64,000 nucleotides of DNA from Comamonas sp. Y33R10-2 (GTDB lineage: Bacteria > Pseudomonadota > Gammaproteobacteria > Burkholderiales > Burkholderiaceae_C). The notes under the pieces were generated by a model. It was not told the origin of the DNA and did no database searches. It saw only the letters and a program-made list of their open reading frames with translations. Location of the stretch: NCBI RefSeq assembly GCF_019355935.1, contig NZ_CP079925.1, positions 2,542,001-2,606,000 of the forward strand. Reading direction: 5' to 3'. Of this stretch, positions 1-64,000 are shown in pieces (position 1 is the first letter of the stretch; each line of letters begins with the position of its first letter). The position numbers were made by a program, and so were the translations under genes.

Positions 1-103
1 GCAGGTCACAGAGCTGCCGCGCCGCAGCGGCGCCAAGCCCGGCGCGGCCTCTGAGCCTGCTGGCGGTGAAGCCATCAAAAAACCCGCCCCCGCTAACCCC
101 TAG
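1..103 (+). CDS. C-terminal end of an upstream protein (possibly YhdP/AsmA-like), partial
   Basis: An open frame entering from the left edge is read from base 2 and stops with TAG at 101-103, leaving 33 residues rich in Pro, Ala and Gly and ending in PAPANP. It stops 8 bases before the nitrilase gene, so the two may be co-transcribed. A low-complexity tail of this kind is seen on many proteobacterial membrane proteins. In Comamonadaceae the gene before this nitrilase is often a large YhdP-family protein; that identity is inferred from gene order only, because no diagnostic domain is inside the window. Confidence 0.35.
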   Translation, partial: QVTELPRRSGAKPGAASEPAGGEAIKKPAPANP

Positions 104-111
104 GAAACACC

Positions 112-927
112 ATGAAGATTGCCGCCTTGCAAATGGTTTCTGGCTTGAATGTGCCTGCCAACTTGGCGCAAGCCCGTAGCCTGATGCAGCAGGCCGCAGG
201 GCTGGGTGCTGAGTTGGTGGTTTTGCCCGAATATTTTTGCGCCATGGGCGCCAAAGACACCGACAAACTGGCCTACCGCGAAGCGTTTGGCGCGGGGCCC
301 ATTCAAGACTTTATGGCGCAGGCAGCCAAAGAGCTGCAGTTATGGGTGGTGGCCGGCACTTTGCCGCTGCAGGCGGATGACGATCAGCATGTGCTCAACA
401 CCAGCTTGGTTTATGCGCCCAGCGGCGAGTGCGTAGCGCGCTACGACAAGATTCATCTGTTCCAGTTTGATAACGGCCGCGAGCATTACACAGAGGCGGC
501 TGCGGTGCAGGCTGGAACGCAGCCTGTGGTCTGCGATATACAGGCCAAAAATGGCGAAACTTGGCGTCTGGGCTTGAGTGTTTGCTATGACCTTCGCTTT
601 CCCGAGCTGTACCGGGCGCTAAGCGCACAAGGCGCTGATTTATTGCTGGTGCCCAGTGCCTTTACCTACACCACAGGCCAAGCGCACTGGGAGGTGCTGC
701 TGCGCGCCCGAGCGATTGAAAATTTGGCCTATGTGCTGGCGCCGGGCCAAGGCGGTGTGCATGAAAACGGCCGCCGCACTTGGGGCCACAGCCTGCTCAT
801 TGACCCCTGGGGCGAGGTGCAGGTACTGCAGGCCAGTGGCTCTGGCGTGGTGCTCGGTGAGATCCGTCGCGATCGCTTGCAGCAATTGAGGCAACAATTA
901 CCGGCTTTGACCCATCGCGTGCTGTGA
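112..927 (+). CDS. Carbon-nitrogen hydrolase (nitrilase superfamily)
   Basis: This 271-residue protein matches the usual single-domain nitrilase length. The catalytic triad is visible: Glu40 in VVLPEYF, Lys113 in YDKIHLF and Cys158 in LSVCYDLRFPELYR. The last motif is typical of the Nit1/Nit2-like branch, whose members hydrolyse omega-amides or deaminated glutathione in the cytoplasm; the substrate cannot be fixed from sequence. The ATG at 112 follows a short purine stretch. Its stop overlaps the GTG start of the next gene (bases 924-927), so translation of the sensor kinase is probably coupled. Confident at family level only. Confidence 0.9.
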   Translation: MKIAALQMVSGLNVPANLAQARSLMQQAAGLGAELVVLPEYFCAMGAKDTDKLAYREAFGAGPIQDFMAQAAKELQLWVVAGTLPLQADDDQHVLNTSLVYAPSGECVARYDKIHLFQFDNGREHYTEAAAVQAGTQPVVCDIQAKNGETWRLGLSVCYDLRFPELYRALSAQGADLLLVPSAFTYTTGQAHWEVLLRARAIENLAYVLAPGQGGVHENGRRTWGHSLLIDPWGEVQVLQASGSGVVLGEIRRDRLQQLRQQLPALTHRVL

Positions 928-2996
928 CCGAATCATTGACCCCCAAAGGCGAACTGCCCGAAGACCACCCCACACACTGGCCGTGGCGGCGCTGGCGCAT
1001 GGCCTGGAAGCGTTGGTCACTATGGACTTTGCTAGTGGCGCTAGTGGTCAGCATGCTCGTCACCATGGTGTGGTTGGCTGGCCGCTACGAAGCATCCCAG
1101 GTACAAGAAAAGCTCGAACGCGACACGGCCAATGCGGTGGGCGACGTGCGCACAGCGCTGGGCCGCAATTTGCAGGACTTGCTGGCGCTCAATGTCTACA
1201 GCGATAACCATGAAGCGTGGCATGCGCATGCGGCGGAACTGCTGCAAATGCGTCGGGACTTGATGCGCATTGAATGGCGCAACAAGAACATGCGCATGAT
1301 TGCCCATGCCGAAACACCTTATCGAACCTTGCTGCTAGACGATGAAACGCAGGCGATGGATTTGCATTCCAGCGAATCGCTGTTGTGCTCACAGGCTCGG
1401 CGTTTTAACGGGCCTTTTTACTCGCCAAGCCGGTTTCAGTTGTTGGGCGAAGGGCTGGGTACGGAGACCATGCAAGTCTGCATGCCGTTGACGGAAAACG
1501 GCCATTTCATCGGCTATGTGCTGGGCACATATAGCTTGCAGGGCATTTTGATGGCGCAGGTCGCCAAAGCGCTGCCGCGAACGCAGGAGGTGTCATTTAC
1601 CGAGCCTGATGGCACTCGCTTGGCGATGGTGGGGGCGGCATGGCGTGGCTCGCGCATGTTTACGGCCCAGCAACTGCTGGACTTGCCCGGCAACACGCTG
1701 GTGCTGCGCATGGACAGCTGGCATCACGCACCTAGCGTGTTCCCCAATGTGATGACGGCGCTGGTCACGGCCATGTCGATTGCACTGGTGTCCGTGGTGG
1801 TGGTGCTCGTGCGCGACAACCGCCGCCGCTTGCGCGCTGAGCGTGATCTGGGTGACGCACTGGCGTTTCGCAAAGCGATGGAGGATTCGCTGGTCACTGG
1901 CATGCGAGCGCGCGATTTACAGGGGCGCATCACCTATGTGAACCCGGCGTTTTGCAACATGGTGGGCTTTTCGGCCACAGAGCTGTTGGGGCTGGATGTG
2001 GCGCCCTACTGGCCGCCCGAGTTAGCGCAAGAGTATGTCAATCGCCGCGATCAGCGTTTGGCAGGCTTGCTGCCTACCCCTCGACAAGGCCACGAGAGCG
2101 TCTTCATGCGCAAAGATGGCTCGCGCTTTCCAGTGCTTATTTTTGAGGCCCCATTGATTACCGCACAGGGTCTACATACTGGCTGGATGAGCGCTTTTGT
2201 CGACATTAGCGAACAGCGCCGCATGGAAGATGTGTCGCGTGCTTCGCATGAGCGATTACAGGCCACGGCCCGCTTGGCGACGGTGGGCGAGATGGCATCC
2301 ATGCTCAGCCATGAGTTGACCCAGCCCTTGGCCGCTATCTCAAGCTACGCCACTGGCTCGCTCAATATGCTGGGCCATCAGGAGATAAGCCCTGAAGACG
2401 AGCGCTTCAAGGACTTGCACATGGCCATGAAACGCATCAGCTTGCAGGCTGACCGAGCAGGAAAGGTCATCAAAAGCGTGCGCGACTTTGTGCGCCGACG
2501 TGATAAATCCAGAGAGGCTGTTCAAGCGATCGAGTTGATTGACGCAGTCATGCCGCTGGTCAATTTGCAGGCGCACAAACTCAATGTGAGCGTGCAGCTG
2601 GAGTTAGAGCCCGCGCTGCCCGGTGTGCTGTGCGACGCCACCATGGTCGAGCAGGTGCTGCTTAATCTGGCGCGCAACGGCATGCAGGCTATGGATGTGC
2701 CTGACCTTAAAAATCGCGTGCTGACGCTAAGAGTCAGGCGCAGTTCTGAGGGGGATAACGGGCGTTGGGTAGAATTTTCAGTACTGGACTGTGGATCTGG
2801 GATTTCTCAAGAGGTCGCCGAGCTGCTGTTCACCCCCTTCTTCACTACTCGCTCGGAAGGCATGGGTCTAGGCCTGAGCCTGTGCCGCACGGTGGTCGAG
2901 CAACATGGCGGTCATCTTGATTACCGCCCGCATCTCCCGCAAGGCACGGAATTCTTTTTTACCCTTCCGGCCGACAGCGAACTCACAGAAAACTAG
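924..2996 (+). CDS. Membrane PAS sensor histidine kinase (DctS-like architecture)
   Basis: A 690-residue protein read from a GTG that overlaps the previous stop. There is a membrane segment at about 33-53, a periplasmic sensing region, and a second segment at about 276-297. A PAS domain follows (about 315-430), then the phosphoacceptor motif SHELTQPL with His463, an N box (LLNLARNGMQAM, near 580) and G boxes (DCGSGIS near 622, GMGLGLSL near 648). It autophosphorylates and passes phosphate to the regulator that starts 5 bases downstream. The layout resembles DctS/DctR C4-dicarboxylate systems, but no transporter is adjacent, so the stimulus is unknown. Confidence 0.9.
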   Translation: MTESLTPKGELPEDHPTHWPWRRWRMAWKRWSLWTLLVALVVSMLVTMVWLAGRYEASQVQEKLERDTANAVGDVRTALGRNLQDLLALNVYSDNHEAWHAHAAELLQMRRDLMRIEWRNKNMRMIAHAETPYRTLLLDDETQAMDLHSSESLLCSQARRFNGPFYSPSRFQLLGEGLGTETMQVCMPLTENGHFIGYVLGTYSLQGILMAQVAKALPRTQEVSFTEPDGTRLAMVGAAWRGSRMFTAQQLLDLPGNTLVLRMDSWHHAPSVFPNVMTALVTAMSIALVSVVVVLVRDNRRRLRAERDLGDALAFRKAMEDSLVTGMRARDLQGRITYVNPAFCNMVGFSATELLGLDVAPYWPPELAQEYVNRRDQRLAGLLPTPRQGHESVFMRKDGSRFPVLIFEAPLITAQGLHTGWMSAFVDISEQRRMEDVSRASHERLQATARLATVGEMASMLSHELTQPLAAISSYATGSLNMLGHQEISPEDERFKDLHMAMKRISLQADRAGKVIKSVRDFVRRRDKSREAVQAIELIDAVMPLVNLQAHKLNVSVQLELEPALPGVLCDATMVEQVLLNLARNGMQAMDVPDLKNRVLTLRVRRSSEGDNGRWVEFSVLDCGSGISQEVAELLFTPFFTTRSEGMGLGLSLCRTVVEQHGGHLDYRPHLPQGTEFFFTLPADSELTEN

Positions 2997-3001
2997 GCTT
3001 C

Positions 3002-3631
3002 ATGGAACCTGTAACCGACGCTACCGTCTATGTCGTAGACGATGACGCTGATGTCCGAGAGGCATTGGCATGGCTGCTGCGTTCACGCAGATTGCTCAGC
3101 GAGTGCTATCGCAATGCCGAAGAGTTTGAGAAAGCCATTCTGGACAATGAACCTGTGAGGCGCCGCCCCTCTTGTCTGCTGCTCGATATGCGCATGACGG
3201 GCATGAGTGGCTTGTCATTGTTCAATCGCATGCTCGAGCGCAAGCAAGTCGAGGCCATGCCCGTGATTTTCTTGACCGGACACGCTGATGTGCCCACGGC
3301 GGTAGATACGGTCAAGCGCGGTGCCTTCGACTTTTGCGAAAAGCCTTTCTCGGATAACGCACTGGTGGACCGTATTGAGCAGGCATTGGCATTGTCTGCA
3401 AAGCACCTTGCCGCTTTGCAAGAGCGCGAAATGGTGCGCAAGCGTTTGGGCGAGTTAACTGAGCGCGAAAAAGACGTGATGACGCTGGTGGTCGACGGCG
3501 TACCGAACAAGCTGATCGCCGATAAGCTCGACATCAGCGTGCGCACCGTAGAAGTGCACCGAGCACGTGTCTTTGACAAGATGCAAGTCAAATCAGCCGT
3601 AGAGCTGGCCAACTTGCTACGCCACGCTTGA
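3002..3631 (+). CDS. Two-component response regulator, FixJ/LuxR type
   Basis: A 209-residue cytoplasmic DNA-binding regulator. The receiver domain (about 7-125) carries the acidic pocket VVDDDAD near residue 11 and the phosphorylatable Asp62 in LLLDMRM. A LuxR-type helix-turn-helix lies at about 148-205 (LTEREKDVMTLV, then SVRTVEVHRARV). It starts 5 bases after the sensor kinase stop and is its evident partner. The pair matches the FixJ/DctR subclass. The target genes are not visible here. A bidirectional terminator follows, separating it from the convergent OmpA-family gene. Confidence 0.93.
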   Translation: MEPVTDATVYVVDDDADVREALAWLLRSRRLLSECYRNAEEFEKAILDNEPVRRRPSCLLLDMRMTGMSGLSLFNRMLERKQVEAMPVIFLTGHADVPTAVDTVKRGAFDFCEKPFSDNALVDRIEQALALSAKHLAALQEREMVRKRLGELTEREKDVMTLVVDGVPNKLIADKLDISVRTVEVHRARVFDKMQVKSAVELANLLRHA

Positions 3632-3649
3632 GGTACAAGCTTTAGAAAT

Positions 3650-3678
3650 AAAAAAGCCCCGAATTTCGGGGCTTTTTT
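3650..3678. terminator. Bidirectional intrinsic terminator between convergent genes
   Basis: A perfect 7-bp stem (GCCCCGA at 3656-3662, TCGGGGC at 3666-3672) has a 3-nt loop, an A run on the left and a T run on the right. It can therefore end transcripts from the regulator gene on the plus strand and the OmpA-family gene on the minus strand. Confidence 0.9.
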
Positions 3679-3696
3679 GATGGGCCTAAGCCTTGG

Positions 3697-4353
3697 TTAT
3701 TGAGCGCGCTCACCCACGAAGATCTCAACACGGCGGTTGCGCGAGCGACCTTCATTGGTTGCGTTCGAGGCCACGGGCTGACGCGAGCCCATGCCTTGCA
3801 CCTGAACGCGGGCACCGTTGACGCCGCGGGACGTCAGGTAGTGGCGGGTGCTTTCAGCGCGTTGCAGCGACAGGGGGTCGTTGATGGAGTCAGAGCCTGT
3901 GCTGTCGGTGTGACCGATGATGCGCACTTCCGCGTTGGGGTTGTTGCGCAGACCCTCGGCAAAGCGATCCAAGATCGGGGCGAAGTTGCCCTTGACGTCG
4001 GAGCGACCGGTGTCAAAAGAAATGTCGCTAGGAATGTCCAGCTTAAGCTGGTTGTCAGCAGTTTGCGTCACGCCCACGCCAGTGCCTTGGGTCGCGGCTT
4101 CCATTTCAGCTTTTTGCTTTTCCAGATTCTTGGACCAGATGTAGGATCCCAGAGCGCCCACGCCCGCACCAATCAGCGCGCCAGAGCCTGCGTGGCCACC
4201 AGCGATGGCACCGATGGCTGCACCACCCAGTGCGCCCACGCCTGCGCCTGTGGCGGTGCGGCGTGTGGTGTCCGACATGCCGCTGGGAGCGGCGCAGCCG
4301 GTGATCAACAATGCAGAGGCCAGAGCGGCCGATACAGCCATTTGCTTGCGCAT
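3697..4353 (-). CDS. OmpA-family outer-membrane lipoprotein (YiaD-like)
   Basis: The start is taken at the ATG complementary to 4351-4353, because AAGGAG stands before it and a lipoprotein signal begins there; the frame stays open upstream but lacks both features. The 218-residue product has a lipobox LLITGC with lipidated Cys20, a glycine-zipper region of alternating Gly/Ala at about 35-75, a charged linker, and a C-terminal OmpA domain (about 105-215) with HTDSTGS and NRRVEIFV. Such proteins anchor the outer membrane to peptidoglycan non-covalently. The small membrane protein gene at 4551-4721 lies upstream on the same strand. Confidence 0.92.
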   Translation of the reverse strand: MRKQMAVSAALASALLITGCAAPSGMSDTTRRTATGAGVGALGGAAIGAIAGGHAGSGALIGAGVGALGSYIWSKNLEKQKAEMEAATQGTGVGVTQTADNQLKLDIPSDISFDTGRSDVKGNFAPILDRFAEGLRNNPNAEVRIIGHTDSTGSDSINDPLSLQRAESTRHYLTSRGVNGARVQVQGMGSRQPVASNATNEGRSRNRRVEIFVGERAQ

Positions 4354-4550
4354 AAAAAACTCCTTAGTGGAATAAATGACCTCAATGGTCTTGCAAAAAC
4401 CAGCGTTGCTGGAATGAGGCAACGGCGCTAGCGTACTGCTAAGAAGCCGCGAAAAACGTAGGACGCGTGCTAGCGCATGATTCGGATGCAAAAAATTGTC
4501 ACAGTCGGAGCCTGCCGCTGGGCTTGGCTTTTTATCTGCCGCGCCCTGCG

Positions 4551-4721
4551 CTAATCTGGAGACGCCTTGTCATGTACCGCATTCTTATGGGCTTTTGTCG
4601 ATGTTGTTACAGCGTCTGAAGTAGGTAACTCGCCCTTTTTTCGACCCGAGAACATCGTCCACCACACAATAGCGGCCAGAATCACCAACGCTAGCAGTGC
4701 TTCAAGCAAAATTAGACCCAT
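4551..4721 (-). CDS. Small single-pass membrane protein, unknown function
   Basis: A 56-residue reading frame starting MGLILLEALLALVILAAIVW and continuing WTMFSGRKKGE has one N-terminal membrane helix and a short polar tail. Its ATG (complement of 4719-4721) shares the palindrome CATG with the mltA start at 4720-4722, so the two divergent genes overlap by two bases. A GGAG lies 10 bases before the ATG, inside mltA. I recall similar short proteins next to mltA in Burkholderiales, which supports a real gene, but this is memory rather than a search. The helix followed by Lys/Arg predicts an inner-membrane protein with its tail in the cytoplasm. Function unknown. Confidence 0.72.
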   Translation of the reverse strand: MGLILLEALLALVILAAIVWWTMFSGRKKGELPTSDAVTTSTKAHKNAVHDKASPD

Positions 4722-5895
4722 GAATGTTCATCTCCTGCGCCATGCTTTACTGGCGCTGATTGTAGGAAGCCTGGTGGCATGTACCACCACCAAGCAGCAA
4801 AGCGATCCGATGCCGGTGCCAGAAATGGCTCCGCACGGAGGTGCTGCCACTACACCCAAGCCACCGTTTACTGCCAATGTACCGACTAAAAGCCGTTGGG
4901 TGTCAGTCGATTGGGGGGATTTGCCGGGTGTCCCGCAAGACTCGCTCAATGAAGCGTGGAATGCTTGGATCAAAAATTGCGAGCGTCCCAGTACCGTGTT
5001 TGCAAGCTTGTGCAGCGATGTGCGCCGCCTGAGCATTGCTTCAGAGGACGAGCAGCGCAGCTGGATGATGAGCACTCTGCAGCCCTTCCGCATTGAAGCC
5101 AGCACGGGCAGCCCCGACGGCATGTTGACCGCCTATTACGAGCCCGTGTTTGAGGCGCGCCGTGTGCAGGGCAATGGCTTTAATGTGCCGCTGTACCAAA
5201 CGCCGCAAGGCTTTGGCAAGCGCAAGCCGTGGTTCACGCGCCAGCAAATCGATACCAGCGCTGAGGCGCAGGCTGCGCTGGCAGGCCGTGTGATTGCGTG
5301 GATGCGTGACCCGGTGGATATGCTGATACTGCACATTCAAGGCTCGGGTCGTCTGATGCTGACAGAGACCGATGGCCGCCAGCGCATGATTCGCGTGGCC
5401 TATGCAGGCACCAATGACCAGCCTTACAAGAGCGTGGGCCGTTGGTTGCTCGATCAAAACTTGGTCCGCGATGCGACGTGGCCCGGCATCAGTGCTTGGA
5501 TTGTCGCCAACCCCTCGCGTGTGAACGAAATGCTGTGGAGCAACCCGCGCTATGTTTTCTTTCGCGAAGAAGCGTTGAACGACTTTGACGCCCAGTTCGG
5601 CCCCAAGGGCGCACAAGGTGTGGCGCTGACGCCCGGTCGTTCGATTGCGGTGGATCGCAACAGCATCCCTTACGGCACGCCAGTATGGCTTTCTACACCC
5701 GGCCCTACGGTGTCGCTCAACCGCCTGGTGTTTGCGCAAGATACGGGCAGTGCCATTGTCGGCGCCGTGCGAGCGGATTACTTTATGGGTTGGGGCCCCG
5801 AGGCGGGCGATGTGGCGGGCCGCGTCAAACAGCCGCTCAAGCTATGGGCCTTCTGGCCCAAGAGCCTGGTCAACTCTGCACCGCATTTGAAGTAA
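4720..5895 (+). CDS. mltA: Membrane-bound lytic murein transglycosylase A
   Basis: A 391-residue lipoprotein of the MltA family, which cleaves glycan strands of peptidoglycan and forms 1,6-anhydromuramic acid ends. The signal peptide runs to the lipobox LVAC (Cys21), which fixes the start at 4720 although no good ribosome site precedes it. The MltA core holds GMLTAYYEPVFEARR and HIQGSGR. The C-terminal 3D domain carries AQDTGSAI with the presumed catalytic Asp341, then FMGWGPEAGDVAGR. The protein would be tethered to the outer membrane facing the periplasm. Its start codon overlaps that of the divergent small membrane protein gene, so its promoter must lie within that gene or further left. 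Confidence 0.95.
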   Translation: MNVHLLRHALLALIVGSLVACTTTKQQSDPMPVPEMAPHGGAATTPKPPFTANVPTKSRWVSVDWGDLPGVPQDSLNEAWNAWIKNCERPSTVFASLCSDVRRLSIASEDEQRSWMMSTLQPFRIEASTGSPDGMLTAYYEPVFEARRVQGNGFNVPLYQTPQGFGKRKPWFTRQQIDTSAEAQAALAGRVIAWMRDPVDMLILHIQGSGRLMLTETDGRQRMIRVAYAGTNDQPYKSVGRWLLDQNLVRDATWPGISAWIVANPSRVNEMLWSNPRYVFFREEALNDFDAQFGPKGAQGVALTPGRSIAVDRNSIPYGTPVWLSTPGPTVSLNRLVFAQDTGSAIVGAVRADYFMGWGPEAGDVAGRVKQPLKLWAFWPKSLVNSAPHLK

Positions 5896-5903
5896 ATGCT
5901 ATT

Positions 5904-5952
5904 AAAAAAAGAGCTTCTAGTTCTTATGAATCAAGACTAGAGGCTCTTTTTG
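5904..5952. repeat. Family A hairpin repeat acting as mltA terminator
   Basis: An imperfect copy of the 16-bp-stem, 7-nt-loop element. The left arm is at 5910-5925, the loop is ATGAATC (5926-5932) and the right arm is at 5933-5947. A runs and T runs flank it, so it can also end transcription of mltA and of the convergent MFS gene. Confidence 0.7.
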
Positions 5953-5961
5953 CTTGAAAAA

Positions 5962-7644
5962 TCAGAACGAATCCGTGAAATAACGCTTTACGACTGGCGG
6001 CTCTTTGCCTTTATGGAAGCTGAGCTTGCGGTCGCGCAAGGCGACATCGTCGGCCGTCACACGCTCAAAGCGGCGCAGGTGCTCCGTCCATGATTCATCG
6101 GTGATTTGCTCAATAAATCGCTCAGGGTGGCTCATGCTGTGCAGCAAGCTCCACGACAGCGCACCTTGGCGCAGGCGGCTGCGGCGGCTGTGCTCCATCA
6201 GCTTCTTAAAGGCAGCGGCGCGGCTGGGCTCCACCAAATACTCAATAGTGACGACGACGCGGCCAGCTTCGTACGGTGTATCGGCAGTCGGTGGGGCGAG
6301 TGCTTTGGAAGGGCTCAAATCTTCTTCGATGTTGCGGCTGGGGTTGAAGTGCTGCACCAGCAGCATGGCGCTTAAGCCACTCACCGCAGCAATCGCCATG
6401 CTGGTTTGCACCGAAGTGAGGCTGGCGAGCTTGCCCCATACAGCCGCGCCAATGGCCGTGCTGCCCATGATGGACATCAGATAAATCGACATGCCGCGTG
6501 CCCGCACCCAATTGGGCAGCGCCATTTGCGCGGCAACGCCCAGCGTATTGGCAGTGGCTAGCAAGGCAAGGCCAGAAAGCATCATGGCCGGCACAGCGAC
6601 GGTGATATGCGGAGCGAAAGCCACGATCAGTGTGGCCAAACCCTGCGCGCCCACGCCGATGAGAACGGTGCGCTCATTCGAGAGTGCAGCGCGGATGCGC
6701 GGCAGCACCAAGGCTCCCAGAATGGCGCCAGTGCCCATAGCAGCCAACAGCCATGTGAATGTGCTGGCACTGCTGTGGTTGTTATTGAGACGTTGCGCAG
6801 TCAGTGGCAGCAAGGCCATGACGGCCGTGGCTTGCAAAAAGTAGCAGATGGTGCGCAGCAGCACCGCATGCATGCGGGGCGATTCTTTGATGAATTGCAG
6901 GCCCACACGCATGGCAGAACCGAGCCGCTCGCGCCCGAGCGGATTGTCGGGTTGCTGGCGCTTCCAGCGCAGCAGCACAAAGCCTGAAATGATGGACAAA
7001 GCCGCATTGAGCACAAACACCCAGGCGCTACCCAAGCTGGCAATGATGGCGCCCGCCACCAGTGGACCGATGATGCGCGAGGCATTCATGGCGATGCCAT
7101 TGAGCGCCATGGCCAGTGGCAAATGGTTTCTGGGGACCAGCTCAGGAATCAACGCCGAGAAAACTGGCCAGCGCATGGCCAGACCGATACCGTTGGCAAA
7201 CACCAGTGCAAGCAGCAAGTTAGGCGTGAGCTTGCCGGAAAGAACGACCACACACAACAGCAGCGCCACACCTGCGACCCAAAACTGGGTGACGATGAAG
7301 TAGCGGCGCCTGTCCAAAATATCGGCCAACGCCCCGCTGGGTAGCGCCAAAAAGAATACCGGCAAGGTCGATGCCGATTGCACCAAGGCCACCATCACGG
7401 GCGAGGTGGTCAGCGACGTCATCAGCCAAGCCGCTGCTACATCGTTCATCCACATGCAGATGTTGGCCGTCATCCAGATCAACCACAGCATGCGGAAAGT
7501 GGGTGCGCTTAAGGGTGCCCAGACGCCGGGTGCTGCGGCAGGCGGCGCATGAGCGTGGGAATGCGCGGCCGATGGGTCTTCCAGCAACTTTGATTCTGAA
7601 TTCAGCGATTGAGGAGAGGGTGCGGCAGAGTCGTCTTGGGCCAT
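5962..7644 (-). CDS. MFS transporter of the MFS_3 (EntS-like) family with C-terminal barrel domain
   Basis: About 560 residues from the ATG complementary to 7642-7644; a TTG at 7680 would add 12 residues, but neither start has a clear ribosome site. An acidic, Ala/Pro-rich N-terminus precedes about 12 membrane helices of major facilitator type, with the loop motif ALADILDRRRY after helix 2. The last 100 residues (from about 455) are soluble and resemble an antibiotic-biosynthesis-monooxygenase-like alpha/beta domain (VVVTIEYLVEPSR), which is typical of the PF05977 transmembrane secretion effector group. These proteins are thought to export small molecules; the substrate is unknown. It stands alone between mltA and the Lrp gene. 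Confidence 0.85.
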   Translation of the reverse strand: MAQDDSAAPSPQSLNSESKLLEDPSAAHSHAHAPPAAAPGVWAPLSAPTFRMLWLIWMTANICMWMNDVAAAWLMTSLTTSPVMVALVQSASTLPVFFLALPSGALADILDRRRYFIVTQFWVAGVALLLCVVVLSGKLTPNLLLALVFANGIGLAMRWPVFSALIPELVPRNHLPLAMALNGIAMNASRIIGPLVAGAIIASLGSAWVFVLNAALSIISGFVLLRWKRQQPDNPLGRERLGSAMRVGLQFIKESPRMHAVLLRTICYFLQATAVMALLPLTAQRLNNNHSSASTFTWLLAAMGTGAILGALVLPRIRAALSNERTVLIGVGAQGLATLIVAFAPHITVAVPAMMLSGLALLATANTLGVAAQMALPNWVRARGMSIYLMSIMGSTAIGAAVWGKLASLTSVQTSMAIAAVSGLSAMLLVQHFNPSRNIEEDLSPSKALAPPTADTPYEAGRVVVTIEYLVEPSRAAAFKKLMEHSRRSRLRQGALSWSLLHSMSHPERFIEQITDESWTEHLRRFERVTADDVALRDRKLSFHKGKEPPVVKRYFTDSF

Positions 7645-7728
7645 GTGCTCAATTTTGTCGGATGAAAGTTGATGTGACAAATACTTAGTGCCTCAGCCCT
7701 TGGCTGGCTGCGCTGCAGTTGGTGCGTT

Positions 7729-8211
7729 TTAGGTGTTGGTGAGCGTGCTGGGCAGTGGCAAAGAGCTGCTGGCCTTCACCTCACCCAGCGAAAAAATCGT
7801 GTGCACATCCTTCACGTTGGGCAGGCGCAGCAGCACGTTGCGTACAAAGCCTGAAAAGCTCTCTAAATCACGCGCCACAACCTGCAGCTCAAATGTGCCC
7901 GCGCCGCTGATGTAGTGGCAACTGGTCACCTCGGGCAGCAGGCGAATGGCTTCTTCCATGCGCTCGGTGATGTCTGCCGTGTTCTGCGCCGCATCCACGC
8001 GCACAAAGGCCAGTACGCCTAAGCCCAGTTTATGGCGGTCTAGCGTAGCGTGATAGCCGGTGATGTAGCCGGCTTCCTCCAGCGCCCGCACGCGCCGCCA
8101 GCAGGGGGCGGCAGACAGGCCTACGCGCTGGGCCAGTTCGGCGTTGGTGAGACGGCCGTCCATTTGCAGCTCATTCAAGATGGCCCAGTCAAAACGATCT
8201 AGTTGATTCAT
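7729..8211 (-). CDS. Lrp/AsnC-family transcriptional regulator
   Basis: A 160-residue regulator. The winged helix at about 5-60 has the recognition region LTNAELAQRVGLSAAPCWRR, followed by a RAM/AsnC ligand-binding domain with VTSCHYISGAGTFELQVV. Lrp proteins form octameric rings and sense amino acids. The gene diverges from the indolepyruvate oxidoreductase gene with a 199-bp gap, so it is the likely controller of that enzyme and perhaps of itself. The ligand is inferred to be an aromatic or branched amino acid or its keto acid. The C-terminal 12 residues are a short Ser/Pro/Thr tail. Confidence 0.92.
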   Translation of the reverse strand: MNQLDRFDWAILNELQMDGRLTNAELAQRVGLSAAPCWRRVRALEEAGYITGYHATLDRHKLGLGVLAFVRVDAAQNTADITERMEEAIRLLPEVTSCHYISGAGTFELQVVARDLESFSGFVRNVLLRLPNVKDVHTIFSLGEVKASSSLPLPSTLTNT

Positions 8212-8410
8212 TTTTAGTAATTTATAGCAAGATTCTTTTAAAAACTAGGTTAATCCCGGCAATAAAAAGAAAGCTCTATTCAGGTGATCTTCCTTAAACT
8301 TTGGCAAAACAGCTAGTGTTTTCTGCATAGATTGCAGAAGTGCTTTAAGCAAGATGTCGCCCTGGCAGCTACCCGCGCCAGAGTCGGCAACCCACATGGA
8401 GAGATCCGCC

Positions 8411-11400
8411 ATGAATGCCCCTTTGCCTGATGAAGTCCGTCGTGCTCTAGAGTCCGTGACTCTGGACGACAAGTATTCCCTAGACCGCGGTCGCGCCTTT
8501 ATGAGTGGCGTGCAGGCACTGGTCAGGCTACCCATGCTGCAGCGGCTGCGTGATGCGCAGGCAGGGCTCAATACGGCGGGTTTCATCAGCGGCTATCGCG
8601 GCTCGCCGCTGGGCAGCTATGACCAATCACTGTGGGCTGCCAAAAAGCACATGGAGGCGAACCATATCGTCTTTCAGCCGGGCGTGAACGAAGAGCTGGG
8701 CGCTACGGCGGTTTGGGGCTCACAGCAGCTGGATCTCTACCCCGATACCAAAAAATTTGATGGTGTTTTGGGTATTTGGTACGGCAAGGGGCCGGGTGTT
8801 GACCGCTGCTCTGATGTGTTCAAGCACGCCAATATGGCCGGCACCTCAAAGCATGGCGGTGTGATTGCGATTGCGGGGGATGACCACATCAGCAAATCCT
8901 CCACCGCTGCGCACCAGAGCGACCATATCTTTAAAGCCTGCGGCACGCCGGTGTTCTTTCCCAGCAATGTGCAGGACATTCTGGACATGGGCCTGCATGC
9001 CTTTGCCATGAGCCGCTTTTCAGGCCTTTGGTCGGGCATGAAGACGATTCAGGAAGTGGTCGAGTCGTCGGCGTCCATTGAAGTAGATCCTGACCGTGTC
9101 AATATCATCCTGCCTGAAGACTTTCAGATGCCGCCCGGTGGCTTGCATATCCGCTGGCCTGACCCACCGCTGGAGCAGGAAGCACGGCTGATGAACTACA
9201 AGTGGTATGCGGCGCTAGCCTATGTGCGGGCAAATAAGCTCAACCACAACGTGATTGCGAGCGCGAATGATCGTTTTGGCATTATCGCCAGCGGCAAGGC
9301 CTATAACGACACGCGCCAAGCGTTGGCCGATTTAGGCTTGGATGACGACAATTGCCGCCAGTTAGGCATTCGCTTACACAAGGTTAACGTGGTTTGGCCG
9401 CTAGAAGCCACCATCACCCGAGACTTTGCACGCGGCTTGCAAGAGATTTTGGTGGTTGAAGAAAAGCGCCAAGTCATCGAATATCAAATCAAGGAAGAGC
9501 TCTACAACTGGCGCGATGACGTACGGCCCAATGTGGTGGGCAAGTTCAGCGACGACCACGGCGGTGAATGGTCGCTACCCAACCCCAGCAGCGACTGGCT
9601 GCTGCGCCCGAATGCCGATCTGACGCCCGCCTTGATTGCCAGAGCGATTGCTGCACGCTTGAAAAAGCTGGGCGTACCCGAGCATATCGAGGCACGCATG
9701 CAGCAACGCCTTGCCGTGCTCGATTCCCGCGAAGCCGCGCTGCAGCTTGCCAAAGAGGCATCGACAGGCGACCGCACGCCCTGGTTTTGCAGCGGCTGCC
9801 CACACAACACCAGCACCCGCGTGCCCGAAGGCTCGCGCGCCGTGGCGGGTATTGGCTGCCACTACATGACGACGTGGATGCCTGACCGCAATACCAGCAC
9901 CTTCACACAAATGGGCGGCGAAGGCGTGACTTGGGTGGGGCAGGCTCCGTTTACCACCGAGCCACATGTGTTTGCCAATTTAGGCGATGGCACTTACTTT
10001 CATAGTGGGCTGCTGGCCGTTCGCCAAAGCATTGCAGCTGGCACCAACATTACCTACAAGGTGCTCTACAACGATGCCGTGGCAATGACGGGTGGTCAGC
10101 GCGTGGGCGAGCGAGCTGAGGGCCATACGGTGCTGCAGATCATGAACAGTCTGCTGTCTGAGGGAGTGCAAAAGCTGCTCATCGTGACGGACGAGCCGCA
10201 AAAGTACGACGGCGTGAAGCTAGGCGATGGCGTGACCGTGCACCACCGCGATGAGCTAGATGCGATTCAAAAGCAGTTTCGCGAGATCAAAGGCTGCACC
10301 GTCATCATTTACGACCAGACCTGCGCCACCGAAAAACGCCGCCGCCGCAAACGCGGCACCATGAAGACGCCCGATAAGACGGTGATCATTAACGAGTTGG
10401 TGTGCGAGGGCTGCGGTGATTGCTCGGTGCAGTCCAACTGCCTGTCGGTTGAACCGGTGGAAACCGAGTTTGGCCGCAAGCGCCGCATCAACCAAAACAG
10501 CTGCAACAAAGATTACTCCTGCGTCAAAGGCTTTTGCCCCAGCTTTGTGACCGTGGAGGGCGGCGCTTTGAAAAAGCCCAAGCAAGAGAAAAAAGGCAGT
10601 CTTGACGCTTTGCCAAACATTCCTGAGCCAGTGCTGCCTGTGGCCGAGCAGGCTTGGGGCATTGTGGTGGCCGGCGTGGGCGGCACGGGCGTTATCACCA
10701 TCGGATCGCTGCTGGGCATGGCTGCGCACTTGGAAGGCAAAGGCGTGGTCACCCAAGATGCGGCGGGGCTGGCTCAAAAGGGCGGCTCCACTTGGAGCCA
10801 TATCCAAATTGCGAACCGCTCTGATGCCATCTACACCACCAAGGTGGATATGGCCAAGGCTGATTTGGTGATCGGTTGCGACCCCATCGTGGCGGCCACG
10901 CCAACGACTTTGTCTGTGATGCAGCCGGGGCGCACCTATGTGGCGCTTAACAGTCATGCAGCGCCCTCTGCTACTTTTATCGGCGACCCTAACTGGCAAT
11001 CGCCTGCGGCACGTTGTGCGACAGCGTTGGCAAATGCGGTGGGCTTTGACGCTTTGGGTAGCTTTGATGCGGAAAAAGCGTCTTCGGCTTTACTGGGCGA
11101 CAGCATCTACGCCAACCCCATGCTGCTGGGTTACGCCTGGCAAAAGGGCAAAGTGCCGCTGAGCCATGTAGCGCTGATGCGCGCCATGGAGCTCAACGGC
11201 GTTCAAGTGGCTAAAAACCAAGAGGCTTTTGAGTGGGGCCGCCGCTGCGCCCATGATTTGAATGCTGTGCGTGCGCTCTATCAGGCCACGCAAGTGATTG
11301 AGTTCGTCAAAAAACCTTCGCTTGAAGAAATGTTGGCCAAGCGCGTGGAGTTCCTTCGCGCTTACCAAAATGACGCTTATGCCCTGCAATATTCAGACTT

Positions 11401-11998
11401 TGTGGCCAAGGTGCGAGCCAGCGAAGAAAAGCTAGGCCGCGACAAGGATGTCCCGCGCCTGTCGCAGGCCGTGGCGCGTTATCTGTTCAAGCTGATGGCA
11501 TACAAAGATGAGTACGAAGTGGCACGTTTGCACACGGATGCATCGTTTAACCAAAAGATTAGCGACATGTTCGAGGGTGACTACAAGGTGGTGCATCACC
11601 TGGCCCCTCCCGGATTGGCCAAAAAAGACGCACAGGGGCACTTGCTGAAAAAGTCTTACGGCGCTTGGATGCACAAGGCCATGGGCCTGCTAGCGGGCAT
11701 GAAAGGTTTGCGAGGCACGGCGTTCGATCTATTTGGGCGCACTGAGGAGCGCCGCACCGAACGGGCCTTGATCGTGGAATATCGTGCGTGCATTGAAACG
11801 CTGCTGACCGGCCTAAAAGCCGACAAGCTGTCTCTGGCCGTAGAGATCGCGTCAATTCCTGAAGAGATTCGTGGCTACGGCCATGTCAAGGAGCGCAATT
11901 TGGCGGCAGCGCGAAGCAAATGGGCGGCTCTGATGACGCGCTGGAGCCAAGCGCCGATTGCAGCTATTGAGACTGAGAAGCTCGATGCAGTGAACTAA
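8411..11998 (+). CDS. Indolepyruvate ferredoxin oxidoreductase, fused alpha-beta (IorAB type)
   Basis: This 1195-residue single-chain enzyme oxidatively decarboxylates aryl-2-keto acids such as indolepyruvate to acyl-CoA using thiamine diphosphate and iron-sulfur clusters. The ATG at 8411 is chosen over an upstream in-frame start because GGAGAG stands before it. An N-terminal pyrimidine-binding half (FISGYRGSPLGSYD) leads to a TPP-binding region near 520-560 (NLGDGTYFHSG, YNDAVAMTGGQ). A cysteine-rich segment follows near 665-715 (CEGCGDC, CNKDYSCVKGFC). From about 750 the IorB-like gamma domain has VVAGVGGTGV. The fused form is common in Burkholderiales. The Lrp-type gene diverging from it probably regulates it. 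Confidence 0.95.
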   Translation: MNAPLPDEVRRALESVTLDDKYSLDRGRAFMSGVQALVRLPMLQRLRDAQAGLNTAGFISGYRGSPLGSYDQSLWAAKKHMEANHIVFQPGVNEELGATAVWGSQQLDLYPDTKKFDGVLGIWYGKGPGVDRCSDVFKHANMAGTSKHGGVIAIAGDDHISKSSTAAHQSDHIFKACGTPVFFPSNVQDILDMGLHAFAMSRFSGLWSGMKTIQEVVESSASIEVDPDRVNIILPEDFQMPPGGLHIRWPDPPLEQEARLMNYKWYAALAYVRANKLNHNVIASANDRFGIIASGKAYNDTRQALADLGLDDDNCRQLGIRLHKVNVVWPLEATITRDFARGLQEILVVEEKRQVIEYQIKEELYNWRDDVRPNVVGKFSDDHGGEWSLPNPSSDWLLRPNADLTPALIARAIAARLKKLGVPEHIEARMQQRLAVLDSREAALQLAKEASTGDRTPWFCSGCPHNTSTRVPEGSRAVAGIGCHYMTTWMPDRNTSTFTQMGGEGVTWVGQAPFTTEPHVFANLGDGTYFHSGLLAVRQSIAAGTNITYKVLYNDAVAMTGGQRVGERAEGHTVLQIMNSLLSEGVQKLLIVTDEPQKYDGVKLGDGVTVHHRDELDAIQKQFREIKGCTVIIYDQTCATEKRRRRKRGTMKTPDKTVIINELVCEGCGDCSVQSNCLSVEPVETEFGRKRRINQNSCNKDYSCVKGFCPSFVTVEGGALKKPKQEKKGSLDALPNIPEPVLPVAEQAWGIVVAGVGGTGVITIGSLLGMAAHLEGKGVVTQDAAGLAQKGGSTWSHIQIANRSDAIYTTKVDMAKADLVIGCDPIVAATPTTLSVMQPGRTYVALNSHAAPSATFIGDPNWQSPAARCATALANAVGFDALGSFDAEKASSALLGDSIYANPMLLGYAWQKGKVPLSHVALMRAMELNGVQVAKNQEAFEWGRRCAHDLNAVRALYQATQVIEFVKKPSLEEMLAKRVEFLRAYQNDAYALQYSDFVAKVRASEEKLGRDKDVPRLSQAVARYLFKLMAYKDEYEVARLHTDASFNQKISDMFEGDYKVVHHLAPPGLAKKDAQGHLLKKSYGAWMHKAMGLLAGMKGLRGTAFDLFGRTEERRTERALIVEYRACIETLLTGLKADKLSLAVEIASIPEEIRGYGHVKERNLAAARSKWAALMTRWSQAPIAAIETEKLDAVN

Positions 11999-12016
11999 TT
12001 GCGTCAAGATGTCTCC

Positions 12017-12048
12017 ATACAAAGGCCGGGGTAATCCGGCCTTTGTAT
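12017..12048 (+). terminator. Stem-loop after the indolepyruvate oxidoreductase gene
   Basis: A perfect 13-bp stem (ATACAAAGGCCGG at 12017-12029 pairing with 12036-12048) has a 6-nt loop. It lies 18 bases after the stop. The T run is poor, so it may act as an intrinsic terminator or an mRNA 3'-end stabiliser. Confidence 0.7.
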
Positions 12049-12343
12049 TGGGCATGCCTCTCTAATATAGATAGCTGCTTGTGCTGGTACTGATTGACAT
12101 TGAGAACTAAAACAACAGAAAAACAATGTAGATCATGGACTTGGCGCTATACATTTATCTGGCTTGATGGCTGCTTAAGCGCTGTGGGCGGTGACATCAG
12201 GGAATGCCTATGCCATCTGTCCGCCCATGCCAATATCGACAACAAGCGAGCCGAATACAATGTCTCGTTGACCCGGCCAGATCGTGCACCTGTGCGCCTG
12301 CCTGGACCTGTTACTGACAAATTCACTCTTTCGGAGCTTTCCC
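12049..12343. other. Non-coding region before yajC with a possible half copy of repeat A
   Basis: No convincing gene is seen here. Bases 12066-12090 (GATAGCTGCTTGTGCTGG) resemble the left arm of a family A hairpin without its right arm. A TACAAT at 12256-12261 could be the -10 box of the yajC-secDF promoter, with only a poor -35. The leader up to the yajC start contains TCGGAG as its ribosome site. Confidence 0.4.
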
Positions 12344-12676
12344 TTGTTCATTTCTTCTGCTTTCGCCCAGACCGCTCCTGCCGCCGCTGCTGAAGGCGGC
12401 TTAATGGGTTCGCTCACTGGCATGCTGCCTTTGGTGCTGATGTTCGTGGTGCTGTACTTCGTAATGATTCGTCCTCAGATGAAGCGCCAAAAGGAACACC
12501 GCGCCATGATTGACGCGCTGGCCAAGGGTGATGATGTGGCAACTGCTGGTGGCATCATCGGCACCGTGACCCGCATGGCTGAGCAGTTCGTTCACATCGA
12601 AATCGCTTCCGGCGTGGAAATCCAGATCCAGCGCTCTGCTGTGACGCAAGTCCTGCCCAAGGGCTCGGCCAAGTAA
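12344..12676 (+). CDS. yajC: Preprotein translocase accessory subunit YajC
   Basis: A 110-residue protein with one membrane helix (about 24-44, LPLVLMFVVLYFVMIRPQ) followed by a basic, charged cytoplasmic domain (MKRQKEHR, then GGIIGTVTR). I choose the TTG at 12344 because GGAG lies 7 bases before it and it gives the usual FISSAFAQ beginning; a longer ATG frame from 12284 has no ribosome site. YajC joins SecD and SecF in the holotranslocon. The secD gene follows 171 bp later. The tgt/queA genes that often precede yajC are absent. Confidence 0.93.
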   Translation: MFISSAFAQTAPAAAAEGGLMGSLTGMLPLVLMFVVLYFVMIRPQMKRQKEHRAMIDALAKGDDVATAGGIIGTVTRMAEQFVHIEIASGVEIQIQRSAVTQVLPKGSAK

Positions 12677-12847
12677 TCGGTCTGCTCAAGACCTGCCGAG
12701 ACCGCCATTGACGTTGCTGCCTTGCACATCGTCTCGAATGCAGATCATTGATTTGCGTGGCGGATCCGGTGTTTCTCCTCAAGGGTACGGCGCTCGTTCA
12801 GAGTGCGCGTACCCGTTGTGCGTTGCTGTAAAACAAAGAGCGCGATC

Positions 12848-14749
12848 ATGAACCGTTACCCGGTCTGGAAGTACGCGATCCTCGTGGTCGCGCTGCTGGT
12901 GGGGGTGATCTACACCCTGCCCAATTTCTTTGGTGAAGCGCCTGCTGTACAGGTTTCTTCGGCCAAAGCCACTGTAAAAGTGGACAACGCGGTGCTGCAA
13001 AAGGTGGAATCTGCCTTGAGCGCAGCTAACGTTAAGCCAACCTCACTGTCGCTGGAAGGCACTTCGGTGCGTGCACGCTTTGATACGCCCGATGAGCAGC
13101 TCAAGGCCAAGGACGTTATCCAGAAGGCATTGATTGCGGATCCCACAGATCCCGTCTACATCGTGGCGCTGAACCTGGTCTCGCGCTCGCCTGACTGGCT
13201 GACCTCCATCGGTGCTAAGCCCATGTATCTGGGTCTGGACTTGCGCGGCGGCGTGCATTTCATGCTGCAAGTCGACATGGCTGCAGCTCTGACCAAGAAG
13301 GCCGAGAGCTATGCGGGCGACCTGCGTACTTTCATGCGCGATAAGAACATTCGCCACGGAGGTGTGAGCCGTGATGGCAACAGCATCACCGTCCGCATGC
13401 GCGACGCTGCGACGCAAACTGCTGTGAGTAACCTCATCAAGGATCAGTTTCCTGACCTCACCGCAACATCCACACCTGACGGCACCGGATTCAAGCTGTT
13501 GGCATCGATCAAGCCAGAAGCTTTGCGCAAGGTGCAAGAGCAAGCGCTTAAGCAAAATATGGTGACGCTGCACAACCGTATCAACGAGTTGGGCGTGGCC
13601 GAGCCGGTGATTCAGCAACAGGGCCTAGACCGCATTGTGGTGCAACTGCCTGGTGTGCAGGACACCGCCAAGGCCAAGGACATTCTGGGCCGTACCGCGA
13701 CCTTGGAAGTGCGCATGGTCGATGAGTCCACCGAAGCGCGCGGCGCCGAAATGGGTTCTGGCCCCGTACCTTTTGGCTCTGAAAAGTATCTGGATCGCAA
13801 TGGTCAGGCCGTTATCGTGCACAAGCAGGTGACGCTGACTGGCGAGAACCTGACCGATGCCCAGCCTGGCTTTGACGGCCAGACCCAAGAGGCTACGGTG
13901 AATCTGACGCTGGACGCCAAGGGCGCCCGTACCTTCAAGGACGTGACCCGCGAGAACATCGGCAAGCGCATGGCCATCATCTTGTTCGAAAAGGGCAAGG
14001 GCGAAGTGGTGACAGCGCCTGTGATCCGTGGCGAAATCGGTGGTGGTCGCGTGCAAATTTCCGGTCGTATGACGACTCAGGAAGCTAACGACACCTCGCT
14101 GCTACTGCGCGCTGGCTCGCTGGCAGCGCCTATGGAAATCATTGAGGAATACACCATCGGCCCAAGCTTGGGTGCGGACAATATCAACCGCGGTATTCAC
14201 TCTGTGGTCTGGGGTATGGTGGCGATTGCAGCCTTTATGTGCGTGTACTACATGCTGTTTGGCGTGTTCTCCACAGTAGCTCTGTCGGTGAACGTGCTGC
14301 TGCTGCTGGCCATCTTGTCCATGTTGCAAGCCACGCTGACCCTGCCTGGCATCGCCGCTATGGCACTGGCGCTAGGCGTAGCCATTGACTCTAACGTGTT
14401 GATTAACGAGCGTATTCGTGAAGAACTGCGAGCCGGTGCGTCGCCACAGGCGGCTATCCATGCAGGTTACGAGAACGCTTGGCACACCATCTTGGACTCG
14501 AACGTGACCACGCTGATCGCTGGTCTTGCCCTTCTGGCCTTTGGCTCAGGCGTGGTGCGCGGCTTTGCGGTGGTGCACTGCATTGGTATTTTGACCAGCA
14601 TGTTCTCGGCTGTGTTCTTCTCGCGCGGTCTGGTGAACCTCTGGTACGGCGGCAAGAAAAAGCTCAAGAGCATCTCCATTGGTCAGGTCTGGAAGCCTGC
14701 TGAGGGTGATGGTCACCGCTCCGTAGCCAGCCGTAGCAGCAACAACTAA
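12848..14749 (+). CDS. secD: Protein translocase subunit SecD
   Basis: A 633-residue inner-membrane protein that uses the proton gradient to help pull secreted proteins through SecYEG. Helix 1 (about 7-25) is followed by the large periplasmic P1 head with LGLDLRGGVHFMLQ. Five more C-terminal helices come after, with GVAIDSNVLINERIREEL, the conserved RND-type motif. The ATG at 12848 is preferred to 12803 because it gives the standard MNRYPVWKY start. The 171-bp leader has an imperfect inverted repeat around GGGTAC at 12782-12813. secF follows after 11 bases. Confidence 0.96.
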   Translation: MNRYPVWKYAILVVALLVGVIYTLPNFFGEAPAVQVSSAKATVKVDNAVLQKVESALSAANVKPTSLSLEGTSVRARFDTPDEQLKAKDVIQKALIADPTDPVYIVALNLVSRSPDWLTSIGAKPMYLGLDLRGGVHFMLQVDMAAALTKKAESYAGDLRTFMRDKNIRHGGVSRDGNSITVRMRDAATQTAVSNLIKDQFPDLTATSTPDGTGFKLLASIKPEALRKVQEQALKQNMVTLHNRINELGVAEPVIQQQGLDRIVVQLPGVQDTAKAKDILGRTATLEVRMVDESTEARGAEMGSGPVPFGSEKYLDRNGQAVIVHKQVTLTGENLTDAQPGFDGQTQEATVNLTLDAKGARTFKDVTRENIGKRMAIILFEKGKGEVVTAPVIRGEIGGGRVQISGRMTTQEANDTSLLLRAGSLAAPMEIIEEYTIGPSLGADNINRGIHSVVWGMVAIAAFMCVYYMLFGVFSTVALSVNVLLLLAILSMLQATLTLPGIAAMALALGVAIDSNVLINERIREELRAGASPQAAIHAGYENAWHTILDSNVTTLIAGLALLAFGSGVVRGFAVVHCIGILTSMFSAVFFSRGLVNLWYGGKKKLKSISIGQVWKPAEGDGHRSVASRSSNN

Positions 14750-14760
14750 GGAGGAAGATC

Positions 14761-15720
14761 ATGGAATTCTTCCGCATCAAAAAAGATATCCCGTTCATGA
14801 AGTACGCGTTGTGGCTCAACGCTGTTTCCTTCATCACATTCGCGCTGGCCGTCTTTTTCCTGTTCTCTCGCGGACTGCACCTGTCGGTGGAGTTCACGGG
14901 CGGTACGGTCATGGAAGTGGCTTACAGCCAGCCTGCCGAAATCGGCAAAGTTCGTGACACCATCTCCAAGCTGGGCTACCAGGATGTGATCGTGCAGAAT
15001 TTTGGTACGTCCAAGGATGTGATGATCCGCCTGCCCGTGCAAAAGGGCGTGACTACTGCACAGCAAAGCGAGCAAGTGCTCACAGCACTTAAGGCGCAAG
15101 ACGCTGAAGTAACGCTGCGCCGCACCGAATTTGTCGGCCCTCAGGTGGGCGATGAGCTGATGCACAGCGGCCTGATGGCGCTGGGCATGGTGATTTTGGG
15201 CATCATCATTTATCTGGCCTTCCGCTTTGAGTGGAAGTTCGGTGTGGCGGCCATCATCGCCAACTTGCATGATGTGGTCATCATTTTGGGCTTCTTCGCT
15301 TTCTTCCAGTGGGAGTTCTCGCTCTCGGTGCTGGCAGGCGTGCTGGCGGTGCTGGGCTACTCGGTCAATGAGTCAGTGGTTATTTTTGACCGTATCCGCG
15401 AAGCCTTCCGCAAGTTCCGCAAGCTCAATACGCACGAGGTGATTGATCACGCGATTACCTCGACCATGAGTCGCACCATCATCACCCACGCCTCTACCGA
15501 AGCTATGGTGCTGTCGATGTTCTTCTTCGGTGGTCCTAGCCTTCACTACTTTGCGCTGGCCCTGACGATCGGCATTTTGTTCGGCATCTACTCTTCAGTA
15601 TTTGTGGCTGCAGCTATTGCCATGTGGCTGGGCGTCAAACGCGAAGATTTGATCAAGGCTCCTGCAGCCAAGACTTCTGCGCAAGATCCTAGCGATCCCA
15701 ACTCTGGAGCGGTGGTCTGA
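14761..15720 (+). CDS. secF: Protein translocase subunit SecF
   Basis: A 319-residue partner of SecD with six membrane helices. It carries SVEFTGGTVMEV in the first periplasmic domain and GYSVNESVVIFDRIRE in the fourth helix region, both SecF hallmarks. An ideal ribosome site (AAGGAGG) lies 6 bases before the ATG, 11 bases after the secD stop, so the two are co-translated. The C-terminus ends in a short Ala/Ser/Pro tail. Confidence 0.96.
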   Translation: MEFFRIKKDIPFMKYALWLNAVSFITFALAVFFLFSRGLHLSVEFTGGTVMEVAYSQPAEIGKVRDTISKLGYQDVIVQNFGTSKDVMIRLPVQKGVTTAQQSEQVLTALKAQDAEVTLRRTEFVGPQVGDELMHSGLMALGMVILGIIIYLAFRFEWKFGVAAIIANLHDVVIILGFFAFFQWEFSLSVLAGVLAVLGYSVNESVVIFDRIREAFRKFRKLNTHEVIDHAITSTMSRTIITHASTEAMVLSMFFFGGPSLHYFALALTIGILFGIYSSVFVAAAIAMWLGVKREDLIKAPAAKTSAQDPSDPNSGAVV

Positions 15721-15779
15721 CGGTTTTAAAAGGATGACCGGGCGCACGCAAGTGCCTGCGCCGCCCTTACACTTAGACC

Positions 15780-18185
15780 ATGACTCTTTCGCAGCCCTCT
15801 AACAACGCGTCTGCGGCCCAGCAACAACTGGGCTGGCAGGCGCGTTTGCGTTGGGTTCATGGCATTTGCCAAGGTTTGCCCAAAGTCGCTCAGCAACTCG
15901 ATGAGTTTCTCTCTAATCAGAGCAGCTCTGCTTCTGCGCAAATAGATGCGCAGGCATGGCGTGATGTTTGGCAGAACTTTCAAGCCCAAAAAGATGCATG
16001 GGTTTCGGCAAGCGTGAACGCCCTGCAGCAGGCGGCGCGCAAGCCGAGGTTGCCGAGTGGCGAAAGCGTTATATCAACGTCAGCGCCGCTGACGTTTGAA
16101 TTGCTCAGCGACGATGTCGTTGATAACAAAATTCTGGCATCCCGTATGGCACTGACCATGGGGGAGACACTCCAGCCCGGTTTTGACTCCATGCGCTTGC
16201 GCATTCAGGCACTGGAGGGACAAGAGCTTGCTGTGCAAGACATGTTCCGCGTTGATCGCATCTGCCTGCATTTGGTTGAGCAATGGCTGGCCTGTGGGCT
16301 GGAGCGCAAGCATCTGCTGCAGGTTTTAGAGCCATTTCAAACAGCATTGGCACCGCTGCTGGAGTCTGAGTACAGCACTCTACATAAGCTGCTAGATGCC
16401 AAAGGCGTGAGCAAGGCTGCGGATGCGCCTTTGCGTGTGAGGCGCACGGAAAGCGGGGCATCGACTAGTGCAATGAAACTAAGTGGCGGCGCTCATAGTA
16501 GCCACGGCAGTGCGTCTGAGCCCAACAACTGGGGACACTCCGCCAGTCATCAGTACATGCCGGCTGGCATGGGTATGGGTGCTGGTATGCCGGGCGGTAT
16601 GGGCGTGCAATTGCCGCCCGGAGCCAGCGCCGGTTTGAGCATGCTGGCGCGGGCGCGTCACCGCGCAATGGATGCGATGAATCAATTGCGGCAGGTGCTC
16701 AGTCAACCTGCTCTGGGTATTTCGGGTCTGGCGCAGAGTGGGGCTCAAATGCCTATGCCGCCTGCATCGGCAGCACTGGAGCAAGCGCTGCAAGAGCAGC
16801 AGCACATGATGCTGACCCAGTTCCAAGCCCAATACCCGGTAATGCCAGGCACGGTCATGGCTATGCCCGCCATGGATTACAGCCCTGCAGCGATTGGGCA
16901 ACTGGTCAACCAAGTGCGAGAGCGCTCGGCAGACTTCAAAAACAAGGCTGAGACCAAGGGCGAAAAAGCCACTATTGAGGTGGTGGCGTTGATGTTCCAG
17001 AGCATTCTTTCGGAAGATCGCCTGCCCCCCTCCATTCGCGTTTGGTTTGCACGGCTGCAGGTGCCGGTATTACGTGTGGCCCTTGCTGAGCCTCAGTTTT
17101 TTAGCGACTTGAATCACCCCGCGCGCAAGTTGATTGACCGCATGGGTTCTTGCGTTATGGGCTTTGATGCCAGCAGCATCAGCGGCAATGCGCTGGAGCT
17201 TGAAATTCGCCGCGTGGTTCAGGTCATTGAGCAATATCCTGAAACGGGACAAAAGGTTTTCGCCCTGGTGTTGCGTGAGTTTGAGGAATTCCTCACCAAG
17301 CATCTGACGCAAAACAAGTCCACGGCCAAGATCAGCTCTGTGGCGCAACAGGTAGAGCAAAAAGAAACGCTGGCCGTGCAGTACACCATTGAGCTGCGCA
17401 ACATGCTCAACGATATTCCGGTGCGCGAAGAGGTACGCAATTTTCTCTTCAAGTCTTGGGCTGATGTGCTGGCCATGGCGACGGTACGCTACGGCGCCAA
17501 AGATGCACGCGCCATGCGCTTTAAGCAGGCCGCGAGCGAGCTGGTGTGGTCTGCAAGTGCCAAACCATCGCGCCAAGAAAGAGCCCGGGTCATTCAAGGG
17601 TTGCCGACTTTGCTGCAGACCTTGCGTGAAGGGCTGGAGTTGGTGAGCGTGACGGGTGATACGCAGTCTGCCGTTATCAAGGCGCTGACTGATACCTTGG
17701 CTCAGGCTTTTATGTCCAAAACTGCAGCGATTCCTACGGAACACATAGATGCCATGGCCAAGCGCCTGTCCGAGCTGGAAAAATACATCAGCGAAGATGG
17801 CAAGCTGGACGATATGCCTTTGTCTAACGAAAGCATTGAGTTGATGCTGGGCGTGGATACAGCAGGATTGCACGTCATTCCAAATACCGATACTCCGGTC
17901 GAGCCCGCCATGCTGGAATGGGCCAAGATGCTGGAAACTGGCCGCTGGTTTACGATGGACCACAACGGTGCCCGTGTGCAAGTGCAATATGTCTGGCACA
18001 GCCGCCGCAAGCATCTGCACCTGTTTGCATCGTTAGACAGCCATTGCTATCTGCTGCAGGCTCAGCGCATGGCCACCTATCTGCAGGCAGGCTTGTTGTC
18101 CGTGCATGATGAGGAAGCGTTGACTGTGCGTGCGACGCGAGATGCGCTGCAGAAGATTCAGGCGAACCCGGAGCGCTTGAGCTGA
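15780..18185 (+). CDS. DUF1631 family protein
   Basis: An 801-residue soluble protein that I assign to the DUF1631 family common in Burkholderiales and Pseudomonas. The central block has HPARKLIDRMGSCVMGFD and EQYPETGQKVFALVLREFE, both typical. The C-terminal region (from about 705, GRWFTMDHNGARVQVQYVW, then SHCYLLQAQRM) may be a small beta-barrel of PilZ-like type. Residues about 258-290 are a Met/Gly/Pro-rich linker of low complexity. Function is unknown; c-di-GMP links suggested for PilZ-like domains are only inferred. It begins 59 bases after secF and ends at a family B repeat. Confidence 0.72.
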   Translation: MTLSQPSNNASAAQQQLGWQARLRWVHGICQGLPKVAQQLDEFLSNQSSSASAQIDAQAWRDVWQNFQAQKDAWVSASVNALQQAARKPRLPSGESVISTSAPLTFELLSDDVVDNKILASRMALTMGETLQPGFDSMRLRIQALEGQELAVQDMFRVDRICLHLVEQWLACGLERKHLLQVLEPFQTALAPLLESEYSTLHKLLDAKGVSKAADAPLRVRRTESGASTSAMKLSGGAHSSHGSASEPNNWGHSASHQYMPAGMGMGAGMPGGMGVQLPPGASAGLSMLARARHRAMDAMNQLRQVLSQPALGISGLAQSGAQMPMPPASAALEQALQEQQHMMLTQFQAQYPVMPGTVMAMPAMDYSPAAIGQLVNQVRERSADFKNKAETKGEKATIEVVALMFQSILSEDRLPPSIRVWFARLQVPVLRVALAEPQFFSDLNHPARKLIDRMGSCVMGFDASSISGNALELEIRRVVQVIEQYPETGQKVFALVLREFEEFLTKHLTQNKSTAKISSVAQQVEQKETLAVQYTIELRNMLNDIPVREEVRNFLFKSWADVLAMATVRYGAKDARAMRFKQAASELVWSASAKPSRQERARVIQGLPTLLQTLREGLELVSVTGDTQSAVIKALTDTLAQAFMSKTAAIPTEHIDAMAKRLSELEKYISEDGKLDDMPLSNESIELMLGVDTAGLHVIPNTDTPVEPAMLEWAKMLETGRWFTMDHNGARVQVQYVWHSRRKHLHLFASLDSHCYLLQAQRMATYLQAGLLSVHDEEALTVRATRDALQKIQANPERLS

Positions 18186-18290
18186 CTCCCCCTGAGCGGC
18201 TGCGCCGCTTCCCCCTCTCTGCTTCGCGGAAGGGGACGACAGCCTCGCTGCGCGGCGGCGCTTGCTTGCTGTCCCGCAATTGGTAGATGC
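18186..18290 (+). repeat. Family B repeat, copy 1
   Basis: A GC-rich unit beginning directly after the DUF1631 stop. Its order is a short palindrome (GAGCGGCTGCGCCGCTT), a CCCCCTCTC run facing GAAGGGGAC, then CTCGCTGCGCGGCGGC and GCTTGCTTGCTGTCC. The same order recurs at 21930 and, reversed, at 39365. It may act as a 3'-UTR structure or terminator. Confidence 0.75.
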
Positions 18291-18296
18291 CAGTTT

Positions 18297-19490
18297 TTAG
18301 CTATGCGTAATGCGCTGATACAAGCCGCCGGGCAGGCGGGCGACCATGGCATCGAGTTCCAGCTCCATCAACTGCGCCTGCAAGTGGGCAGCGTCCCAGC
18401 CGGTGCGGGCCATTAGCGTATCTAACGTCATGGGGTCATGGCCTAGCGCTCTCAGCAATTCAGGCTCTTGCTTTGATACTTCATTTTTAATAGCTTCTGG
18501 TCCTTTTGCTATATGGACTTGAAGTGGATTTATGCCTTGAAGTTCATCGAGGATATCAGCCGCTGTTTCCACCAGCTTGGCGCCTTGGCGTAGCAATGCA
18601 TGACAGCCCTTGGCCTGCGGCGCGTGAATCGATCCTGGGATGGCGAAGACGTCACGCCCCTGCTCGCTGGCCAGGCGGGCTGTGATGAGTGAGCCAGATT
18701 GCAGCGCTGCCTCAACCACCAGCGTGCCTTGCGACAGGCCCGAGATGATGCGGTTGCGCTGGGGGAAGTGCTTGGGTAATGGCTCGCTGCCCAGCGGATA
18801 TTCGCTGATGACTAGGCCGTGCAGCGCAATTTGTTGGGCCAGCGCGGTGTGGGCGCGTGGATACACCTGATCCAGCCCCGTTCCCACAACGGCAATCGTG
18901 CAAGGAGTTTTGGCGGTTTTGCCTTTCAACGCACCTTCGTGCGCCGCCGCATCTATGCCGCGAGCTAATCCTGAGACTATGCAAAGCCCTTGCTCGGCCA
19001 GCGCTTGCGCCATGTCACGGGCGTTGATAACGCCTTGCGCGGAAGGGTTGCGACTGCCCACCATCGCCAGTGTGGCCGGGTAAGGAAACCAAGGGTCGCT
19101 AGAGGCAAGCAATGCGGCAGGCCCTTGTACAAACAGCATCAAGGGCGTGTCTTCGGTCTCTAGCAAACATTGCGGGTACTGAGAATTACCCAGATGAATG
19201 AAGGTGTGCAAGGTGCCCGCAGCCGGCGCAGCCAGCCATTGAGACAGGGTGTTGCAATGCTTTTCCCAATCTGCAGGAAGCTCGGCCAGTGCCTTGACTT
19301 GAGCTTGCGTGGCGCACTCTGCCCATGCAAGCAAGGGCAGGCGCCAGATGGCTTCAGCGCTTCCCGCCTTAGCCAGTAGCTTGCGCGCCGTGGTGCGCCC
19401 AACGCCGGGTGTCAGCAGCAGGCGCAGCCAAGCCAACGCTTCTGCATCGGGCGGAGCATGGTGCGTATCGTTTTGAAGTGACGGCACCAT
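18297..19490 (-). CDS. dprA: DNA processing protein DprA (Smf)
   Basis: A 397-residue protein that binds incoming single-stranded DNA and loads RecA during natural transformation. The ATG complementary to 19488-19490 is chosen because GGAG lies 7 bases upstream. After an N-terminal HhH-like region (LLTPGVGRTTARKLL) comes the Rossmann-like core with MVGSRNPS, SGLARGIDAAAHEGAL, FPQRNRIISGLS and GSLITARLASEQGRDVFAIPG, and a C-terminal winged helix (LDTLMARTG). The linker at about 323-337 (VHIAKGPEAIKNEVSKQ) is encoded by a degenerate copy of repeat family A. The LysM gene lies just upstream on the same strand. Confidence 0.95.
   Translation of the reverse strand: MVPSLQNDTHHAPPDAEALAWLRLLLTPGVGRTTARKLLAKAGSAEAIWRLPLLAWAECATQAQVKALAELPADWEKHCNTLSQWLAAPAAGTLHTFIHLGNSQYPQCLLETEDTPLMLFVQGPAALLASSDPWFPYPATLAMVGSRNPSAQGVINARDMAQALAEQGLCIVSGLARGIDAAAHEGALKGKTAKTPCTIAVVGTGLDQVYPRAHTALAQQIALHGLVISEYPLGSEPLPKHFPQRNRIISGLSQGTLVVEAALQSGSLITARLASEQGRDVFAIPGSIHAPQAKGCHALLRQGAKLVETAADILDELQGINPLQVHIAKGPEAIKNEVSKQEPELLRALGHDPMTLDTLMARTGWDAAHLQAQLMELELDAMVARLPGGLYQRITHS
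18485..18534. repeat. Family A hairpin repeat inside dprA
   Basis: The left arm reads TAATAGCTTCTGGTCC and the right arm GGACTTGAAGTGGAT, matching the flanks and arms of family A with several changes. It lies in the region coding the linker between the Rossmann domain and the winged helix and leaves the frame open. Confidence 0.6.
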
Positions 19491-19504
19491 GCGCACTCTC
19501 CAGC

Positions 19505-20692
19505 TTAATTTTGCGGCGACTGCAGGCCGTCACCCACATTGACTGGGCGCTGGGCAGTGGTGATGAGAGCGTAGGAGACTTGGTCAAACACTCGGAAGAC
19601 CATGGCGTAGCCGTTTTGCTCGTCGGGCAGTTTTACTCTGCTGCGGTTGGGGCTTGTTTTGTCCACAATCACATCGCCCTTGCTGACCAGCTCCAGCACC
19701 GTGCCGACATCAACGCCATCTTTAGAGCCCTTGTTGATGGCGATGATCTGATTTTGGGCTGCATTAGCGCCTACTGAGTCACCGTAAATGGAAACCACAG
19801 CAGCAGTGGTGGGCGAGCTGGGGGCATGAGGCACATAGCTCAGGTATTGCTGCTCGGGCGAGGCCAGCAAGCGGTCGCCAGCGCGAATTTCATTTTTGGA
19901 ACGGGTGATGTCTACCGTTGCAGGAGTGCTCTGTTGCGGCTCTCCTTCGATGGTGTCGACTATCGTTTCACCACGAACAACGGCTGCACTGCCCAGATAC
20001 TTGGCTTCATAACCCAAGACGATGCGGGTGACGGGGTCTATCAGTGGGGTTGCGTCACGGAAGATTCGGTAGCTGGTGGGCTGGCCCTTGTCGCTGCTGA
20101 TGATGGCTCCGCCGGAGTTGCGCACGTAAGCCCGGTCTCCACTCGCCATCAGGACGCGCTTGTCCATGGTGGCAATGATGCGAGGGGCTTGGTCCAGCTC
20201 TCGCAGGCCAACGACCAACGGCTCAGCCAAGAATGGCTCGATCAAGTGAGGTGGCAGAGTGGGCAGCGCCAAGTCTTTGAGCGAGGACTCACGTGTTTGT
20301 GGCGATAGGCGCACCACACCCGAATCACCGTTAGGCCCTGTGGTGGACAGTCGGGCATAGCCGTTGCTACGCACCAAATACAGCACCTGACCGGGGAAAA
20401 TCTGATGAGGATTGGAAATACTGGAGAGGTTCATGCCCCACAACTCGGGCCAGCGCCAAGGTTGGCGCAGATACAGGCCCGAAATACCCCACAGCGTGTC
20501 GCCGCGCTTGACGGTGTACTGAGCAGGTGCATTGGGCGCCAAATCTGTCTCGGGAATACCTTGCTGAGCGACTTGTTGGGCTGTGGAGCGCTGAGTGGCG
20601 GTCACGGGATAGCTTTGAGCGTGAACCGTGGTCAGGCCGACAAGCAGCGTAGCTCCGATGCTTAAGGCGCGTGCAGTGGTCAATGCGATCAT
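19505..20692 (-). CDS. Secreted LysM peptidoglycan-binding protein
   Basis: A 395-residue protein with a signal peptide ending VHAQ (about residue 26). One LysM domain lies at about 57-108 (YTVKRGDTLWGISGLYLRQP, then NPHQIFPGQVLYLV), with a long C-terminal region of beta-rich character and no recognised domain. LysM binds N-acetylglucosamine-containing glycans, so the protein probably sits on periplasmic peptidoglycan. It lies 14 bases upstream of dprA on the same strand and diverges from def. This LysM-dprA/def-fmt arrangement is usual in Burkholderiales. GGAAG precedes the ATG. Confidence 0.88.
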   Translation of the reverse strand: MIALTTARALSIGATLLVGLTTVHAQSYPVTATQRSTAQQVAQQGIPETDLAPNAPAQYTVKRGDTLWGISGLYLRQPWRWPELWGMNLSSISNPHQIFPGQVLYLVRSNGYARLSTTGPNGDSGVVRLSPQTRESSLKDLALPTLPPHLIEPFLAEPLVVGLRELDQAPRIIATMDKRVLMASGDRAYVRNSGGAIISSDKGQPTSYRIFRDATPLIDPVTRIVLGYEAKYLGSAAVVRGETIVDTIEGEPQQSTPATVDITRSKNEIRAGDRLLASPEQQYLSYVPHAPSSPTTAAVVSIYGDSVGANAAQNQIIAINKGSKDGVDVGTVLELVSKGDVIVDKTSPNRSRVKLPDEQNGYAMVFRVFDQVSYALITTAQRPVNVGDGLQSPQN

Positions 20693-20895
20693 GAATTCTT
20701 TCTTCCGGGATTCGTGTGTTGCAGCGCCCCTCGTGTCGCCGCACTGTGGTCGATCTTGGCATAACCGACCCTACAAGTCTTACAAATGTGTCGAAATTCT
20801 CGGCCCAAGGCCTCGATAGATCAATGTTTATTGGGCTTGAGCCCAGCGTTTCACGTCAAAAGTTGGGACAATAACGACAGATTTATCGAGATACC

Positions 20896-21408
20896 ATGGC
20901 CATTCTTCCCATTCTCTGCTACCCCGACCCCCGTCTTCACAAGGTTGCCCAGCCCGTGGCACAGGTGGATGAGCGCATCCAGACTTTGGTGAAAGACATG
21001 CTTGAAACCATGTATGACGCCCAAGGCATTGGCTTGGCCGCCACGCAGGTTGATGCCCATGTGCGCGTTGTCGTGATCGATGTGTCTGAAGATCGCAATG
21101 AACCGATGACGCTGATCAACCCTGAAATCCTATGGGCCAGCGAAGAAAAGCGTCAGGGTGAAGAGGGTTGTCTGTCCGTGCCTGGCATTTATGACGGCGT
21201 GGAGCGCTCGACTTCTGTCAAGGTGCGAGCTATGGACGAAAACGGCAAAAGCCGCGAGATTGAAGCCCAAGGCATGCTGGCCATCTGCATTCAGCATGAG
21301 ATGGATCACCTGATTGGCAAGGTCTTTGTCGAATACCTGTCGCCCCTTAAGCGCACCCGCATCAAGACCAAGCTGGTCAAAGCCCAAAAGCAAGCCCTCA
21401 GAGACTAA
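20896..21408 (+). CDS. def: Peptide deformylase
   Basis: A 170-residue metalloenzyme that removes the formyl group from the N-terminal methionine of new proteins. All three class motifs are present: GIGLAATQV (about 44-52), EEGCLSVPG (about 88-96) with the metal-binding Cys, and QHEMDHL (about 133-139), whose two His bind the metal with Glu as catalyst. Length matches class I deformylases. It diverges from the LysM gene and heads a cluster with fmt, which adds the formyl group that Def later removes. Confidence 0.97.
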
Positions 21409-21419
21409 CTGGAGTCGCT

Positions 21420-21929
21420 ATGTCACCGCCGCTGCCCCTGCCTCGCTTAAGAACATGGTTGACTGCCAGTTTGCTGGCCTTGGGGTTAGCGGGCTGCATG
21501 GTGCCCCAGTGGCAAAAGCCCGGGATGCCGCAGGCTGATGTGGAAAAAGGCATGGGCAAACCCACGGTGGTTGTGCCCTTGCCAGATGGCGGGCAGCGCT
21601 TGGTTTATAGCCAGCAACCCGCAGGGCAGCAGGTCTACCATATGGACTTTGATGCCCAAAAACGGCTGATGCGCGTTGAGCAGGTTCTAGATACTGCTCA
21701 CTTTTTTGCGCTGCGCAACGGGGTAGATACCCAAGATACCGTCTACCGCGAGTTTGGACCGCCCGCCAAAGTGGAGAAGGTCTACAGCTTCAAAGGCGAC
21801 ATCTGGACCTACCGGTTTATGGACAATACCTTGGCTCGCCGTGCCCATGTGCATATAGATCCGCAAGGCGTAGTCCAAAAAGTCATGTTCACCGACGAGA
21901 GCATGTACTTGCGCGAACCAAGAAGGTAG
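21420..21929 (+). CDS. Outer-membrane lipoprotein, BamE/SmpA-like fold
   Basis: A 169-residue lipoprotein between def and fmt, starting 11 bases after def with GGAG before the ATG. The signal peptide ends in a lipobox LGLAGC (Cys about 25). The remainder repeats a BamE-like pattern twice: a motif of the type GMxxxDVEKGMGKPT followed by a beta region, then TVYREFGPPAKVEKVYSFKG with a further beta strand. This pattern suggests two SmpA/OmlA-like units, but no essential residue set is known. Function unknown. Family B repeat copy 2 begins at its stop codon. Confidence 0.8.
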   Translation: MSPPLPLPRLRTWLTASLLALGLAGCMVPQWQKPGMPQADVEKGMGKPTVVVPLPDGGQRLVYSQQPAGQQVYHMDFDAQKRLMRVEQVLDTAHFFALRNGVDTQDTVYREFGPPAKVEKVYSFKGDIWTYRFMDNTLARRAHVHIDPQGVVQKVMFTDESMYLREPRR

Positions 21930-22030
21930 GCGCTCCCTGAGGCGCGTTGCGCCCTCCCCCCTTTCTGCTTTGCGCAGGGATACGACACCCTCGACGCGCG
22001 GCGGCGCTTCCTCGGTGTCCTGCTATGGGC
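21930..22030 (+). repeat. Family B repeat, copy 2
   Basis: Starts at the stop codon of the lipoprotein gene. It has the same order as copy 1: CTGAGGCGCGTTGCGCC palindrome, CTCCCCCCTTTC, GCAGGGATACGACACCCTCG, CGCGCGGCGGCGCTTCCTCG and GTGTCC. It lies 33 bases before fmt. Confidence 0.72.
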
Positions 22031-22062
22031 AATAGCGCTTTTACAAGAGACAAAGAAAAATC

Positions 22063-23028
22063 ATGAAAGTCATTTTTGCGGGCACGCCCGAATTTGCGCG
22101 CGTCGCTTTGGAGCGCTTGCTGACCGCTGGCTTTGAAGTGCCGCTGGTCTTGACCCAGCCTGATCGCCCCGCCGGCCGCGGCATGAAGCTGCAGGCCTCA
22201 CCCGTCAAACAATGCGCTTTGGAGCATGGCATTGCCGTCGCCCAGCCCATGAGCCTGCGCCTTGATGGCAAGTATCCCGAAGAAGCCGCTGCCGCCAAGG
22301 CCGCGATTGATGCCGCTCAGGCGGATGTGATGGTGGTGGCCGCCTACGGCCTGATCCTGCCGCAATGGGTGCTTGATACCCCACGTCTGGGTTGCCTGAA
22401 TATTCACGCCAGCTTGCTGCCACGCTGGCGCGGCGCTGCACCTATCCACCGTGCGATTGAGGCAGGTGATGCAGAAACTGGCGTCACCATCATGCAGATG
22501 GATGCAGGTCTGGATACCGGCGATATGTGCGTGATTGAGAGCTTGCCTATCGCCGCTGATGACACCACGGCCAGCCTGCACGACAAATTGGCAGAACTGG
22601 GCGGACGCATGATTGTGGAAGCCTTGGAGTTGGCCGCCTGCGGTGGCCTCAAAAGCACGCCACAGCCCGCCGATGGTGTGAACTATGCTCACAAAATTGA
22701 AAAAGCCGAGAGCCTGATTGACTGGAGCGAAAGCGCCGAAGTCATCGCTCGCCGTCTGCGTGCCTTCAACCCCTTCCCCGGTGGTTCTACCAGTCTGGGC
22801 AGCGAAGCCATCAAGGTCTGGGGCGCTGTGGCCGAAGAGGGTTCAGGCGCTGCAGGTACCGTGCTGTCGGCAGATGCACAAGGCGTGCGCGTGGCCTGCG
22901 GCAGTGGCGTGCTCAATATGACGCTGCTGCAACGTGCAGGCGGTAAGCGCTTGGCCGCAGGCGATTTTCTGCGCGGCTTTGAGCTGCCTGCGGGCTCTGT
23001 GTTGGGTGAAAACTCCACCGCTGTATGA
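22063..23028 (+). CDS. fmt: Methionyl-tRNA formyltransferase
   Basis: A 321-residue cytoplasmic enzyme that formylates initiator Met-tRNA with 10-formyl-tetrahydrofolate. The N-terminal Rossmann domain starts [16 protein letters not shown]. The catalytic Asn and His are in [19 protein letters not shown], and the catalytic Asp in [12 protein letters not shown]-terminal OB-like domain begins near 215 ([14 protein letters not shown]). It follows def and the lipoprotein gene across a family B repeat, and its stop overlaps the azlC start (ATGA at 23025-23028). Confidence 0.96.
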
Positions 23029-23807
23029 CGGCCCATGCGCTCACGCTGAGCCAGCGTGCGAAAGCGATCGTTAAAGATACTTTCTTCTGGCTGGGCGTCA
23101 AAGAAATGAGCGGCCCGGCGCTGGGTATTGCGGCTTGGGGCTTGGTCACCGGCGTGGCCATGGTCAAAAGTGGCTTGTCTGTGCCCCTGGCGCTATTCAT
23201 GGGCTTTACGGCCTATGCGGGTAGCGCCCAGCTGGCCGTTTTGCCCTTGATTGCTGTGGGCGCGCCGCTGTGGGTGGTTTGGTTCACTGCAATCTGCGTC
23301 AACCTGCGCTTTGTCATCTTGTCGAGCATGTGGCGCAGTTATTTCTCGCACTTGAGTCTGCGCCACAGGGTGACGGCAGGCTACTTTAGTGGCGATGTGA
23401 TTTTTGTGAACTTCATGCGCCGCTACCCTGAGGCCAAGCCTCAGGCCGAGCAAGTGCCTTATTTCTGGGGCGCGGCCATAACGAACTGGCTGGCGTGGCA
23501 AATTCCGTCCACTTTAGGCATTTTCCTGGCCGATCAAATTCCGCTGTCTTGGGGCTTGGGCTTTGCAGGTGTGCTGGCACTGCTCGGCGTGCTGCTGTCC
23601 ATGCTCAATGACCGTGCAACCTTGGTCGCTTCTGTTGTTGCATGCACAGCGGCGGTGGCAGCATTTGCGCTGCCGCTCAAGCTCAATATTTTGGTGGCGA
23701 TTGCAGCGGCGGTGGCCGCAGGTTTGATGGCTGAGCAAATGCAAAAGCAGGCAAGCCAGCTACCGGCAGTCGCGGATAAAAGCAGCGACAAGGAGAGCAG
23801 GCCATGA
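23025..23807 (+). CDS. azlC: AzlC-family branched-chain amino acid exporter, large subunit
   Basis: A 260-residue inner-membrane protein with about seven helices and the AzlC signature [17 protein letters not shown] near 65-80 and [14 protein letters not shown] [12 protein letters not shown] near 95. With AzlD it forms a two-part exporter of branched-chain or related amino acids. The start overlaps the fmt stop and its own stop overlaps azlD, so the three genes look translationally coupled. The exported compound is inferred from the family. Confidence 0.9.
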
Positions 23808-24136
23808 TGGGTGATATTTGGGTCGTCATCGCCTGCATTGGTCTAGCGGTCATCACCTTTGTGACACGTGCTTTTTTCATGATCCCTGAAAAAGAAGTGC
23901 CGCTGCCCAACTGGCTCAAACGCGGCTTAAAGTACGCGCCACTGGCTGCGTTGGCAGCGGTGATTGCGCCTGAGATGCTGATGAGCAACGGCCAGTTAAT
24001 CAGCAGCTTTGCCGATGCGCGCCTGCCCGCGTTACTCGCTGCGGTGCTGTACTTTTTTTACAAGCGCAGTATTTTGGGAACCATCGCTTTAGGAATGGCA
24101 ATCTATCTGCCTTTGCATATTGGACTGGGCTGGTAG
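23804..24136 (+). CDS. azlD: AzlD-family transporter, small subunit
   Basis: A 110-residue membrane protein with about four helices (WVVIACIGLAVITFVTRAFF at the start, then APLAALAAVIAPEML). It overlaps azlC by four bases (ATGA). A second ATG three bases on gives a product one residue shorter. It is the obligate partner of AzlC. A strong terminator lies 17 bases after the stop. Confidence 0.9.
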   Translation: MMGDIWVVIACIGLAVITFVTRAFFMIPEKEVPLPNWLKRGLKYAPLAALAAVIAPEMLMSNGQLISSFADARLPALLAAVLYFFYKRSILGTIALGMAIYLPLHIGLGW

Positions 24137-24152
24137 CCTGATCGCTAGATAT

Positions 24153-24181
24153 ACAGGAGCTGCGTGCTCCTGTTTTCTTTA
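24153..24181 (+). terminator. Intrinsic terminator after azlD
   Basis: A perfect 8-bp stem (ACAGGAGC at 24153-24160, GCTCCTGT at 24166-24173) with a 5-nt loop is followed by TTTCTTT. It closes the def-to-azlD cluster. Confidence 0.85.
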
Positions 24182-24327
24182 GCATCACAAGAAAAAGCTC
24201 TGAAACCCAGTTACTACAAGCACCTCATGCTCCTGTTTTTGAGTTGAGTAAATCTGTGAATGCATGTGGTTGCCAGGCTTCACACTTAAAATAGCGACAG
24301 ATTTTTTGTTTTTTAACCTTTGTATGG

Positions 24328-24350
24328 GCGACTTTACGAGTCGCTTTTTT
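24328..24350 (+). terminator. Terminator-like hairpin directly before pgk
   Basis: A perfect 6-bp stem (GCGACT at 24328-24333, AGTCGC at 24339-24344) has the loop TTACG and is followed by six T. Only five bases separate the T run from the pgk ATG, and no Shine-Dalgarno sequence lies between. It could attenuate pgk, block read-through from the left, or present the start codon. Confidence 0.75.
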
Positions 24351-24355
24351 GCTGC

Positions 24356-25549
24356 ATGAACATCATCCGCTTCTCTGATCTGTGCGCCCAGGACAAAGTC
24401 CAGGGTCAACGCGTTTTCATCCGTGCCGACCTGAACGTTCCTTTGAACGATGCCGGTGAAATCACCGAAGACACCCGCGTGCGTGCCTCGGTGCCTGCGA
24501 TTGAAATGGCACTCAAGGCCGGAGCCGCTGTGATGGTGACCAGCCACCTGGGTCGTCCTACTGAAGGCGAATTCAAGCCTGCAGACTCGCTGGCTCCCGT
24601 GGCCAAGCGCCTGTCCGAGCTGCTGGGCCGCGAAGTGCCTTTGATCGCGAATTGGGTGGACGGTGTGCAAGTAGCCGCAGGCCAAGTCGTGCTGCTGGAA
24701 AACTGCCGCGTGAACGTGGGCGAGAAAAAGAACAAGCCCGAGCTGGCCCAGAAGCTGGCCAAGCTGTGCGACATCTTCGTCAACGATGCATTTGGCACCG
24801 CTCACCGCGCTGAAGGCACCACCTACGGCATCGCCGAATACGCACCTATTGCCTGCGCTGGCCCTCTGCTGTCAGCTGAAATTGATGCGCTGAACAAGGC
24901 TTTGGCTGCGCCCGCACGCCCTCTGGCCGCCATCGTGGCGGGCTCCAAGGTATCGACCAAGCTGACCATCCTCAAGTCACTGGCCGACAAGGTGGATCAG
25001 CTGATTGTTGGCGGCGGCATTGCCAACACCTTCATGTTGGCTGCGGGTCTGAAGATCGGCAAGAGCCTGGCCGAGCCCGATCTGGTGGCCGATGCCAAGG
25101 CCGTGATCGACGCCATGGCGGCCCGTGGCGCCAACGTGCCAGTGCCTACTGATGTGGTGACGGCCAAAACTTTTGCAGCAGATGCACCTGCCACCGTGAA
25201 GAAGGCCACTGAAGTGGAAGACGACGACATGATTCTGGACATCGGCCCAGAAACTGCCGCCTTGCTGGCTGCGCAACTGAAGAAGGCTGGCACCATCGTC
25301 TGGAACGGCCCTGTGGGCGTGTTCGAATTTGCTGCGTTTGAAAACGGCACCAAGGTAATTGCCCAAGCGATTGCTGAATCCCCCGCCTTCAGCATTGCTG
25401 GCGGTGGCGACACTCTGGCTGCTATCGCCAAGTACGGCATCGAAGACAAGGTGGGCTACATCTCCACCGGCGGCGGCGCTTTCCTTGAAGTGCTGGAAGG
25501 CAAGACCCTGCCCGCATTTGAAATTCTGCAAAAGCGCGCAAATGCTTGA
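24356..25549 (+). CDS. pgk: Phosphoglycerate kinase
   Basis: A 397-residue glycolytic enzyme interconverting 1,3-bisphosphoglycerate plus ADP and 3-phosphoglycerate plus ATP. Diagnostic motifs are [11 protein letters not shown] (about 20-30), SHLGRP (about 62-67), [17 protein letters not shown] and the nucleotide-binding [15 protein letters not shown] near the end. The ATG at 24356 gives the standard MNIIRFSDL start; an upstream in-frame ATG at 24320 would add 12 atypical residues that overlap the hairpin. It appears to be a single-gene unit, without gap, tkt or pyk next to it. Confidence 0.96.
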
Positions 25550-25571
25550 ATTTTGACTAATTTTTAGTCAT

Positions 25572-25611
25572 ATAGGGCTGTAGTCTTTATAAATAAAGGA
25601 CTACTTGCTAT
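25572..25611. repeat. Family A hairpin repeat after pgk
   Basis: Arms GTAGTCTTT and AAAGGACTAC enclose ATAAAT, followed by the TTGCTATT remnant of the outer arm. One base is lost from the left arm. It lies between the pgk stop and the following terminator. Confidence 0.6.
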
Positions 25612-25612
25612 T

Positions 25613-25644
25613 AAAAAAGGATCGATTTATCGATCTTTTTTTTT
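25613..25644 (+). terminator. Intrinsic terminator after pgk
   Basis: An A run, the inverted repeat GGATCGA / TCGATC around TTTA, and nine T. It is strong and close enough to serve pgk. Confidence 0.85.
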
Positions 25645-25855
25645 GCTTCTGATGACAGCAATGACACATTAAGTAGGCAAAGGTAACTTGATACAGTAAG
25701 TGATTGGCGATATTGCCAGAGTCGCTTAGCATTCACCTTCCGTTGATGGGGTTTCCCTGACGTGAATGAATTCGCCTTATTCCTGAGCGACCTGTATTGC
25801 AAATAAAGAGTGCCTACTCTGAGCGCAGTCTCGGTTGCCGATCTAACGATTGCTT
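25645..25855 (+). other. Leader region of the cNMP-binding gene, no gene seen
   Basis: The sequence is AT-richer than the genes around it. ATTCAC near 25731 and GTGAAT near 25762 form an interrupted inverted repeat that could be an operator. No open frame with a ribosome site was found. Confidence 0.3.
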
Positions 25856-26335
25856 ATGTCTGCTCCAACATTTAAGGACTTGTCAGCGTTGATTGACGCA
25901 ATGACAACGTCAGTGGCTACTGATACCGCGCAAAGCATGCTCACTGCGGCTCAGTGGGAGTTACTGGTGCCGTATCTGCAACCGATTACGCTGGCGGCGA
26001 GTGAAGTGCTGTTTGCCGAAGGTGCGCTGGATCGCAACCTTTACATGGTGGAATACGGCTCGTTGAGCGTTCACTATCAGGATGCGAAGGAAAGAATTCG
26101 TCTTGCGCTGGTAGGGCCCGGCTCTATCGTGGGAGAAGGCGCTTTCTTTGCCCACCGCCCGCGCCGCGCCACGGTTCAGGCGGCAGCGGCCAGTCGCTTG
26201 TGGTGCCTGACTGCTATGCGTTTTTCCGAACTTGCCAACCGCCAGCCTGTTTTAGGTCTGGCCTTAGTCACCATGGCTGGTCAAGTGCTAGCCCGCCGCG
26301 CGGGTGACAGCCGTCGCCGCGTTGCAAGCACTTGA
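25856..26335 (+). CDS. Stand-alone cyclic-nucleotide-binding (CRP-like) domain protein
   Basis: A 159-residue protein made of one CRP-type sensor domain (about 25-145): EVLFAEGALDRNLYMVEYG, GPGSIVGEGAFF and RRATVQAAAASRLWCL. The phosphate-binding cassette region is GEGAFFAHRPRRATV. There is no DNA-binding helix-turn-helix, so it is not a normal CRP/FNR regulator; it may sense a nucleotide and act on a partner protein. A TTG two codons upstream is possible, but the ATG at 25856 is taken. The gene at 26466 follows in the same direction and might be the partner. Confidence 0.85.
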   Translation: MSAPTFKDLSALIDAMTTSVATDTAQSMLTAAQWELLVPYLQPITLAASEVLFAEGALDRNLYMVEYGSLSVHYQDAKERIRLALVGPGSIVGEGAFFAHRPRRATVQAAAASRLWCLTAMRFSELANRQPVLGLALVTMAGQVLARRAGDSRRRVAST

Positions 26336-26465
26336 AGCTTGATATTTAGCGGCTTGCTCAACGTTTGTGTTTGATCAATGTCGGACAAAAGCCAATACTT
26401 CGGCAAATACTGAGATTTAGATCAAGCTCAGAGGCAGAATGTGTCTTGTTGTAAACATTGTTTGA

Positions 26466-27140
26466 ATGAGTACTCTAATGTCGCTGTTTCGATGGTTTTC
26501 TCGTGAGTCTCGCCAAGGCGCTGGCCCGCAAGCGCCTCGCCGCGAAGATGAGTCGAGTGCGCGCCAAACTCAACGCAGAGAACGCTCTACAAGGCGTGAG
26601 CAACTGCATGTCATCGTGCGTGAGGCGATGGTGCGGGTTGGCATTCTTTCGGCTGGCTATAAATTCAAGGTGCTTTCGCTGGACAGCAGCGGCCAGCGCT
26701 TTGTCGTCATGGTCGACTTAGCCCCTGCCTATGCTGCAGACACCTCGCAGCAAAGAAGCATTGAATCTTTGATTGCCGAGTTGGCCAGAACCCGCATGGA
26801 TGCGGGCGTGCATGCAGTTTATTGGCGCGTCAATGGCCAAATTCAGACCGCACAAGTTCCTGACTCAGTCAAACCCAAAGGAGGGCTTGTTGCTGGTACT
26901 GCTGCGTCAGCCAGCGTACAACCAGCGCTTGGCGGCCGCGCCTTCGAGCCGATTGACTCGCAAGAGATGGATGCTTTTAAACAGGCGGTGTCGCAGTTTG
27001 GTGCAGCATCTGCAGGTGCGCCGCGCCCATCACACCGCGCTCAATTGCTGGGCCCTGGATCAGGGCACGAGGAAGGCGACGAGTTCGCTGTATCTGGCCT
27101 AGGCGCTTTGGGCGGAACCCAGTACGGCGAACTGCGTTAA
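26466..27140 (+). CDS. Conserved hypothetical protein
   Basis: A 224-residue protein I do not recognise with certainty. A strongly basic N-terminus rich in Arg, Glu and Gln (about 12-50) precedes a compact alpha/beta region at about 45-125 (VREAMVRVGILSAGYKFKVL, then RFVVMVDLAPAY). A Gly/Ala/Pro-rich tail follows. No signal peptide or membrane helix is seen. The leader ends in AGATTTAGATCAAGC near 26410, which has one good half of an FNR box (ATCAA) and a poor other half. It lies 130 bp after the cyclic-nucleotide-binding gene. The reading frame is supported by codon use over its whole length. Confidence 0.65.
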   Translation: MSTLMSLFRWFSRESRQGAGPQAPRREDESSARQTQRRERSTRREQLHVIVREAMVRVGILSAGYKFKVLSLDSSGQRFVVMVDLAPAYAADTSQQRSIESLIAELARTRMDAGVHAVYWRVNGQIQTAQVPDSVKPKGGLVAGTAASASVQPALGGRAFEPIDSQEMDAFKQAVSQFGAASAGAPRPSHRAQLLGPGSGHEEGDEFAVSGLGALGGTQYGELR

Positions 27141-27175
27141 AGCGCTAAGCCTGGATTTTTGGTTTAGAGCAACTC

Positions 27176-27733
27176 TTAGTGGCCGGCGAAGTCGACCAGT
27201 GTGAACAACGACAGGCCGCTGTCTTTGAGATGCTTGGAGCCACCGAGTTCTGGCAAATCAACAATGGCAGCGCCTTCCACCACGATGGCTCCCAGTTTTT
27301 CCAGCAATCTTTTGCCGGCCATCATGGTGCCACCAGTGGCGATCAGGTCGTCAATCAGCAGCACGCGCTGGCCGGGTTTAACGGCATCAGTGTGCAACTC
27401 GACCGTGGCACTGCCGTATTCCAGCTCATAAGTTTCTTCCACCGTAGTGAAGGGCAGTTTGCCTTTTTTACGGATGGGGATGAAGCCCACATTCAATTCG
27501 TGAGCTATCACGGCTCCGAGAATAAAGCCGCGAGCATCTAGGCCTGCGACCACATCGGGGCGCAGTGCTGGGTCCATATAACGCTGAACAAAGGCGTCCG
27601 TCATCACGCGAAAGACCTTGGGGTCTTGCAACAAAGGCGTGATGTCACGAAATTGCACGCCCGGCGCGGGCCAGTCCGACACGGTGCGGATATGGTCACG
27701 CAAATAGTCGTTGACGCTAGTGGATGTCTGCAT
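27176..27733 (-). CDS. apt: Adenine phosphoribosyltransferase
   Basis: A 185-residue purine-salvage enzyme that makes AMP from adenine and PRPP. The N-terminal part has [19 protein letters not shown], typical of bacterial Apt, and [10 protein letters not shown]. The PRPP-binding loop is [14 protein letters not shown] (about 125-138), with two acidic residues before ATGGT. The start (complement of 27731-27733) gives the usual N-terminus. It is convergent with the hypothetical gene and diverges from kdsD; only 113 bp separate the apt and kdsD starts. Confidence 0.95.
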
Positions 27734-27846
27734 AGGGCGGCCTCAGGGATTCAAAACGGACGACAGTGTATGAGCTTAGAGCCAAAATACAGGGTAAAGG
27801 GATGTTATCCACAGGCTCGATAGTGCGGGTTGGATAAAATCGCAAT

Positions 27847-28848
27847 ATGAATTCTGATGCTGCCAATTCGCGATTGATCGACGTACCACGTGCCTTGAAC
27901 TTAGCTCGTGAGGCTCTGGATATTGAGGCTGAGGCTTTACGCGCCATGTCCGCTCGCCTCAACAGCGCTTTTACGCAGGTCGTGCAGCGTGTGCTGCAAC
28001 TACCGGGTCGTGTGGTGGTCATGGGCATGGGCAAGAGCGGGCATGTCGGCCGAAAGATTGCGGCGACGCTTGCTTCCACCGGCACCCCTGCTTTCTTTGT
28101 ACACCCTGCAGAGGCCAGTCACGGTGACTTAGGGATGCTCACACCCGACGACTTGGTTCTGGCCTTGTCCAATAGCGGTGAAACGGATGAGCTGACCGGT
28201 GTTTTGCCAGCCATCAAGCGCATGGGCGTGCCTCTGGTCGCCGTCACTGGCGGCCTGCAATCCACGCTCGCCAAACACGCAGACTGGGTGCTGGACACAC
28301 ATGTCGATAAAGAAGCTTGTCCGTTAAATCTGGCGCCTACTGCCAGCACCACAGCGCAACTGGCTATGGGTGATGCATTGGCTGTTGCCCTGCTCGATGC
28401 CCGAGGCTTTGGTGCCGAAGATTTTGCCCGCTCCCACCCCGGTGGTGCGCTGGGTCGCCGTTTGCTCACCCATGTGCGCGATGTGATGCGCAAAGGAGCA
28501 GAATTGCCCCAAGTGGCGCAAGATGTCAGCACCGTGGCATTGATGCGTGAAATGAGCGCCAAAGGTTTGGGCTGCTCTGCCGTGGTCAATGCTGCGGGTG
28601 AGCTGCTTGGAATCTTCACCGACGGCGATCTGCGCCGCAGTGTAGAGGCCGGCGTGGATTTGCGTAGCCAGACTGCGCAAGATGTCATGCACGCCAACCC
28701 GCTGACCATCAAGCCTGATTTGTTGGCCGTTGCCGCAGCTCGCATGATGGAGGAGCATGGCGTGACTGCAGTGCTTGTCACTGATGAGCACAAACAGCTA
28801 CAAGGCGTGGTGCATATTCGTGATTTGATGCGTGCCAAGGTAATTTAA
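27847..28848 (+). CDS. kdsD: Arabinose-5-phosphate isomerase (KpsF/GutQ family)
   Basis: A 333-residue enzyme converting ribulose 5-phosphate to arabinose 5-phosphate, the first step to Kdo in lipopolysaccharide. A SIS sugar-isomerase domain (about 40-175) holds VVMGMGKSGHVGRKIAATL and LSNSGETDEL, followed by two CBS domains (about 215-333). It heads an overlapping group with kdsC and lptC: its TAA shares a base with the kdsC ATG at 28848. The order matches the conserved Kdo/Lpt operon. Confidence 0.95.
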   Translation: MNSDAANSRLIDVPRALNLAREALDIEAEALRAMSARLNSAFTQVVQRVLQLPGRVVVMGMGKSGHVGRKIAATLASTGTPAFFVHPAEASHGDLGMLTPDDLVLALSNSGETDELTGVLPAIKRMGVPLVAVTGGLQSTLAKHADWVLDTHVDKEACPLNLAPTASTTAQLAMGDALAVALLDARGFGAEDFARSHPGGALGRRLLTHVRDVMRKGAELPQVAQDVSTVALMREMSAKGLGCSAVVNAAGELLGIFTDGDLRRSVEAGVDLRSQTAQDVMHANPLTIKPDLLAVAAARMMEEHGVTAVLVTDEHKQLQGVVHIRDLMRAKVI

Positions 28849-29408
28849 TGAACCGACCTGCTCTGACACCCAGCCAAAAATGGGACCCGGAACTGCTGCT
28901 TAAAGCGCAAGGGGTTCGCGTGGTCTTCTTTGATGTCGATGGCGTGCTGACTGATGGCGGTTTGTACTTTTCTGGCGAAGGCGAGGTGCTCAAGCGCTTT
29001 CATACGCTGGATGGCCATGGCCTAAAAATGCTGCAAAGCGCGGATATTACTCCGGCAGTGGTGACGGGGCGTGACTCCGCACCGCTACGCTTGCGCTTAA
29101 AGCAGCTGGGCATTGAACATGCGCGATTTGGCACCGAAGACAAGGTGCCTGCTGCTGAATCTATTCTTGCCGAGCTGGGTTTGGACTGGAGTCAAGCAGC
29201 AGCCATGGGCGATGACTGGCCCGATCTGCCGATGATGCGACGCAGTCGTTTCGCCTGCGCCCCTGCGAATGCGCATGACGAAGCTTTGCATGTCGCTGAT
29301 TGGGTCAGCAACAAGCGTGGTGGTGATGGTGCTGTGCGGCAGTTTTGCGACTTGCTGCTGACGGCCGATGGCGCTTATGCAAATCTGCTGGCGAGGTATG
29401 GCTCATGA
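28848..29408 (+). CDS. kdsC: 3-deoxy-D-manno-octulosonate 8-phosphate phosphatase
   Basis: A 186-residue HAD-superfamily phosphatase without a cap domain. It releases phosphate from Kdo 8-phosphate. The nucleophile motif is FFDVDGVLTDG (about 26-36). Motif II is VVTGRDS and the acidic motif III is MGDDWPDLPMM. It functions as a tetramer in the cytoplasm. It overlaps kdsD by one base and lptC by four. Confidence 0.95.
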   Translation: MNRPALTPSQKWDPELLLKAQGVRVVFFDVDGVLTDGGLYFSGEGEVLKRFHTLDGHGLKMLQSADITPAVVTGRDSAPLRLRLKQLGIEHARFGTEDKVPAAESILAELGLDWSQAAAMGDDWPDLPMMRRSRFACAPANAHDEALHVADWVSNKRGGDGAVRQFCDLLLTADGAYANLLARYGS

Positions 29409-30025
29409 GCGCTATGTGGCGACGTGTGGGCGACAAGACATCGATGTACTTGCCCGTACTCATCATGGGCTTGCTGGCGCTTGGTACTTGGTGGCTGGTG
29501 CGCAATGCTCCTAAACCTATTGCAGTGGGCGCTGAGAAGGTGTTGCAGCACGACCCCGACTACTTCTTGAAGGACTTTGTCATCAAGAACTTTGAGGCCG
29601 ATGGACGTCTGAAAAATCGTTTGAACGGCACAACAGGCGAGCACTTTCCGGATACCGACACGCTTGAAGTTGACGATGCCCGCATGCTTAGCATCATGCC
29701 TGATGGCCGCAAAACTGTGGGTAGCTCGAATCGCGCTTTGAGTAACGGCGATGGCTCAGAAATTCAGATGTTTGGTCAGGCCGTCATCACTCGCGAGCCC
29801 GTGGCTGCGCATGGCAGCCAGAAGGCATTGCCTGCTATGCAGTTAGAGAGTGAATTTTTGCAAATCTGGCCTAACGAAGAGCGTGTCAGCAGCAACAAGC
29901 CCGTGGTCATGACCCGGGGCCGTGATCAATTTACGGGTGACAGCATGCAATATCAGCACCTAGATCAAATCTTGCAAATGCAAGGGCGCGTCAAAGGTGT
30001 GATTGAGCCGGGCAAAGCCAAATAA
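29405..30025 (+). CDS. lptC: LPS export ABC transporter periplasmic protein LptC
   Basis: A 206-residue bitopic protein with one N-terminal helix (about 15-33, YLPVLIMGLLALGTWWLV) and a periplasmic beta-jellyroll domain (PDYFLKDFVIKNFEADGR, then QFTGDSMQYQH). It passes LPS from LptB2FG to LptA. The ATG overlaps the kdsC stop as ATGA; an in-frame ATG 60 bases earlier lies inside kdsC and would add no signal. lptA and lptB, which normally follow, are not here; a short-chain dehydrogenase gene begins 2 bases later. Confidence 0.9.
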   Translation: MSAMWRRVGDKTSMYLPVLIMGLLALGTWWLVRNAPKPIAVGAEKVLQHDPDYFLKDFVIKNFEADGRLKNRLNGTTGEHFPDTDTLEVDDARMLSIMPDGRKTVGSSNRALSNGDGSEIQMFGQAVITREPVAAHGSQKALPAMQLESEFLQIWPNEERVSSNKPVVMTRGRDQFTGDSMQYQHLDQILQMQGRVKGVIEPGKAK

Positions 30026-30027
30026 CA

Positions 30028-30819
30028 ATGACCAAGCCGAGGCTGATCTACATCACAGGGGCCTCCAGCGGCATTGGTCAGGCACTGGCTTGGCACTACT
30101 ATGAGCTGGGCTGCTCATTGGCTTTGGTTGCCAGGCGTACTCAGGTCATTGAAGAGTGGGCGCAGTCCATGGGTATGGATGAGCACCGCTATGTGATTTA
30201 TGGCGCTGATGTATCCGTTATCGACAGCGCCTGCCGAGCGGGTCAGGAGTGCTTAGAGCGGCAAGGTCTGCCGGACATCGTGATTGCCAATGCCGGCATC
30301 AGTTGGGGCGTGGACACCTCGCGGCGTGAAGATTTGGAAGTCATGCAGCAGGTACTTGCTTGCAATGTCATGGGGATGGCGGCAAGCTTTCAGCCATTTA
30401 TTGCACCAATGGTAAAGCGTGGTTCTGGGTGTTTGGTAGGTATATGCAGCGTGGCTGGTATTCGCGGATTACCAGGGCATGCCGCATATTCAGCAAGTAA
30501 GTGCGCTGCTATTTCTTATTGCGAAAGCCTACGTGTAGAACTGCACAAAACAGGAGTTTCAGTAACTAGCTTACTACCTGGTTATATTGAAACTCCATTG
30601 ACGCAAAATAATCCATATCCCATGCCTTTTTTGCTAAGTGCCAATGATTTTGCAAAACGAGCCGTTCGCGTAATTGATCGCAAAGCGAGATACGTTGTAA
30701 TTCCTTGGCAAATGGGTATTGCTGGAGGATTGATGCGACTGCTTCCTGCATTGATTTGGGACAAAGTTACACAAGGAAAAACGAGAAAGCCGCGCCATCT
30801 CAACAAAGATTTAAGCTAA
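30028..30819 (+). CDS. Short-chain dehydrogenase/reductase (SDR)
   Basis: A 263-residue classical SDR. The NAD(P)-binding motif is ITGASSGIGQAL (about 9-20), then NAGISWG, and the catalytic Tyr/Lys are in YSASKCAAI (about 155-163). The substrate is unknown. It starts 2 bases after lptC, so it is in that operon. From about base 30400 on, codon third positions switch from mostly G/C to mostly A/T, and the low-GC character continues into the intergenic region. This suggests that the 3' part was exchanged by recombination. Confidence 0.9.
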   Translation: MTKPRLIYITGASSGIGQALAWHYYELGCSLALVARRTQVIEEWAQSMGMDEHRYVIYGADVSVIDSACRAGQECLERQGLPDIVIANAGISWGVDTSRREDLEVMQQVLACNVMGMAASFQPFIAPMVKRGSGCLVGICSVAGIRGLPGHAAYSASKCAAISYCESLRVELHKTGVSVTSLLPGYIETPLTQNNPYPMPFLLSANDFAKRAVRVIDRKARYVVIPWQMGIAGGLMRLLPALIWDKVTQGKTRKPRHLNKDLS

Positions 30820-30865
30820 TACATTGTTAATATTTGCTTATATATTAATAAGTATTTCTACATAT

Positions 30866-30893
30866 AAAAAGGCACTTAATAGTGCCTTTTTTT
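30866..30893. terminator. Bidirectional terminator between SDR and RRM genes
   Basis: Stem GGCACT (30871-30876) / AGTGCC (30881-30886) with TAAT loop, an A run before and seven T after. It serves both convergent genes. Confidence 0.88.
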
Positions 30894-30913
30894 ACTTCAG
30901 TCAGACTTGCGAA

Positions 30914-31414
30914 TTATTCGCCGCGGTTATCGCTTCCGCCGTAGCCTCCGCGACCGCCATGACGAGGGCCTGAGCCGTAAGGACTGCGAAATCCACCATC
31001 GCTGCGGCCACCGTAACCGCCGCCGCCTTCATTGCCGCCACGGTTGTATCCGCCTTCGCTACGGCCTCCACCATAGCCGCCATTGCCACCTTCTCGGTTG
31101 CCGCCGCCAAAGCCACCTTCACTGCGAAATCCACCGCCATAGCCGCCTGTACGAGGGGGACGGGGCTCCATGGGACGAGCTTCATTGACCACGATGGCTC
31201 GACCACCGAGTGACTGGCCATTCATACCCTGAATGGCTGCTTGTGCTTCAGCATCATTTCCCATTTCGACAAAGCCAAAGCCTTTGGAGCGACCGGTCTC
31301 ACGCTCCATCATGACGCGCGCACTAGCGACTGCGCCAAATTGACCGAATGCCTGCTCCAGATCATTGTCGCGCACACCATAAGGAAGGTTGCCGACATAC
31401 AGCTTATTGCCCAT
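30914..31414 (-). CDS. Glycine-rich RRM RNA-binding protein, copy 1
   Basis: A 166-residue protein with a single RNA recognition motif (residues 3-80): RNP2 is LYVGNLPY and RNP1 is KGFGFVEM. A tail of about 80 residues is rich in Gly, Arg, Ser and Tyr with GGYGGG repeats. This resembles plant and cyanobacterial cold-induced Rbp proteins and the short RRM proteins of proteobacteria, which are usually cold- or stress-linked RNA chaperones. TAGGAG lies before the ATG. A paralogue lies directly upstream on the same strand; the tail here is longer. Confidence 0.92.
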   Translation of the reverse strand: MGNKLYVGNLPYGVRDNDLEQAFGQFGAVASARVMMERETGRSKGFGFVEMGNDAEAQAAIQGMNGQSLGGRAIVVNEARPMEPRPPRTGGYGGGFRSEGGFGGGNREGGNGGYGGGRSEGGYNRGGNEGGGGYGGRSDGGFRSPYGSGPRHGGRGGYGGSDNRGE

Positions 31415-31600
31415 GAATAACTCCTAGCTCCTCAATGCATTGATTTAGCGATTCTCTTTAGGACTTTGGCAGCGAGAACACGCGCCCTCTATCCTAAATA
31501 CCTATACGCTTGTGACTGGGGACTCCCAGCGCTTCAAATTATGGGGAAGTTAATCGGAGAAATAAATGCTCGAAAACCGCGATGCTAACGATTAGCAACA

Positions 31601-31627
31601 AAAAAAGGATCCGAAGATCCTTTTTTA
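31601..31627 (-). terminator. Intrinsic terminator after RRM copy 2
   Basis: GGATC / GATCC around CGAA, flanked by A and T runs on both sides. It lies between the two co-directional RRM genes, so they are probably separate transcripts. Confidence 0.85.
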
Positions 31628-31644
31628 TGATGAGCGATAGCTAA

Positions 31645-32046
31645 TTAATAGCTATTGCGACGGCCGTAACCGCCGCCATCGCCACGGCCACCGCCGAAGC
31701 CGCCACCGCCTTCACGGCCGCCACCGAAACCGCCGCCGCCGCCTTCACGACCGCCGCCGAAGCCGCCGCCGAAGCCGCCGGAACGTGGAGGACGTGGCTC
31801 CATAGGACGTGCTTCGTTCACAACGAGGTCACGGCCACCGTGGTTTTGACCGTGCAGGCCTTGGATAGCTGCTTGTGCTTCGGCATCGCTGCTCATTTCG
31901 ACAAAGCCGAAACCCTTGGAGCGACCGGTGTCGCGCTCCATCATGACCTTGGCGCTGTTCACAGCACCGAATTCGCTGAAGGCTTGCTCCAGATCTTGGT
32001 CACGGAAAGAATAAGGCAGATTGCCGACGTAAAGCTTGTTGCCCAT
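31645..32046 (-). CDS. Glycine-rich RRM RNA-binding protein, copy 2
   Basis: A 133-residue paralogue of the downstream RRM protein, with near-identical RNP2 (LYVGNLPYSF) and RNP1 (KGFGFVEM) and a shorter tail of GGGFGGGREGG repeats ending GRRNSY. The start is set by AGGAG seven bases before the ATG (complement of 32044-32046); the frame is open further upstream without a ribosome site. The Gly tail DNA is repetitive and could expand or contract. A stress or cold-adaptation RNA chaperone role is inferred from the family. Confidence 0.92.
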   Translation of the reverse strand: MGNKLYVGNLPYSFRDQDLEQAFSEFGAVNSAKVMMERDTGRSKGFGFVEMSSDAEAQAAIQGLHGQNHGGRDLVVNEARPMEPRPPRSGGFGGGFGGGREGGGGGFGGGREGGGGFGGGRGDGGGYGRRNSY

Positions 32047-32324
32047 GATGGACTCCTGAAAAAACTTGAAAACGCGATGGAGCCCTAGGGAGTCAACCTG
32101 TGATGACAACGGTAGAGACGCTAACGCACTCGCCTCCATTTAGATGATCTCTAAACAAAGACTGAAGCATTATGAATCATCGCACATACCTCTGTAATCT
32201 GAAAGCTTGAAATTTCGTGTTGGTAACAACATTAACGGGCAGGTAATTACCCTAAAAGATAAAAAACTGAATACTGTTGTCAGTGTTTGTCTTACAAAAC
32301 TTAAGGGCTAGAATAGCACTCTAC
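32047..32324. other. Low-GC intergenic region between divergent RRM and Mn-exporter genes
   Basis: No gene was seen. The region is clearly AT-richer than the genes and should hold two divergent promoters; a run near 32250-32275 (GTAATTACCCTAAAAGATAA) is the most AT-rich part. Promoter boxes could not be assigned with confidence. Confidence 0.4.
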
Positions 32325-32455
32325 TGTCTTTGGGGAGTAGGCCGTTCGGCAACCACATGCCGGATGTATGCGTCAACAGACTTGGATCTTCGCGATCTAT
32401 GGCGCATGCGGTATCTTGAGCAATTCAGGATGTGATTGGCCGAGACCATTGATTA
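32325..32455 (+). promoter_or_regulatory. yybP-ykoY-type manganese riboswitch
   Basis: The two conserved blocks of this riboswitch class are visible: CTTTGGGGAGTAGG at 32329-32342 and GGCCGAGACCATTG at 32438-32451, separated by arms that form hairpins (GCCGTTCGGC at 32341-32350, among others). It lies 84 bases before a GDT1-family gene, a known Mn-riboswitch target. After it, GGCCGGAGT (32483-32491) pairs with ACTCCGGCC (32520-32528) just ahead of the start codon and may be the expression platform. Confidence 0.8.
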
Positions 32456-32538
32456 CGTACCGAAAAAACCTATGGATAAATAGGCCGGAGTCGGTGCGTG
32501 ATCAATGCGTTTTCAGCCCACTCCGGCCATCCCACATC

Positions 32539-33108
32539 ATGGAAGCTTTTCTCGTATCTACCTCTATCGTCGCTTTGGCCGAGATGGGGGATAAGACTCA
32601 ACTTTTGTCACTGGTGCTGGCGGCCAAGTTCCGCAAACCCTTGCCGATTGTTGCGGGCATTTTTGCAGCGACCGTGGTCAACCATGCGCTGGCGGGAGCG
32701 GTGGGTAACTGGATCACCACGGTGCTCGGCGCCGATATGCTGCGCTGGATTTTGGGCGTCTCCTTCATCTTGATGGCAGGCTGGATGCTGATTCCCGATA
32801 AGTTTGATGACGAAGACGCGGGCAATGACGCGGGCCGCTGGGGAATTTTTGGCACCACACTGCTGCTGTTTTTCATAGCAGAGATGGGTGATAAGACGCA
32901 GCTGGCGACCGTAGGTTTGGCCGCCAAGTACCCGCTGTCTTACTACTGGGTGGTGTTTGGCACCACGCTGGGCATGATGCTGGCCAATGCGCCGGTGGTT
33001 TGGTTTGGTGACAAGATCACCAAAAGACTGCCCATCAAGACCATTCACCGCGTTTGCGCCGTGATCTTTCTGGTGCTGGGTATTGCCGCACTCTTGACCA
33101 AAGTGTGA
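32539..33108 (+). CDS. TMEM165/GDT1 (UPF0016) family manganese exporter
   Basis: A 189-residue membrane protein with six helices in two repeats. Each repeat has the family signature EMGDKTQL (about 14-21 and 118-125), whose acidic and polar residues bind the cation. Bacterial members such as MneA export Mn2+. The ATG at 32539 gives the usual MEAFLVSTSIVALAEMGDK start; the frame is open further upstream but runs through the riboswitch. The upstream yybP-ykoY element supports Mn-dependent control of this gene. Confidence 0.94.
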   Translation: MEAFLVSTSIVALAEMGDKTQLLSLVLAAKFRKPLPIVAGIFAATVVNHALAGAVGNWITTVLGADMLRWILGVSFILMAGWMLIPDKFDDEDAGNDAGRWGIFGTTLLLFFIAEMGDKTQLATVGLAAKYPLSYYWVVFGTTLGMMLANAPVVWFGDKITKRLPIKTIHRVCAVIFLVLGIAALLTKV

Positions 33109-33210
33109 TGGTAAAAACAATAGCAACAAAAGCATGAATCTAAAGGGCTTGCTTACTTTAAAGCCGATCTTTTAAATAGACTCATACGAATACAGTACAC
33201 TGGCTTTTCA

Positions 33211-33258
33211 CGCGCCGATTTGCCAAAGCTTGCGGGCGCTTTATAAATCCAGCTAAAG
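33211..33258 (+). promoter_or_regulatory. metX leader: SAM-II (SAM-alpha) riboswitch in the metX leader
   Basis: The pattern fits the class closely. P1 is GCGCC (33212-33216) with GGCGC (33235-33239). The pseudoknot arm GATTT (33217-33221) pairs with AAATC (33245-33249). The conserved TTGC (33230-33233) and the 3' block CAGCTAAA (33250-33257) are present. It sits about 60 bases before metX, the classical target, and is followed by a terminator hairpin. The assignment is from the remembered consensus. Confidence 0.85.
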
Positions 33259-33285
33259 ACCCGTCCGCGAAGTGAAAGTACACCG

Positions 33286-33317
33286 ACCCGGCTCGTTTTT
33301 AGCGATGCCGGGTTTTT
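33286..33317 (+). terminator. Terminator-like hairpin between SAM-II element and metX
   Basis: ACCCGGC (33286-33292) pairs with GCCGGGT (33307-33313) around a 14-nt loop, followed by TTTT. Three bases separate it from the metX ATG. It could be the riboswitch expression platform, ending transcription or hiding the start when SAM is high. Confidence 0.75.
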
Positions 33318-33320
33318 CGT

Positions 33321-34487
33321 ATGTCCTTCATCGCCACACCGCAATCCATGCACTTTGACGAGGCTCTGCCTTTGCAAAGTGGTGGCTCCATTGCCAATTA
33401 CGACCTCGCTTTCGAGACCTATGGCCAGCTCAACGCTGACAAGAGCAACGCTATCGTTGTCTGTCATGCGCTCAACGCCTCCCACCATGTAGCAGGTCGC
33501 TACGCAGGCCAACCCAAGAGCGAGGGCTGGTGGGACAACATGATCGGCCCGGGCAAGCCCGTCGATACCAACCAGTTTTTTGTCATTGGTATCAACAACC
33601 TAGGCTCTTGCTTTGGCTCGACCGGGCCCATGCATATCAACCCGGCTACGGACAAGCCTTACGGCGCAGATTTCCCCGTGGTCACGGTGGAGGACTGGGT
33701 GGATGCGCAGGCGCGTCTGCTCGACAGACTGGGCATTCACAAGCTGGCCGCCGTGCTGGGCGGCAGTCTGGGCGGCATGCAAGCGCTTTCATGGTCGCTG
33801 CGCTACCCGGAGCGCATGGCCCATGCCGTGGTGGTGGCCAGTGCGCCCAATTTGAACGCCGAAAATATTGCCTTCAACGAAGTAGCGCGCCGCGCCATCG
33901 TGACGGACCCTGACTTCAACGGCGGCCACTTCTACGAGCATGGCGTGGTGCCCGCGCGCGGCCTGCGCATTGCGCGAATGATTGGTCACATTACCTATCT
34001 GAGCGACGATGTGATGAACCAGAAATTTGGCCGTCAGCTGAGGGATGGCCTAGACCTCAAGTACAGCACGCAGGATGTGGAGTTCGAGATTGAGAGCTAT
34101 CTGCGCTATCAGGGCGAGAAGTTCAGCGGTTACTTTGATGCCAACACCTATTTGCTCATCACCCGCGCGCTGGATTATTTTGACCCGGCGCGCAGCCATG
34201 GCGGTGAGCTGACGCCGGCGCTGGCCGTGGCCCAAGCCAAGTTCTTGCTGGTGAGCTTTACGACCGACTGGCGCTTTGCCCCGGCGCGCAGCCGCGAAAT
34301 CGTCAAATCACTGCTGGAAAACAACCGCGACGTGAGCTACGCCGAAATTGACGCACCCCACGGCCACGATGCGTTTTTGCTCGACGACCCGCGCTATATG
34401 AACGTGATGCGCTCTTATTTTGAGGGCATCGCCAAAGAACTGAACACCGCCAACCGCGCAGGAAAAATCCAAGGAGAAGCAGCATGA
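33321..34487 (+). CDS. metX: Homoserine O-acyltransferase
   Basis: A 388-residue alpha/beta-hydrolase-fold enzyme that activates homoserine for methionine synthesis. The catalytic Ser is in [11 protein letters not shown], the Asp in FTTDWRFAP and the His in [11 protein letters not shown]. Whether the acyl donor is acetyl- or succinyl-CoA cannot be read from length. metW overlaps it by four bases. The leader carries a SAM-II element and a terminator, so expression should fall when S-adenosylmethionine is plentiful. No Shine-Dalgarno sequence is visible before the ATG. Confidence 0.95.
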
Positions 34488-35068
34488 GCGAGCTGACCAT
34501 CATGAAAGCCATTGCCGAGCTAGTGCCCAAGGGCGCGCGCGTGCTGGATTTGGGTTGCGGCGACGGCGCCCTGCTAGAGCATTTGGTGCGCGAGCGTGGC
34601 TGCACCGGCTACGGCGTGGAGCTGGACGACGCCAATGTGCTGGCCTGTACCCGGCGCGGCGTGAATGTGCTGCAGCTCAATTTGGAAGACGGCCTCGCCA
34701 TCTTTGGCGACAACAGCTTTGATATGGTGCTGCAGATCGACACGCTGCAGCATTTGCGCAATGCCGAGACCATGCTGCGCGAGACTGCCCGCATCGGCAA
34801 GCAAGGCGTGGTGGCCTTCCCCAACTTTGCGCACTGGCAAAACCGCCTGTCCGTGATGCGCGGGCGCATGCCTGTGACGCGCCGCCTGCCTTACCAGTGG
34901 TACGACACGCCCAATATTCGCGTAGGCACGTACAAAGATTTTGAGGTGCTGGCCACCAAGAATCGCCTGCGCATTCTGGACTCCTTCGGGCTGCAAAACG
35001 GCCAAGTGGTGCGCAGCCTGCCCAACCTGCTGGCCACCACGGCTGTGTTTCATATAGAGCACGCTTGA
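34484..35068 (+). CDS. metW: Methionine biosynthesis protein MetW
   Basis: A 194-residue SAM-dependent-methyltransferase-fold protein. Motif I is [16 protein letters not shown] (about 19-34), then VELDDANV and [13 protein letters not shown]. MetW is always linked to metX in proteobacteria and is needed for full homoserine acyltransferase activity; a methyltransferase reaction is not established. The start overlaps the metX stop (ATGA). A family A repeat follows 13 bases after its stop. Confidence 0.95.
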
Positions 35069-35080
35069 GTCATCAAAAAT

Positions 35081-35122
35081 GATAGCTTTATGTCCTTAAT
35101 AAATAAGGACCACAAGGCGATT
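35081..35122. repeat. Family A hairpin repeat after metW
   Basis: ATAGCTTTATGTCCTT, a 7-nt loop AATAAAT, then AAGGACCACAAGGCGAT. The inner 7 bp pair perfectly and the outer arms have drifted. Confidence 0.65.
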
Positions 35123-35265
35123 TGATGCTCAATCTTCCACGAATGACTTGAATCGCCTTGCGTGCAAGCCATTGCCCGCCATACAGGTCATGGGCTTGGC
35201 GCAAAATGATGGCTACGGCGCAGGCCCGCTAGTGGCTTGCCGCCCCCTCATTGAAGGAGCCGACC

Positions 35266-36759
35266 ATGAACGCACGCACTCCCGCCCAACTGTTGCAGCC
35301 ACAAGATGCGCTGCAGCACATCACCCAGCAGTGGGACCAAAGCATCGTCCCAGAGCTGACGAACTACATCACCATCCCCGCCAAATCGCCCATGTTTGCG
35401 CCCGACTGGGAGCAGCAAGGCCACATCGCCACAGTAATGCGCAATGCTGCCACATGGGTTGAGGCGCAGAAAGTGGCGGGTTTGAAGCTAGAAGTGATTC
35501 AGCAGCCCGGCCGCACGCCGGTGATCTTTTTTGAAGTTGAAGGCACAGCCGAAAAAGCATCGACCAGCCCCACAGTGCTGATGTACGGCCACCTGGACAA
35601 ACAACCCGAATTTGAAGGCTGGCGCAGTGATTTAGGCCCGTGGACGCCCAAGTACGAAGACGGCAAGCTCTATGGCCGTGGCGGTGCAGACGATGGCTAC
35701 GCCGTCTATGCCAGCGTGGCGGCGATTCAAGAGCTCAAGCGCCAAAACGTGGCCCACCCGCGCATCGTGGGCATCATTGAAACCTGTGAAGAAAGCGGCT
35801 CAGCCGACCTGCTGCCCTATGTAGAAGCTTTGCGCCCGCGCTTGGGCGATGTGGGTCTGGTGATTTGCCTGGATAGCGGCGCAGGCAACTACGACCAACT
35901 GTGGCTTACCACCAGCCTGCGCGGCATGGCCAGCGGCACGCTGAAGGTGCAAATTTTGAGTGAAGGCGTGCACTCGGGCGATGCTTCAGGCGTGGTTCCA
36001 TCATCCTTCCGCATCATGCGTCAGGTGCTTGACCGCCTTGAAGACAGCAAGAACGGCCGCGTGCTGCCCGAGAGCTTTCACTGCGACGTGCCCGCCGACC
36101 GCATGACGCAGATTCGCGCCACGGCCGATATCTTGGGCGAAGACGCCTATGCGCGCTTTCCTTGGGCGCATTACGACTGTGGCGGCTCGGCGCGTATTTC
36201 TCTGCCAACGACGACTGACCCGGTAGAGGCCTTGGTGCGCCGCACCTGGGAGCCCACGCTGAGCGTGACGGGCGTGGAAGGTATGCCCAGTCTGCAAAAC
36301 GCGGGCAATGTGCTGCGCCCGTACACAGCCTTCAAGCTCAGCCTGCGCTTGCCCCCGCTGGTGGACGCTGCGGCTTGTGTGCAGGAGATGAAAGCCCTGC
36401 TGGAGGACAACGCGCCTTATGAAGCCAAGGTGACTTGGGAAGGCATGTCCAGCGCCAGCGGCTGGAATGCGCCGGGCATGAGCAACTGGTTTGAAAATGC
36501 CCTGAACGCCGCCAGCCAAGCCCACTTTGGCGCAGACTGCGGCTATATCGGCCAAGGCGGCACGATTCCGCTGATGAATATGCTGAGCAAGGGCTTTCCC
36601 AAGGCGCAGATGATGGTTTGCGGCGTGCTGGGCCCCAAGAGCAATGCGCACGGGCCCAACGAGTTCTTGCATGTGCCTTATGCCAAGAAGCTGACGGCTT
36701 CGGTAGCCGAAGTGATTGCTGCCATGGCGCGCGAGCAGGCAGCACCCGAACAGGCGTGA
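35266..36759 (+). CDS. M20-family metallodipeptidase (CNDP-like)
   Basis: A 497-residue dizinc peptidase of the M20 family. Metal ligands are recognisable in LMYGHLDKQPEFEGW (His and a following Asp), YGRGGADDGYAVYA (bridging Asp) and ETCEESGSAD (catalytic Glu pair); a later ligand His is probably in GPNEFLHVPYAK. A dimerisation lid domain lies at about 225-380. The size and motifs fit the carnosinase/cytosolic dipeptidase branch; the natural peptide is unknown. The start at 35266 has AAGGAG eight bases upstream. It appears to be transcribed alone. Confidence 0.92.
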   Translation: MNARTPAQLLQPQDALQHITQQWDQSIVPELTNYITIPAKSPMFAPDWEQQGHIATVMRNAATWVEAQKVAGLKLEVIQQPGRTPVIFFEVEGTAEKASTSPTVLMYGHLDKQPEFEGWRSDLGPWTPKYEDGKLYGRGGADDGYAVYASVAAIQELKRQNVAHPRIVGIIETCEESGSADLLPYVEALRPRLGDVGLVICLDSGAGNYDQLWLTTSLRGMASGTLKVQILSEGVHSGDASGVVPSSFRIMRQVLDRLEDSKNGRVLPESFHCDVPADRMTQIRATADILGEDAYARFPWAHYDCGGSARISLPTTTDPVEALVRRTWEPTLSVTGVEGMPSLQNAGNVLRPYTAFKLSLRLPPLVDAAACVQEMKALLEDNAPYEAKVTWEGMSSASGWNAPGMSNWFENALNAASQAHFGADCGYIGQGGTIPLMNMLSKGFPKAQMMVCGVLGPKSNAHGPNEFLHVPYAKKLTASVAEVIAAMAREQAAPEQA

Positions 36760-36780
36760 TTGAGCACCAAAAATGGATGA

Positions 36781-36803
36781 AATCCAATATATATATATGG
36801 ATT
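36781..36803. promoter_or_regulatory. AT-rich near-palindrome after the dipeptidase gene
   Basis: AATCC and GGATT enclose a run of alternating A and T (six AT steps). It could be a weak hairpin at the mRNA end or an easily melted promoter element for the next gene. No T run follows. Confidence 0.35.
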
Positions 36804-36923
36804 ACATGCTATCTTTTAATGAGTGATTAGGCTGAAGTTGAGCTGGGTTTGAGCTGAGGTTAAGTAAAGGCGGCTGCGTCTTTGCGGATTGACGCCCCGC
36901 CCTGCGGCTTGCATGCTGCGGAC

Positions 36924-37790
36924 ATGAACGCCGCCCTTGCCAACATGCACATCAGCCATCTCGCCGCGCCCGACGGCACGCAGCTTTGCCTGCGTGACTG
37001 GCCGGTAGCAGCCAACACCCGGGCGCGGGCCACGGTGCTCATCGTCCATGGGCTGGGCGAGCATGGCGGACGCTACGAAGCGCTGGCGCGGCAGCTCAAT
37101 CAATGGGGTTTTGAGGTGCGGGCTTATGACCAGTATGGCCACGGCCTCTCCGGCGGGCCGCGCGGTGGGCTGAGCAGCGACACGCGCTTGCTGGACGATT
37201 TGGCGGTGGTGATGGACGCCACGCGTGCGGCCATGCCGTATCAACAGCCTTTGCTGCTGCTAGGCCACAGCCTTGGCGGGCTGGTAGCTGCAGATTTTGT
37301 AGCAGCGGGTCTGCGTCATGTCGATGCACTGGTGCTCTCGTCACCTGCGTTGGCGCTGCACTTGTCTGAGGTGCAAAAAAGCTTGATGAAACACCTGCCT
37401 CGGCTGCTGCCCAATCTGCGCGTTGCCAATGGCGTGCAGTCGCGTCACCTCTCGCACGATGCCTCCGTGGTCAAAGCCTATGACGACGATGCCCTGCAGC
37501 ACAACCGCATCAGCGCAAGGCTGGCCGGTTATATGGGGGGCGGTGGTGGCCGGGTACAGGCCCAAGCACGCCACTGGAGCGTGCCCACGCTGCTGATCTG
37601 GGCCGGGCTGGACAAACTGGTCAACCCCGCTGGCAGCGCCTTGCTGGCCGAGCATGCACCGGCTGATGTGCTGCAGGCCCAGTGCTTTAACGAGGCCTAT
37701 CACGAGATCTTCAACGAAAGCCCCGAGCTAGCCACGCCAGTGTTTGCGCGGCTGGAGCAATGGCTGGATCAGCGCTTTCCAGCCACTTAG
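36924..37790 (+). CDS. Alpha/beta hydrolase, monoacylglycerol-lipase-like
   Basis: A 288-residue serine hydrolase of the Hydrolase_4 (S33) group. It has the oxyanion motif VHGLGEHGGRY (about 38-48), the nucleophile Ser in LLGHSLGGLVA, an Asp in WAGLDKLVNPAGS and a His in NEAYHEIFNE. The pattern GLGEHxGRY is typical of monoacylglycerol lipases and lysophospholipases. No signal peptide is seen. The ATG at 36924 is used because upstream in-frame codons are not lipase-like; an internal ATG at 36945 is also possible. Confidence 0.9.
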   Translation: MNAALANMHISHLAAPDGTQLCLRDWPVAANTRARATVLIVHGLGEHGGRYEALARQLNQWGFEVRAYDQYGHGLSGGPRGGLSSDTRLLDDLAVVMDATRAAMPYQQPLLLLGHSLGGLVAADFVAAGLRHVDALVLSSPALALHLSEVQKSLMKHLPRLLPNLRVANGVQSRHLSHDASVVKAYDDDALQHNRISARLAGYMGGGGGRVQAQARHWSVPTLLIWAGLDKLVNPAGSALLAEHAPADVLQAQCFNEAYHEIFNESPELATPVFARLEQWLDQRFPAT

Positions 37791-37823
37791 AAGCAGCCAC
37801 CCTCAGGCGGCTCTTCATGACGC

Positions 37824-38576
37824 TTAGAACTGCGCCGGTGGCTGCTTGCGGCCTTTTTCCACAGGGTTGGCGCGCAGCTTTTCTGTGGGGTAGGGACGCA
37901 AAAACTCTTTGGCCTTGTTCACCTTGGCGTTGAACCAGGCGTCATATGAGCCTTCGTTCAAGATGGCGGGCATGGTCTTGTCGTTACCGGCATGGCCATA
38001 GCGGTTCATCAGCGCATGGGCGTTGGCGTTGATGGTGATGATGGCGTAGCTGGTGATGACCTCGCCGTCTTCACCCACCCAGCGTGCCCAGACGCCAGCG
38101 GCGCCCATGGGGCTGTTGTCGATACGGGTAATGCGGGTGGGCACGGGTTTTCCGGTGCGCACGTCATCGACCTGAAACGATTGCAGCGGCACGATGCAGC
38201 GCTGGCCAGCCAGCCAAGCATCGCGAAACGCGGTGCCCGTGGTCAGGCTATCGATCTTGGCAGTGACCAACTTCAAAGCGCGCAGGCGCCCGTCTGATGC
38301 GGACTTGACCCATGCCGGCACCAGACCAAACTGCGCGGGCACGAGAACGCGCTCAACAGGTGCAGCAGGCACAGCGGGCGCAGGTTCTGCGCCCTCTTCG
38401 ATCACGACAGGCTCACGCCCCAGCAGGGCGGCAGACGAGTCGGCCGCAGCATTGACGATGATGGTGCCGTTACGACGTGGGGTGATGATTTTTTCGGGCA
38501 GAGGATCGGGGGCCTCGATGCGAAAGAACTGGGGATAAAACTCGGCCTTAGCCAAAGAAAGGTGACAGCTGCTCAT
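37824..38576 (-). CDS. Divergent SRAP/HMCES-family protein lacking the catalytic Cys2
   Basis: A 250-residue protein with the SRAP core: FGLVPAWVKS, then TAFRDAWLAGQRCIVP, then YAIITINANAHALMNRYGH and MPAILNEGSYDAWF. Active SRAP proteins (YedK, HMCES) need Cys at position 2 to crosslink abasic sites. Here the start is MSSCHLS, with Cys at 4. The usual Asn-Ala-Arg-x-Glu region reads TAKIDS, and the Glu after the second beta strand is not evident (SFQVDD). GGAG lies seven bases before the ATG. It follows rsmE by four bases, so the two are one operon. It is probably inactive in crosslinking or does something else. Confidence 0.75.
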   Translation of the reverse strand: MSSCHLSLAKAEFYPQFFRIEAPDPLPEKIITPRRNGTIIVNAAADSSAALLGREPVVIEEGAEPAPAVPAAPVERVLVPAQFGLVPAWVKSASDGRLRALKLVTAKIDSLTTGTAFRDAWLAGQRCIVPLQSFQVDDVRTGKPVPTRITRIDNSPMGAAGVWARWVGEDGEVITSYAIITINANAHALMNRYGHAGNDKTMPAILNEGSYDAWFNAKVNKAKEFLRPYPTEKLRANPVEKGRKQPPAQF

Positions 38577-38580
38577 TAAT

Positions 38581-39329
38581 TTACTCCAAGGCCAGCAGGG
38601 AAAGGGCAGCGACAGAGGCCGTTTCAGCGCGCAACACGCGGGAGCCAAGGCTGGCAGGCGTCCAGCCTTGCGCCAGCGCCCAGTCTTCCTCTTGCGCGGT
38701 CAGGCCGCCTTCGGGGCCGTGAAGCACCCAGACAGCCTTTACATCGTTTGCATCGCCAGCGGCCAGTCGCAGGGGCTGGTTGCCTTCGCGCAGGGAGAGC
38801 ACGAGGCGGGTGGCATCGGCTGGCGGCGCATCTTTGCTACGCAGCCAGTCGGCCAGTGATTGGGGGGGTGGATGACAGGCACCTGATTGCGGCCGCACTG
38901 CTCGCAGGCCGACACCGCGATGGACTGCCAGCGCTCGATTTTCTTGTCCGCACGGTCGCCCTTGAGCTTAAGCACGCTGCGCGCAGCCATCACGGGCTGA
39001 ATGCTGGCAACGCCTAGCTCGGTGGCTTTTTCCACCAGCCAGTCCATGCGCTCATTGGCAGGCATGCCCACGACAAGGTGAATGGCTCGGGCCGCTTCGC
39101 GCTCTACAGGGCTGTGGCTGTCCACGCGCACGCCCACATCGCTGCGGCCCATGTGGGTGATGGAGGCCTGAAACTCGCCGCCGGTAAAACCGTTGCCGGT
39201 CTGGCCTTCAAACAGGGTGATGACATCGCCGGGCTGGTGGCGCAGCACTTGCACGTGGCGAGCTGCGCCCGCGGGCAGGTCCAGCTCGGTACCGATGTGC
39301 AGTGGAAGTGGGCAGTGATAGCGCGGCAT
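38581..39329 (-). pseudogene. rsmE: 16S rRNA (uracil1498-N3)-methyltransferase, frameshifted
   Basis: RsmE is a SPOUT methyltransferase acting on U1498 of 16S rRNA. The N-terminal PUA-like part and most of the catalytic region read in one frame from 39329 (MPRYHCPLPL, VGMPANERMDWLVEKATELG, SVLKLKGDRADKK), and the C-terminal knot reads in another frame ending at 38581 (WVLHGPEGGLTAQEE, LGSRVLRAETAS). The break is at a run of seven G (38862-38868). One more base there restores HPPQSLADWL and a 249-residue protein of normal length. It is either a true frameshift, a slippage-prone switch, or a sequencing error. The degenerate SRAP gene follows. Confidence 0.85.
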
Positions 39330-39364
39330 TTAGAAATAGATAGCAGTAATGAAATGCTGCGCTG

Positions 39365-39478
39365 GCCCAAGCCAAAAACGCCAAGCAAGGGCCGCCCCGC
39401 AGCGAGGGCGTTGTCCCCCTCCCTTAGCGCAAAGCGCGTAGAGAGAGGGGTGAAGCGGCAAAGCCGCTCATGTAGCCC
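39365..39478 (-). repeat. Family B repeat, copy 3 (reverse orientation)
   Basis: On the minus strand it begins at the amgK stop and reads GAGCGGCTTTGCCGCTT, CCCCTCTCTC, AGGGAGGGGGACAACGCCCTC, GCTGCGGGGCGGCCC and TTGCTTGGCG. The order and orientation relative to the preceding gene match copies 1 and 2. Confidence 0.78.
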
Positions 39479-40585
39479 CTACATTCGTCCGTATGCGTAG
39501 CCGACCTGGGTCTCAATGCCTTCGATCTCATCGAGCAGTTTGAGAAATGGGCCCAGAGCGCGGTAGCGGTCGCAGGTGGTGCGAATGTAGTGGATGAAAC
39601 GCGGGGCGTCGGCCAGATATTTGGGCTTGCCATCGCGCAGCGTAAGGCGGGCAAAGATACCAGCCACCTTCAAATGGCGCTGCAGACCCATCCATTCAAC
39701 CCCACGGTAGAACTCGCCAAAGTCATCGCCCCAGCCGCTGGCGCTATTGGCCCCAACTAGACCGGCCTTGCGGGCCTTTTCCCAGTAGCGGATGGTGATG
39801 TCGATGATGAAGTCTTCATCCCAGCTAATAAAGGCATCGCGCAGCAAGCTGGCAATGTCATAGGTAATGGGTCCGTAGACGGCATCCTGAAAGTCCAGCA
39901 CACCCAGCGGTGCACCGGTGGTCAGAGGTTGCATGAGGTTTCGCATCATGAAATCTCTGTGCACATAGACACTTGGTGCTTGCAGATTGTGGGCGACGAT
40001 CTGGTCGAACGTCTTGCTAAACAGGGCCTGCTGCTTGTCGTTCAATGTGAACTGACGGTGTTTGGCGATGTACCAGTCGGGAAATAGCTGCAACTCACGG
40101 CGCAGCAGCGCTTCGTTGTACGGGGGCAGATTACCCACGTTGCCGCTCTTGGACGCTAGTTGCAGCTCCAAAAGCACTTCAAGGGCTGAGCGGTACCAAG
40201 CTTCGGCATCTTGCGGTTTTTCAGGATCCAGCGCCTCAATTACAGTCTTGCTGCCCAAGTCGTTGAGCAAGATAAAGCCGTTGGGAGCATCCCAGTCCAA
40301 AATCTGCGGCACGCTAAGACCTGCCTCGGCCATCAGGGCTTGTACCTTGATGAATGGCGCGCAGTCTTCTTTATCTGGAGGTGCGTCCATGACGATCAAG
40401 CTGCTGCCATCGGCGGCATCTAGGCGCAGATAGCGGCGAAAGCTCGCATCGGCCGAGGCGGGGCGCAGGGTTTCAGGGCGCAGCTGAAGGCGGGCAGCCA
40501 GAGGCATCAGCCAGGCATCGAAGGCAGCGTGGCGGGCAGAATCTGCCCAGGCAACGCTAACTGTGGGGGTGTTTGGATCGGTCAT
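39479..40585 (-). CDS. amgK: N-acetylmuramate/N-acetylglucosamine kinase (aminoglycoside-phosphotransferase fold)
   Basis: A 368-residue kinase of the APH fold. It has SADASFRRYLRL at the nucleotide-binding start, VYVHRDFMMRNLM as the catalytic loop (HRDFMxRN) and GVLDFQDAVYGP as the metal-binding DFQ motif. In Pseudomonas, AmgK phosphorylates recycled MurNAc and is paired with MurU, with lptD divergent. Here the divergent lptD is present but no murU follows; a family B repeat and rsmE lie downstream instead. The start (complement of 40583-40585) gives MTDPNTPTVS. A further upstream in-frame start is less likely. Confidence 0.88.
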   Translation of the reverse strand: MTDPNTPTVSVAWADSARHAAFDAWLMPLAARLQLRPETLRPASADASFRRYLRLDAADGSSLIVMDAPPDKEDCAPFIKVQALMAEAGLSVPQILDWDAPNGFILLNDLGSKTVIEALDPEKPQDAEAWYRSALEVLLELQLASKSGNVGNLPPYNEALLRRELQLFPDWYIAKHRQFTLNDKQQALFSKTFDQIVAHNLQAPSVYVHRDFMMRNLMQPLTTGAPLGVLDFQDAVYGPITYDIASLLRDAFISWDEDFIIDITIRYWEKARKAGLVGANSASGWGDDFGEFYRGVEWMGLQRHLKVAGIFARLTLRDGKPKYLADAPRFIHYIRTTCDRYRALGPFLKLLDEIEGIETQVGYAYGRM

Positions 40586-40779
40586 GGATAATCGGATTTT
40601 ACAAACCGATGCCAACCCGTCTGCGGGCAGTGGTGCTAGGCTGTCGGTTTTCTCTGTTGACGTGTGCCTTCGCACGCGTGGTTTTGACGCTTTTGATCAT
40701 CGTGCAATCCCCATCCCATCCACGAGACTTTCAACCTGCCATCCGCGCCCGTTCTACGCGCGTGGGAGGCACTCGGCCG

Positions 40780-43176
40780 GTGATTCGCCCTTTGGCATGG
40801 GCTGTGGCTTTGGCATGGGCGGGGGCTGGTATGCAGGTGCACGCTCAACCCGCTGCCAAGACGCAGGCTTTATCCTCGAATGCGGGTGAGGCGCTGCCTG
40901 CGCTACAGCTCAAGTCCAGCAACCTGCTTCAGGAAACCTATCCGCAGGAAGTGCGTGACCAGCAGCCGATCTATATCAAGGGCGACAGCCTAGAGGGCCA
41001 GCCAGATATCAAGGCATCGGTGCATGGCGATGCTGAACTGCGCCGCGGTGACACCTCGATTCGCGCGGAAAAACTCGACTATGCCGTGCCTGACGACAAG
41101 GTCAACGCCGTGGGCTCGGTGCGTATTAATCAGGCCGGTAATGTCTACGAAGGCACGGCGCTGGATTTGCAAGTGGATGCGTTTAAAGGGCAGTTTGATA
41201 ACGCCAATTACCGCTTTTTAGCCAACGGTGCCTATGGCGAATCGTCGCGAGTGGAGTTTGTCGATCAAGACAACTCCATCATTCACGATGCGACTTACAC
41301 CACCTGCCAGCGCGGCGATGAAGAGAGCTGGCAGCCAAGCTGGATGCTCAAAGCCAAGACCATTCACCTAGACATGGCCGAAGAGGTGGGCGTAGCCGAA
41401 GGTGCCCGACTGCAGTTCAAGGGCGTGACGGTTTTGCCCGTGCCGCGCATGAGCTTTCCGCTCTCGGACAAGCGCAAGTCCGGCCTGCTGCCACCCATGA
41501 TTGGCATGGACAAGCTCGGCGGTATTGAATATTCGCAGCCTTACTACTGGAACATTGCGCCCAATCGCGACATGACCATCACCCCATCGCTGATGACTAA
41601 GCGTGGAGTGAATCTGGCCGGGCAGTTCCGCTACTTGGAGCCAAGCTACTCTGGCGAGACCTATGCCAGCTATATGCCAGGTGACAACTTGCGCAACCGA
41701 GATCGCTGGGGTTACTCGTGGCAGCACCGCACGACATTTAATACGCCTGTGGGTGGTCTGGGTCTGAACATGAACCTGAACCGCGTCAGCGACGGCGATT
41801 ACTGGCGCGATTTTCGTCTGGCTCCCGTGGCACTGCGTCAGCGCCTGTTGCCCAGCACGGCCAACCTGAGCTGGGCCAAGGGCGATGGCGTGCTGAGCCT
41901 CAACGTGCTGCGTTATCAGATGCAGCAGGATTTGACGACGCCGATTGCGCCGCCTTACAGCATGGTGCCGCAGCTGCAGTACCGCTACACGCCACTAGAC
42001 CTGCCCCACGGGCTGGACTTTACGGTAGTGGCTGACACGACTCGCTTTGAGTTGATTCGCCCAATTGCTGGGCAAGTCGGTAATAACGGTCAGCGCAGCT
42101 ATGTGCAGGCACAGCTAAGCCGCCCCTTCTTGTCGCCGGGCGCATTTATCACGCCCAAGCTGATGCTGCATACCTCCATGTATCAGACAGATCAGCTGAT
42201 GAGCGATGGCACAAAGAGTGCCACCCGTACGCTGCCCACATTCAGTCTGGACAGTGGTTTGGTGTTTGAGCGCGACACCTCTTGGTTTGGCACCAATTTG
42301 CTGCAAACCTTTGAGCCCCGCGCCTTTTACACCTACACGCCTTATCGCAACCAAAGCATGTTGCCGCTGTATGACACCGGCCGCAGTGACTTTAATTTTG
42401 CGAGTATTTTTTCCGAAAACGATTACATCGGTCAGGACCGCATCGCGGACAACCATTTGATGACGCTAGGCGCAACCTCGCGCTTCATCGACCCGGAAAG
42501 TGGTGCGGAAAAGCTCAAGTTTGCGGTTGCACAGCGTTTGCGTCTGTCGGATCAGCGTGTGCTGCTGCCCGGTGAGGTCGCCGCGACCAGCAAGCTGTCT
42601 GACGTCTTGCTGGGCGCCGCCTTTAACTGGACCGATAAATGGTCGCTGGAAGGCACAACCCAATACAACAAGGATATTGGTCGCACCGTGCGTACCACAG
42701 CTACAGCGCGCTACAGTCCTGGTAGCTACCGCACCTTTAATATTGGCTATCGCACCCAGCTCGATACAGTCACCAAACAAGACTCCAGCAAGCTCGTGGA
42801 TGTGGGCTGGCAGTGGCCTATCAACGATCTTTGGGGCGACAAAGGCAAGGATTTGGGCGCGGGCCGAGGTCAGGGCGGTGGCCGCTTATATGCCGTGGGA
42901 CGTTTGAACTATTCGTTCAAAGACAAAAAGTTAGTCGATACCGTGGTGGGCCTCGAATACGATGGCTGCTGCTGGATTGGCCGTGTGGTGCTGGAGCGTC
43001 TGCAAAGCTCGCTGATTCAATCCAATTTGCGCTTGCTGTTCCAAGTGGAGTTTGTCGGCTTCTCGCGCCTGAGTTTTGGCGCGGATCCTACCGCCAGCCT
43101 CAAGCGCAACGTGCCACGTTACGAATATCTGCGTGAGGCGGCGACCCCGCCCAGCCGCTTTACCAATTACGATTAA
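40780..43176 (+). CDS. lptD: LPS-assembly outer-membrane protein LptD
   Basis: About 798 residues. LptD forms the outer-membrane barrel that, with LptE, inserts LPS in the outer leaflet. I favour the GTG at 40780, which has GGAGG ten bases upstream and gives a clean signal peptide (MIRPLAWAVALAWAGAGMQV, cleaved after VHAQ); an ATG at 40609 would add 57 residues with an extra hydrophobic stretch. The LptA-like domain (about 60-160) has IYIKGDSLEGQPD and DALRRGD-like AELRRGDTSIRAEKLDY. The barrel follows, with the Cys pairs TYTTCQRGDE and EYDGCCWIGR expected for disulfides. surA follows after 13 bases. Confidence 0.93.
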   Translation: MIRPLAWAVALAWAGAGMQVHAQPAAKTQALSSNAGEALPALQLKSSNLLQETYPQEVRDQQPIYIKGDSLEGQPDIKASVHGDAELRRGDTSIRAEKLDYAVPDDKVNAVGSVRINQAGNVYEGTALDLQVDAFKGQFDNANYRFLANGAYGESSRVEFVDQDNSIIHDATYTTCQRGDEESWQPSWMLKAKTIHLDMAEEVGVAEGARLQFKGVTVLPVPRMSFPLSDKRKSGLLPPMIGMDKLGGIEYSQPYYWNIAPNRDMTITPSLMTKRGVNLAGQFRYLEPSYSGETYASYMPGDNLRNRDRWGYSWQHRTTFNTPVGGLGLNMNLNRVSDGDYWRDFRLAPVALRQRLLPSTANLSWAKGDGVLSLNVLRYQMQQDLTTPIAPPYSMVPQLQYRYTPLDLPHGLDFTVVADTTRFELIRPIAGQVGNNGQRSYVQAQLSRPFLSPGAFITPKLMLHTSMYQTDQLMSDGTKSATRTLPTFSLDSGLVFERDTSWFGTNLLQTFEPRAFYTYTPYRNQSMLPLYDTGRSDFNFASIFSENDYIGQDRIADNHLMTLGATSRFIDPESGAEKLKFAVAQRLRLSDQRVLLPGEVAATSKLSDVLLGAAFNWTDKWSLEGTTQYNKDIGRTVRTTATARYSPGSYRTFNIGYRTQLDTVTKQDSSKLVDVGWQWPINDLWGDKGKDLGAGRGQGGGRLYAVGRLNYSFKDKKLVDTVVGLEYDGCCWIGRVVLERLQSSLIQSNLRLLFQVEFVGFSRLSFGADPTASLKRNVPRYEYLREAATPPSRFTNYD

Positions 43177-43189
43177 TCAAGGCTTTTTC

Positions 43190-44620
43190 ATGCGTTTTTT
43201 CTCTAAGACAACCAATGCATGCGCTGTGGCCATGGCTTTGGCTGTGATGGCGGTTGGTGTGCAAGCCCAGGGCCTGAAGACTCCGGGCAAAGCCAAGACT
43301 GGCAATGATTCGTCCATCTCGCGCGCCCTAGAGGCGACTGGCAAGCCTTCGGCTCGTCAGGCTCCTGCGGCAGCCACAGGAATTCGCTCGGCGGATTACA
43401 TCGTGGCCTTGGTGAACTCCGAGCCAATTACCAACAACGAAGTGCGCGCACGCATGGCACGCGTCGTGCAGAACGTGACGGAACAAGGTGGCCAGCTGCC
43501 GCCCCAAAGCGAGCTGGCGCGCCAAGTGCTGGAGCGTTTGGTGATCGAGCGTGTGCAACTGCAAGAAGCGCGGGACACTGGCATTAACGTGGACAAGCTC
43601 ACCGTCGATCAAGCCGTGGCCAATGTGGCGCGTCAAAACAAGACGGATATGGCCGGTTTACTCGCTAGCCTGAAAGCCGATGGCATTTCAGAAGACCAAT
43701 TCCGCGCTGAAATTAGCGGTCAGATGCAAATGCAGCGCGTGCGCGAGCGCGATGTGGATGGCAAGGTCAAAGTCACCGAAGCCGATATTGACCGCTACCT
43801 TAAAGAGCAAAAGCGCCCCGGCGATACGGCTGGCAATGGCGCGATGACCAATCTGGGTCACATCTTGATCGTCGTGCCTGAAAACGCCAGTGCAGCGGTG
43901 GTTGCCGAGCGCGAAGCCAAGGCTAAGAAAGCCGCAGAAGCTGCTCGCAGCAATGCCGACTTTATTGCCGCTGTACGTGATTTCTCGGACGTGCCTAACG
44001 GTCAAGGTGGCGGTGCTATGGGCATGCGCCCTATCAGCGACTACCCTGAGCTGTTTGCCCAACAAGTGGCCTCCGCAGCTACGGGCGCCGTGGTCGGCCC
44101 CTTCCGCTCGGATGCGGGCTTTCACGTGCTCAAGGTGCTGGAAAAATCGCAAGCTGGCGCAGCCCCCGCTTTCATCACGCAAAACCACGCACGCCACATT
44201 CTGTTGACCGTAGGTGATGGCATGACGGAAGCACAGGCCGCCAAACGTCTGGAAGACTACAAGCGCCGCGTACTGGCGGGTCAAGCCACTTTTGAGCAAC
44301 TGGCGCAGGAGTTCTCTAAGGACGGCAGCGCACGCAGTGGCGGTGATCTGGGTTGGTCCTCTCCCGGCCAATTCGTGCCTGAATTTGAGCGCACACTCAA
44401 CAGCTTGCAACCCGGTGAGATCAGCGCTCCCGTGGTATCGCGCTTTGGTGTGCACTTGATTCAGCTCATTGAGCGCCGCCAAGAAAAACTCACCGAGCGC
44501 GAGCAGCGCGAAATGGTGCGCAATGTGGTGCGCGAGCGCAAGGCTGAGCAGGACTACGACACTTGGCTCAAAGAGCTGCGCGGCAAGGCCTTCGTTGAAT
44601 ACCGCGAGCCACCGCAATAA
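43190..44620 (+). CDS. surA: Periplasmic chaperone / peptidyl-prolyl isomerase SurA
   Basis: A 476-residue periplasmic chaperone for outer-membrane proteins. The signal peptide ends at VQAQ (about 26), which sets the ATG at 43190. An N-terminal SurA domain (SADYIVALVNSEPITNNEV) is followed by two PpiC parvulin domains, the first near 215-325 (LGHILIVVPEN) and the second near 330-435 (ARHILLTVGDGMTEAQA, then GGDLGWSSPGQFVPEFE). The C-terminal helix completes the chaperone core. It is co-transcribed with lptD, one of its clients. pdxA, which often follows surA, is absent. Confidence 0.95.
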   Translation: MRFFSKTTNACAVAMALAVMAVGVQAQGLKTPGKAKTGNDSSISRALEATGKPSARQAPAAATGIRSADYIVALVNSEPITNNEVRARMARVVQNVTEQGGQLPPQSELARQVLERLVIERVQLQEARDTGINVDKLTVDQAVANVARQNKTDMAGLLASLKADGISEDQFRAEISGQMQMQRVRERDVDGKVKVTEADIDRYLKEQKRPGDTAGNGAMTNLGHILIVVPENASAAVVAEREAKAKKAAEAARSNADFIAAVRDFSDVPNGQGGGAMGMRPISDYPELFAQQVASAATGAVVGPFRSDAGFHVLKVLEKSQAGAAPAFITQNHARHILLTVGDGMTEAQAAKRLEDYKRRVLAGQATFEQLAQEFSKDGSARSGGDLGWSSPGQFVPEFERTLNSLQPGEISAPVVSRFGVHLIQLIERRQEKLTEREQREMVRNVVRERKAEQDYDTWLKELRGKAFVEYREPPQ

Positions 44621-44660
44621 GGGCTTTTTCGCAGTGCTTTAAGCCCATGCAATTCACTGG

Positions 44661-44738
44661 AAGTGCCCGCTGATGTCATCATTGCGCATCGGGCACTTAC
44701 AAACCCACAGTTTTTCAAGCGGTGCTCAGGCACCGCTT
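44661..44738 (+). promoter_or_regulatory. Two hairpins in the rsmA leader
   Basis: Hairpin 1: AAGTGCCCG (44661-44669) with CGGGCACTT (44690-44698). Hairpin 2: AAGCGGTGC (44717-44725) with GCACCGCTT (44730-44738), loop TCAG. The second ends eight bases before the rsmA ATG, and there is no Shine-Dalgarno sequence. They may terminate the lptD-surA transcript or control rsmA. Confidence 0.7.
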
Positions 44739-44746
44739 TCGCATTC

Positions 44747-45508
44747 ATGAAACATATTCCACGCAAGCGCTTTGGCCAGAACTTTCTGACGGACGGCGCC
44801 ATCATCGACAGCATTGTTGACGCCATCAATCCCGCAGCGGGTGAGCCCATGGTCGAGATTGGCCCCGGTCTCATGGCGCTGTCTCAGCCGCTGGTCGAGC
44901 GTCTGGGCAAGCTCACTGTGATCGAGCTGGACCGTGATTTGGCGGCACGCCTGCGCCTGCGCGACGATCTGGATGTGGTGGAGTCTGACGTGCTCAAGGT
45001 CGACTTCCGTGCGCTGGCCGCGCGCATGGGTGTGCCCAAGCTGCGTGTGGTGGGCAACCTGCCCTACAACATCTCCAGCCCCATCTTGTTCCATCTGCTC
45101 GAGCAAGTAGATGTGGTGCAAGACCAGCACTTCATGCTGCAAAAAGAGGTGATTGATCGCATGGTGGCCGATGCCGGCAACTCGGCTTATGGCCGCCTGT
45201 CCGTCATGCTGCAGTGGCGCTACGCCATGGAAGATGTGTTGTTTGTGCCGCCCGGCAGCTTTAACCCGCCGCCCAAGGTCGACAGCGCTGTGGTGCGCAT
45301 GATTCCGCGTGAAAAGCCTGCCGAACTGAACCCCAAGCTGCTGGAAGAGCTGGTGCGTGTGGCCTTCAGCCAGCGCCGCAAAATCTTGCGCAACACGCTG
45401 GGCAAATGGCTGGAAGAAAAGGGCTTCTCTGGCGAGTTCGATGTGCAGCGCCGCGCCGAAGAAGTGCCTGTGGCTGAATACGAAGCCCTCGCCGCTCAGC
45501 TTTCCTGA
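44747..45508 (+). CDS. rsmA: 16S rRNA dimethyladenosine methyltransferase
   Basis: A 253-residue SAM-dependent enzyme (KsgA) that dimethylates A1518 and A1519 of 16S rRNA during 30S maturation. The start gives the usual [13 protein letters not shown]. The SAM motif is [15 protein letters not shown] (about 34-48), then VIELDRDLA, and the catalytic NLPYNISSP (about 103-111). A C-terminal helical domain follows. The frame is open 84 bases upstream through the leader hairpins, but that part has no family match. Confidence 0.95.
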
Positions 45509-45520
45509 TTTAGCATAAAA

Positions 45521-45559
45521 ATAGCTTCAAGTCCTTTTCAAACAAGGACTTGAAGCTAT
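45521..45559. repeat. Family A hairpin repeat, perfect copy
   Basis: A perfect 16-bp stem, ATAGCTTCAAGTCCTT (45521-45536) with its complement (45544-45559), and the 7-nt loop TTCAAAC. It is flanked by A and T runs and lies between the convergent rsmA and aminotransferase genes, so it could also end both transcripts. Confidence 0.85.
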
Positions 45560-45571
45560 CAATTTAGTAGC

Positions 45572-46927
45572 TTAAGCCGTGACTTGCAGCACGTCGCCCA
45601 AGGCGTTGATCAGGCGCTCAATTTCCGCTTTTTCGCTGATAAAAGGCGGTGCAATCTGAATCGTGTCGCCTCCGTAGCGCACGTAAAAGCCGGCATCCCA
45701 GCATTTCATCGCAATCTCATACGGGCGCTTAGCGGGCTCGCCGGGCAGGGGCTCAATCGTCAGGCCCGCAGCCAGGCCGATGTTGCGAATATCCAGCACA
45801 TGTTTGGCGCCCTTCAAGCTGTGCACGGCTTGTTCAAAAAATGGCGCCAGCGCCTTTACGCGGCCGGGGCCGTCTTCTTGCTCCAGCAAATCCAGCGCGG
45901 CAATGCCTGCGGCGCAGGCCACAGGGTGGGCGCTGTAGGTGTAGCCGTGGGCAAACTCCAGCATGTATTCAGGCCCGCCTGCGGCCATAAAGCTGTTATA
46001 GATCTCAGGCGTCACCACGCAAGCGCCCAGCGGCTGCGCGCCGTTGGTGACTTGTTTGGCAATGTTCATGATGTCGGGCGTCACGCCAAACAGCTCGGCG
46101 GCGGTCGTAGCCCCTAGACGGCCAAAGCCGGTAATGACCTCATCAAAAATCAACAAAATATTGTTTTGCGTGCAAATCTCGCGCAGACGCTGCAAATAGC
46201 CCGCAGGCGGAATCACCACACCGCCCGAGCCAGACATGGGCTCCACAATCACAGCGGCGATGTTGCTGGCGTCATGCAGGGCGATCAGGTCGAGCAGGCG
46301 GTCGGCCAGCGCTTTTCCATCCGTCTTTGGTTGGCCTTGGCAAAACGAGCCCAGCGGCGGCTGGGTGTGGGGCAGGTGATCGGCCTCTATGCCTTGGCCA
46401 AAAGTCTTGCGGTTGCCCACCATGCCGCCCACGGAGATGCCACCAAAGTTCACCCCGTGATAGCCTTTTTCGCGGCCAATCAAACGGGTTTTTGTGCCCT
46501 GACCTTTTGCACGCCAGTAGGCACGCGCCATCTTGAGCGAGGTGTCTGCAGCCTCAGAGCCTGAACCGCTGAAGAACACATGCTCCAGCCCAGCAGGCAT
46601 GAGTTTGATGATGCGATTGGCCAGTTCGAAAGATGCGGGGTGGCCAAACTGAAACGCAGGCGCGTAATCCAGTTGCAGCGCTGCTTTGCCCACGGCCTCG
46701 GCAATTTCACGGCGGCCGTGGCCCAGACCACTGCACCACAGGCCTGAGAGACCGTCAAAAATGCGGCGTCCGTCGGCATCAATGTAGTACGCGCCCTGTG
46801 CGGCGGTAATGATGCGCGGCTTGGCCTTGAAGTCGCGGTTGCCAGTAAAGGGCATCCAATGAGCACTCAACCACTGTGCATCGTGGGGAGTGGCGGAGGT
46901 CGACGTCTGGGTATCGGCAAGCTGCAT
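45572..46927 (-). CDS. Class III omega-aminotransferase (beta-alanine:pyruvate type)
   Basis: A 451-residue PLP enzyme. The N-terminal segment has HWMPFTGNRDFK and DGLSGLWCSGLGHGR. Further on are the cofactor motifs SGSGSEAADTSLKMAR, IVEPMSGSGGV, LLIFDEVITGFGRLG and NIAKQVTNGA, whose Lys forms the Schiff base. The combination is close to beta-alanine:pyruvate aminotransferases, which transfer the amino group of omega-amino acids to pyruvate. The start is set by AGGAG six bases upstream; an earlier in-frame start overlaps this site. It stands alone. Confidence 0.92.
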   Translation of the reverse strand: MQLADTQTSTSATPHDAQWLSAHWMPFTGNRDFKAKPRIITAAQGAYYIDADGRRIFDGLSGLWCSGLGHGRREIAEAVGKAALQLDYAPAFQFGHPASFELANRIIKLMPAGLEHVFFSGSGSEAADTSLKMARAYWRAKGQGTKTRLIGREKGYHGVNFGGISVGGMVGNRKTFGQGIEADHLPHTQPPLGSFCQGQPKTDGKALADRLLDLIALHDASNIAAVIVEPMSGSGGVVIPPAGYLQRLREICTQNNILLIFDEVITGFGRLGATTAAELFGVTPDIMNIAKQVTNGAQPLGACVVTPEIYNSFMAAGGPEYMLEFAHGYTYSAHPVACAAGIAALDLLEQEDGPGRVKALAPFFEQAVHSLKGAKHVLDIRNIGLAAGLTIEPLPGEPAKRPYEIAMKCWDAGFYVRYGGDTIQIAPPFISEKAEIERLINALGDVLQVTA

Positions 46928-47111
46928 GAGAACTCCTATGGTTCTCACCATTGTTGGCGACTGAATTTGTTTGTCAAAGCCTTGTCAGTCAATGTGTATT
47001 GATTTGGCCTGAAATGTCCTTCACTTAGCGATTTACGAAAAATTCAATGTAACGATTCAAAGCTGCCCGTTGCAATCGGCCATTGTGGCCAGAGACTGCA
47101 GCAACCAATGC

Positions 47112-47142
47112 GAAAAAGAGGCGTTGCTCATAGCCGCCTTTT
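47112..47142 (-). terminator. Probable terminator after the DUF2061 gene
   Basis: On the minus strand GGCG and CGCC pair around an 11-nt loop, with A before and CTTTTT after. It overlaps the stop codon region of the DUF2061 gene. Confidence 0.5.
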
Positions 47143-47395
47143 ATGCCGCTAAGGCTTGTTCAGTTTCAGCTTCTTGCTCTCGTTTTTTCATGCGGCGTTC
47201 CCAGACTTTTTCATGGAAGAAAAAGGCAAACGCCTGAACAGTGGGCTCTAGCAGACTGAGGGTGAGCGAGGCCAGCAGGTTTCCTGTCACCGCATAGGCC
47301 ACGCAAGCGGCCACCGTGATGTGAATAAAGTAGTAGCTGATGGTCTTGTTCAGAGTGTCTCGGTTATGGCGCACAGCCTGCATCAAACGTGTCAT
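47141..47395 (-). CDS. DUF2061 small membrane protein
   Basis: An 84-residue protein with two membrane helices (about 18-36, SYYFIHITVAACVAYAVTG, and about 40-60) and a charged C-terminal tail (WERRMKKREQE). The sequence RDTLNKTISYYFIHI is characteristic of DUF2061. The start is fixed by AGGAG eight bases before the ATG (complement of 47393-47395); a longer frame reads into the promoter. A Fur-box-like sequence lies 52 bp upstream, which suggests iron control. Function unknown. Confidence 0.85.
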   Translation of the reverse strand: MTRLMQAVRHNRDTLNKTISYYFIHITVAACVAYAVTGNLLASLTLSLLEPTVQAFAFFFHEKVWERRMKKREQEAETEQALAA

Positions 47396-47446
47396 TGAAT
47401 TCTCCTGAGTCGATATGCCAATGGTAGAGATTGAGACTGTTTTAAT

Positions 47447-47465
47447 CCAATTGAGAATCATTACC
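47447..47465 (-). promoter_or_regulatory. Candidate Fur box before the DUF2061 gene
   Basis: CCAATTGAGAATCATTACC matches 13 of 19 positions of the Fur consensus, including the intact AATCATTA core. It lies where a promoter for the DUF2061 gene is expected. Confidence 0.45.
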
Positions 47466-47536
47466 ATCACGATAGTCTCTGCACCTCATGGAACGAGGTC
47501 AATCTTGATACGCTATCCATGAAAATAGGAGTGAAA

Positions 47537-47577
47537 TAGGCCTCTAGTCCTTTATCTAAAAGCACAAGTAGCTATTC
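47537..47577. repeat. Family A hairpin repeat before the GNAT gene
   Basis: ATAGGCCTCTAGTCCTTT, a short loop, then AAAGCACAAGTAGCTAT. This is a drifted copy ending about 16 bases before the GNAT start codon. Confidence 0.55.
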
Positions 47578-47592
47578 ATTTATGAGTCTTCA

Positions 47593-48105
47593 ATGTCAGA
47601 GCTGATACCCATTCAATTGCGTGCCTTGGTCCCATCAGATGTGAACGCCGTGCTGCGCATACAGGCGCAGTGCTATGGCGATGGCTTGGTGGAGCCGCGC
47701 GAGGTGTTTGCGCGCCGCTTAGAGGCCACTGGCCACTGCTCTTGGGGGGCTGTGGCGGGCGATGAGCTGGTTGCTTATCTTGCTGCTTACTGGTCACGCC
47801 CCGGCGCTATCACGCCTCTGAATGGTGACTTTGCCAACTACGCAGATGCCAGCGTGCTTTATTTGCACGATATGGCCGTGTCAGCAGCGGCTGCCGGTCA
47901 GGGCCTGGCGCGGCGCATGCTGGATGCGGCCCGGGCACAAGCCCGCCTGCGAGGTGTGCAGCAGATGACGCTGGTGTCGGTGCAGGGCTCAGCGCTTTAT
48001 TGGGAACGTCAAGGCTTTATCGTGCAGGAAGTGCCAAATGCTGCACAGCAGCAACATTTGGCCAGCTATGGAGAGGGAGCGGTCTACATGGTAGGACTAA
48101 TCTGA
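47593..48105 (+). CDS. GNAT-family N-acetyltransferase
   Basis: A 170-residue acetyltransferase. The acetyl-CoA-binding motif A is LHDMAVSAAAAGQGLARRML (about 95-114), with the Q-x-x-G-x-A form. A C-terminal strand follows, with LYWERQGFIVQE. The acceptor is unknown; it could be a small amine or a protein N-terminus. The ATG at 47593 lies just after a family A repeat and has no strong ribosome site. The Nudix gene begins 26 bases after its stop. Confidence 0.9.
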   Translation: MSELIPIQLRALVPSDVNAVLRIQAQCYGDGLVEPREVFARRLEATGHCSWGAVAGDELVAYLAAYWSRPGAITPLNGDFANYADASVLYLHDMAVSAAAAGQGLARRMLDAARAQARLRGVQQMTLVSVQGSALYWERQGFIVQEVPNAAQQQHLASYGEGAVYMVGLI

Positions 48106-48131
48106 CACGATTTACGATTTGGGCAAGGATA

Positions 48132-48689
48132 ATGCCGCCCATGCCCAATCGCTGGAAACCCAATGTGACTGTCTCGGCCATCATCGAGCGTGATGGTCGT
48201 TTTTTGCTAGTGGAAGAACAAACGGCAGATGGACTGCGGCTGAATACGCCTGCCGGTCATCTCGACCCTTCCGAAAGCCCCGTCGATGCCTGCGTTCGCG
48301 AGGTTATGGAAGAGACCGCCCACGCTTTCACACCCACGGCGCTGGTCGGCATCTACATGAACCGCTTTGTGCGCACGCGCACGGGCTCGGACATTACCTA
48401 TATGCGCTTTGCCTACACGGGTGATTTGGGCATGCACCACGCCCAGCGCCATCTGGATCACGGCGTGGTGCGCACCGTCTGGCTCACCCTCGATGAACTC
48501 AAAGCCACGGCCCATTTGCACCGCAGCCCTATCGTGCTGGAGTCGATTGGTGACTATCTTGCTGGGCAGCGCTATGACATGGGCTTGGTTCATGCGGATA
48601 GCAGCGTTTACAAGGGCGCCAAGCCCAACGAGCCACTCCCCGAGGATGTCGGCGCCACATTAGATGATGTGTTGGCGCAAATTCACTGA
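48132..48689 (+). CDS. Nudix hydrolase (NudJ-like)
   Basis: A 185-residue pyrophosphohydrolase. The Nudix box is GHLDPSESPVDACVREVMEE (about 43-62); the second part REVMEET keeps the metal-binding Glu residues. PNVTVSAIIERDGRFLLVEE before it is typical of the NudJ/phosphatase branch that often precedes mnmA, which is not present here. The ATG at 48132 or one nine bases later may be used; AAGGA lies close to the first. It follows the GNAT gene closely and may be co-transcribed. Confidence 0.9.
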   Translation: MPPMPNRWKPNVTVSAIIERDGRFLLVEEQTADGLRLNTPAGHLDPSESPVDACVREVMEETAHAFTPTALVGIYMNRFVRTRTGSDITYMRFAYTGDLGMHHAQRHLDHGVVRTVWLTLDELKATAHLHRSPIVLESIGDYLAGQRYDMGLVHADSSVYKGAKPNEPLPEDVGATLDDVLAQIH

Positions 48690-48696
48690 CCGCACT

Positions 48697-48722
48697 AGCC
48701 ACCCTTGAGGTGGCTTTTTTTT
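48697..48722 (+). terminator. Intrinsic terminator after the Nudix gene
   Basis: A perfect 7-bp stem AGCCACC (48697-48703) / GGTGGCT (48709-48715) with loop CTTGA, followed by seven T. Strong. Confidence 0.9.
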
Positions 48723-48851
48723 ATGAGGCGTGCCTGCTTCTTTAGTTGGTTTTAGTGGCTTCGCTCATCGTCATGCTATTGCCGCTGCTGCACTCATCCG
48801 CTCTGCGCCCTGCTCGTACCGGACAACTTGAGCGGATAGATATTGGGATAA

Positions 48852-48891
48852 ATATCCTGCTAGTCCTTATCAATAAATGACGAGTAGCTAT
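48852..48891. repeat. Family A hairpin repeat before the bug terminator
   Basis: ATATCCTGCTAGTCCTT, loop ATCAATA, then AATGACGAGTAGCTAT. A drifted copy directly next to the following terminator. Confidence 0.55.
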
Positions 48892-48916
48892 AAAAAAAGG
48901 ACTACCGAAGTAGTCC
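48892..48916 (-). terminator. Intrinsic terminator of the tcuA-tcuB-bug unit
   Basis: Read on the minus strand: GGACTAC, a TTCG tetraloop, GTAGTCC, then seven T. It lies just after the bug stop. Confidence 0.88.
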
Positions 48917-48942
48917 TCAAAGAGAAGTTGGTTGAGATGAGG

Positions 48943-49926
48943 TTAGTTCGAAGTGATCTTGCGCTCCTTCACCACCTTGCCCCACTGCTCATATTCCTTC
49001 TTCATGAAGGCGGCAAACTCGGGGCGCGTTGTGGGCTGAGGTGTCAGGCCGTGAGAGTTCAAGGACTTCTTCACGCTTTCGTCATTGAGCACTTTGACAA
49101 TTTCTGTATTCCAGCGGTCCAGCACGGCCGTGGGGGTCTTACCCGGTGCGACAAAAGCGTACCAGTTCAGCGCCTCAAAGCCGGGGTATCCTGCTTCAGC
49201 CACCGTCGGAATATTGGGCATGTAAGCAGGGCGCGTTAGGCCGGTGGTGGCCAGCGGAATCAGCTTTCCTGCCTCAACCTGCGGCAGTGCCGTGGGGGGA
49301 GCAGCGAAGTAGGAGGTGACGCGCTCGCCCAGCAAGTCCTGCAGGGCTGGGGCGCCGCCCTTGTAGGGCACGTGGACCATTTCAACCCCTGCGCGCTGGT
49401 TGAACATTTCACCCGCTAAATGCGAGGCCGAGCCTGCACCAGTAGACGCGTAATCGACGCTGTCGGGGCTCTTTTTGGCCTTGGCGACAAACTCGGCCAA
49501 GGTCTTCACCCCTGCGCCCTTGTGCACCACCAATACGTTGGGAAAGTTCACACCGCCCGAGATGGGGGCCAGGTCGGTGAAGGGGTTGTAGCCCACCTTC
49601 ATGATGTGGGGCGCAATCGTCAGCGGGCCGATGGAGCCAAACAGCAGCACCGTGCCGTCTGCAGGCGATTTGGCAACGAACTGGTGGGCAATATTGCCGC
49701 CAGCGCCGCCCTTGTTGTCCACCACCACGGTCTGGCCGATGTTCTCGCCCAGCTTCTTGGCAATCGTGCGCGCAGCCGCATCTGCTGCGCCGCCAGGAGC
49801 AAAGCCCACGACGAGGGTGACGGGCTTGTTGGGCAGCCAGTCAGGCGCTGCCATGGCGGCAGAGCCAAGGCTCAGCAAAGAGGCGGCCACCACTGTGGTC
49901 CGCAGGAAAAGGCGTTTATTCAACAT
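48943..49926 (-). CDS. Bug/TctC-family periplasmic solute receptor, next to tcuAB
   Basis: A 327-residue periplasmic binding protein. The signal peptide ends SAAMA (about 26). The Bug fold motifs are VTLVVGFAPGGAADAAAR, VVDNKGGAGGNIAHQFVAK and VHVPYKGGAPALQDLL. These receptors bind carboxylates and other small acids. As the third gene after tcuA and tcuB, a tricarboxylate such as tricarballylate or citrate is the likely ligand (inferred). No TctA/TctB permease genes are adjacent. GGAG lies before the ATG; a strong terminator follows the stop. Confidence 0.93.
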   Translation of the reverse strand: MLNKRLFLRTTVVAASLLSLGSAAMAAPDWLPNKPVTLVVGFAPGGAADAAARTIAKKLGENIGQTVVVDNKGGAGGNIAHQFVAKSPADGTVLLFGSIGPLTIAPHIMKVGYNPFTDLAPISGGVNFPNVLVVHKGAGVKTLAEFVAKAKKSPDSVDYASTGAGSASHLAGEMFNQRAGVEMVHVPYKGGAPALQDLLGERVTSYFAAPPTALPQVEAGKLIPLATTGLTRPAYMPNIPTVAEAGYPGFEALNWYAFVAPGKTPTAVLDRWNTEIVKVLNDESVKKSLNSHGLTPQPTTRPEFAAFMKKEYEQWGKVVKERKITSN

Positions 49927-49991
49927 GGGATGTCTCCTTGAACAGGATGGATGCCGGTGCTCCGGCTGATTTATTGGTTTGGTTTTGCAGA

Positions 49992-51200
49992 TCAGTCGGC
50001 ACCCAGACCGATAGGGCTGGGTTCGCGCTTTTCAGCGTTGTGGCGCAGCAGCGATGCGGTGCGAAACACCCCGTGGGCAAACTTGCCGTAGGGCAAAGTG
50101 GCGAAAAAAGCCATCACAGCACCCAGATGCAAGCACAGCAGCAAAGCCAGCGCCGGCGTGCCGCGGCCCAGCCATAGCGCTAAGCCGCTAGCGGCCACCA
50201 CGAACAGCAAGGCGATAAAGCCCAGATCCATAGGCTTTTGCTTGGCGTCGCCATGCATGGGGTGGCGAGTACGGTTCAGGTGCCACAGGCCAGCCGTACC
50301 GACCATCATGCTCACACCACCCACAGCGCCCAAAATCTTGGGCAGGCTGGACAACTCATAAGGCGCAGGCAGGTTGAAGACGTAGTGGTAGACCGTGGCC
50401 AGAGCCGTTGCCGCAAAGCACAGCAAGAAGCCGTAGAACGTCAGGTGGTGAAAGCGTCGGCGCTTCAAGGTGTAGGCGTCGTCTTCGTTGTGGCAACCAT
50501 CACCATGGCCGCCATCTAAGTACTTCAAGCGCAGCACATCTTGCGTGGCTTCAGCGGCCGCTGGGGCGCTGACATCCACATTGCTGGTGACAGGCTTCAC
50601 GTCCTTCCAAAAGCGGCGCACGCCCATGAACAGCGCAAACACCACGAACAGAAATACAGGTGCAAAGATGCTGACCAGCAGATTGTGGGGGAACAGGTTG
50701 TAGAAGTTGTTGCCCAAGTTGTGGTTCCACAACTGGCCAACACCGCCTTGCGCAACCACGGCCAGCGTCAAAAAGATAGACAGCCCGGCAACCAGTGCCA
50801 AAGACAATGTCAAACCATTCTTTTGGTACAGCTTGCCCAATGCAGGCGGCCAGGCGTAGTCGGCATAAGTCTGGCCACGCACCTCGGCCATGGCCTGAGG
50901 GATGTTGATGGCAAATTCATGCGGCGGTGCGTACTGGCAGGCGTGCAAACAAGCGCCGCAGTTGTGGCACAGGTTGGCCAGGTAATGCACATCAGCCTTG
51001 CCAAATTCCAAACGGCGCGTCATGGCCGGGAACACGGCGCAAAAGCCTTCGCAATAGCGGCAGGCATTGCAAATTTGCAGCTGGCGGGCAACTTCCCCTT
51101 CAGCCGCAGTTTCCGTAGGTGCGGGGATGATAGGAATGACTCTGCCGGTGGCCAGCGTCTGGGCTTCCTTGCCCAAATCTTGCAGGGATTGGATGCTCAT
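49992..51200 (-). CDS. tcuB: Tricarballylate utilisation iron-sulfur membrane protein TcuB
   Basis: A 402-residue protein that reoxidises TcuA. An N-terminal soluble part has two 4Fe-4S motifs, [15 protein letters not shown] (about 44-58) and [16 protein letters not shown] (about 78-93). After about 130 come some six membrane helices ([18 protein letters not shown], then others) that probably bind heme or quinone and pass electrons to the respiratory chain. It begins 3 bases after tcuA, so the two are co-translated. The His-rich stretch [13 protein letters not shown] around 235 is a possible extra metal site. Confidence 0.93.
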
Positions 51201-51203
51201 GAT

Positions 51204-52643
51204 TTAGACCTCATCTTTCACAGCGCCGTGTACGGCAGGCTTGCCAGCCGCAGCCAGCGCGGCGTTACGGCCAGCAATGCGGCCAAAGGCGGTTCCAATC
51301 GACATGCCCACACCGGCGGTGTAGCCCTTGCCCAGCACATTGCCGGCCATCATTTCGCCAGCCACAAACAGGTTCTGGCTGGGTTGATCGTTAAAGCGCA
51401 CGGCCGAGGTGTCGTCCACCTTCAGACCCAGATAGGTAAAGGTCACACCGGGGCGCAGCGCATAGCCGTAGAACGGGCCGGTATCGATGGGGCGCGCCCA
51501 GTGCGTCTTGGCAGGGGTCACGCCTTCGGTGTGGCAATCATCCAGCGCGGTGTGGTCAAAGTGGCCCACCTTGCAGTTGGCGTTGTAGGCGTTCAGGGTC
51601 TGCATGAACGTGTCCACGTCCAGACCCAGCTTTTGCGCCAGTTCGGGCAGGCTGTCGGCTTTCACGCCGGGGAACACCGGCGGCATAAAGCGGCCAATCG
51701 CCTTGCTGTCGATGATCGAATAAGCAATCTGGCCGGGCTGCTGCGCCACCAGTCGGCCCCAAATCGCATAGCGCTTGGGCCAGAAGTCTTCGCCCTCGTC
51801 ATAGAAGCGCTGGGCATCGCGGTTGACCACCACACCCAGCGACACGCAGTCGATACGGGTGCAGATGCCACCGTCATACAACGGCGCGCGCGCATCAATG
51901 GCCACCATGTGCGCCTGCGTGGGGTCGCCAATGCGATCGACGTTGTGCTCGTCCAGCATGTGCTTGAGAAGTACGCCCTTGTTGAAGGCCGTGCCGCGGA
52001 TGAGAAAGTTATCCGCAGGCCACTCACCGCGCTCGTTCTGCCCCCAAGCCTCGCGCAGCCATTCGCGGTTGGATTCAAAGCCGCCAGCGGCCAGCACGCA
52101 GCTCTTGGCGGTGATGCGCTGACCTTTTACCCACGCTGCCTTGAACTGGCCGTTTTCAATCTCCAGCTTGTCCACCGGCGATTCGTAGCGCACTTCCACG
52201 CCCAGCTTTTCGGCACTGCGGAAATAGGCATTCACCAGCGCCTTGCCCCCACCCATGAAAAACGCATTGGTACGCGCCACATGCAGTGCGCCCGACAGCG
52301 GCGGCTGAAAGTGCACGCCGTGCTTGCGCATCCAGTTGCGGCAGGTGCTGGAAGCGCGGATCACCATGCGCGCCAGATGCTCGTTGGTGATACCGCCGGT
52401 GACTTTCAGCAAATCCTGCCAGTACTCTTCTTCGGGATAAGCGTCGGTCAGCACATCCTGCGGGGCATCGTGCATGCAGCGCAGATTGCGGGTGTGGCCG
52501 GAGTTACCACCGCGCCACTCGCGCGGGGCGGATTCGAGCAGCAGCACGCGGGCACCCGCTTCGCGCGCCATGAGCGCGGCGCACAGGGCGGCGTTGCCAC
52601 CACCGATGATGAGTACATCGGTGTCAAAGGCTTCAGTTTTCAT
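51204..52643 (-). CDS. tcuA: FAD-dependent tricarballylate dehydrogenase TcuA
   Basis: A 479-residue flavoprotein of the succinate-dehydrogenase/fumarate-reductase family that oxidises tricarballylate to cis-aconitate. The FAD motif is DVLIIGGGNAALCAAL (about 8-23), then GGNSGHTRN near 44. The substrate-side motif FTYLGLKVDDTSAVRF lies near 400, followed by GEMMAGNVLGKGYTAGVGM, the FAD-binding end. In Salmonella tcuABC also has the TcuR regulator and TcuC carrier; here a Bug receptor takes the carrier position and no tcuR is next to it. Confidence 0.93.
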   Translation of the reverse strand: MKTEAFDTDVLIIGGGNAALCAALMAREAGARVLLLESAPREWRGGNSGHTRNLRCMHDAPQDVLTDAYPEEEYWQDLLKVTGGITNEHLARMVIRASSTCRNWMRKHGVHFQPPLSGALHVARTNAFFMGGGKALVNAYFRSAEKLGVEVRYESPVDKLEIENGQFKAAWVKGQRITAKSCVLAAGGFESNREWLREAWGQNERGEWPADNFLIRGTAFNKGVLLKHMLDEHNVDRIGDPTQAHMVAIDARAPLYDGGICTRIDCVSLGVVVNRDAQRFYDEGEDFWPKRYAIWGRLVAQQPGQIAYSIIDSKAIGRFMPPVFPGVKADSLPELAQKLGLDVDTFMQTLNAYNANCKVGHFDHTALDDCHTEGVTPAKTHWARPIDTGPFYGYALRPGVTFTYLGLKVDDTSAVRFNDQPSQNLFVAGEMMAGNVLGKGYTAGVGMSIGTAFGRIAGRNAALAAAGKPAVHGAVKDEV

Positions 52644-52920
52644 GATGGGCTGCCATCAGGCGGGGGCCAGTGGCGGGTCAGCGGGTCAACGTGGGAAATG
52701 TTGTCCTGCCAGCAGCGCTGAATCAGCCGTGATCAGAAAAGTCAACGCAGGCAGGATCGTGTTTACCGCGACTGTAGTGAGCGTCTTCTTGCCAGTGCAG
52801 AGGCTCAAACGAATGGGGGTATCACGATTTGTGATGTGGCTGCATTAATAGCAATCCACTTTTGATGCAAGAGTTCTTCTGCCGCAGGCATGGCTGGATA
52901 TTTCTGCCAATGCAAATAAG
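52644..52920. other. tcuA upstream region with a LysR-type palindrome
   Basis: No gene was found. The best element is ATCACGATTTGTGAT at 52821-52835, two perfect 5-bp arms with a 5-nt spacer and a T-N11-A match as used by LysR regulators; a TcuR-like protein would be the candidate binder. It is about 180 bp from the tcuA start, so intermediate promoter elements are undefined. Confidence 0.4.
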
Positions 52921-52955
52921 TAAAAAGCCCACATCTCTTTCGAGATGTGGGCTTT
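52921..52955 (-). terminator. Intrinsic terminator of ssb
   Basis: A 14-bp perfect stem (52924-52937 with 52942-52955), loop TTTC. Read on the minus strand it is followed by a T run. It lies about 30 bases after the ssb stop. Confidence 0.92.
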
Positions 52956-52984
52956 GAATCAATAAAAGCGACTAAAGGTGCTTT

Positions 52985-53557
52985 TTAAAACGGGATGTCA
53001 TCGTCCATGTCGTCAAATCCCGACGCAGCGCGCTGGGGAGGTGGAGCCATGGGCGCAGGCGCTGCGCGCTGCTGCATAGGGGCCGGTGCGGGGCGTTGCT
53101 GCTGCATGGGGGCCGAAGCTGGAGCCGGGGCTGGGCGACGGGCTGGCGCTTCGTAGCTGCTTTCGCCATAGCCGTCGTCATTGCCGTAGCCGCCTTGGCC
53201 TTGCTGCTGACCACCGCCTTGGCGGCTGCTGAGCATTTGCATAGTGTCAGCGCGGATTTCTGTGGCGTAGCGCTCTTGGCCAGTGGCTTGATCAGTCCAC
53301 TTGCGGGTGCGCAGGCTGCCTTCCACATAGACTTGGCTGCCCTTGCGCAGGTATTGACCTGCGATTTCAGCCAAACGGCCGGTGAAATTCACGCGGTGCC
53401 ATTCTGTGGCTTCGCGGTTTTCGCCGGTGTTCTTGTCGCGCCAGCGGTCTGTGGTGGCGATAGTGACGTTGGCTACTTGGTCGCCGCTGGGGAAGGTGCG
53501 GATTTCAGGATCCTTGCCCAGATTGCCGACGATGATGACTTTATTGACGGATGCCAT
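52985..53557 (-). CDS. ssb: Single-stranded DNA-binding protein
   Basis: A 190-residue SSB. The OB fold (about 1-110) starts [20 protein letters not shown] and has [21 protein letters not shown] low-complexity linker of Gly/Gln and then Pro/Ala/Met/Gln ([12 protein letters not shown]) follows. The acidic tip DMDDDIPF is intact for binding RecQ, RecO, PriA and other partners. The neighbourhood ssb / MFS / uvrA is the usual one; E. coli also has ssb beside uvrA. AAGG lies before the ATG. Confidence 0.97.
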
Positions 53558-53693
53558 AGAGATACCTTTTCAGAAAGTGGCCTGGGTAATGAACGGTTCG
53601 TCCCAAGCCAATGGAGTGCGCATTTTGCCCCAAGCGCTGGCCAACGATCGCGGGATTACCCTATACCCGCCATGCCCAACAGATCAAACCCCA

Positions 53694-54869
53694 TCAACCG
53701 TGGCGACCCACTGGGCGCAGCGGCAGGCTGACCACCAGCCACAGCAGCATAAGCACGGCCGTCACTGCAAACAAGCCCGGCACACCGCCCCATTTAGCGA
53801 CGGCACCGCCCATCGCGCCACCGGCAAACAGGCCCAGCGATTGCAAGGTGTTGTAAGCGCCCAAAGCCGCACCGCGCAGCGGCGCAGGCGCCATACGCGA
53901 GACCAAGCTGGGCTGGGTCGCCTCTAGCGCGTTAAAGCCGCAAAAGAACAAAAACATCAACAGTGCCATGCACCAGATGGTGGGAATCGTGCCGCTAAAG
54001 GCCAACATGCCCAGCCCTATTTGCACCAGCAGTACCAGCCCGATAGAGCCTAGCAAAGCCGTCCGCAGCTGGCCCTTGCGCTCCATAGAAAAGAGCAGGC
54101 CCATGGCGACAAAGGACAGCAGAACCGCTGGCAGGTAAACATGCCAGTGCTGCTCTTTCACCAAGCCAGACTGCACCAGCATCGCGGGCACTGCCACCCA
54201 CATCGACATTTGCACGGTGTGCAGAATAAACACGCCAAAGCTCAGGCGCAGCAAGTCGGTATGGCCTAGCAAATCACTGAACTTGCCTTTGTGCGCATTG
54301 GCTTGTTTCTCGGGCTCGGGGGGCACTACCCACAGCACCACGGCAATGCCGGCCATGGCCAGCGCACAGGTCAGGCCAAAAATGCCTGACAAACCCATCC
54401 AAGCATTGAGCAGCGGTGCCAGCACCAGCGCCAGCGCAAACATCAGGCCGATGCTGCCGCCCACCATGGCCATGGCCTTGGTGCGCACGCCGTCACGGGT
54501 CTGATCGGCCAGCAGTGCGGTAACCGCAGCGGAGACCGCACCTGCGCCCTGAATGGCGCGGCCAGCCATCAGGCCGGTCAACGAATCCGCCATGGCGGCA
54601 ATCAGGCTGCCCGCAGCAAAAACCAGCAACCCCGCCACGATGACACGCTTGCGACCAAAGCGATCCGATGCCAAGCCAATGGGCAACTGAAACACGGCTT
54701 GCGTCAGCCCATACAGCCCCATCGCCAAACCGATCATGGCTGGGTCATCACCACCGGGGTACTTTCGCGCTTCCAACATAAAGACCGGCAGCACCAGAAA
54801 CAGACCCAGCATGCGCAGCGCAAAGATCAACGCCAGCGCACCGCTTGAGCGGCGCTCCAGAGAAGTCAT
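53694..54869 (-). CDS. MFS transporter (YajR-like)
   Basis: A 391-residue major facilitator with 12 helices. The N-terminus LIFALRMLGLFLVLPVF and the loop motif GLASDRFGRKRVIVAG fit the YajR-like group that lies between ssb and uvrA in Burkholderiales. I choose the ATG complementary to 54867-54869; a TTG at 54965 or GTG at 54959 would add about 30 polar residues, but no ribosome site supports either. The substrate is unknown. YajR proteins of Enterobacteria have an extra C-terminal domain, which is missing here. Confidence 0.88.
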   Translation of the reverse strand: MTSLERRSSGALALIFALRMLGLFLVLPVFMLEARKYPGGDDPAMIGLAMGLYGLTQAVFQLPIGLASDRFGRKRVIVAGLLVFAAGSLIAAMADSLTGLMAGRAIQGAGAVSAAVTALLADQTRDGVRTKAMAMVGGSIGLMFALALVLAPLLNAWMGLSGIFGLTCALAMAGIAVVLWVVPPEPEKQANAHKGKFSDLLGHTDLLRLSFGVFILHTVQMSMWVAVPAMLVQSGLVKEQHWHVYLPAVLLSFVAMGLLFSMERKGQLRTALLGSIGLVLLVQIGLGMLAFSGTIPTIWCMALLMFLFFCGFNALEATQPSLVSRMAPAPLRGAALGAYNTLQSLGLFAGGAMGGAVAKWGGVPGLFAVTAVLMLLWLVVSLPLRPVGRHG

Positions 54870-55090
54870 GATGGTCGAGGATTTGTCCGTGCCCTGCGTG
54901 TCCGCATTAGGCGCATCAAGCGCGCTAAGCACACGAGGAGATGTATTCGTTTTATTCACGCTCAAATTTTGCCAAGTGTCGAATTCTTATGCTCACGCCA
55001 ACGTCACAGCCAAGCCAAAGAGAAAGAATAGAACTGTAGATTGTCCGTGAACCTGAATCATCTAGTCATGAACAGGCCCGTCTGACTATC

Positions 55091-58000
55091 ATGGAGAGTT
55101 TCCCCCCGCCTGGAGCGCCTGTGTCCGTGAAGCCCGATTTGCCCTCTGTTAAGACTGCTGATGCTGACGACAGCCTTTATTTGGGCCGCTCGCTGGCGCA
55201 GACACGCATCGCCATTCGCGGCGCACGCACGCACAACCTCAAGAATATTGACCTCGATATCCCCCGCAACAAGTTGGTGGTGATTACGGGTTTATCAGGC
55301 TCGGGCAAATCCAGTCTCGCATTTGACACCTTGTATGCAGAAGGCCAGCGTCGCTATGTAGAAAGCCTCTCGGCCTATGCACGCCAGTTTTTGGGGCGAC
55401 TCGATAAGCCCGATGTCGATTTGATTGAAGGCCTCTCGCCCGCCATCTCCATCGAGCAAAAGGCCACCAGCCACAACCCGCGCTCCACCGTGGGCACGGT
55501 CACCGAGATCAACGACTACCTGCGCCTGCTGTTTGCCCGCGCCGGCACGCCGTTTTGCCCTGACCACAATCTGCCGCTGCAGTCCCAAACCATCAGCCAG
55601 ATGGTGGACAGCGTGCTGCAGCTGCCCGAAGACACCAAGCTGATGATCCTCGGCCCCTTGGCGCGCGAGAAAAAAGGCGAGTTTGCCGAGCTGTTTGTGC
55701 AGCTGCAAGCCCAAGGCTATGTGCGCTTTCGCATCGATGGGCAGATTTACGACAGCCAGTCCCTGCCCAAGCTAGAAAAAAACGAGCGCCACAACATTGA
55801 CGTAGTGATTGACCGCGTCAAAGTGCGCGAAGACATCAAACAGCGCCTGGCCGAAAGCTTTGAAGCGGCCCTGCGTGCTGGCGGCAACGACGCCGGTGGC
55901 CGGGTGCTGGCGCTAGAGATGGACAGCGGCAAAGAACATTTGTTCAGCGCCAAATTTGCCTGCCCAGCCTGCGACTACTCTCTGGCTGAGCTGGAGCCGC
56001 GCATCTTCTCCTTCAACTCGCCCATGGGCGCGTGCCCCGCCTGCGACGGTCTGGGCAACAGCGAAGACTTTGACCCAGACCGCGTCGTGCCCTTCCCTAC
56101 CCTGAGTTTGGCCAGCGGTGCCATCAAGGGCTGGGACAAGCGCAACAACTACTACTTCTCCATGCTCGAAAGCGTGGCCAAGCACTACGGCGCAAGCACC
56201 GAGACCCCGTTTGATGAGCTGCCTGAGAACGTGCGCAACGTCATCCTCTGGGGCTCAGGCGACGAGGTCATCGCTTTCAACTATGTTTTTGAGAGCGGCG
56301 AGCGCAAAGGCGAAGCCTTTATCAAGAGCCACCCGTTTGAAGGCATCATCCCCAACATCAAACGCCGCTTTCGCGAAACCGAATCCAGCGTGGTGCGCGA
56401 TGATCTGGCCAAGATGCGCACCATCCGCAAATGCCCTGAATGCGAAGGCACGCGCCTGCGCCGTGAGGCACGCTTTGTGCGCGTGGGTGAAGGCGAGCAA
56501 TCCCGCGCCATCTATGAAGTCAGCCACGCCACGCTAGCCGATAGCCTGCAATGGTTCAAGCACCTGAACATGAGCGGCGCCAAGGCCGAGATTGCCAGCA
56601 AGATCGTGCGCGAGATCGCCTCGCGCCTGCTGTTCCTCAACGATGTGGGCCTGTCCTATCTGAGCCTTGACCGCAGCGCAGACACGCTCTCGGGCGGCGA
56701 AGCCCAGCGCATTCGCTTGGCATCACAAATCGGCTCGGGCCTGACGGGCGTGATGTATGTGCTGGACGAGCCATCGATTGGCCTGCACCAGCGCGACAAC
56801 GACAAGCTGATCTCTACGCTGGAGCATCTGCGCGACATCGGCAACAGCGTGATCGTGGTTGAGCACGATGAAGACATGATGCGCGCCGCAGACCAAGTCA
56901 TCGACATGGGCCCCGGCGCGGGTGTGCATGGCGGGCGCATCATGGCGCAGGGCACGTATGACGAGGTCAAGGCCAACCCAGACTCGCCCACCGGCCGCTA
57001 TTTAAGCGGCGCGCAAAGCATTCCTGTGCCCAAGCACCGCACGCCTTGGTTGCCCGTGGTCAGCAAAGCCGCTGATGAGGAGCAAGCCAAGAGCACATCG
57101 AAGTTCCCCACCACGGCAGCGCACAAACGTGCCCGCAAAGATGCAGCGGCCGGCGACCTGCAAGCTATACGCATTGAAGGCGCACGCGGCCACAACCTGA
57201 AAAGCGTGTCGGCAGACTTTCCCGTGGGCCTGTTCACCTGCGTGACCGGCGTTTCTGGCTCGGGTAAATCCACCTTGGTCAACGACACGCTGTATGCCGA
57301 AGTCGCCCGCCAAGTGCACCGCGCAGGCACCGAGCCTGCAGCGCATGACGACATCATCGGCGTGGAGTACTTCGACAAGATCATCAACGTCGACCAGTCC
57401 CCCATCGGCCGCACACCGCGCAGCAACCCCGCCACCTATACCGGCCTGTTCACGCCCATTCGTGAGCTGATGACCGAAACCACCACCGCCAAAGAGCGTG
57501 GCTATGGGCCGGGGCGCTTTTCCTTCAACGTCTCTGGCGGGCGCTGCGAAGCCTGTCAGGGCGACGGCGTGGTGAAGGTGGAAATGCACTTTCTGCCCGA
57601 CGTGTACGTGCCCTGCGACATCTGCCACGGCAAGCGCTACAACCGCGAAACGCTGGAAGTGCTGTGGAAGGGCAAGAACATCTCGCAGGTTCTGGACATG
57701 ACGGTGGAAGACGCTCACGCCTTCTTCAAAGACGTGCCCAGCATCGCCCGCAAGCTGCAAACCCTGCTGGATGTGGGCCTGAGCTATATCCGCCTTGGCC
57801 AAAGCGCGACCACGCTGTCGGGCGGCGAAGCCCAGCGTGTGAAGCTGGCACAAGAGCTGAGCAAGCGCGACACCGGCCGCACGCTTTACATCTTGGATGA
57901 GCCCACCACCGGCCTGCACTTTGCCGACATTGCTCTGCTTTTGAAAGTGCTGCACCAGCTGCGCGATGCGGGCAACACCATCGTCGTCATCGAGCACAAC

Positions 58001-58159
58001 CTTGACGTCATCAAGACCGCAGACTGGCTCATCGACATGGGCCCCGAAGGCGGCTCGGGCGGCGGCCAAGTGGTGGCAGTGGGCACGCCCGAAGAGGTGG
58101 CGGCCAACCCCGCCAGCGTGACGGGGCGCTATCTCAAGCCTTATCTGAAGAAACGCTGA
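55091..58159 (+). CDS. uvrA: Excinuclease ABC subunit A
   Basis: A 1022-residue damage-recognition ATPase of nucleotide excision repair. It has two ABC ATPase modules: Walker [10 protein letters not shown] (67-75) and GVSGSGKST (about 720), with signatures [16 protein letters not shown] and [15 protein letters not shown]. Zinc fingers are at [12 protein letters not shown] (about 295-317) and CEACQGDG...CDICHGKRY (about 820-845). It is longer than the 940-residue E. coli protein, partly by a Lys/Ala-rich insert before the second module (about 645-690). A GTG at 55121 with GGAG before it is an alternative start. No clear LexA box is seen upstream. Confidence 0.96.
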
Positions 58160-58170
58160 TTTGAATAAAA

Positions 58171-58209
58171 ATAGCTGCTAGCGCTTATACATCAAGCGCT
58201 AGCAGCTAT
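58171..58209. repeat. Family A hairpin repeat, perfect copy
   Basis: ATAGCTGCTAGCGCTT (58171-58186) pairs fully with 58194-58209 around the 7-nt loop ATACATC. It has the same geometry as the copy at 45521, and lies between convergent uvrA and the sugar dehydrogenase gene. Confidence 0.85.
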
Positions 58210-58226
58210 CAAATTCGAAGTGGTTT

Positions 58227-59381
58227 TTAAGGCTGCAGACGAATCAGCTTGCCGTCCGGGCCATCCGTCAGCAGATAAATCAGCCCATCTGCGCCTTGGC
58301 GTACATCCCGAATGCGGTCGCCCGTCTGGGCGTAGAGCTTGTGCTCGGCCAGCACTTTGCCGTCCTTGATCTCCAGCCGCGCAAGGTGGCGCCCCTTGAG
58401 CGCGCCAATCAGCAGATTGCCCTTCCAGCTCGCGCCATAGCGCTCGCCGCTCACAAAGGCCATGCCAGACGGCGCAATGCTGGGCACCCAGTAGTGCAGC
58501 GGCTGCTCCATGCCAGCCTTTTGCGTGCCCTCGCCAATCTTGCCGCCGCCGTATTCCTCACCATAGGTAATCACCGGCCAACCGTAGTTTTTGCCGGGCT
58601 GCGGCAGGTTGATCTCATCGCCGCCCTGCGGGCCATGCTCATGCAGCCACAGCTTGCCATCAGGCGCAATGGTCAGGCCTTGGCTGTTGCGGTGGCCATA
58701 GCTGTAGATCTCTGGCAAAGCGTCTTTGCGATCCGCATACGGGTTGTCTGCGGGCACAGTACCGTCCTTGGCAATACGGATGAGCTTGCCGTGGTGGTTA
58801 TCCAGCGTCTGCGCATCGCTTCGGCGCGAAAAGCGGTCGCCCAGACTCAGGAACAGCGTGCCATCACGCGCCTGGGCAATGCGGCAACCAAAGTGAGCGC
58901 TGCTTTTGACCTTGGGGCGCTGGCTGAACAGCACTTTCACGTCTTCCAGACTGCGCTCATCACGAGCAATGCGGGCCGTACCCAGCGCCGTGCTGTTCAT
59001 ATCCTTGTCACCCGTTTTGTCGCTGCCGGGCTCGGCATAGCAAAAGTAGATGCGACGGTTGCTGGCAAACTGGCTGTCGGCCACCACATCCAGCAAACCG
59101 CCCTGCCCGCCAAAGTCTACGGTCGGCACGCCGCTCAACTCAGACTGCTTTTGCCCCTTGCCATCCAGCAGCCAGAGCTTGCCTGCACGTTCGCTCAGCA
59201 CAAAGCGCTGGTCGGGCAGCGGGGCAATGGCCCAGCCATTGGCAATACCCGTCGCCAGCACCTCCTGCCGGGGAGCAGTGCTTTGCGCACAGGCGGCCAG
59301 CGCCAGCAGACTGCAGCCCGTCAGCGCTGCAAGCCTCAGACGGCGAAATGGTGAGCAAGTCATCACAAGCAGGCCTTTCAT
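58227..59381 (-). CDS. PQQ-dependent sugar dehydrogenase (YliI/Asd-like lipoprotein)
   Basis: A 384-residue six-bladed beta-propeller of the soluble glucose/sorbosone dehydrogenase family. The signal region ends with a lipobox LALAAC (Cys about 31). Typical motifs are GGQGGLLDVV, SAHFGCRI, LGDRFSRRSDAQ, YSYGHRNSQGL, WLHEHGPQGGDEIN and GKNYGWPVITYGEEY, which hold the presumed catalytic His and PQQ/calcium ligands. It would sit at the outer membrane facing the periplasm; no pqq synthesis genes are here. The gene starts 20 bp from the divergent FAD-enzyme gene. Confidence 0.92.
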   Translation of the reverse strand: MKGLLVMTCSPFRRLRLAALTGCSLLALAACAQSTAPRQEVLATGIANGWAIAPLPDQRFVLSERAGKLWLLDGKGQKQSELSGVPTVDFGGQGGLLDVVADSQFASNRRIYFCYAEPGSDKTGDKDMNSTALGTARIARDERSLEDVKVLFSQRPKVKSSAHFGCRIAQARDGTLFLSLGDRFSRRSDAQTLDNHHGKLIRIAKDGTVPADNPYADRKDALPEIYSYGHRNSQGLTIAPDGKLWLHEHGPQGGDEINLPQPGKNYGWPVITYGEEYGGGKIGEGTQKAGMEQPLHYWVPSIAPSGMAFVSGERYGASWKGNLLIGALKGRHLARLEIKDGKVLAEHKLYAQTGDRIRDVRQGADGLIYLLTDGPDGKLIRLQP

Positions 59382-59401
59382 GGTGTTTTGCAGACAGTAC
59401 C

Positions 59402-60628
59402 ATGCATGCCATGGATACCGCCAACCACTCTCCCCTCGCTAACCTCGCTCGCACACCGCATGCTGTCTGGGATTTCGTCATCGTCGGTGCAGGCATGGCC
59501 GGCACCTCTACCGCCTGGCAACTGGTTCAGTCGGGCGACGATGCGACCTCCGGCACTCCCCCTTCTGTGCTGGTGCTAGAGCGCGAATCCCAGCCCGGCT
59601 ATCACACCACCGGCCGCTCAGCTGCACTGTTTGAAGAGCACTACGGCCCCGCGCAAGTTCAAGCCCTGACCCGCGCCAGCCGCGCCTTCTACGATGCGCC
59701 ACCCACTGGTTTTACCGAAGCGCCCATCCTCACGCCACGCGGCGTGTTGTACGTGGGAATGAGCGAGCAAAAAGAGCTGGTCGATGCGGCCTATGCCGAA
59801 GCGGTCATCCACTCTCCCGAGGCGCAGCGCCTGAACGCCGAGCAGCTCAAAGCGCTGGTGCCCGTGCTCAACACCGACGTGCTGGTAGACGGTTTTCTGG
59901 ACAACGGCGCACGCGACATTGACGTGCACGGCCTGCACCAAGGCTACATCCGCGGCCTGCGCCAGCGCGGCGGCGAGCTGTGGTGCAACGCCGAAGTGCA
60001 AGGCATTACCCGCAGCAACGACCTCTGGCACATCACCTTGCCGCAAGGCCGCAGCATTCAGGCCAAAACTATCATCAACGCCGCTGGCGCATGGGCGGAC
60101 GTGCTGGCCGCCATGGCCGGTGCCGCCCCCATTGGCATCGTCCCCAAACGCCGCAGCGCCTTCACCTTCCCCGCCCCCGAAGGCATGGACGCAGCGCACT
60201 GGCCCGCCATCATCAGCGCCGATGAAAACTGGTACATAAAGCCCGATGCGGGCCAGCTACTGGGCTCGCCCGCCAATGCCGACCCCGTAGCGCCCCACGA
60301 TGTGGTGCCCGAGGAGCTGGACATTGCTACCGGCATTTATCACATCGAAGAAGCAACCACGCTGCAAATCCGCCGCCCATCGCACACCTGGGCTGGGCTG
60401 CGCTCGTTTGTGGAAGACGGCGAGCTGGTGATCGGCTGGGACGCATCGCCCACGCCTGTGGCGGGATTTTTCTGGGTGGCGGCGCAGGGCGGCTATGGCA
60501 TTCAGAGTGCAGCGGGCTATAGCTTGTTGGCGCGCAATTTGTTATTGGGCGAGGTGCTTGATGGGACGCTGGCTGCTCAGGCGGTGAGTGTGGAGGCGGT
60601 TTCGCCTGCGCGTTGCCAGCGGGGGTGA
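59402..60628 (+). CDS. FAD-dependent D-amino acid dehydrogenase-like oxidoreductase (DauA-like)
   Basis: A 408-residue DAO-family flavoprotein. The FAD motif is FVIVGAGMAGTSTAWQL (about 25-41). The segment GYHTTGRSAALFEEHYG (about 66-82) is a hallmark of D-arginine dehydrogenase. Later motifs are INAAGAWADVLA, ENWYIKPD and FFWVAAQGGYGIQSAAGYS. It probably oxidises D-amino acids to keto acids and ammonia; substrate range unknown. ATG at 59402 or 59411 are both possible. It diverges from the sugar dehydrogenase with a 20-bp gap, so promoters overlap the opposite genes. Confidence 0.88.
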   Translation: MHAMDTANHSPLANLARTPHAVWDFVIVGAGMAGTSTAWQLVQSGDDATSGTPPSVLVLERESQPGYHTTGRSAALFEEHYGPAQVQALTRASRAFYDAPPTGFTEAPILTPRGVLYVGMSEQKELVDAAYAEAVIHSPEAQRLNAEQLKALVPVLNTDVLVDGFLDNGARDIDVHGLHQGYIRGLRQRGGELWCNAEVQGITRSNDLWHITLPQGRSIQAKTIINAAGAWADVLAAMAGAAPIGIVPKRRSAFTFPAPEGMDAAHWPAIISADENWYIKPDAGQLLGSPANADPVAPHDVVPEELDIATGIYHIEEATTLQIRRPSHTWAGLRSFVEDGELVIGWDASPTPVAGFFWVAAQGGYGIQSAAGYSLLARNLLLGEVLDGTLAAQAVSVEAVSPARCQRG

Positions 60629-60635
60629 TTTTTGG

Positions 60636-60674
60636 CTTTCTGCGCTTGTGTATCAAGCGTTGGCAGCTATTGAT
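60636..60674. repeat. Family A hairpin repeat after the FAD enzyme
   Basis: TTTCTGCGCTT, loop GTGTATC, then AAGCGTTGGCAGCTAT. The inner arms pair and the outer left arm has drifted. It marks the left border of the repeat island. Confidence 0.6.
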
Positions 60675-60715
60675 TTTGAGTTTTTCTGCTGTGCCAGCAA
60701 TCTTTAGCTGTACCA

Positions 60716-61021
60716 GCGACAGAGGCCGGGTCTCGCCCCGGCAGGCGAGTTACCTTTCTTGCTCGCACAAGAAACGTAACCCAAAGAATGCGCCCCTGCT
60801 GTCTGCGTCCCTACGCTACGTTTCACTTCTCTACGGGCAAACCTACGTCACACGCTTCAGTCTGCGGTGCCGCCCAACTCGCTGCGCGGCTTTGCCGCTT
60901 CGCTCAGACAAACGGCGGCAAGTCAGAGCACGAAGCAACGCTGTCCTGCGGCAGCGTTGCCCACAGCCTGAACCGCGTGCCGCAGGCGCAGACACAAGGG
61001 GGTTGGGAGCGGATACGGGCA
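60716..61021 (+). repeat. Family C composite repeat, copy 1
   Basis: A unit of about 300 bp. Order: GACAGAG-GCCGGGTCTCGCCCCGGC; a CTTTCTTG...CAAGAAA hairpin; AAAGAATGCGCCCCTGCTG; CGGGCAA; GCCCAACTCGCTGCGCGG; CAGACAAACGGC-GGCAAGTCAGA; GACACAAGGGGGTTGGGA; GGATACGGG. The same order occurs in reverse at 61096-61393. A possible short coding frame crosses it (60613-61038) but has no ribosome site or family match. Confidence 0.8.
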
Positions 61022-61095
61022 GCCTGCCTGATTTGTGACGAAATCAGTCTCTAGTCAAGGTGCTGAAATGGGTTGCCGCTATCAATTTGATAAAG

Positions 61096-61393
61096 AAGCT
61101 ATCCCGCATTCGGTATCTCACCCCTTGTGCCCACGCCTGTGACGGTAAGTTCTTGGGGCTGGCAGTTGCACCGCAGAGTGCAACTGCATCGTCATCTGAC
61201 TTGCGGCCGTTTGTTTGAACGAAGTGCCGTAGGCACGCAGTGAGTTGGGCCGCACAGCCCCAAGAGCTTGACGGCGCAGGTTGCCCCGTAGCGCAGCGAA
61301 GGGGTCGTGGGCAGTAGGGGTGCAGCTCTTTGCCTACTTTCTGGCAGCAGAAAGTAGGTTGCCCGCCGGGGCGAAACCCGGCTCCTGTCCGTT
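61096..61393 (-). repeat. Family C composite repeat, copy 2 (convergent with copy 1)
   Basis: Read on the minus strand: GGACAGGAGCCGGGTTTCG, CCCCGGCGGGCAACCTA, a CTTTCTGC...GCAGAAAG-type hairpin, AAAGAGCTGCACCCCTACTG, GGGGCAACCTGC, GCCCAACTCACTGCGTG, CAAACAAACGGCCGCAAGTC, GGCACAAGGGGTGAGATACC. All modules of copy 1 occur in the same order. Confidence 0.8.
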
Positions 61394-61505
61394 AATCAGG
61401 CATGCGGCAAAAATATCAGTCCAAGCCGCTCCTAATCAAGGTATTGATTGGACATAGAGCTATCAAATTAGATGCATATCACCGCCAGCGACCAGATGCC
61501 CGCTC

Positions 61506-61575
61506 TCAGCCCAGCAGGTGACTCATATTTCTCGCTTGCGCAAGAAACGTAGCCCAAAGACCGAGGTCGGCCAGA
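61506..61575 (+). repeat. Family C fragment, left side of the orphan gene
   Basis: CAGCAGGTGACTCATATTTC, a CTCGCTTGCG hairpin, CAAGAAACGTAGCCCAAAGA. It matches the second and third modules of copy 1 and then stops; the GCCGGG palindrome is missing. Confidence 0.65.
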
Positions 61576-61711
61576 AGCAGTCATTCCATCATTGGTCTTT
61601 GTCTACTCATAGCAAGCTTGCAATTGCTCACTTTCATCACTTACGGATAGATTCATTCTTCAATGAACGACATGCGTGTTTGCCTGTCATCTAGATTTCG
61701 TTAGGTTTTAC

Positions 61712-62182
61712 ATGTCCGAAATACGCTCAAATCTTTCGCAGTACTACGCATCAAAGGCACTCTTTGAGACGGTACTTGGACGCGACGCATTTGTTCGTGT
61801 AAAAGATTTTGGATCGCTCGCCGCTTGGAGAGAAAACTACAGCAAGCTACTAGGTGCGATTAGGGTCTCAGTTGAGGCGACCGTAAAGATTTGCGACGAA
61901 GAATGGAAGTCTCAAGTTGCACTACTTCTGACGCATGGGTTAGATGGTGTGAAGACGGCAAAGAGCATCGATGAAATCCACGCAAGTGCAGCAGCAACGC
62001 TGGGAGAGCTTGCCTTTCTTCAACTTGGTTTCGTGCCGCTAGGACACCGAACTTGCAAGAATATTCCATTAGTTCCGAAGAACTGGGATATGTCGCCGGT
62101 TAGAACGGTTCAGTACGTCCAGTCACCGACACAGCGAGAAACGCAACGCAGTCTACGAGACAAGAAGAAAGCGACGAGTTAG
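61712..62182 (+). CDS. Orphan hypothetical protein inside the repeat island
   Basis: A 156-residue protein with no family I recognise. It has no signal peptide or membrane helix. Predicted mainly helical at the start (SQYYASKALFETVLGRDAF), with a central helical region (VEATVKICDEEWKSQVALLL) and a basic C-terminal tail ending DKKKATS. The start at 61712 is chosen because an upstream ATG at 61676 lacks support. Codon use is visibly lower in G/C at third positions than in neighbouring genes. It is bracketed by family C fragments in inverted orientation (61506 and 62266), which suggests acquired cargo. Confidence 0.6.
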   Translation: MSEIRSNLSQYYASKALFETVLGRDAFVRVKDFGSLAAWRENYSKLLGAIRVSVEATVKICDEEWKSQVALLLTHGLDGVKTAKSIDEIHASAAATLGELAFLQLGFVPLGHRTCKNIPLVPKNWDMSPVRTVQYVQSPTQRETQRSLRDKKKATS

Positions 62183-62265
62183 TAGTTTAGATTTCCACTC
62201 CGGCTCGGCTGCAGTCGTTGGTCAGCTCAAATACAGCGGGCAGCAGGCCAAGCTCTTTAGCTATC

Positions 62266-62292
62266 GGGACGAAGCCCGGCTCCTGTCTGTCA
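62266..62292 (-). repeat. Family C fragment, right side of the orphan gene
   Basis: Read on the minus strand: GACAGACAGGAGCCGGGCTT then CGTCCC, matching the outer end of copy 2. It is inverted relative to the fragment at 61506. Confidence 0.6.
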
Positions 62293-62314
62293 AATAAAAT
62301 TGAGGCACAAACAA

Positions 62315-62350
62315 GCCGCAAGTCCAATTAAATAAAGGACTATCAGCTAT
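62315..62350. repeat. Family A hairpin repeat before the Bug terminator
   Basis: GCAAGTCC, loop and A/T region, then AAAGGACTATCAGCTAT. A drifted copy abutting the following terminator. Confidence 0.55.
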
Positions 62351-62392
62351 CAAAAAAGCGGCCTGCACCCAAGGCACAAGCCGCTTAAAAAT
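62351..62392 (-). terminator. Intrinsic terminator of the second Bug gene
   Basis: AAGCGGC (62356-62362) and GCCGCTT (62380-62386) pair around a partly paired 17-nt loop. Read on the minus strand, six T follow. Confidence 0.8.
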
Positions 62393-62423
62393 TCAGCAAA
62401 GCCCAAAGTTGGGCCCGCCCAAA

Positions 62424-63407
62424 TCAGTCCTCAATCTTCGCGTACTGAACAATCTTGGTGTACTTCGCGATTTCGGCGTTGATGTACTTGCCAGCATCCG
62501 TCTTGGGGTTGGCCACCACGTTGCCAGTTTCTTCCATCTTCTTGCGGAACTCAGGCGAAGCCATCACTTCATCAAGCGCCTTCTTCAGCTGCGCCGCGAT
62601 GGGTGCGGGCAGGCCCTTGGGGGCCATCATGGCGAACCAGCTGTTCAGGTCCACGTTCTTGAACTGGGGCAGCTCAGACAGGGCAGGAATATCAGGCGTG
62701 ATGGACGAGCGCTTGGCTTCGGTGGTACCCAGTGCCACGATCTTGCCAGCCTTGATTTGGGGCAGAGCGGAGGACAGCACAAACATGCCGAATTCGATGT
62801 TGTTACCCACCAAGTCGGTGGTCAGTGGCGCCACGCCCTTGTAGGGGATGTGGGTCATCTGCAGCTTGCCCTGCTCTTGAATCAGCTCACCCGACAAGTG
62901 CAGCGCGGTGCCCACGCCGGAGCTGCCGTAGCTGTACTGGTCAGGGCTCTTGCTCACCAAGCTCACAAACTCGGCAGCGGTCTTCACGCCAGCCTTGTGC
63001 GATGCGACCAGCACCATGGGCTGCGAGCCCACCATGCCGATGGGTGTGAAGTCACCAATGCTGTACTTCACGGCCTTGTTGATGAGCTTGGCAATGGCCA
63101 GCTCGTTATTAGCGCCCACCATGATGGTGTAGCCGTCTGCAGCGGCCTTGGACACCTTTTGTGCACCAATCACGCCACCAGCGCCGCCCAAGTTCTCCAC
63201 CACCACAGGCTGGCCCAGCTTCTTGGCCAAACCATCGGCCACCAAACGGCCCACCAAGTCAGTGCTGCCGCCTGCGGGGTAGCCAATGACCATGGTGATG
63301 GCCTTGCTGGGATAGTTATCAGCAGCAAAGGCAGGGGCTGCAACAGCAGCGGCCATCAGCAGGCCTGCGGCCACGACGGTACGGCGAAGAGTATGGGTGT
63401 TTTGCAT
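62424..63407 (-). CDS. Bug/TctC-family periplasmic solute receptor
   Basis: A 327-residue periplasmic receptor. The signal peptide ends PAFAAD (about 27). Bug motifs: ITMVIGYPAGGSTDLVGR, VVENLGGAGGVIGAQKV and THIPYKGVAPLTTDLV. The start (complement of 63405-63407) gives the standard short Bug N-terminus; the frame is open further upstream. A LysR-type gene lies directly upstream on the same strand and probably controls it. The ligand is unknown and no permease is adjacent. It is only moderately similar to the receptor at 48943-49926. Confidence 0.92.
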   Translation of the reverse strand: MQNTHTLRRTVVAAGLLMAAAVAAPAFAADNYPSKAITMVIGYPAGGSTDLVGRLVADGLAKKLGQPVVVENLGGAGGVIGAQKVSKAAADGYTIMVGANNELAIAKLINKAVKYSIGDFTPIGMVGSQPMVLVASHKAGVKTAAEFVSLVSKSPDQYSYGSSGVGTALHLSGELIQEQGKLQMTHIPYKGVAPLTTDLVGNNIEFGMFVLSSALPQIKAGKIVALGTTEAKRSSITPDIPALSELPQFKNVDLNSWFAMMAPKGLPAPIAAQLKKALDEVMASPEFRKKMEETGNVVANPKTDAGKYINAEIAKYTKIVQYAKIED

Positions 63408-63616
63408 GGAGCTATTCCGAATCTGTATGAGATGCATTGTCCGAATACAGAAAAACCCCTTCAGTGCCGATAGAGCACATCTTCGTGCCATTTCAGCACA
63501 TATGCAGTTTTCATAGCGTACTGAGCGGTCTAACGCCCTTTATTTCGCATTAAGAAGCTGTTGTTTTCAGGTTTTTAGCGCCTGATTGATAAATTTTGTA
63601 AGTGATTACTTATTCA
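63408..63616 (-). promoter_or_regulatory. Bug gene promoter region with a direct repeat
   Basis: TCCGAAT occurs at 63416 and again at 63442, and TGTAT with ATACA make an interrupted inverted repeat in the same place. These could be binding sites for the LysR regulator upstream. No gene is seen in the 209 bp. Confidence 0.35.
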
Positions 63617-64000
63617 TCAATCCGTAATATCAGCCCACAACTGCTCAGCCGCGGCACTTAAACGGCGTTTGGGTCGGTACAGGCGTACATCGAAATGCAC
63701 ATTCAAGCTGCTGTCGCCTGCCAACGCCAGCAGGCCGCTGTCGCAATCGCGCTGCACCATGGACCAAGGCAGCCACGATACGCCCAGCCCCTTGAGCACA
63801 TACTCGTAATTGGCATCGGCCGAGTCACAGTCAATGCAGCGGCGCAGCTTTGGCAGCAAGGGGTTGCTGGCCAAGTGATCTTCCACCAAGCGCCCCAGCG
63901 CCATGCTGTGTGAAAAGGCCAGATACGGCACGGCACTGGCTCCCGGCTGCTGCGCTTGCTCCAGCGAAAACAGTGGCCTGCCTTGCACATCCGCCCGCGC
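63617..64000 (-). CDS. LysR-family transcriptional regulator, C-terminal part (runs off the edge)
   Basis: An open frame of 127 residues enters from the right edge and ends at 63617. It holds the C-terminal substrate-binding domain of a LysR regulator: SAVPYLAFSHSMALGRLVED, then DCDSADANYEYVLKGLGVSWLPWSM and a terminal AAAEQLWADITD. The N-terminal helix-turn-helix is outside the window. It is co-directional with the Bug gene 209 bp downstream, a common pairing. Confidence 0.85.
   Translation of the reverse strand, partial: ARADVQGRPLFSLEQAQQPGASAVPYLAFSHSMALGRLVEDHLASNPLLPKLRRCIDCDSADANYEYVLKGLGVSWLPWSMVQRDCDSGLLALAGDSSLNVHFDVRLYRPKRRLSAAAEQLWADITD

Follow-up and report, generated by a model that had tools for sequence, protein, structure and literature searches.

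Inverted-repeat cassettes without a transposase gene, and with arms that look like structured RNAs, in Comamonas and other bacteria

REPs are hairpins of 20 to 40 nt with a 5' tetranucleotide and are associated with a RAYT transposase. Integron attC sites are bound by their recombinase through the shape of a single strand, and in the triple-helix pseudoknots of telomerase RNA and ENE a U/C-rich strand lies in the major groove of an A/G-rich helix. Among described bacterial RNAs, TwoAYGGAY (RF01731) is presented in the text available to us as a probable RNA that is probably not cis-regulatory (PMC2864571), and in a second, partially available source it has been proposed to bind CsrA (PMC4333381). 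Bp1_Cand684 (RF02421), in the accessible part of its description, is listed as validated by RT-PCR in Burkholderia pseudomallei and has pdhB and lpdA among its neighbors (PMC3521395); as described there, cDNA was primed with oligo(dT), so that the RT-PCR was not strand specific.

The elements reported here are like MITEs in having inverted repeats, no transposase, many copies and, in part of one lineage, 8-bp flanking repeats, although their arms are about 250 to 300 bp long, contain conserved pseudoknots, are found class-wide and often come with genes. They are like integron cassettes in that one to few small genes are found at structure-conserved sites, in arrays and with variable cargo, but the sites are inverted at both ends, much longer and provided with pseudoknots; rather than a direct-orientation attC after each gene, we found neighboring sites that are mostly inverted. 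The modeled docking of a U/C-rich strand into the major groove of an A/G-rich helix recalls telomerase RNA and ENE, whereas the present case is bacterial and found on repeated cassettes, with exchange between U-A-U and C-G-C and no poly(A). The Rfam model of TwoAYGGAY is confined to the arm body, leaving out the tail with its pseudoknots as well as the paired arrangement of the arms and the cassette, and Bp1_Cand684 is described, in the part of the source available, as a single, possibly trans-acting sRNA, while the arms here are paired. In a literature search at the level of abstracts we did not recognize a description of such a cassette family, and we do not claim that it is absent from print.

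The window analyzed is the whole stretch of 64,000 nucleotides from Comamonas sp. Y33R10-2 (positions 2,542,001 to 2,606,000 of NZ_CP079925.1), a genome of 3.84 Mb in a single contig. The island lies between a left gene that ends at 60628 and, on the right, a minus-strand gene with its end at 62424, and it consists of an intact unit and a second, decayed one in which an ORF sits between relics of the two arm ends. The two facing copies of about 300 bp that the preliminary description had reported are indeed present at 60716-61021 (A arm) and 61096-61393 (B arm, inverted with respect to A, with the plus strand reading outward). In the case of the A arm, the outward-reading minus strand fits a tail module of two consecutive H-type pseudoknots at 60725-60809 (minus strand; covariance model R1, 96.8 bits, E value of 7.7e-19). 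Within it, the terminal hairpin H1 (GCCGGGTCTCGCCCCGGC) of the second pseudoknot occupies 60725-60742, the Y stem and loop, which form the long hairpin of the first pseudoknot, occupy 60749-60780 (minus strand), and the third strand, which is complementary in parallel to the purine strand of that stem and is followed by the pseudoknot partner of the Y loop, is found at 60781-60792 (minus strand). The B-arm tail module is at 61304-61382 on the plus strand (R1, 75.6 bits, E value of 5.6e-14), and the 74-bp center between the arms (61022-61095) contains a GCTATC-type repeat segment. As an inverted repeat, A and B align in pieces (74 nt at 80%, 39 nt at 79% and 37 nt at 70%).

A spacer of about 95 bp (61394-61487), of the same kind as those in the other tandem arrays of this genome, separates the two units. 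The second begins with a decayed A-arm start on the minus strand (61488-61582, with a degenerate A start at 61488-61560 of 78% identity and a weak R1 match, E value of 0.009, at 61498-61582) and is closed by a relic of the B-arm outer end at 62265-62290 on the plus strand. Between them, the plus-strand passenger ORF at 61676-62182 encodes 168 amino acids from a GTG or 156 from the ATG at 61712. Its product matched no Pfam family, but in one further genus there is a relative at 40% identity (matches in 2 of 250 family genomes, own included), which makes the earlier view that the island holds no supported open frame doubtful for this stretch; the 3.4-kb locus of that sole relative gave no R1 match. 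Repeats of the GCAGCTATCAAA type were seen at 58202-58213 and 62343-62354, near gene 3' ends, and a similar segment is also found in the center and spacer of units. There are three matches in the window at up to one mismatch against 0.44 expected. We regard this as a probably distinct dispersed repeat, short in length, of the family. The minus strand of 62353-62423 gave a sub-threshold match to the Rfam family sX14 (E value of 0.021; 26.6 bits where 80 are needed), possibly just the terminator hairpin of the right gene.

Searched against its own genome, the A arm found 19 matches, with identities of 83-100% in the 10 long ones (212-306 bp), and the whole 678-bp element found 28. By DNA search with the whole element, 52 of 53 genus genomes match, own included. 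The preliminary description had proposed a repeat family, to be given up if a genome search found no other copies or if the two copies failed to align beyond the end palindrome; since other copies exist and the outer parts of A and B align at about 70% identity over 224 columns, the family is refuted on neither count. Its mention of similar modules in other Comamonadaceae-type genomes was borne out as well, with 115 of 250 family genomes, own included, matching in a plain DNA search. The tail covariance model R1, which has 19 matches in the own genome, extended the distribution to 68 of 274 class genomes and 26 of 200 phylum genomes, at anything from none to at least 22 matches per genome, and one exact pattern brought up 51 stretches, with hosts that include Methylomonas, Dyella, Burkholderia, Luteimonas, Lysobacter, Vulcaniibacterium, Rudaea and Methyloglobulus. 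Elsewhere in the own genome, the unit of about 680 bp occurs singly (L023 and L024) and in tandem arrays, one of three units (L022) and another (L021) in which genes for a radical-SAM protein and a NERD-UvrD helicase lie among several units. Among 52 hand-picked loci, judged by crude gene finding, 24 lie between convergent genes (two of these rows being one place), 20 between co-directional and 6 between divergent genes, and 2 were unclassed; the units favor the 3' ends of genes.

Read outward, the last 85 nt or so of each arm are consistent with two H-type pseudoknots in succession. X1 comes first and is followed by a U/C tract, helix Y with its loop X2, a short strand Z and, last, hairpin H1; the pseudoknots arise from pairing of X1 with X2 and of Z with the loop of H1. 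When 75 loci were searched for the motif, 114 candidate arm ends were obtained, including a few false ones, and from 99 parsed arms an alignment (A1) of 67 distinct rows was made after leaving out 8, another 23 with the same core and 1 more. Its 28 pairs are formed in 95.5% of cells, with two-sided changes in 17 pairs and 270 such changes in total. The covariation score of 0.379 compares with a mean of 0.118 in shuffled alignments, none of 500 reaching it, and with at most 0.095 in slid controls, so that the tail covaries above both kinds of control, as asked of a structured RNA; on the weakest measure of covariation, the count of additional pair types, 11 of 500 shuffles came up to the observed value. 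The tail is a structured nucleic acid, predicted to hold two pseudoknots. Pairing geometry favors the outward strand, as do wobble pairs in three of the four helices, the loop helix X having 8 A-C cells and no G-U cells, with its short-loop rows misaligned. For 36 whole genus arms, RNAalifold gave a consensus of 67 pairs in which the tail is joined by a long stem enclosing two hairpins, and 27 of these pairs have at least two doubly changed rows. The same analysis of 57 other family arms (31 pairs) retained the tail helix but did not recover the long-stem body. We saw no U-tract 3' of the tail, which therefore is not an intrinsic terminator.

The U/C tract is complementary, in parallel orientation, to the purine strand of helix Y and changes in step with it: UUUCUUUU is found with AAAGAAAA, UUUUCUUU with AAAAGAAA, UUCUCUUU with AAGAGAAA and UUUCCUUU with AAGGAAAG, with single exceptions such as one arm that sets UUUCCUUU against AAGAAAAG. 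Parallel complementarity of this kind is the rule of the pyrimidine-motif triple helix in the major groove. In 92 family arms (the 99 parsed ones minus 6 false or insert-bearing arms and 1 without a tract) the parallel match averaged 6.70 against 6.07 (standard deviation [SD], 0.05), a value reached by none of 2,000 re-pairings. For 96 distinct combinations of a wider set, in which 274 of 289 rows were parsed, it was 6.72 against 5.79 (SD, 0.07; again 0 of 2,000), and the antiparallel control was also raised, less strongly (6.31 against 5.89; SD, 0.08). On the strength of this covariation, the arm RNA appears to end in a pseudoknot modeled with a triple helix of U-A-U and C-G-C major-groove triples.

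Neighboring tails less than 3 kb apart point outward in 76 of 91 pairs, inward in 5 and along the same strand in 10, a count that leaves out nine loci fetched twice and hits under 60 nt and includes some regions (L150-L169) fetched because a pair was visible. Of the 115 loci used for it, 35 show one tail only. In a set obtained by pattern only, a hand count gave 24 outward pairs of 28, and 14 of these 24 represent one Burkholderia site. Outward pairs, 184 to 2470 bp apart, flank either a short center or small passenger genes. The short centers held no convincing gene, some of the listed ORFs (60-180 amino acids) overlapping arm sequence, whereas the longer ones contain small genes and in several loci have a G+C content below that of the flanks. 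When 16 passenger proteins were scanned against Pfam, 7 reached the cutoff (DUF6998, methyltransferase, M90 peptidase, ion channel, Schlafen AlbA_2, LprI/DUF3298 and Tae4), and a PAAR match stayed below its own.

The same site could be compared with and without cargo in Burkholderia, where 14 of 22 stretches have both tails and were used, the other 8 being left out. Their flanks align as one site, which on our reading of the sequence would lie between genes for a putative AraC-type regulator and a putative aminotransferase. The tails are 466-673 bp apart in 11 loci and 2.0-2.5 kb apart in the other three (L182, L215 and L196), whose centers have similar PAAR-like and Tae4-like ORFs (the Pfam scan being of L215 only). 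Putative type VI secretion system (T6SS) genes occupy the center in three loci that share their arms with 11 short-center ones. Between L215 and L211 the arms align over about 240 and 230 nt, and a center of some 180 bp is replaced by one of 2.2 kb; gain and loss of cargo are indistinguishable here. Within Comamonas, the three-unit site of the own genome (L022) corresponds to a single unit in L034, L042, L035, L044, L041 and L049, and its cargo-bearing array (L021) to a single unit in L040. The helicase gene of that array is found, at 84% identity, at another site in genome G022 (L097), about 750 bp from units. We also observed a segment of about 1 kb adjoining a unit (L044 2151-3151, compared with L034) that is present or missing depending on the Comamonas species.

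Small genes between sites, a center that differs at a fixed site and a shape kept while the sequence varies would all suit an arm fold that works as DNA, a recombinase recognizing single-stranded or extruded arms by shape and exchanging the cassettes between them. We nevertheless hold this to be unlikely, because the ends are inverted and not direct, no enzyme was found in a search for ISL3 transposases, the geometry of the pseudoknot loops would, we reason, fit one strand per arm, and the relative Bp1_Cand684 was detected as an RNA, according to the part of its description available (PMC3521395).

Comparison with Rfam left the element unmatched both in the window and in the own genome. Elsewhere, RF02421, whose model covers the Y-stem end and the last hairpin with its flank, has two matches in a Burkholderia ambifaria copy (L211), at the outward ends of both arms, and none above the curated score in the window. 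RF01731 has two matches over the cutoff in L142, each upstream of a tail, and in L224, a copy from genome G748, it scores 43.7 bits on one arm (cutoff, 43) and a sub-threshold 37.3 on the other. In G385, TwoAYGGAY lies just upstream of the tail, on the same strand, in five of seven tail matches among the matches listed. Nine of 143 sampled genomes are TwoAYGGAY positive, of which four are also R1 positive and five are not, so that the link with the arms holds for only part of the TwoAYGGAY family. On a Burkholderia cepacia plasmid, a short match was seen between aceF and lpdA (L294 2927-3202), a position that resembles the pdhB and lpdA neighborhood of Bp1_Cand684, as far as its source describes it (PMC3521395). 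The arms may be expressed in the own genome as well.

That TwoAYGGAY matches form the arm body in some class genomes, together with the CsrA-binding proposal (PMC4333381) and the RT-PCR of Bp1_Cand684 (PMC3521395), both taken from partially available sources, speaks for each arm being an independent gene for a trans-acting sRNA, for instance a CsrA sponge, that by chance became an inverted duplicate. We give this somewhat less credence than recognition as DNA, as neither the window arms nor the own genome has a TwoAYGGAY match, the tail matches vary from none to at least 22 per genome, and passenger genes and flanking repeats would be left unexplained.

The lineage of genome G748 is an amplified one, with at least 22 tail matches, and 20 fetched regions of this genome align mutually over about 800 bp, mostly at 84-96% identity. 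Their outer ends converge on inward-reading sequences (GGTTCTTCGC) of two kinds, and about eight copies with both ends readable have one kind of terminus at each end. Across these regions (L224-L243) the two kinds, usually one per end, can stand either way round with respect to the inner unit, which looks as though it inverts or was captured in both directions. When eight flanking bases were scored at 16 places (two of the rows being the two ends of one element), all eight matched in three, seven in three, eight in a further one if the end is shifted by 2 bp, and three to five in nine; seven of the 16 places therefore have 7 or 8 matching bases, one through the shift. The pattern saw a tail in nine of the 16, including six of these seven, and saw none in the remaining seven, one of which has 8 of 8. 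The copy in the window shows no definable ends comparable to those of G748 and no definable target duplication; we infer its mobility. A search for ISL3 transposases in eight genomes gave no fitting autonomous partner in G748 or G000, full ISL3 transposases being present in G047, G423 and G546. Partial matches to PF01610 (ISL3 transposase) were seen over a fatty-acid-desaturase-like ORF in L250 (G000:C1:400142) and L248 (G748:C1:336632). A plain MITE derived from an insertion sequence, in which the conserved fold does no more than satisfy the needs of the transposase ends and the passengers are accidental, would account for the inverted repeats, the lack of a transposase inside and the 8-bp flanking repeats in part of the G748 copies, but it is the least probable reading, since many host families retain the same pseudoknots and third strand and the outermost 30 bp or so of G748, which differ from the arms, could alone serve as transposase ends.

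The explanation that we favor, and consider moderately probable, is a MITE-like cassette that lacks a transposase and in which structured RNAs make up the arms and probably protect the 3' ends of outgoing transcripts. It draws on the arms and their covariation, the distribution, the outward pairing, the presence and absence of cargo at one site and the 8-bp flanking repeats in part of the copies of one lineage. The preliminary description had left three readings side by side and had noted the absence of a transposase, and inverted terminal repeats with no transposase gene seen inside are what we found. Its non-autonomous mobile element and its structured RNA both survive and look like one object, a transposase-less inverted-repeat cassette with structured-RNA arms, while the REP-like (REP/BIME) reading fares less well, given arms that far exceed REPs in length and carry two pseudoknots.

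In this cassette, the two long arms would be inverted copies of one structured RNA, each genus arm consisting, read outward, of a body (the long stem enclosing two hairpins) and the tail of about 85 nt with its two H-type pseudoknots, the first of them presumably stiffened by the U-A-U and C-G-C major-groove triple helix. As DNA, the element would be moved in trans by a transposase, and genes could sit between the arms, as at the one site where their presence seems to vary while the arms stay. An outgoing transcript, from a passenger gene or by read-through from a neighbor, would end with the folded tail, and one crossing the unit in either direction would end with one correctly oriented tail. 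The tail may then shield 3' ends from exonucleases or otherwise mark them, a role that would fit both the fold and the position and would render an element that lies downstream of a gene harmless or useful. A bolder version, which we regard as less likely than not, is an integron-like trade of single genes by means of inverted structured-RNA arms, in which the triple-helix pseudoknot RNA would be needed for the capture, movement or expression of passengers, and Bp1_684 and at least part of TwoAYGGAY would be such arms.

If right, many unnamed intergenic repeats of Comamonas-like bacteria, Burkholderia, Methylomonas, xanthomonads and others would be one gene-carrying family, and the two orphan Rfam RNAs, TwoAYGGAY and Bp1_684, would gain a context. 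There would also be a bacterial triple-helix pseudoknot with three covarying strands, and small genes, including sets of T6SS effectors, would have a route into and out of fixed chromosomal sites. The family would thus link mobile DNA with an unusual RNA structure.
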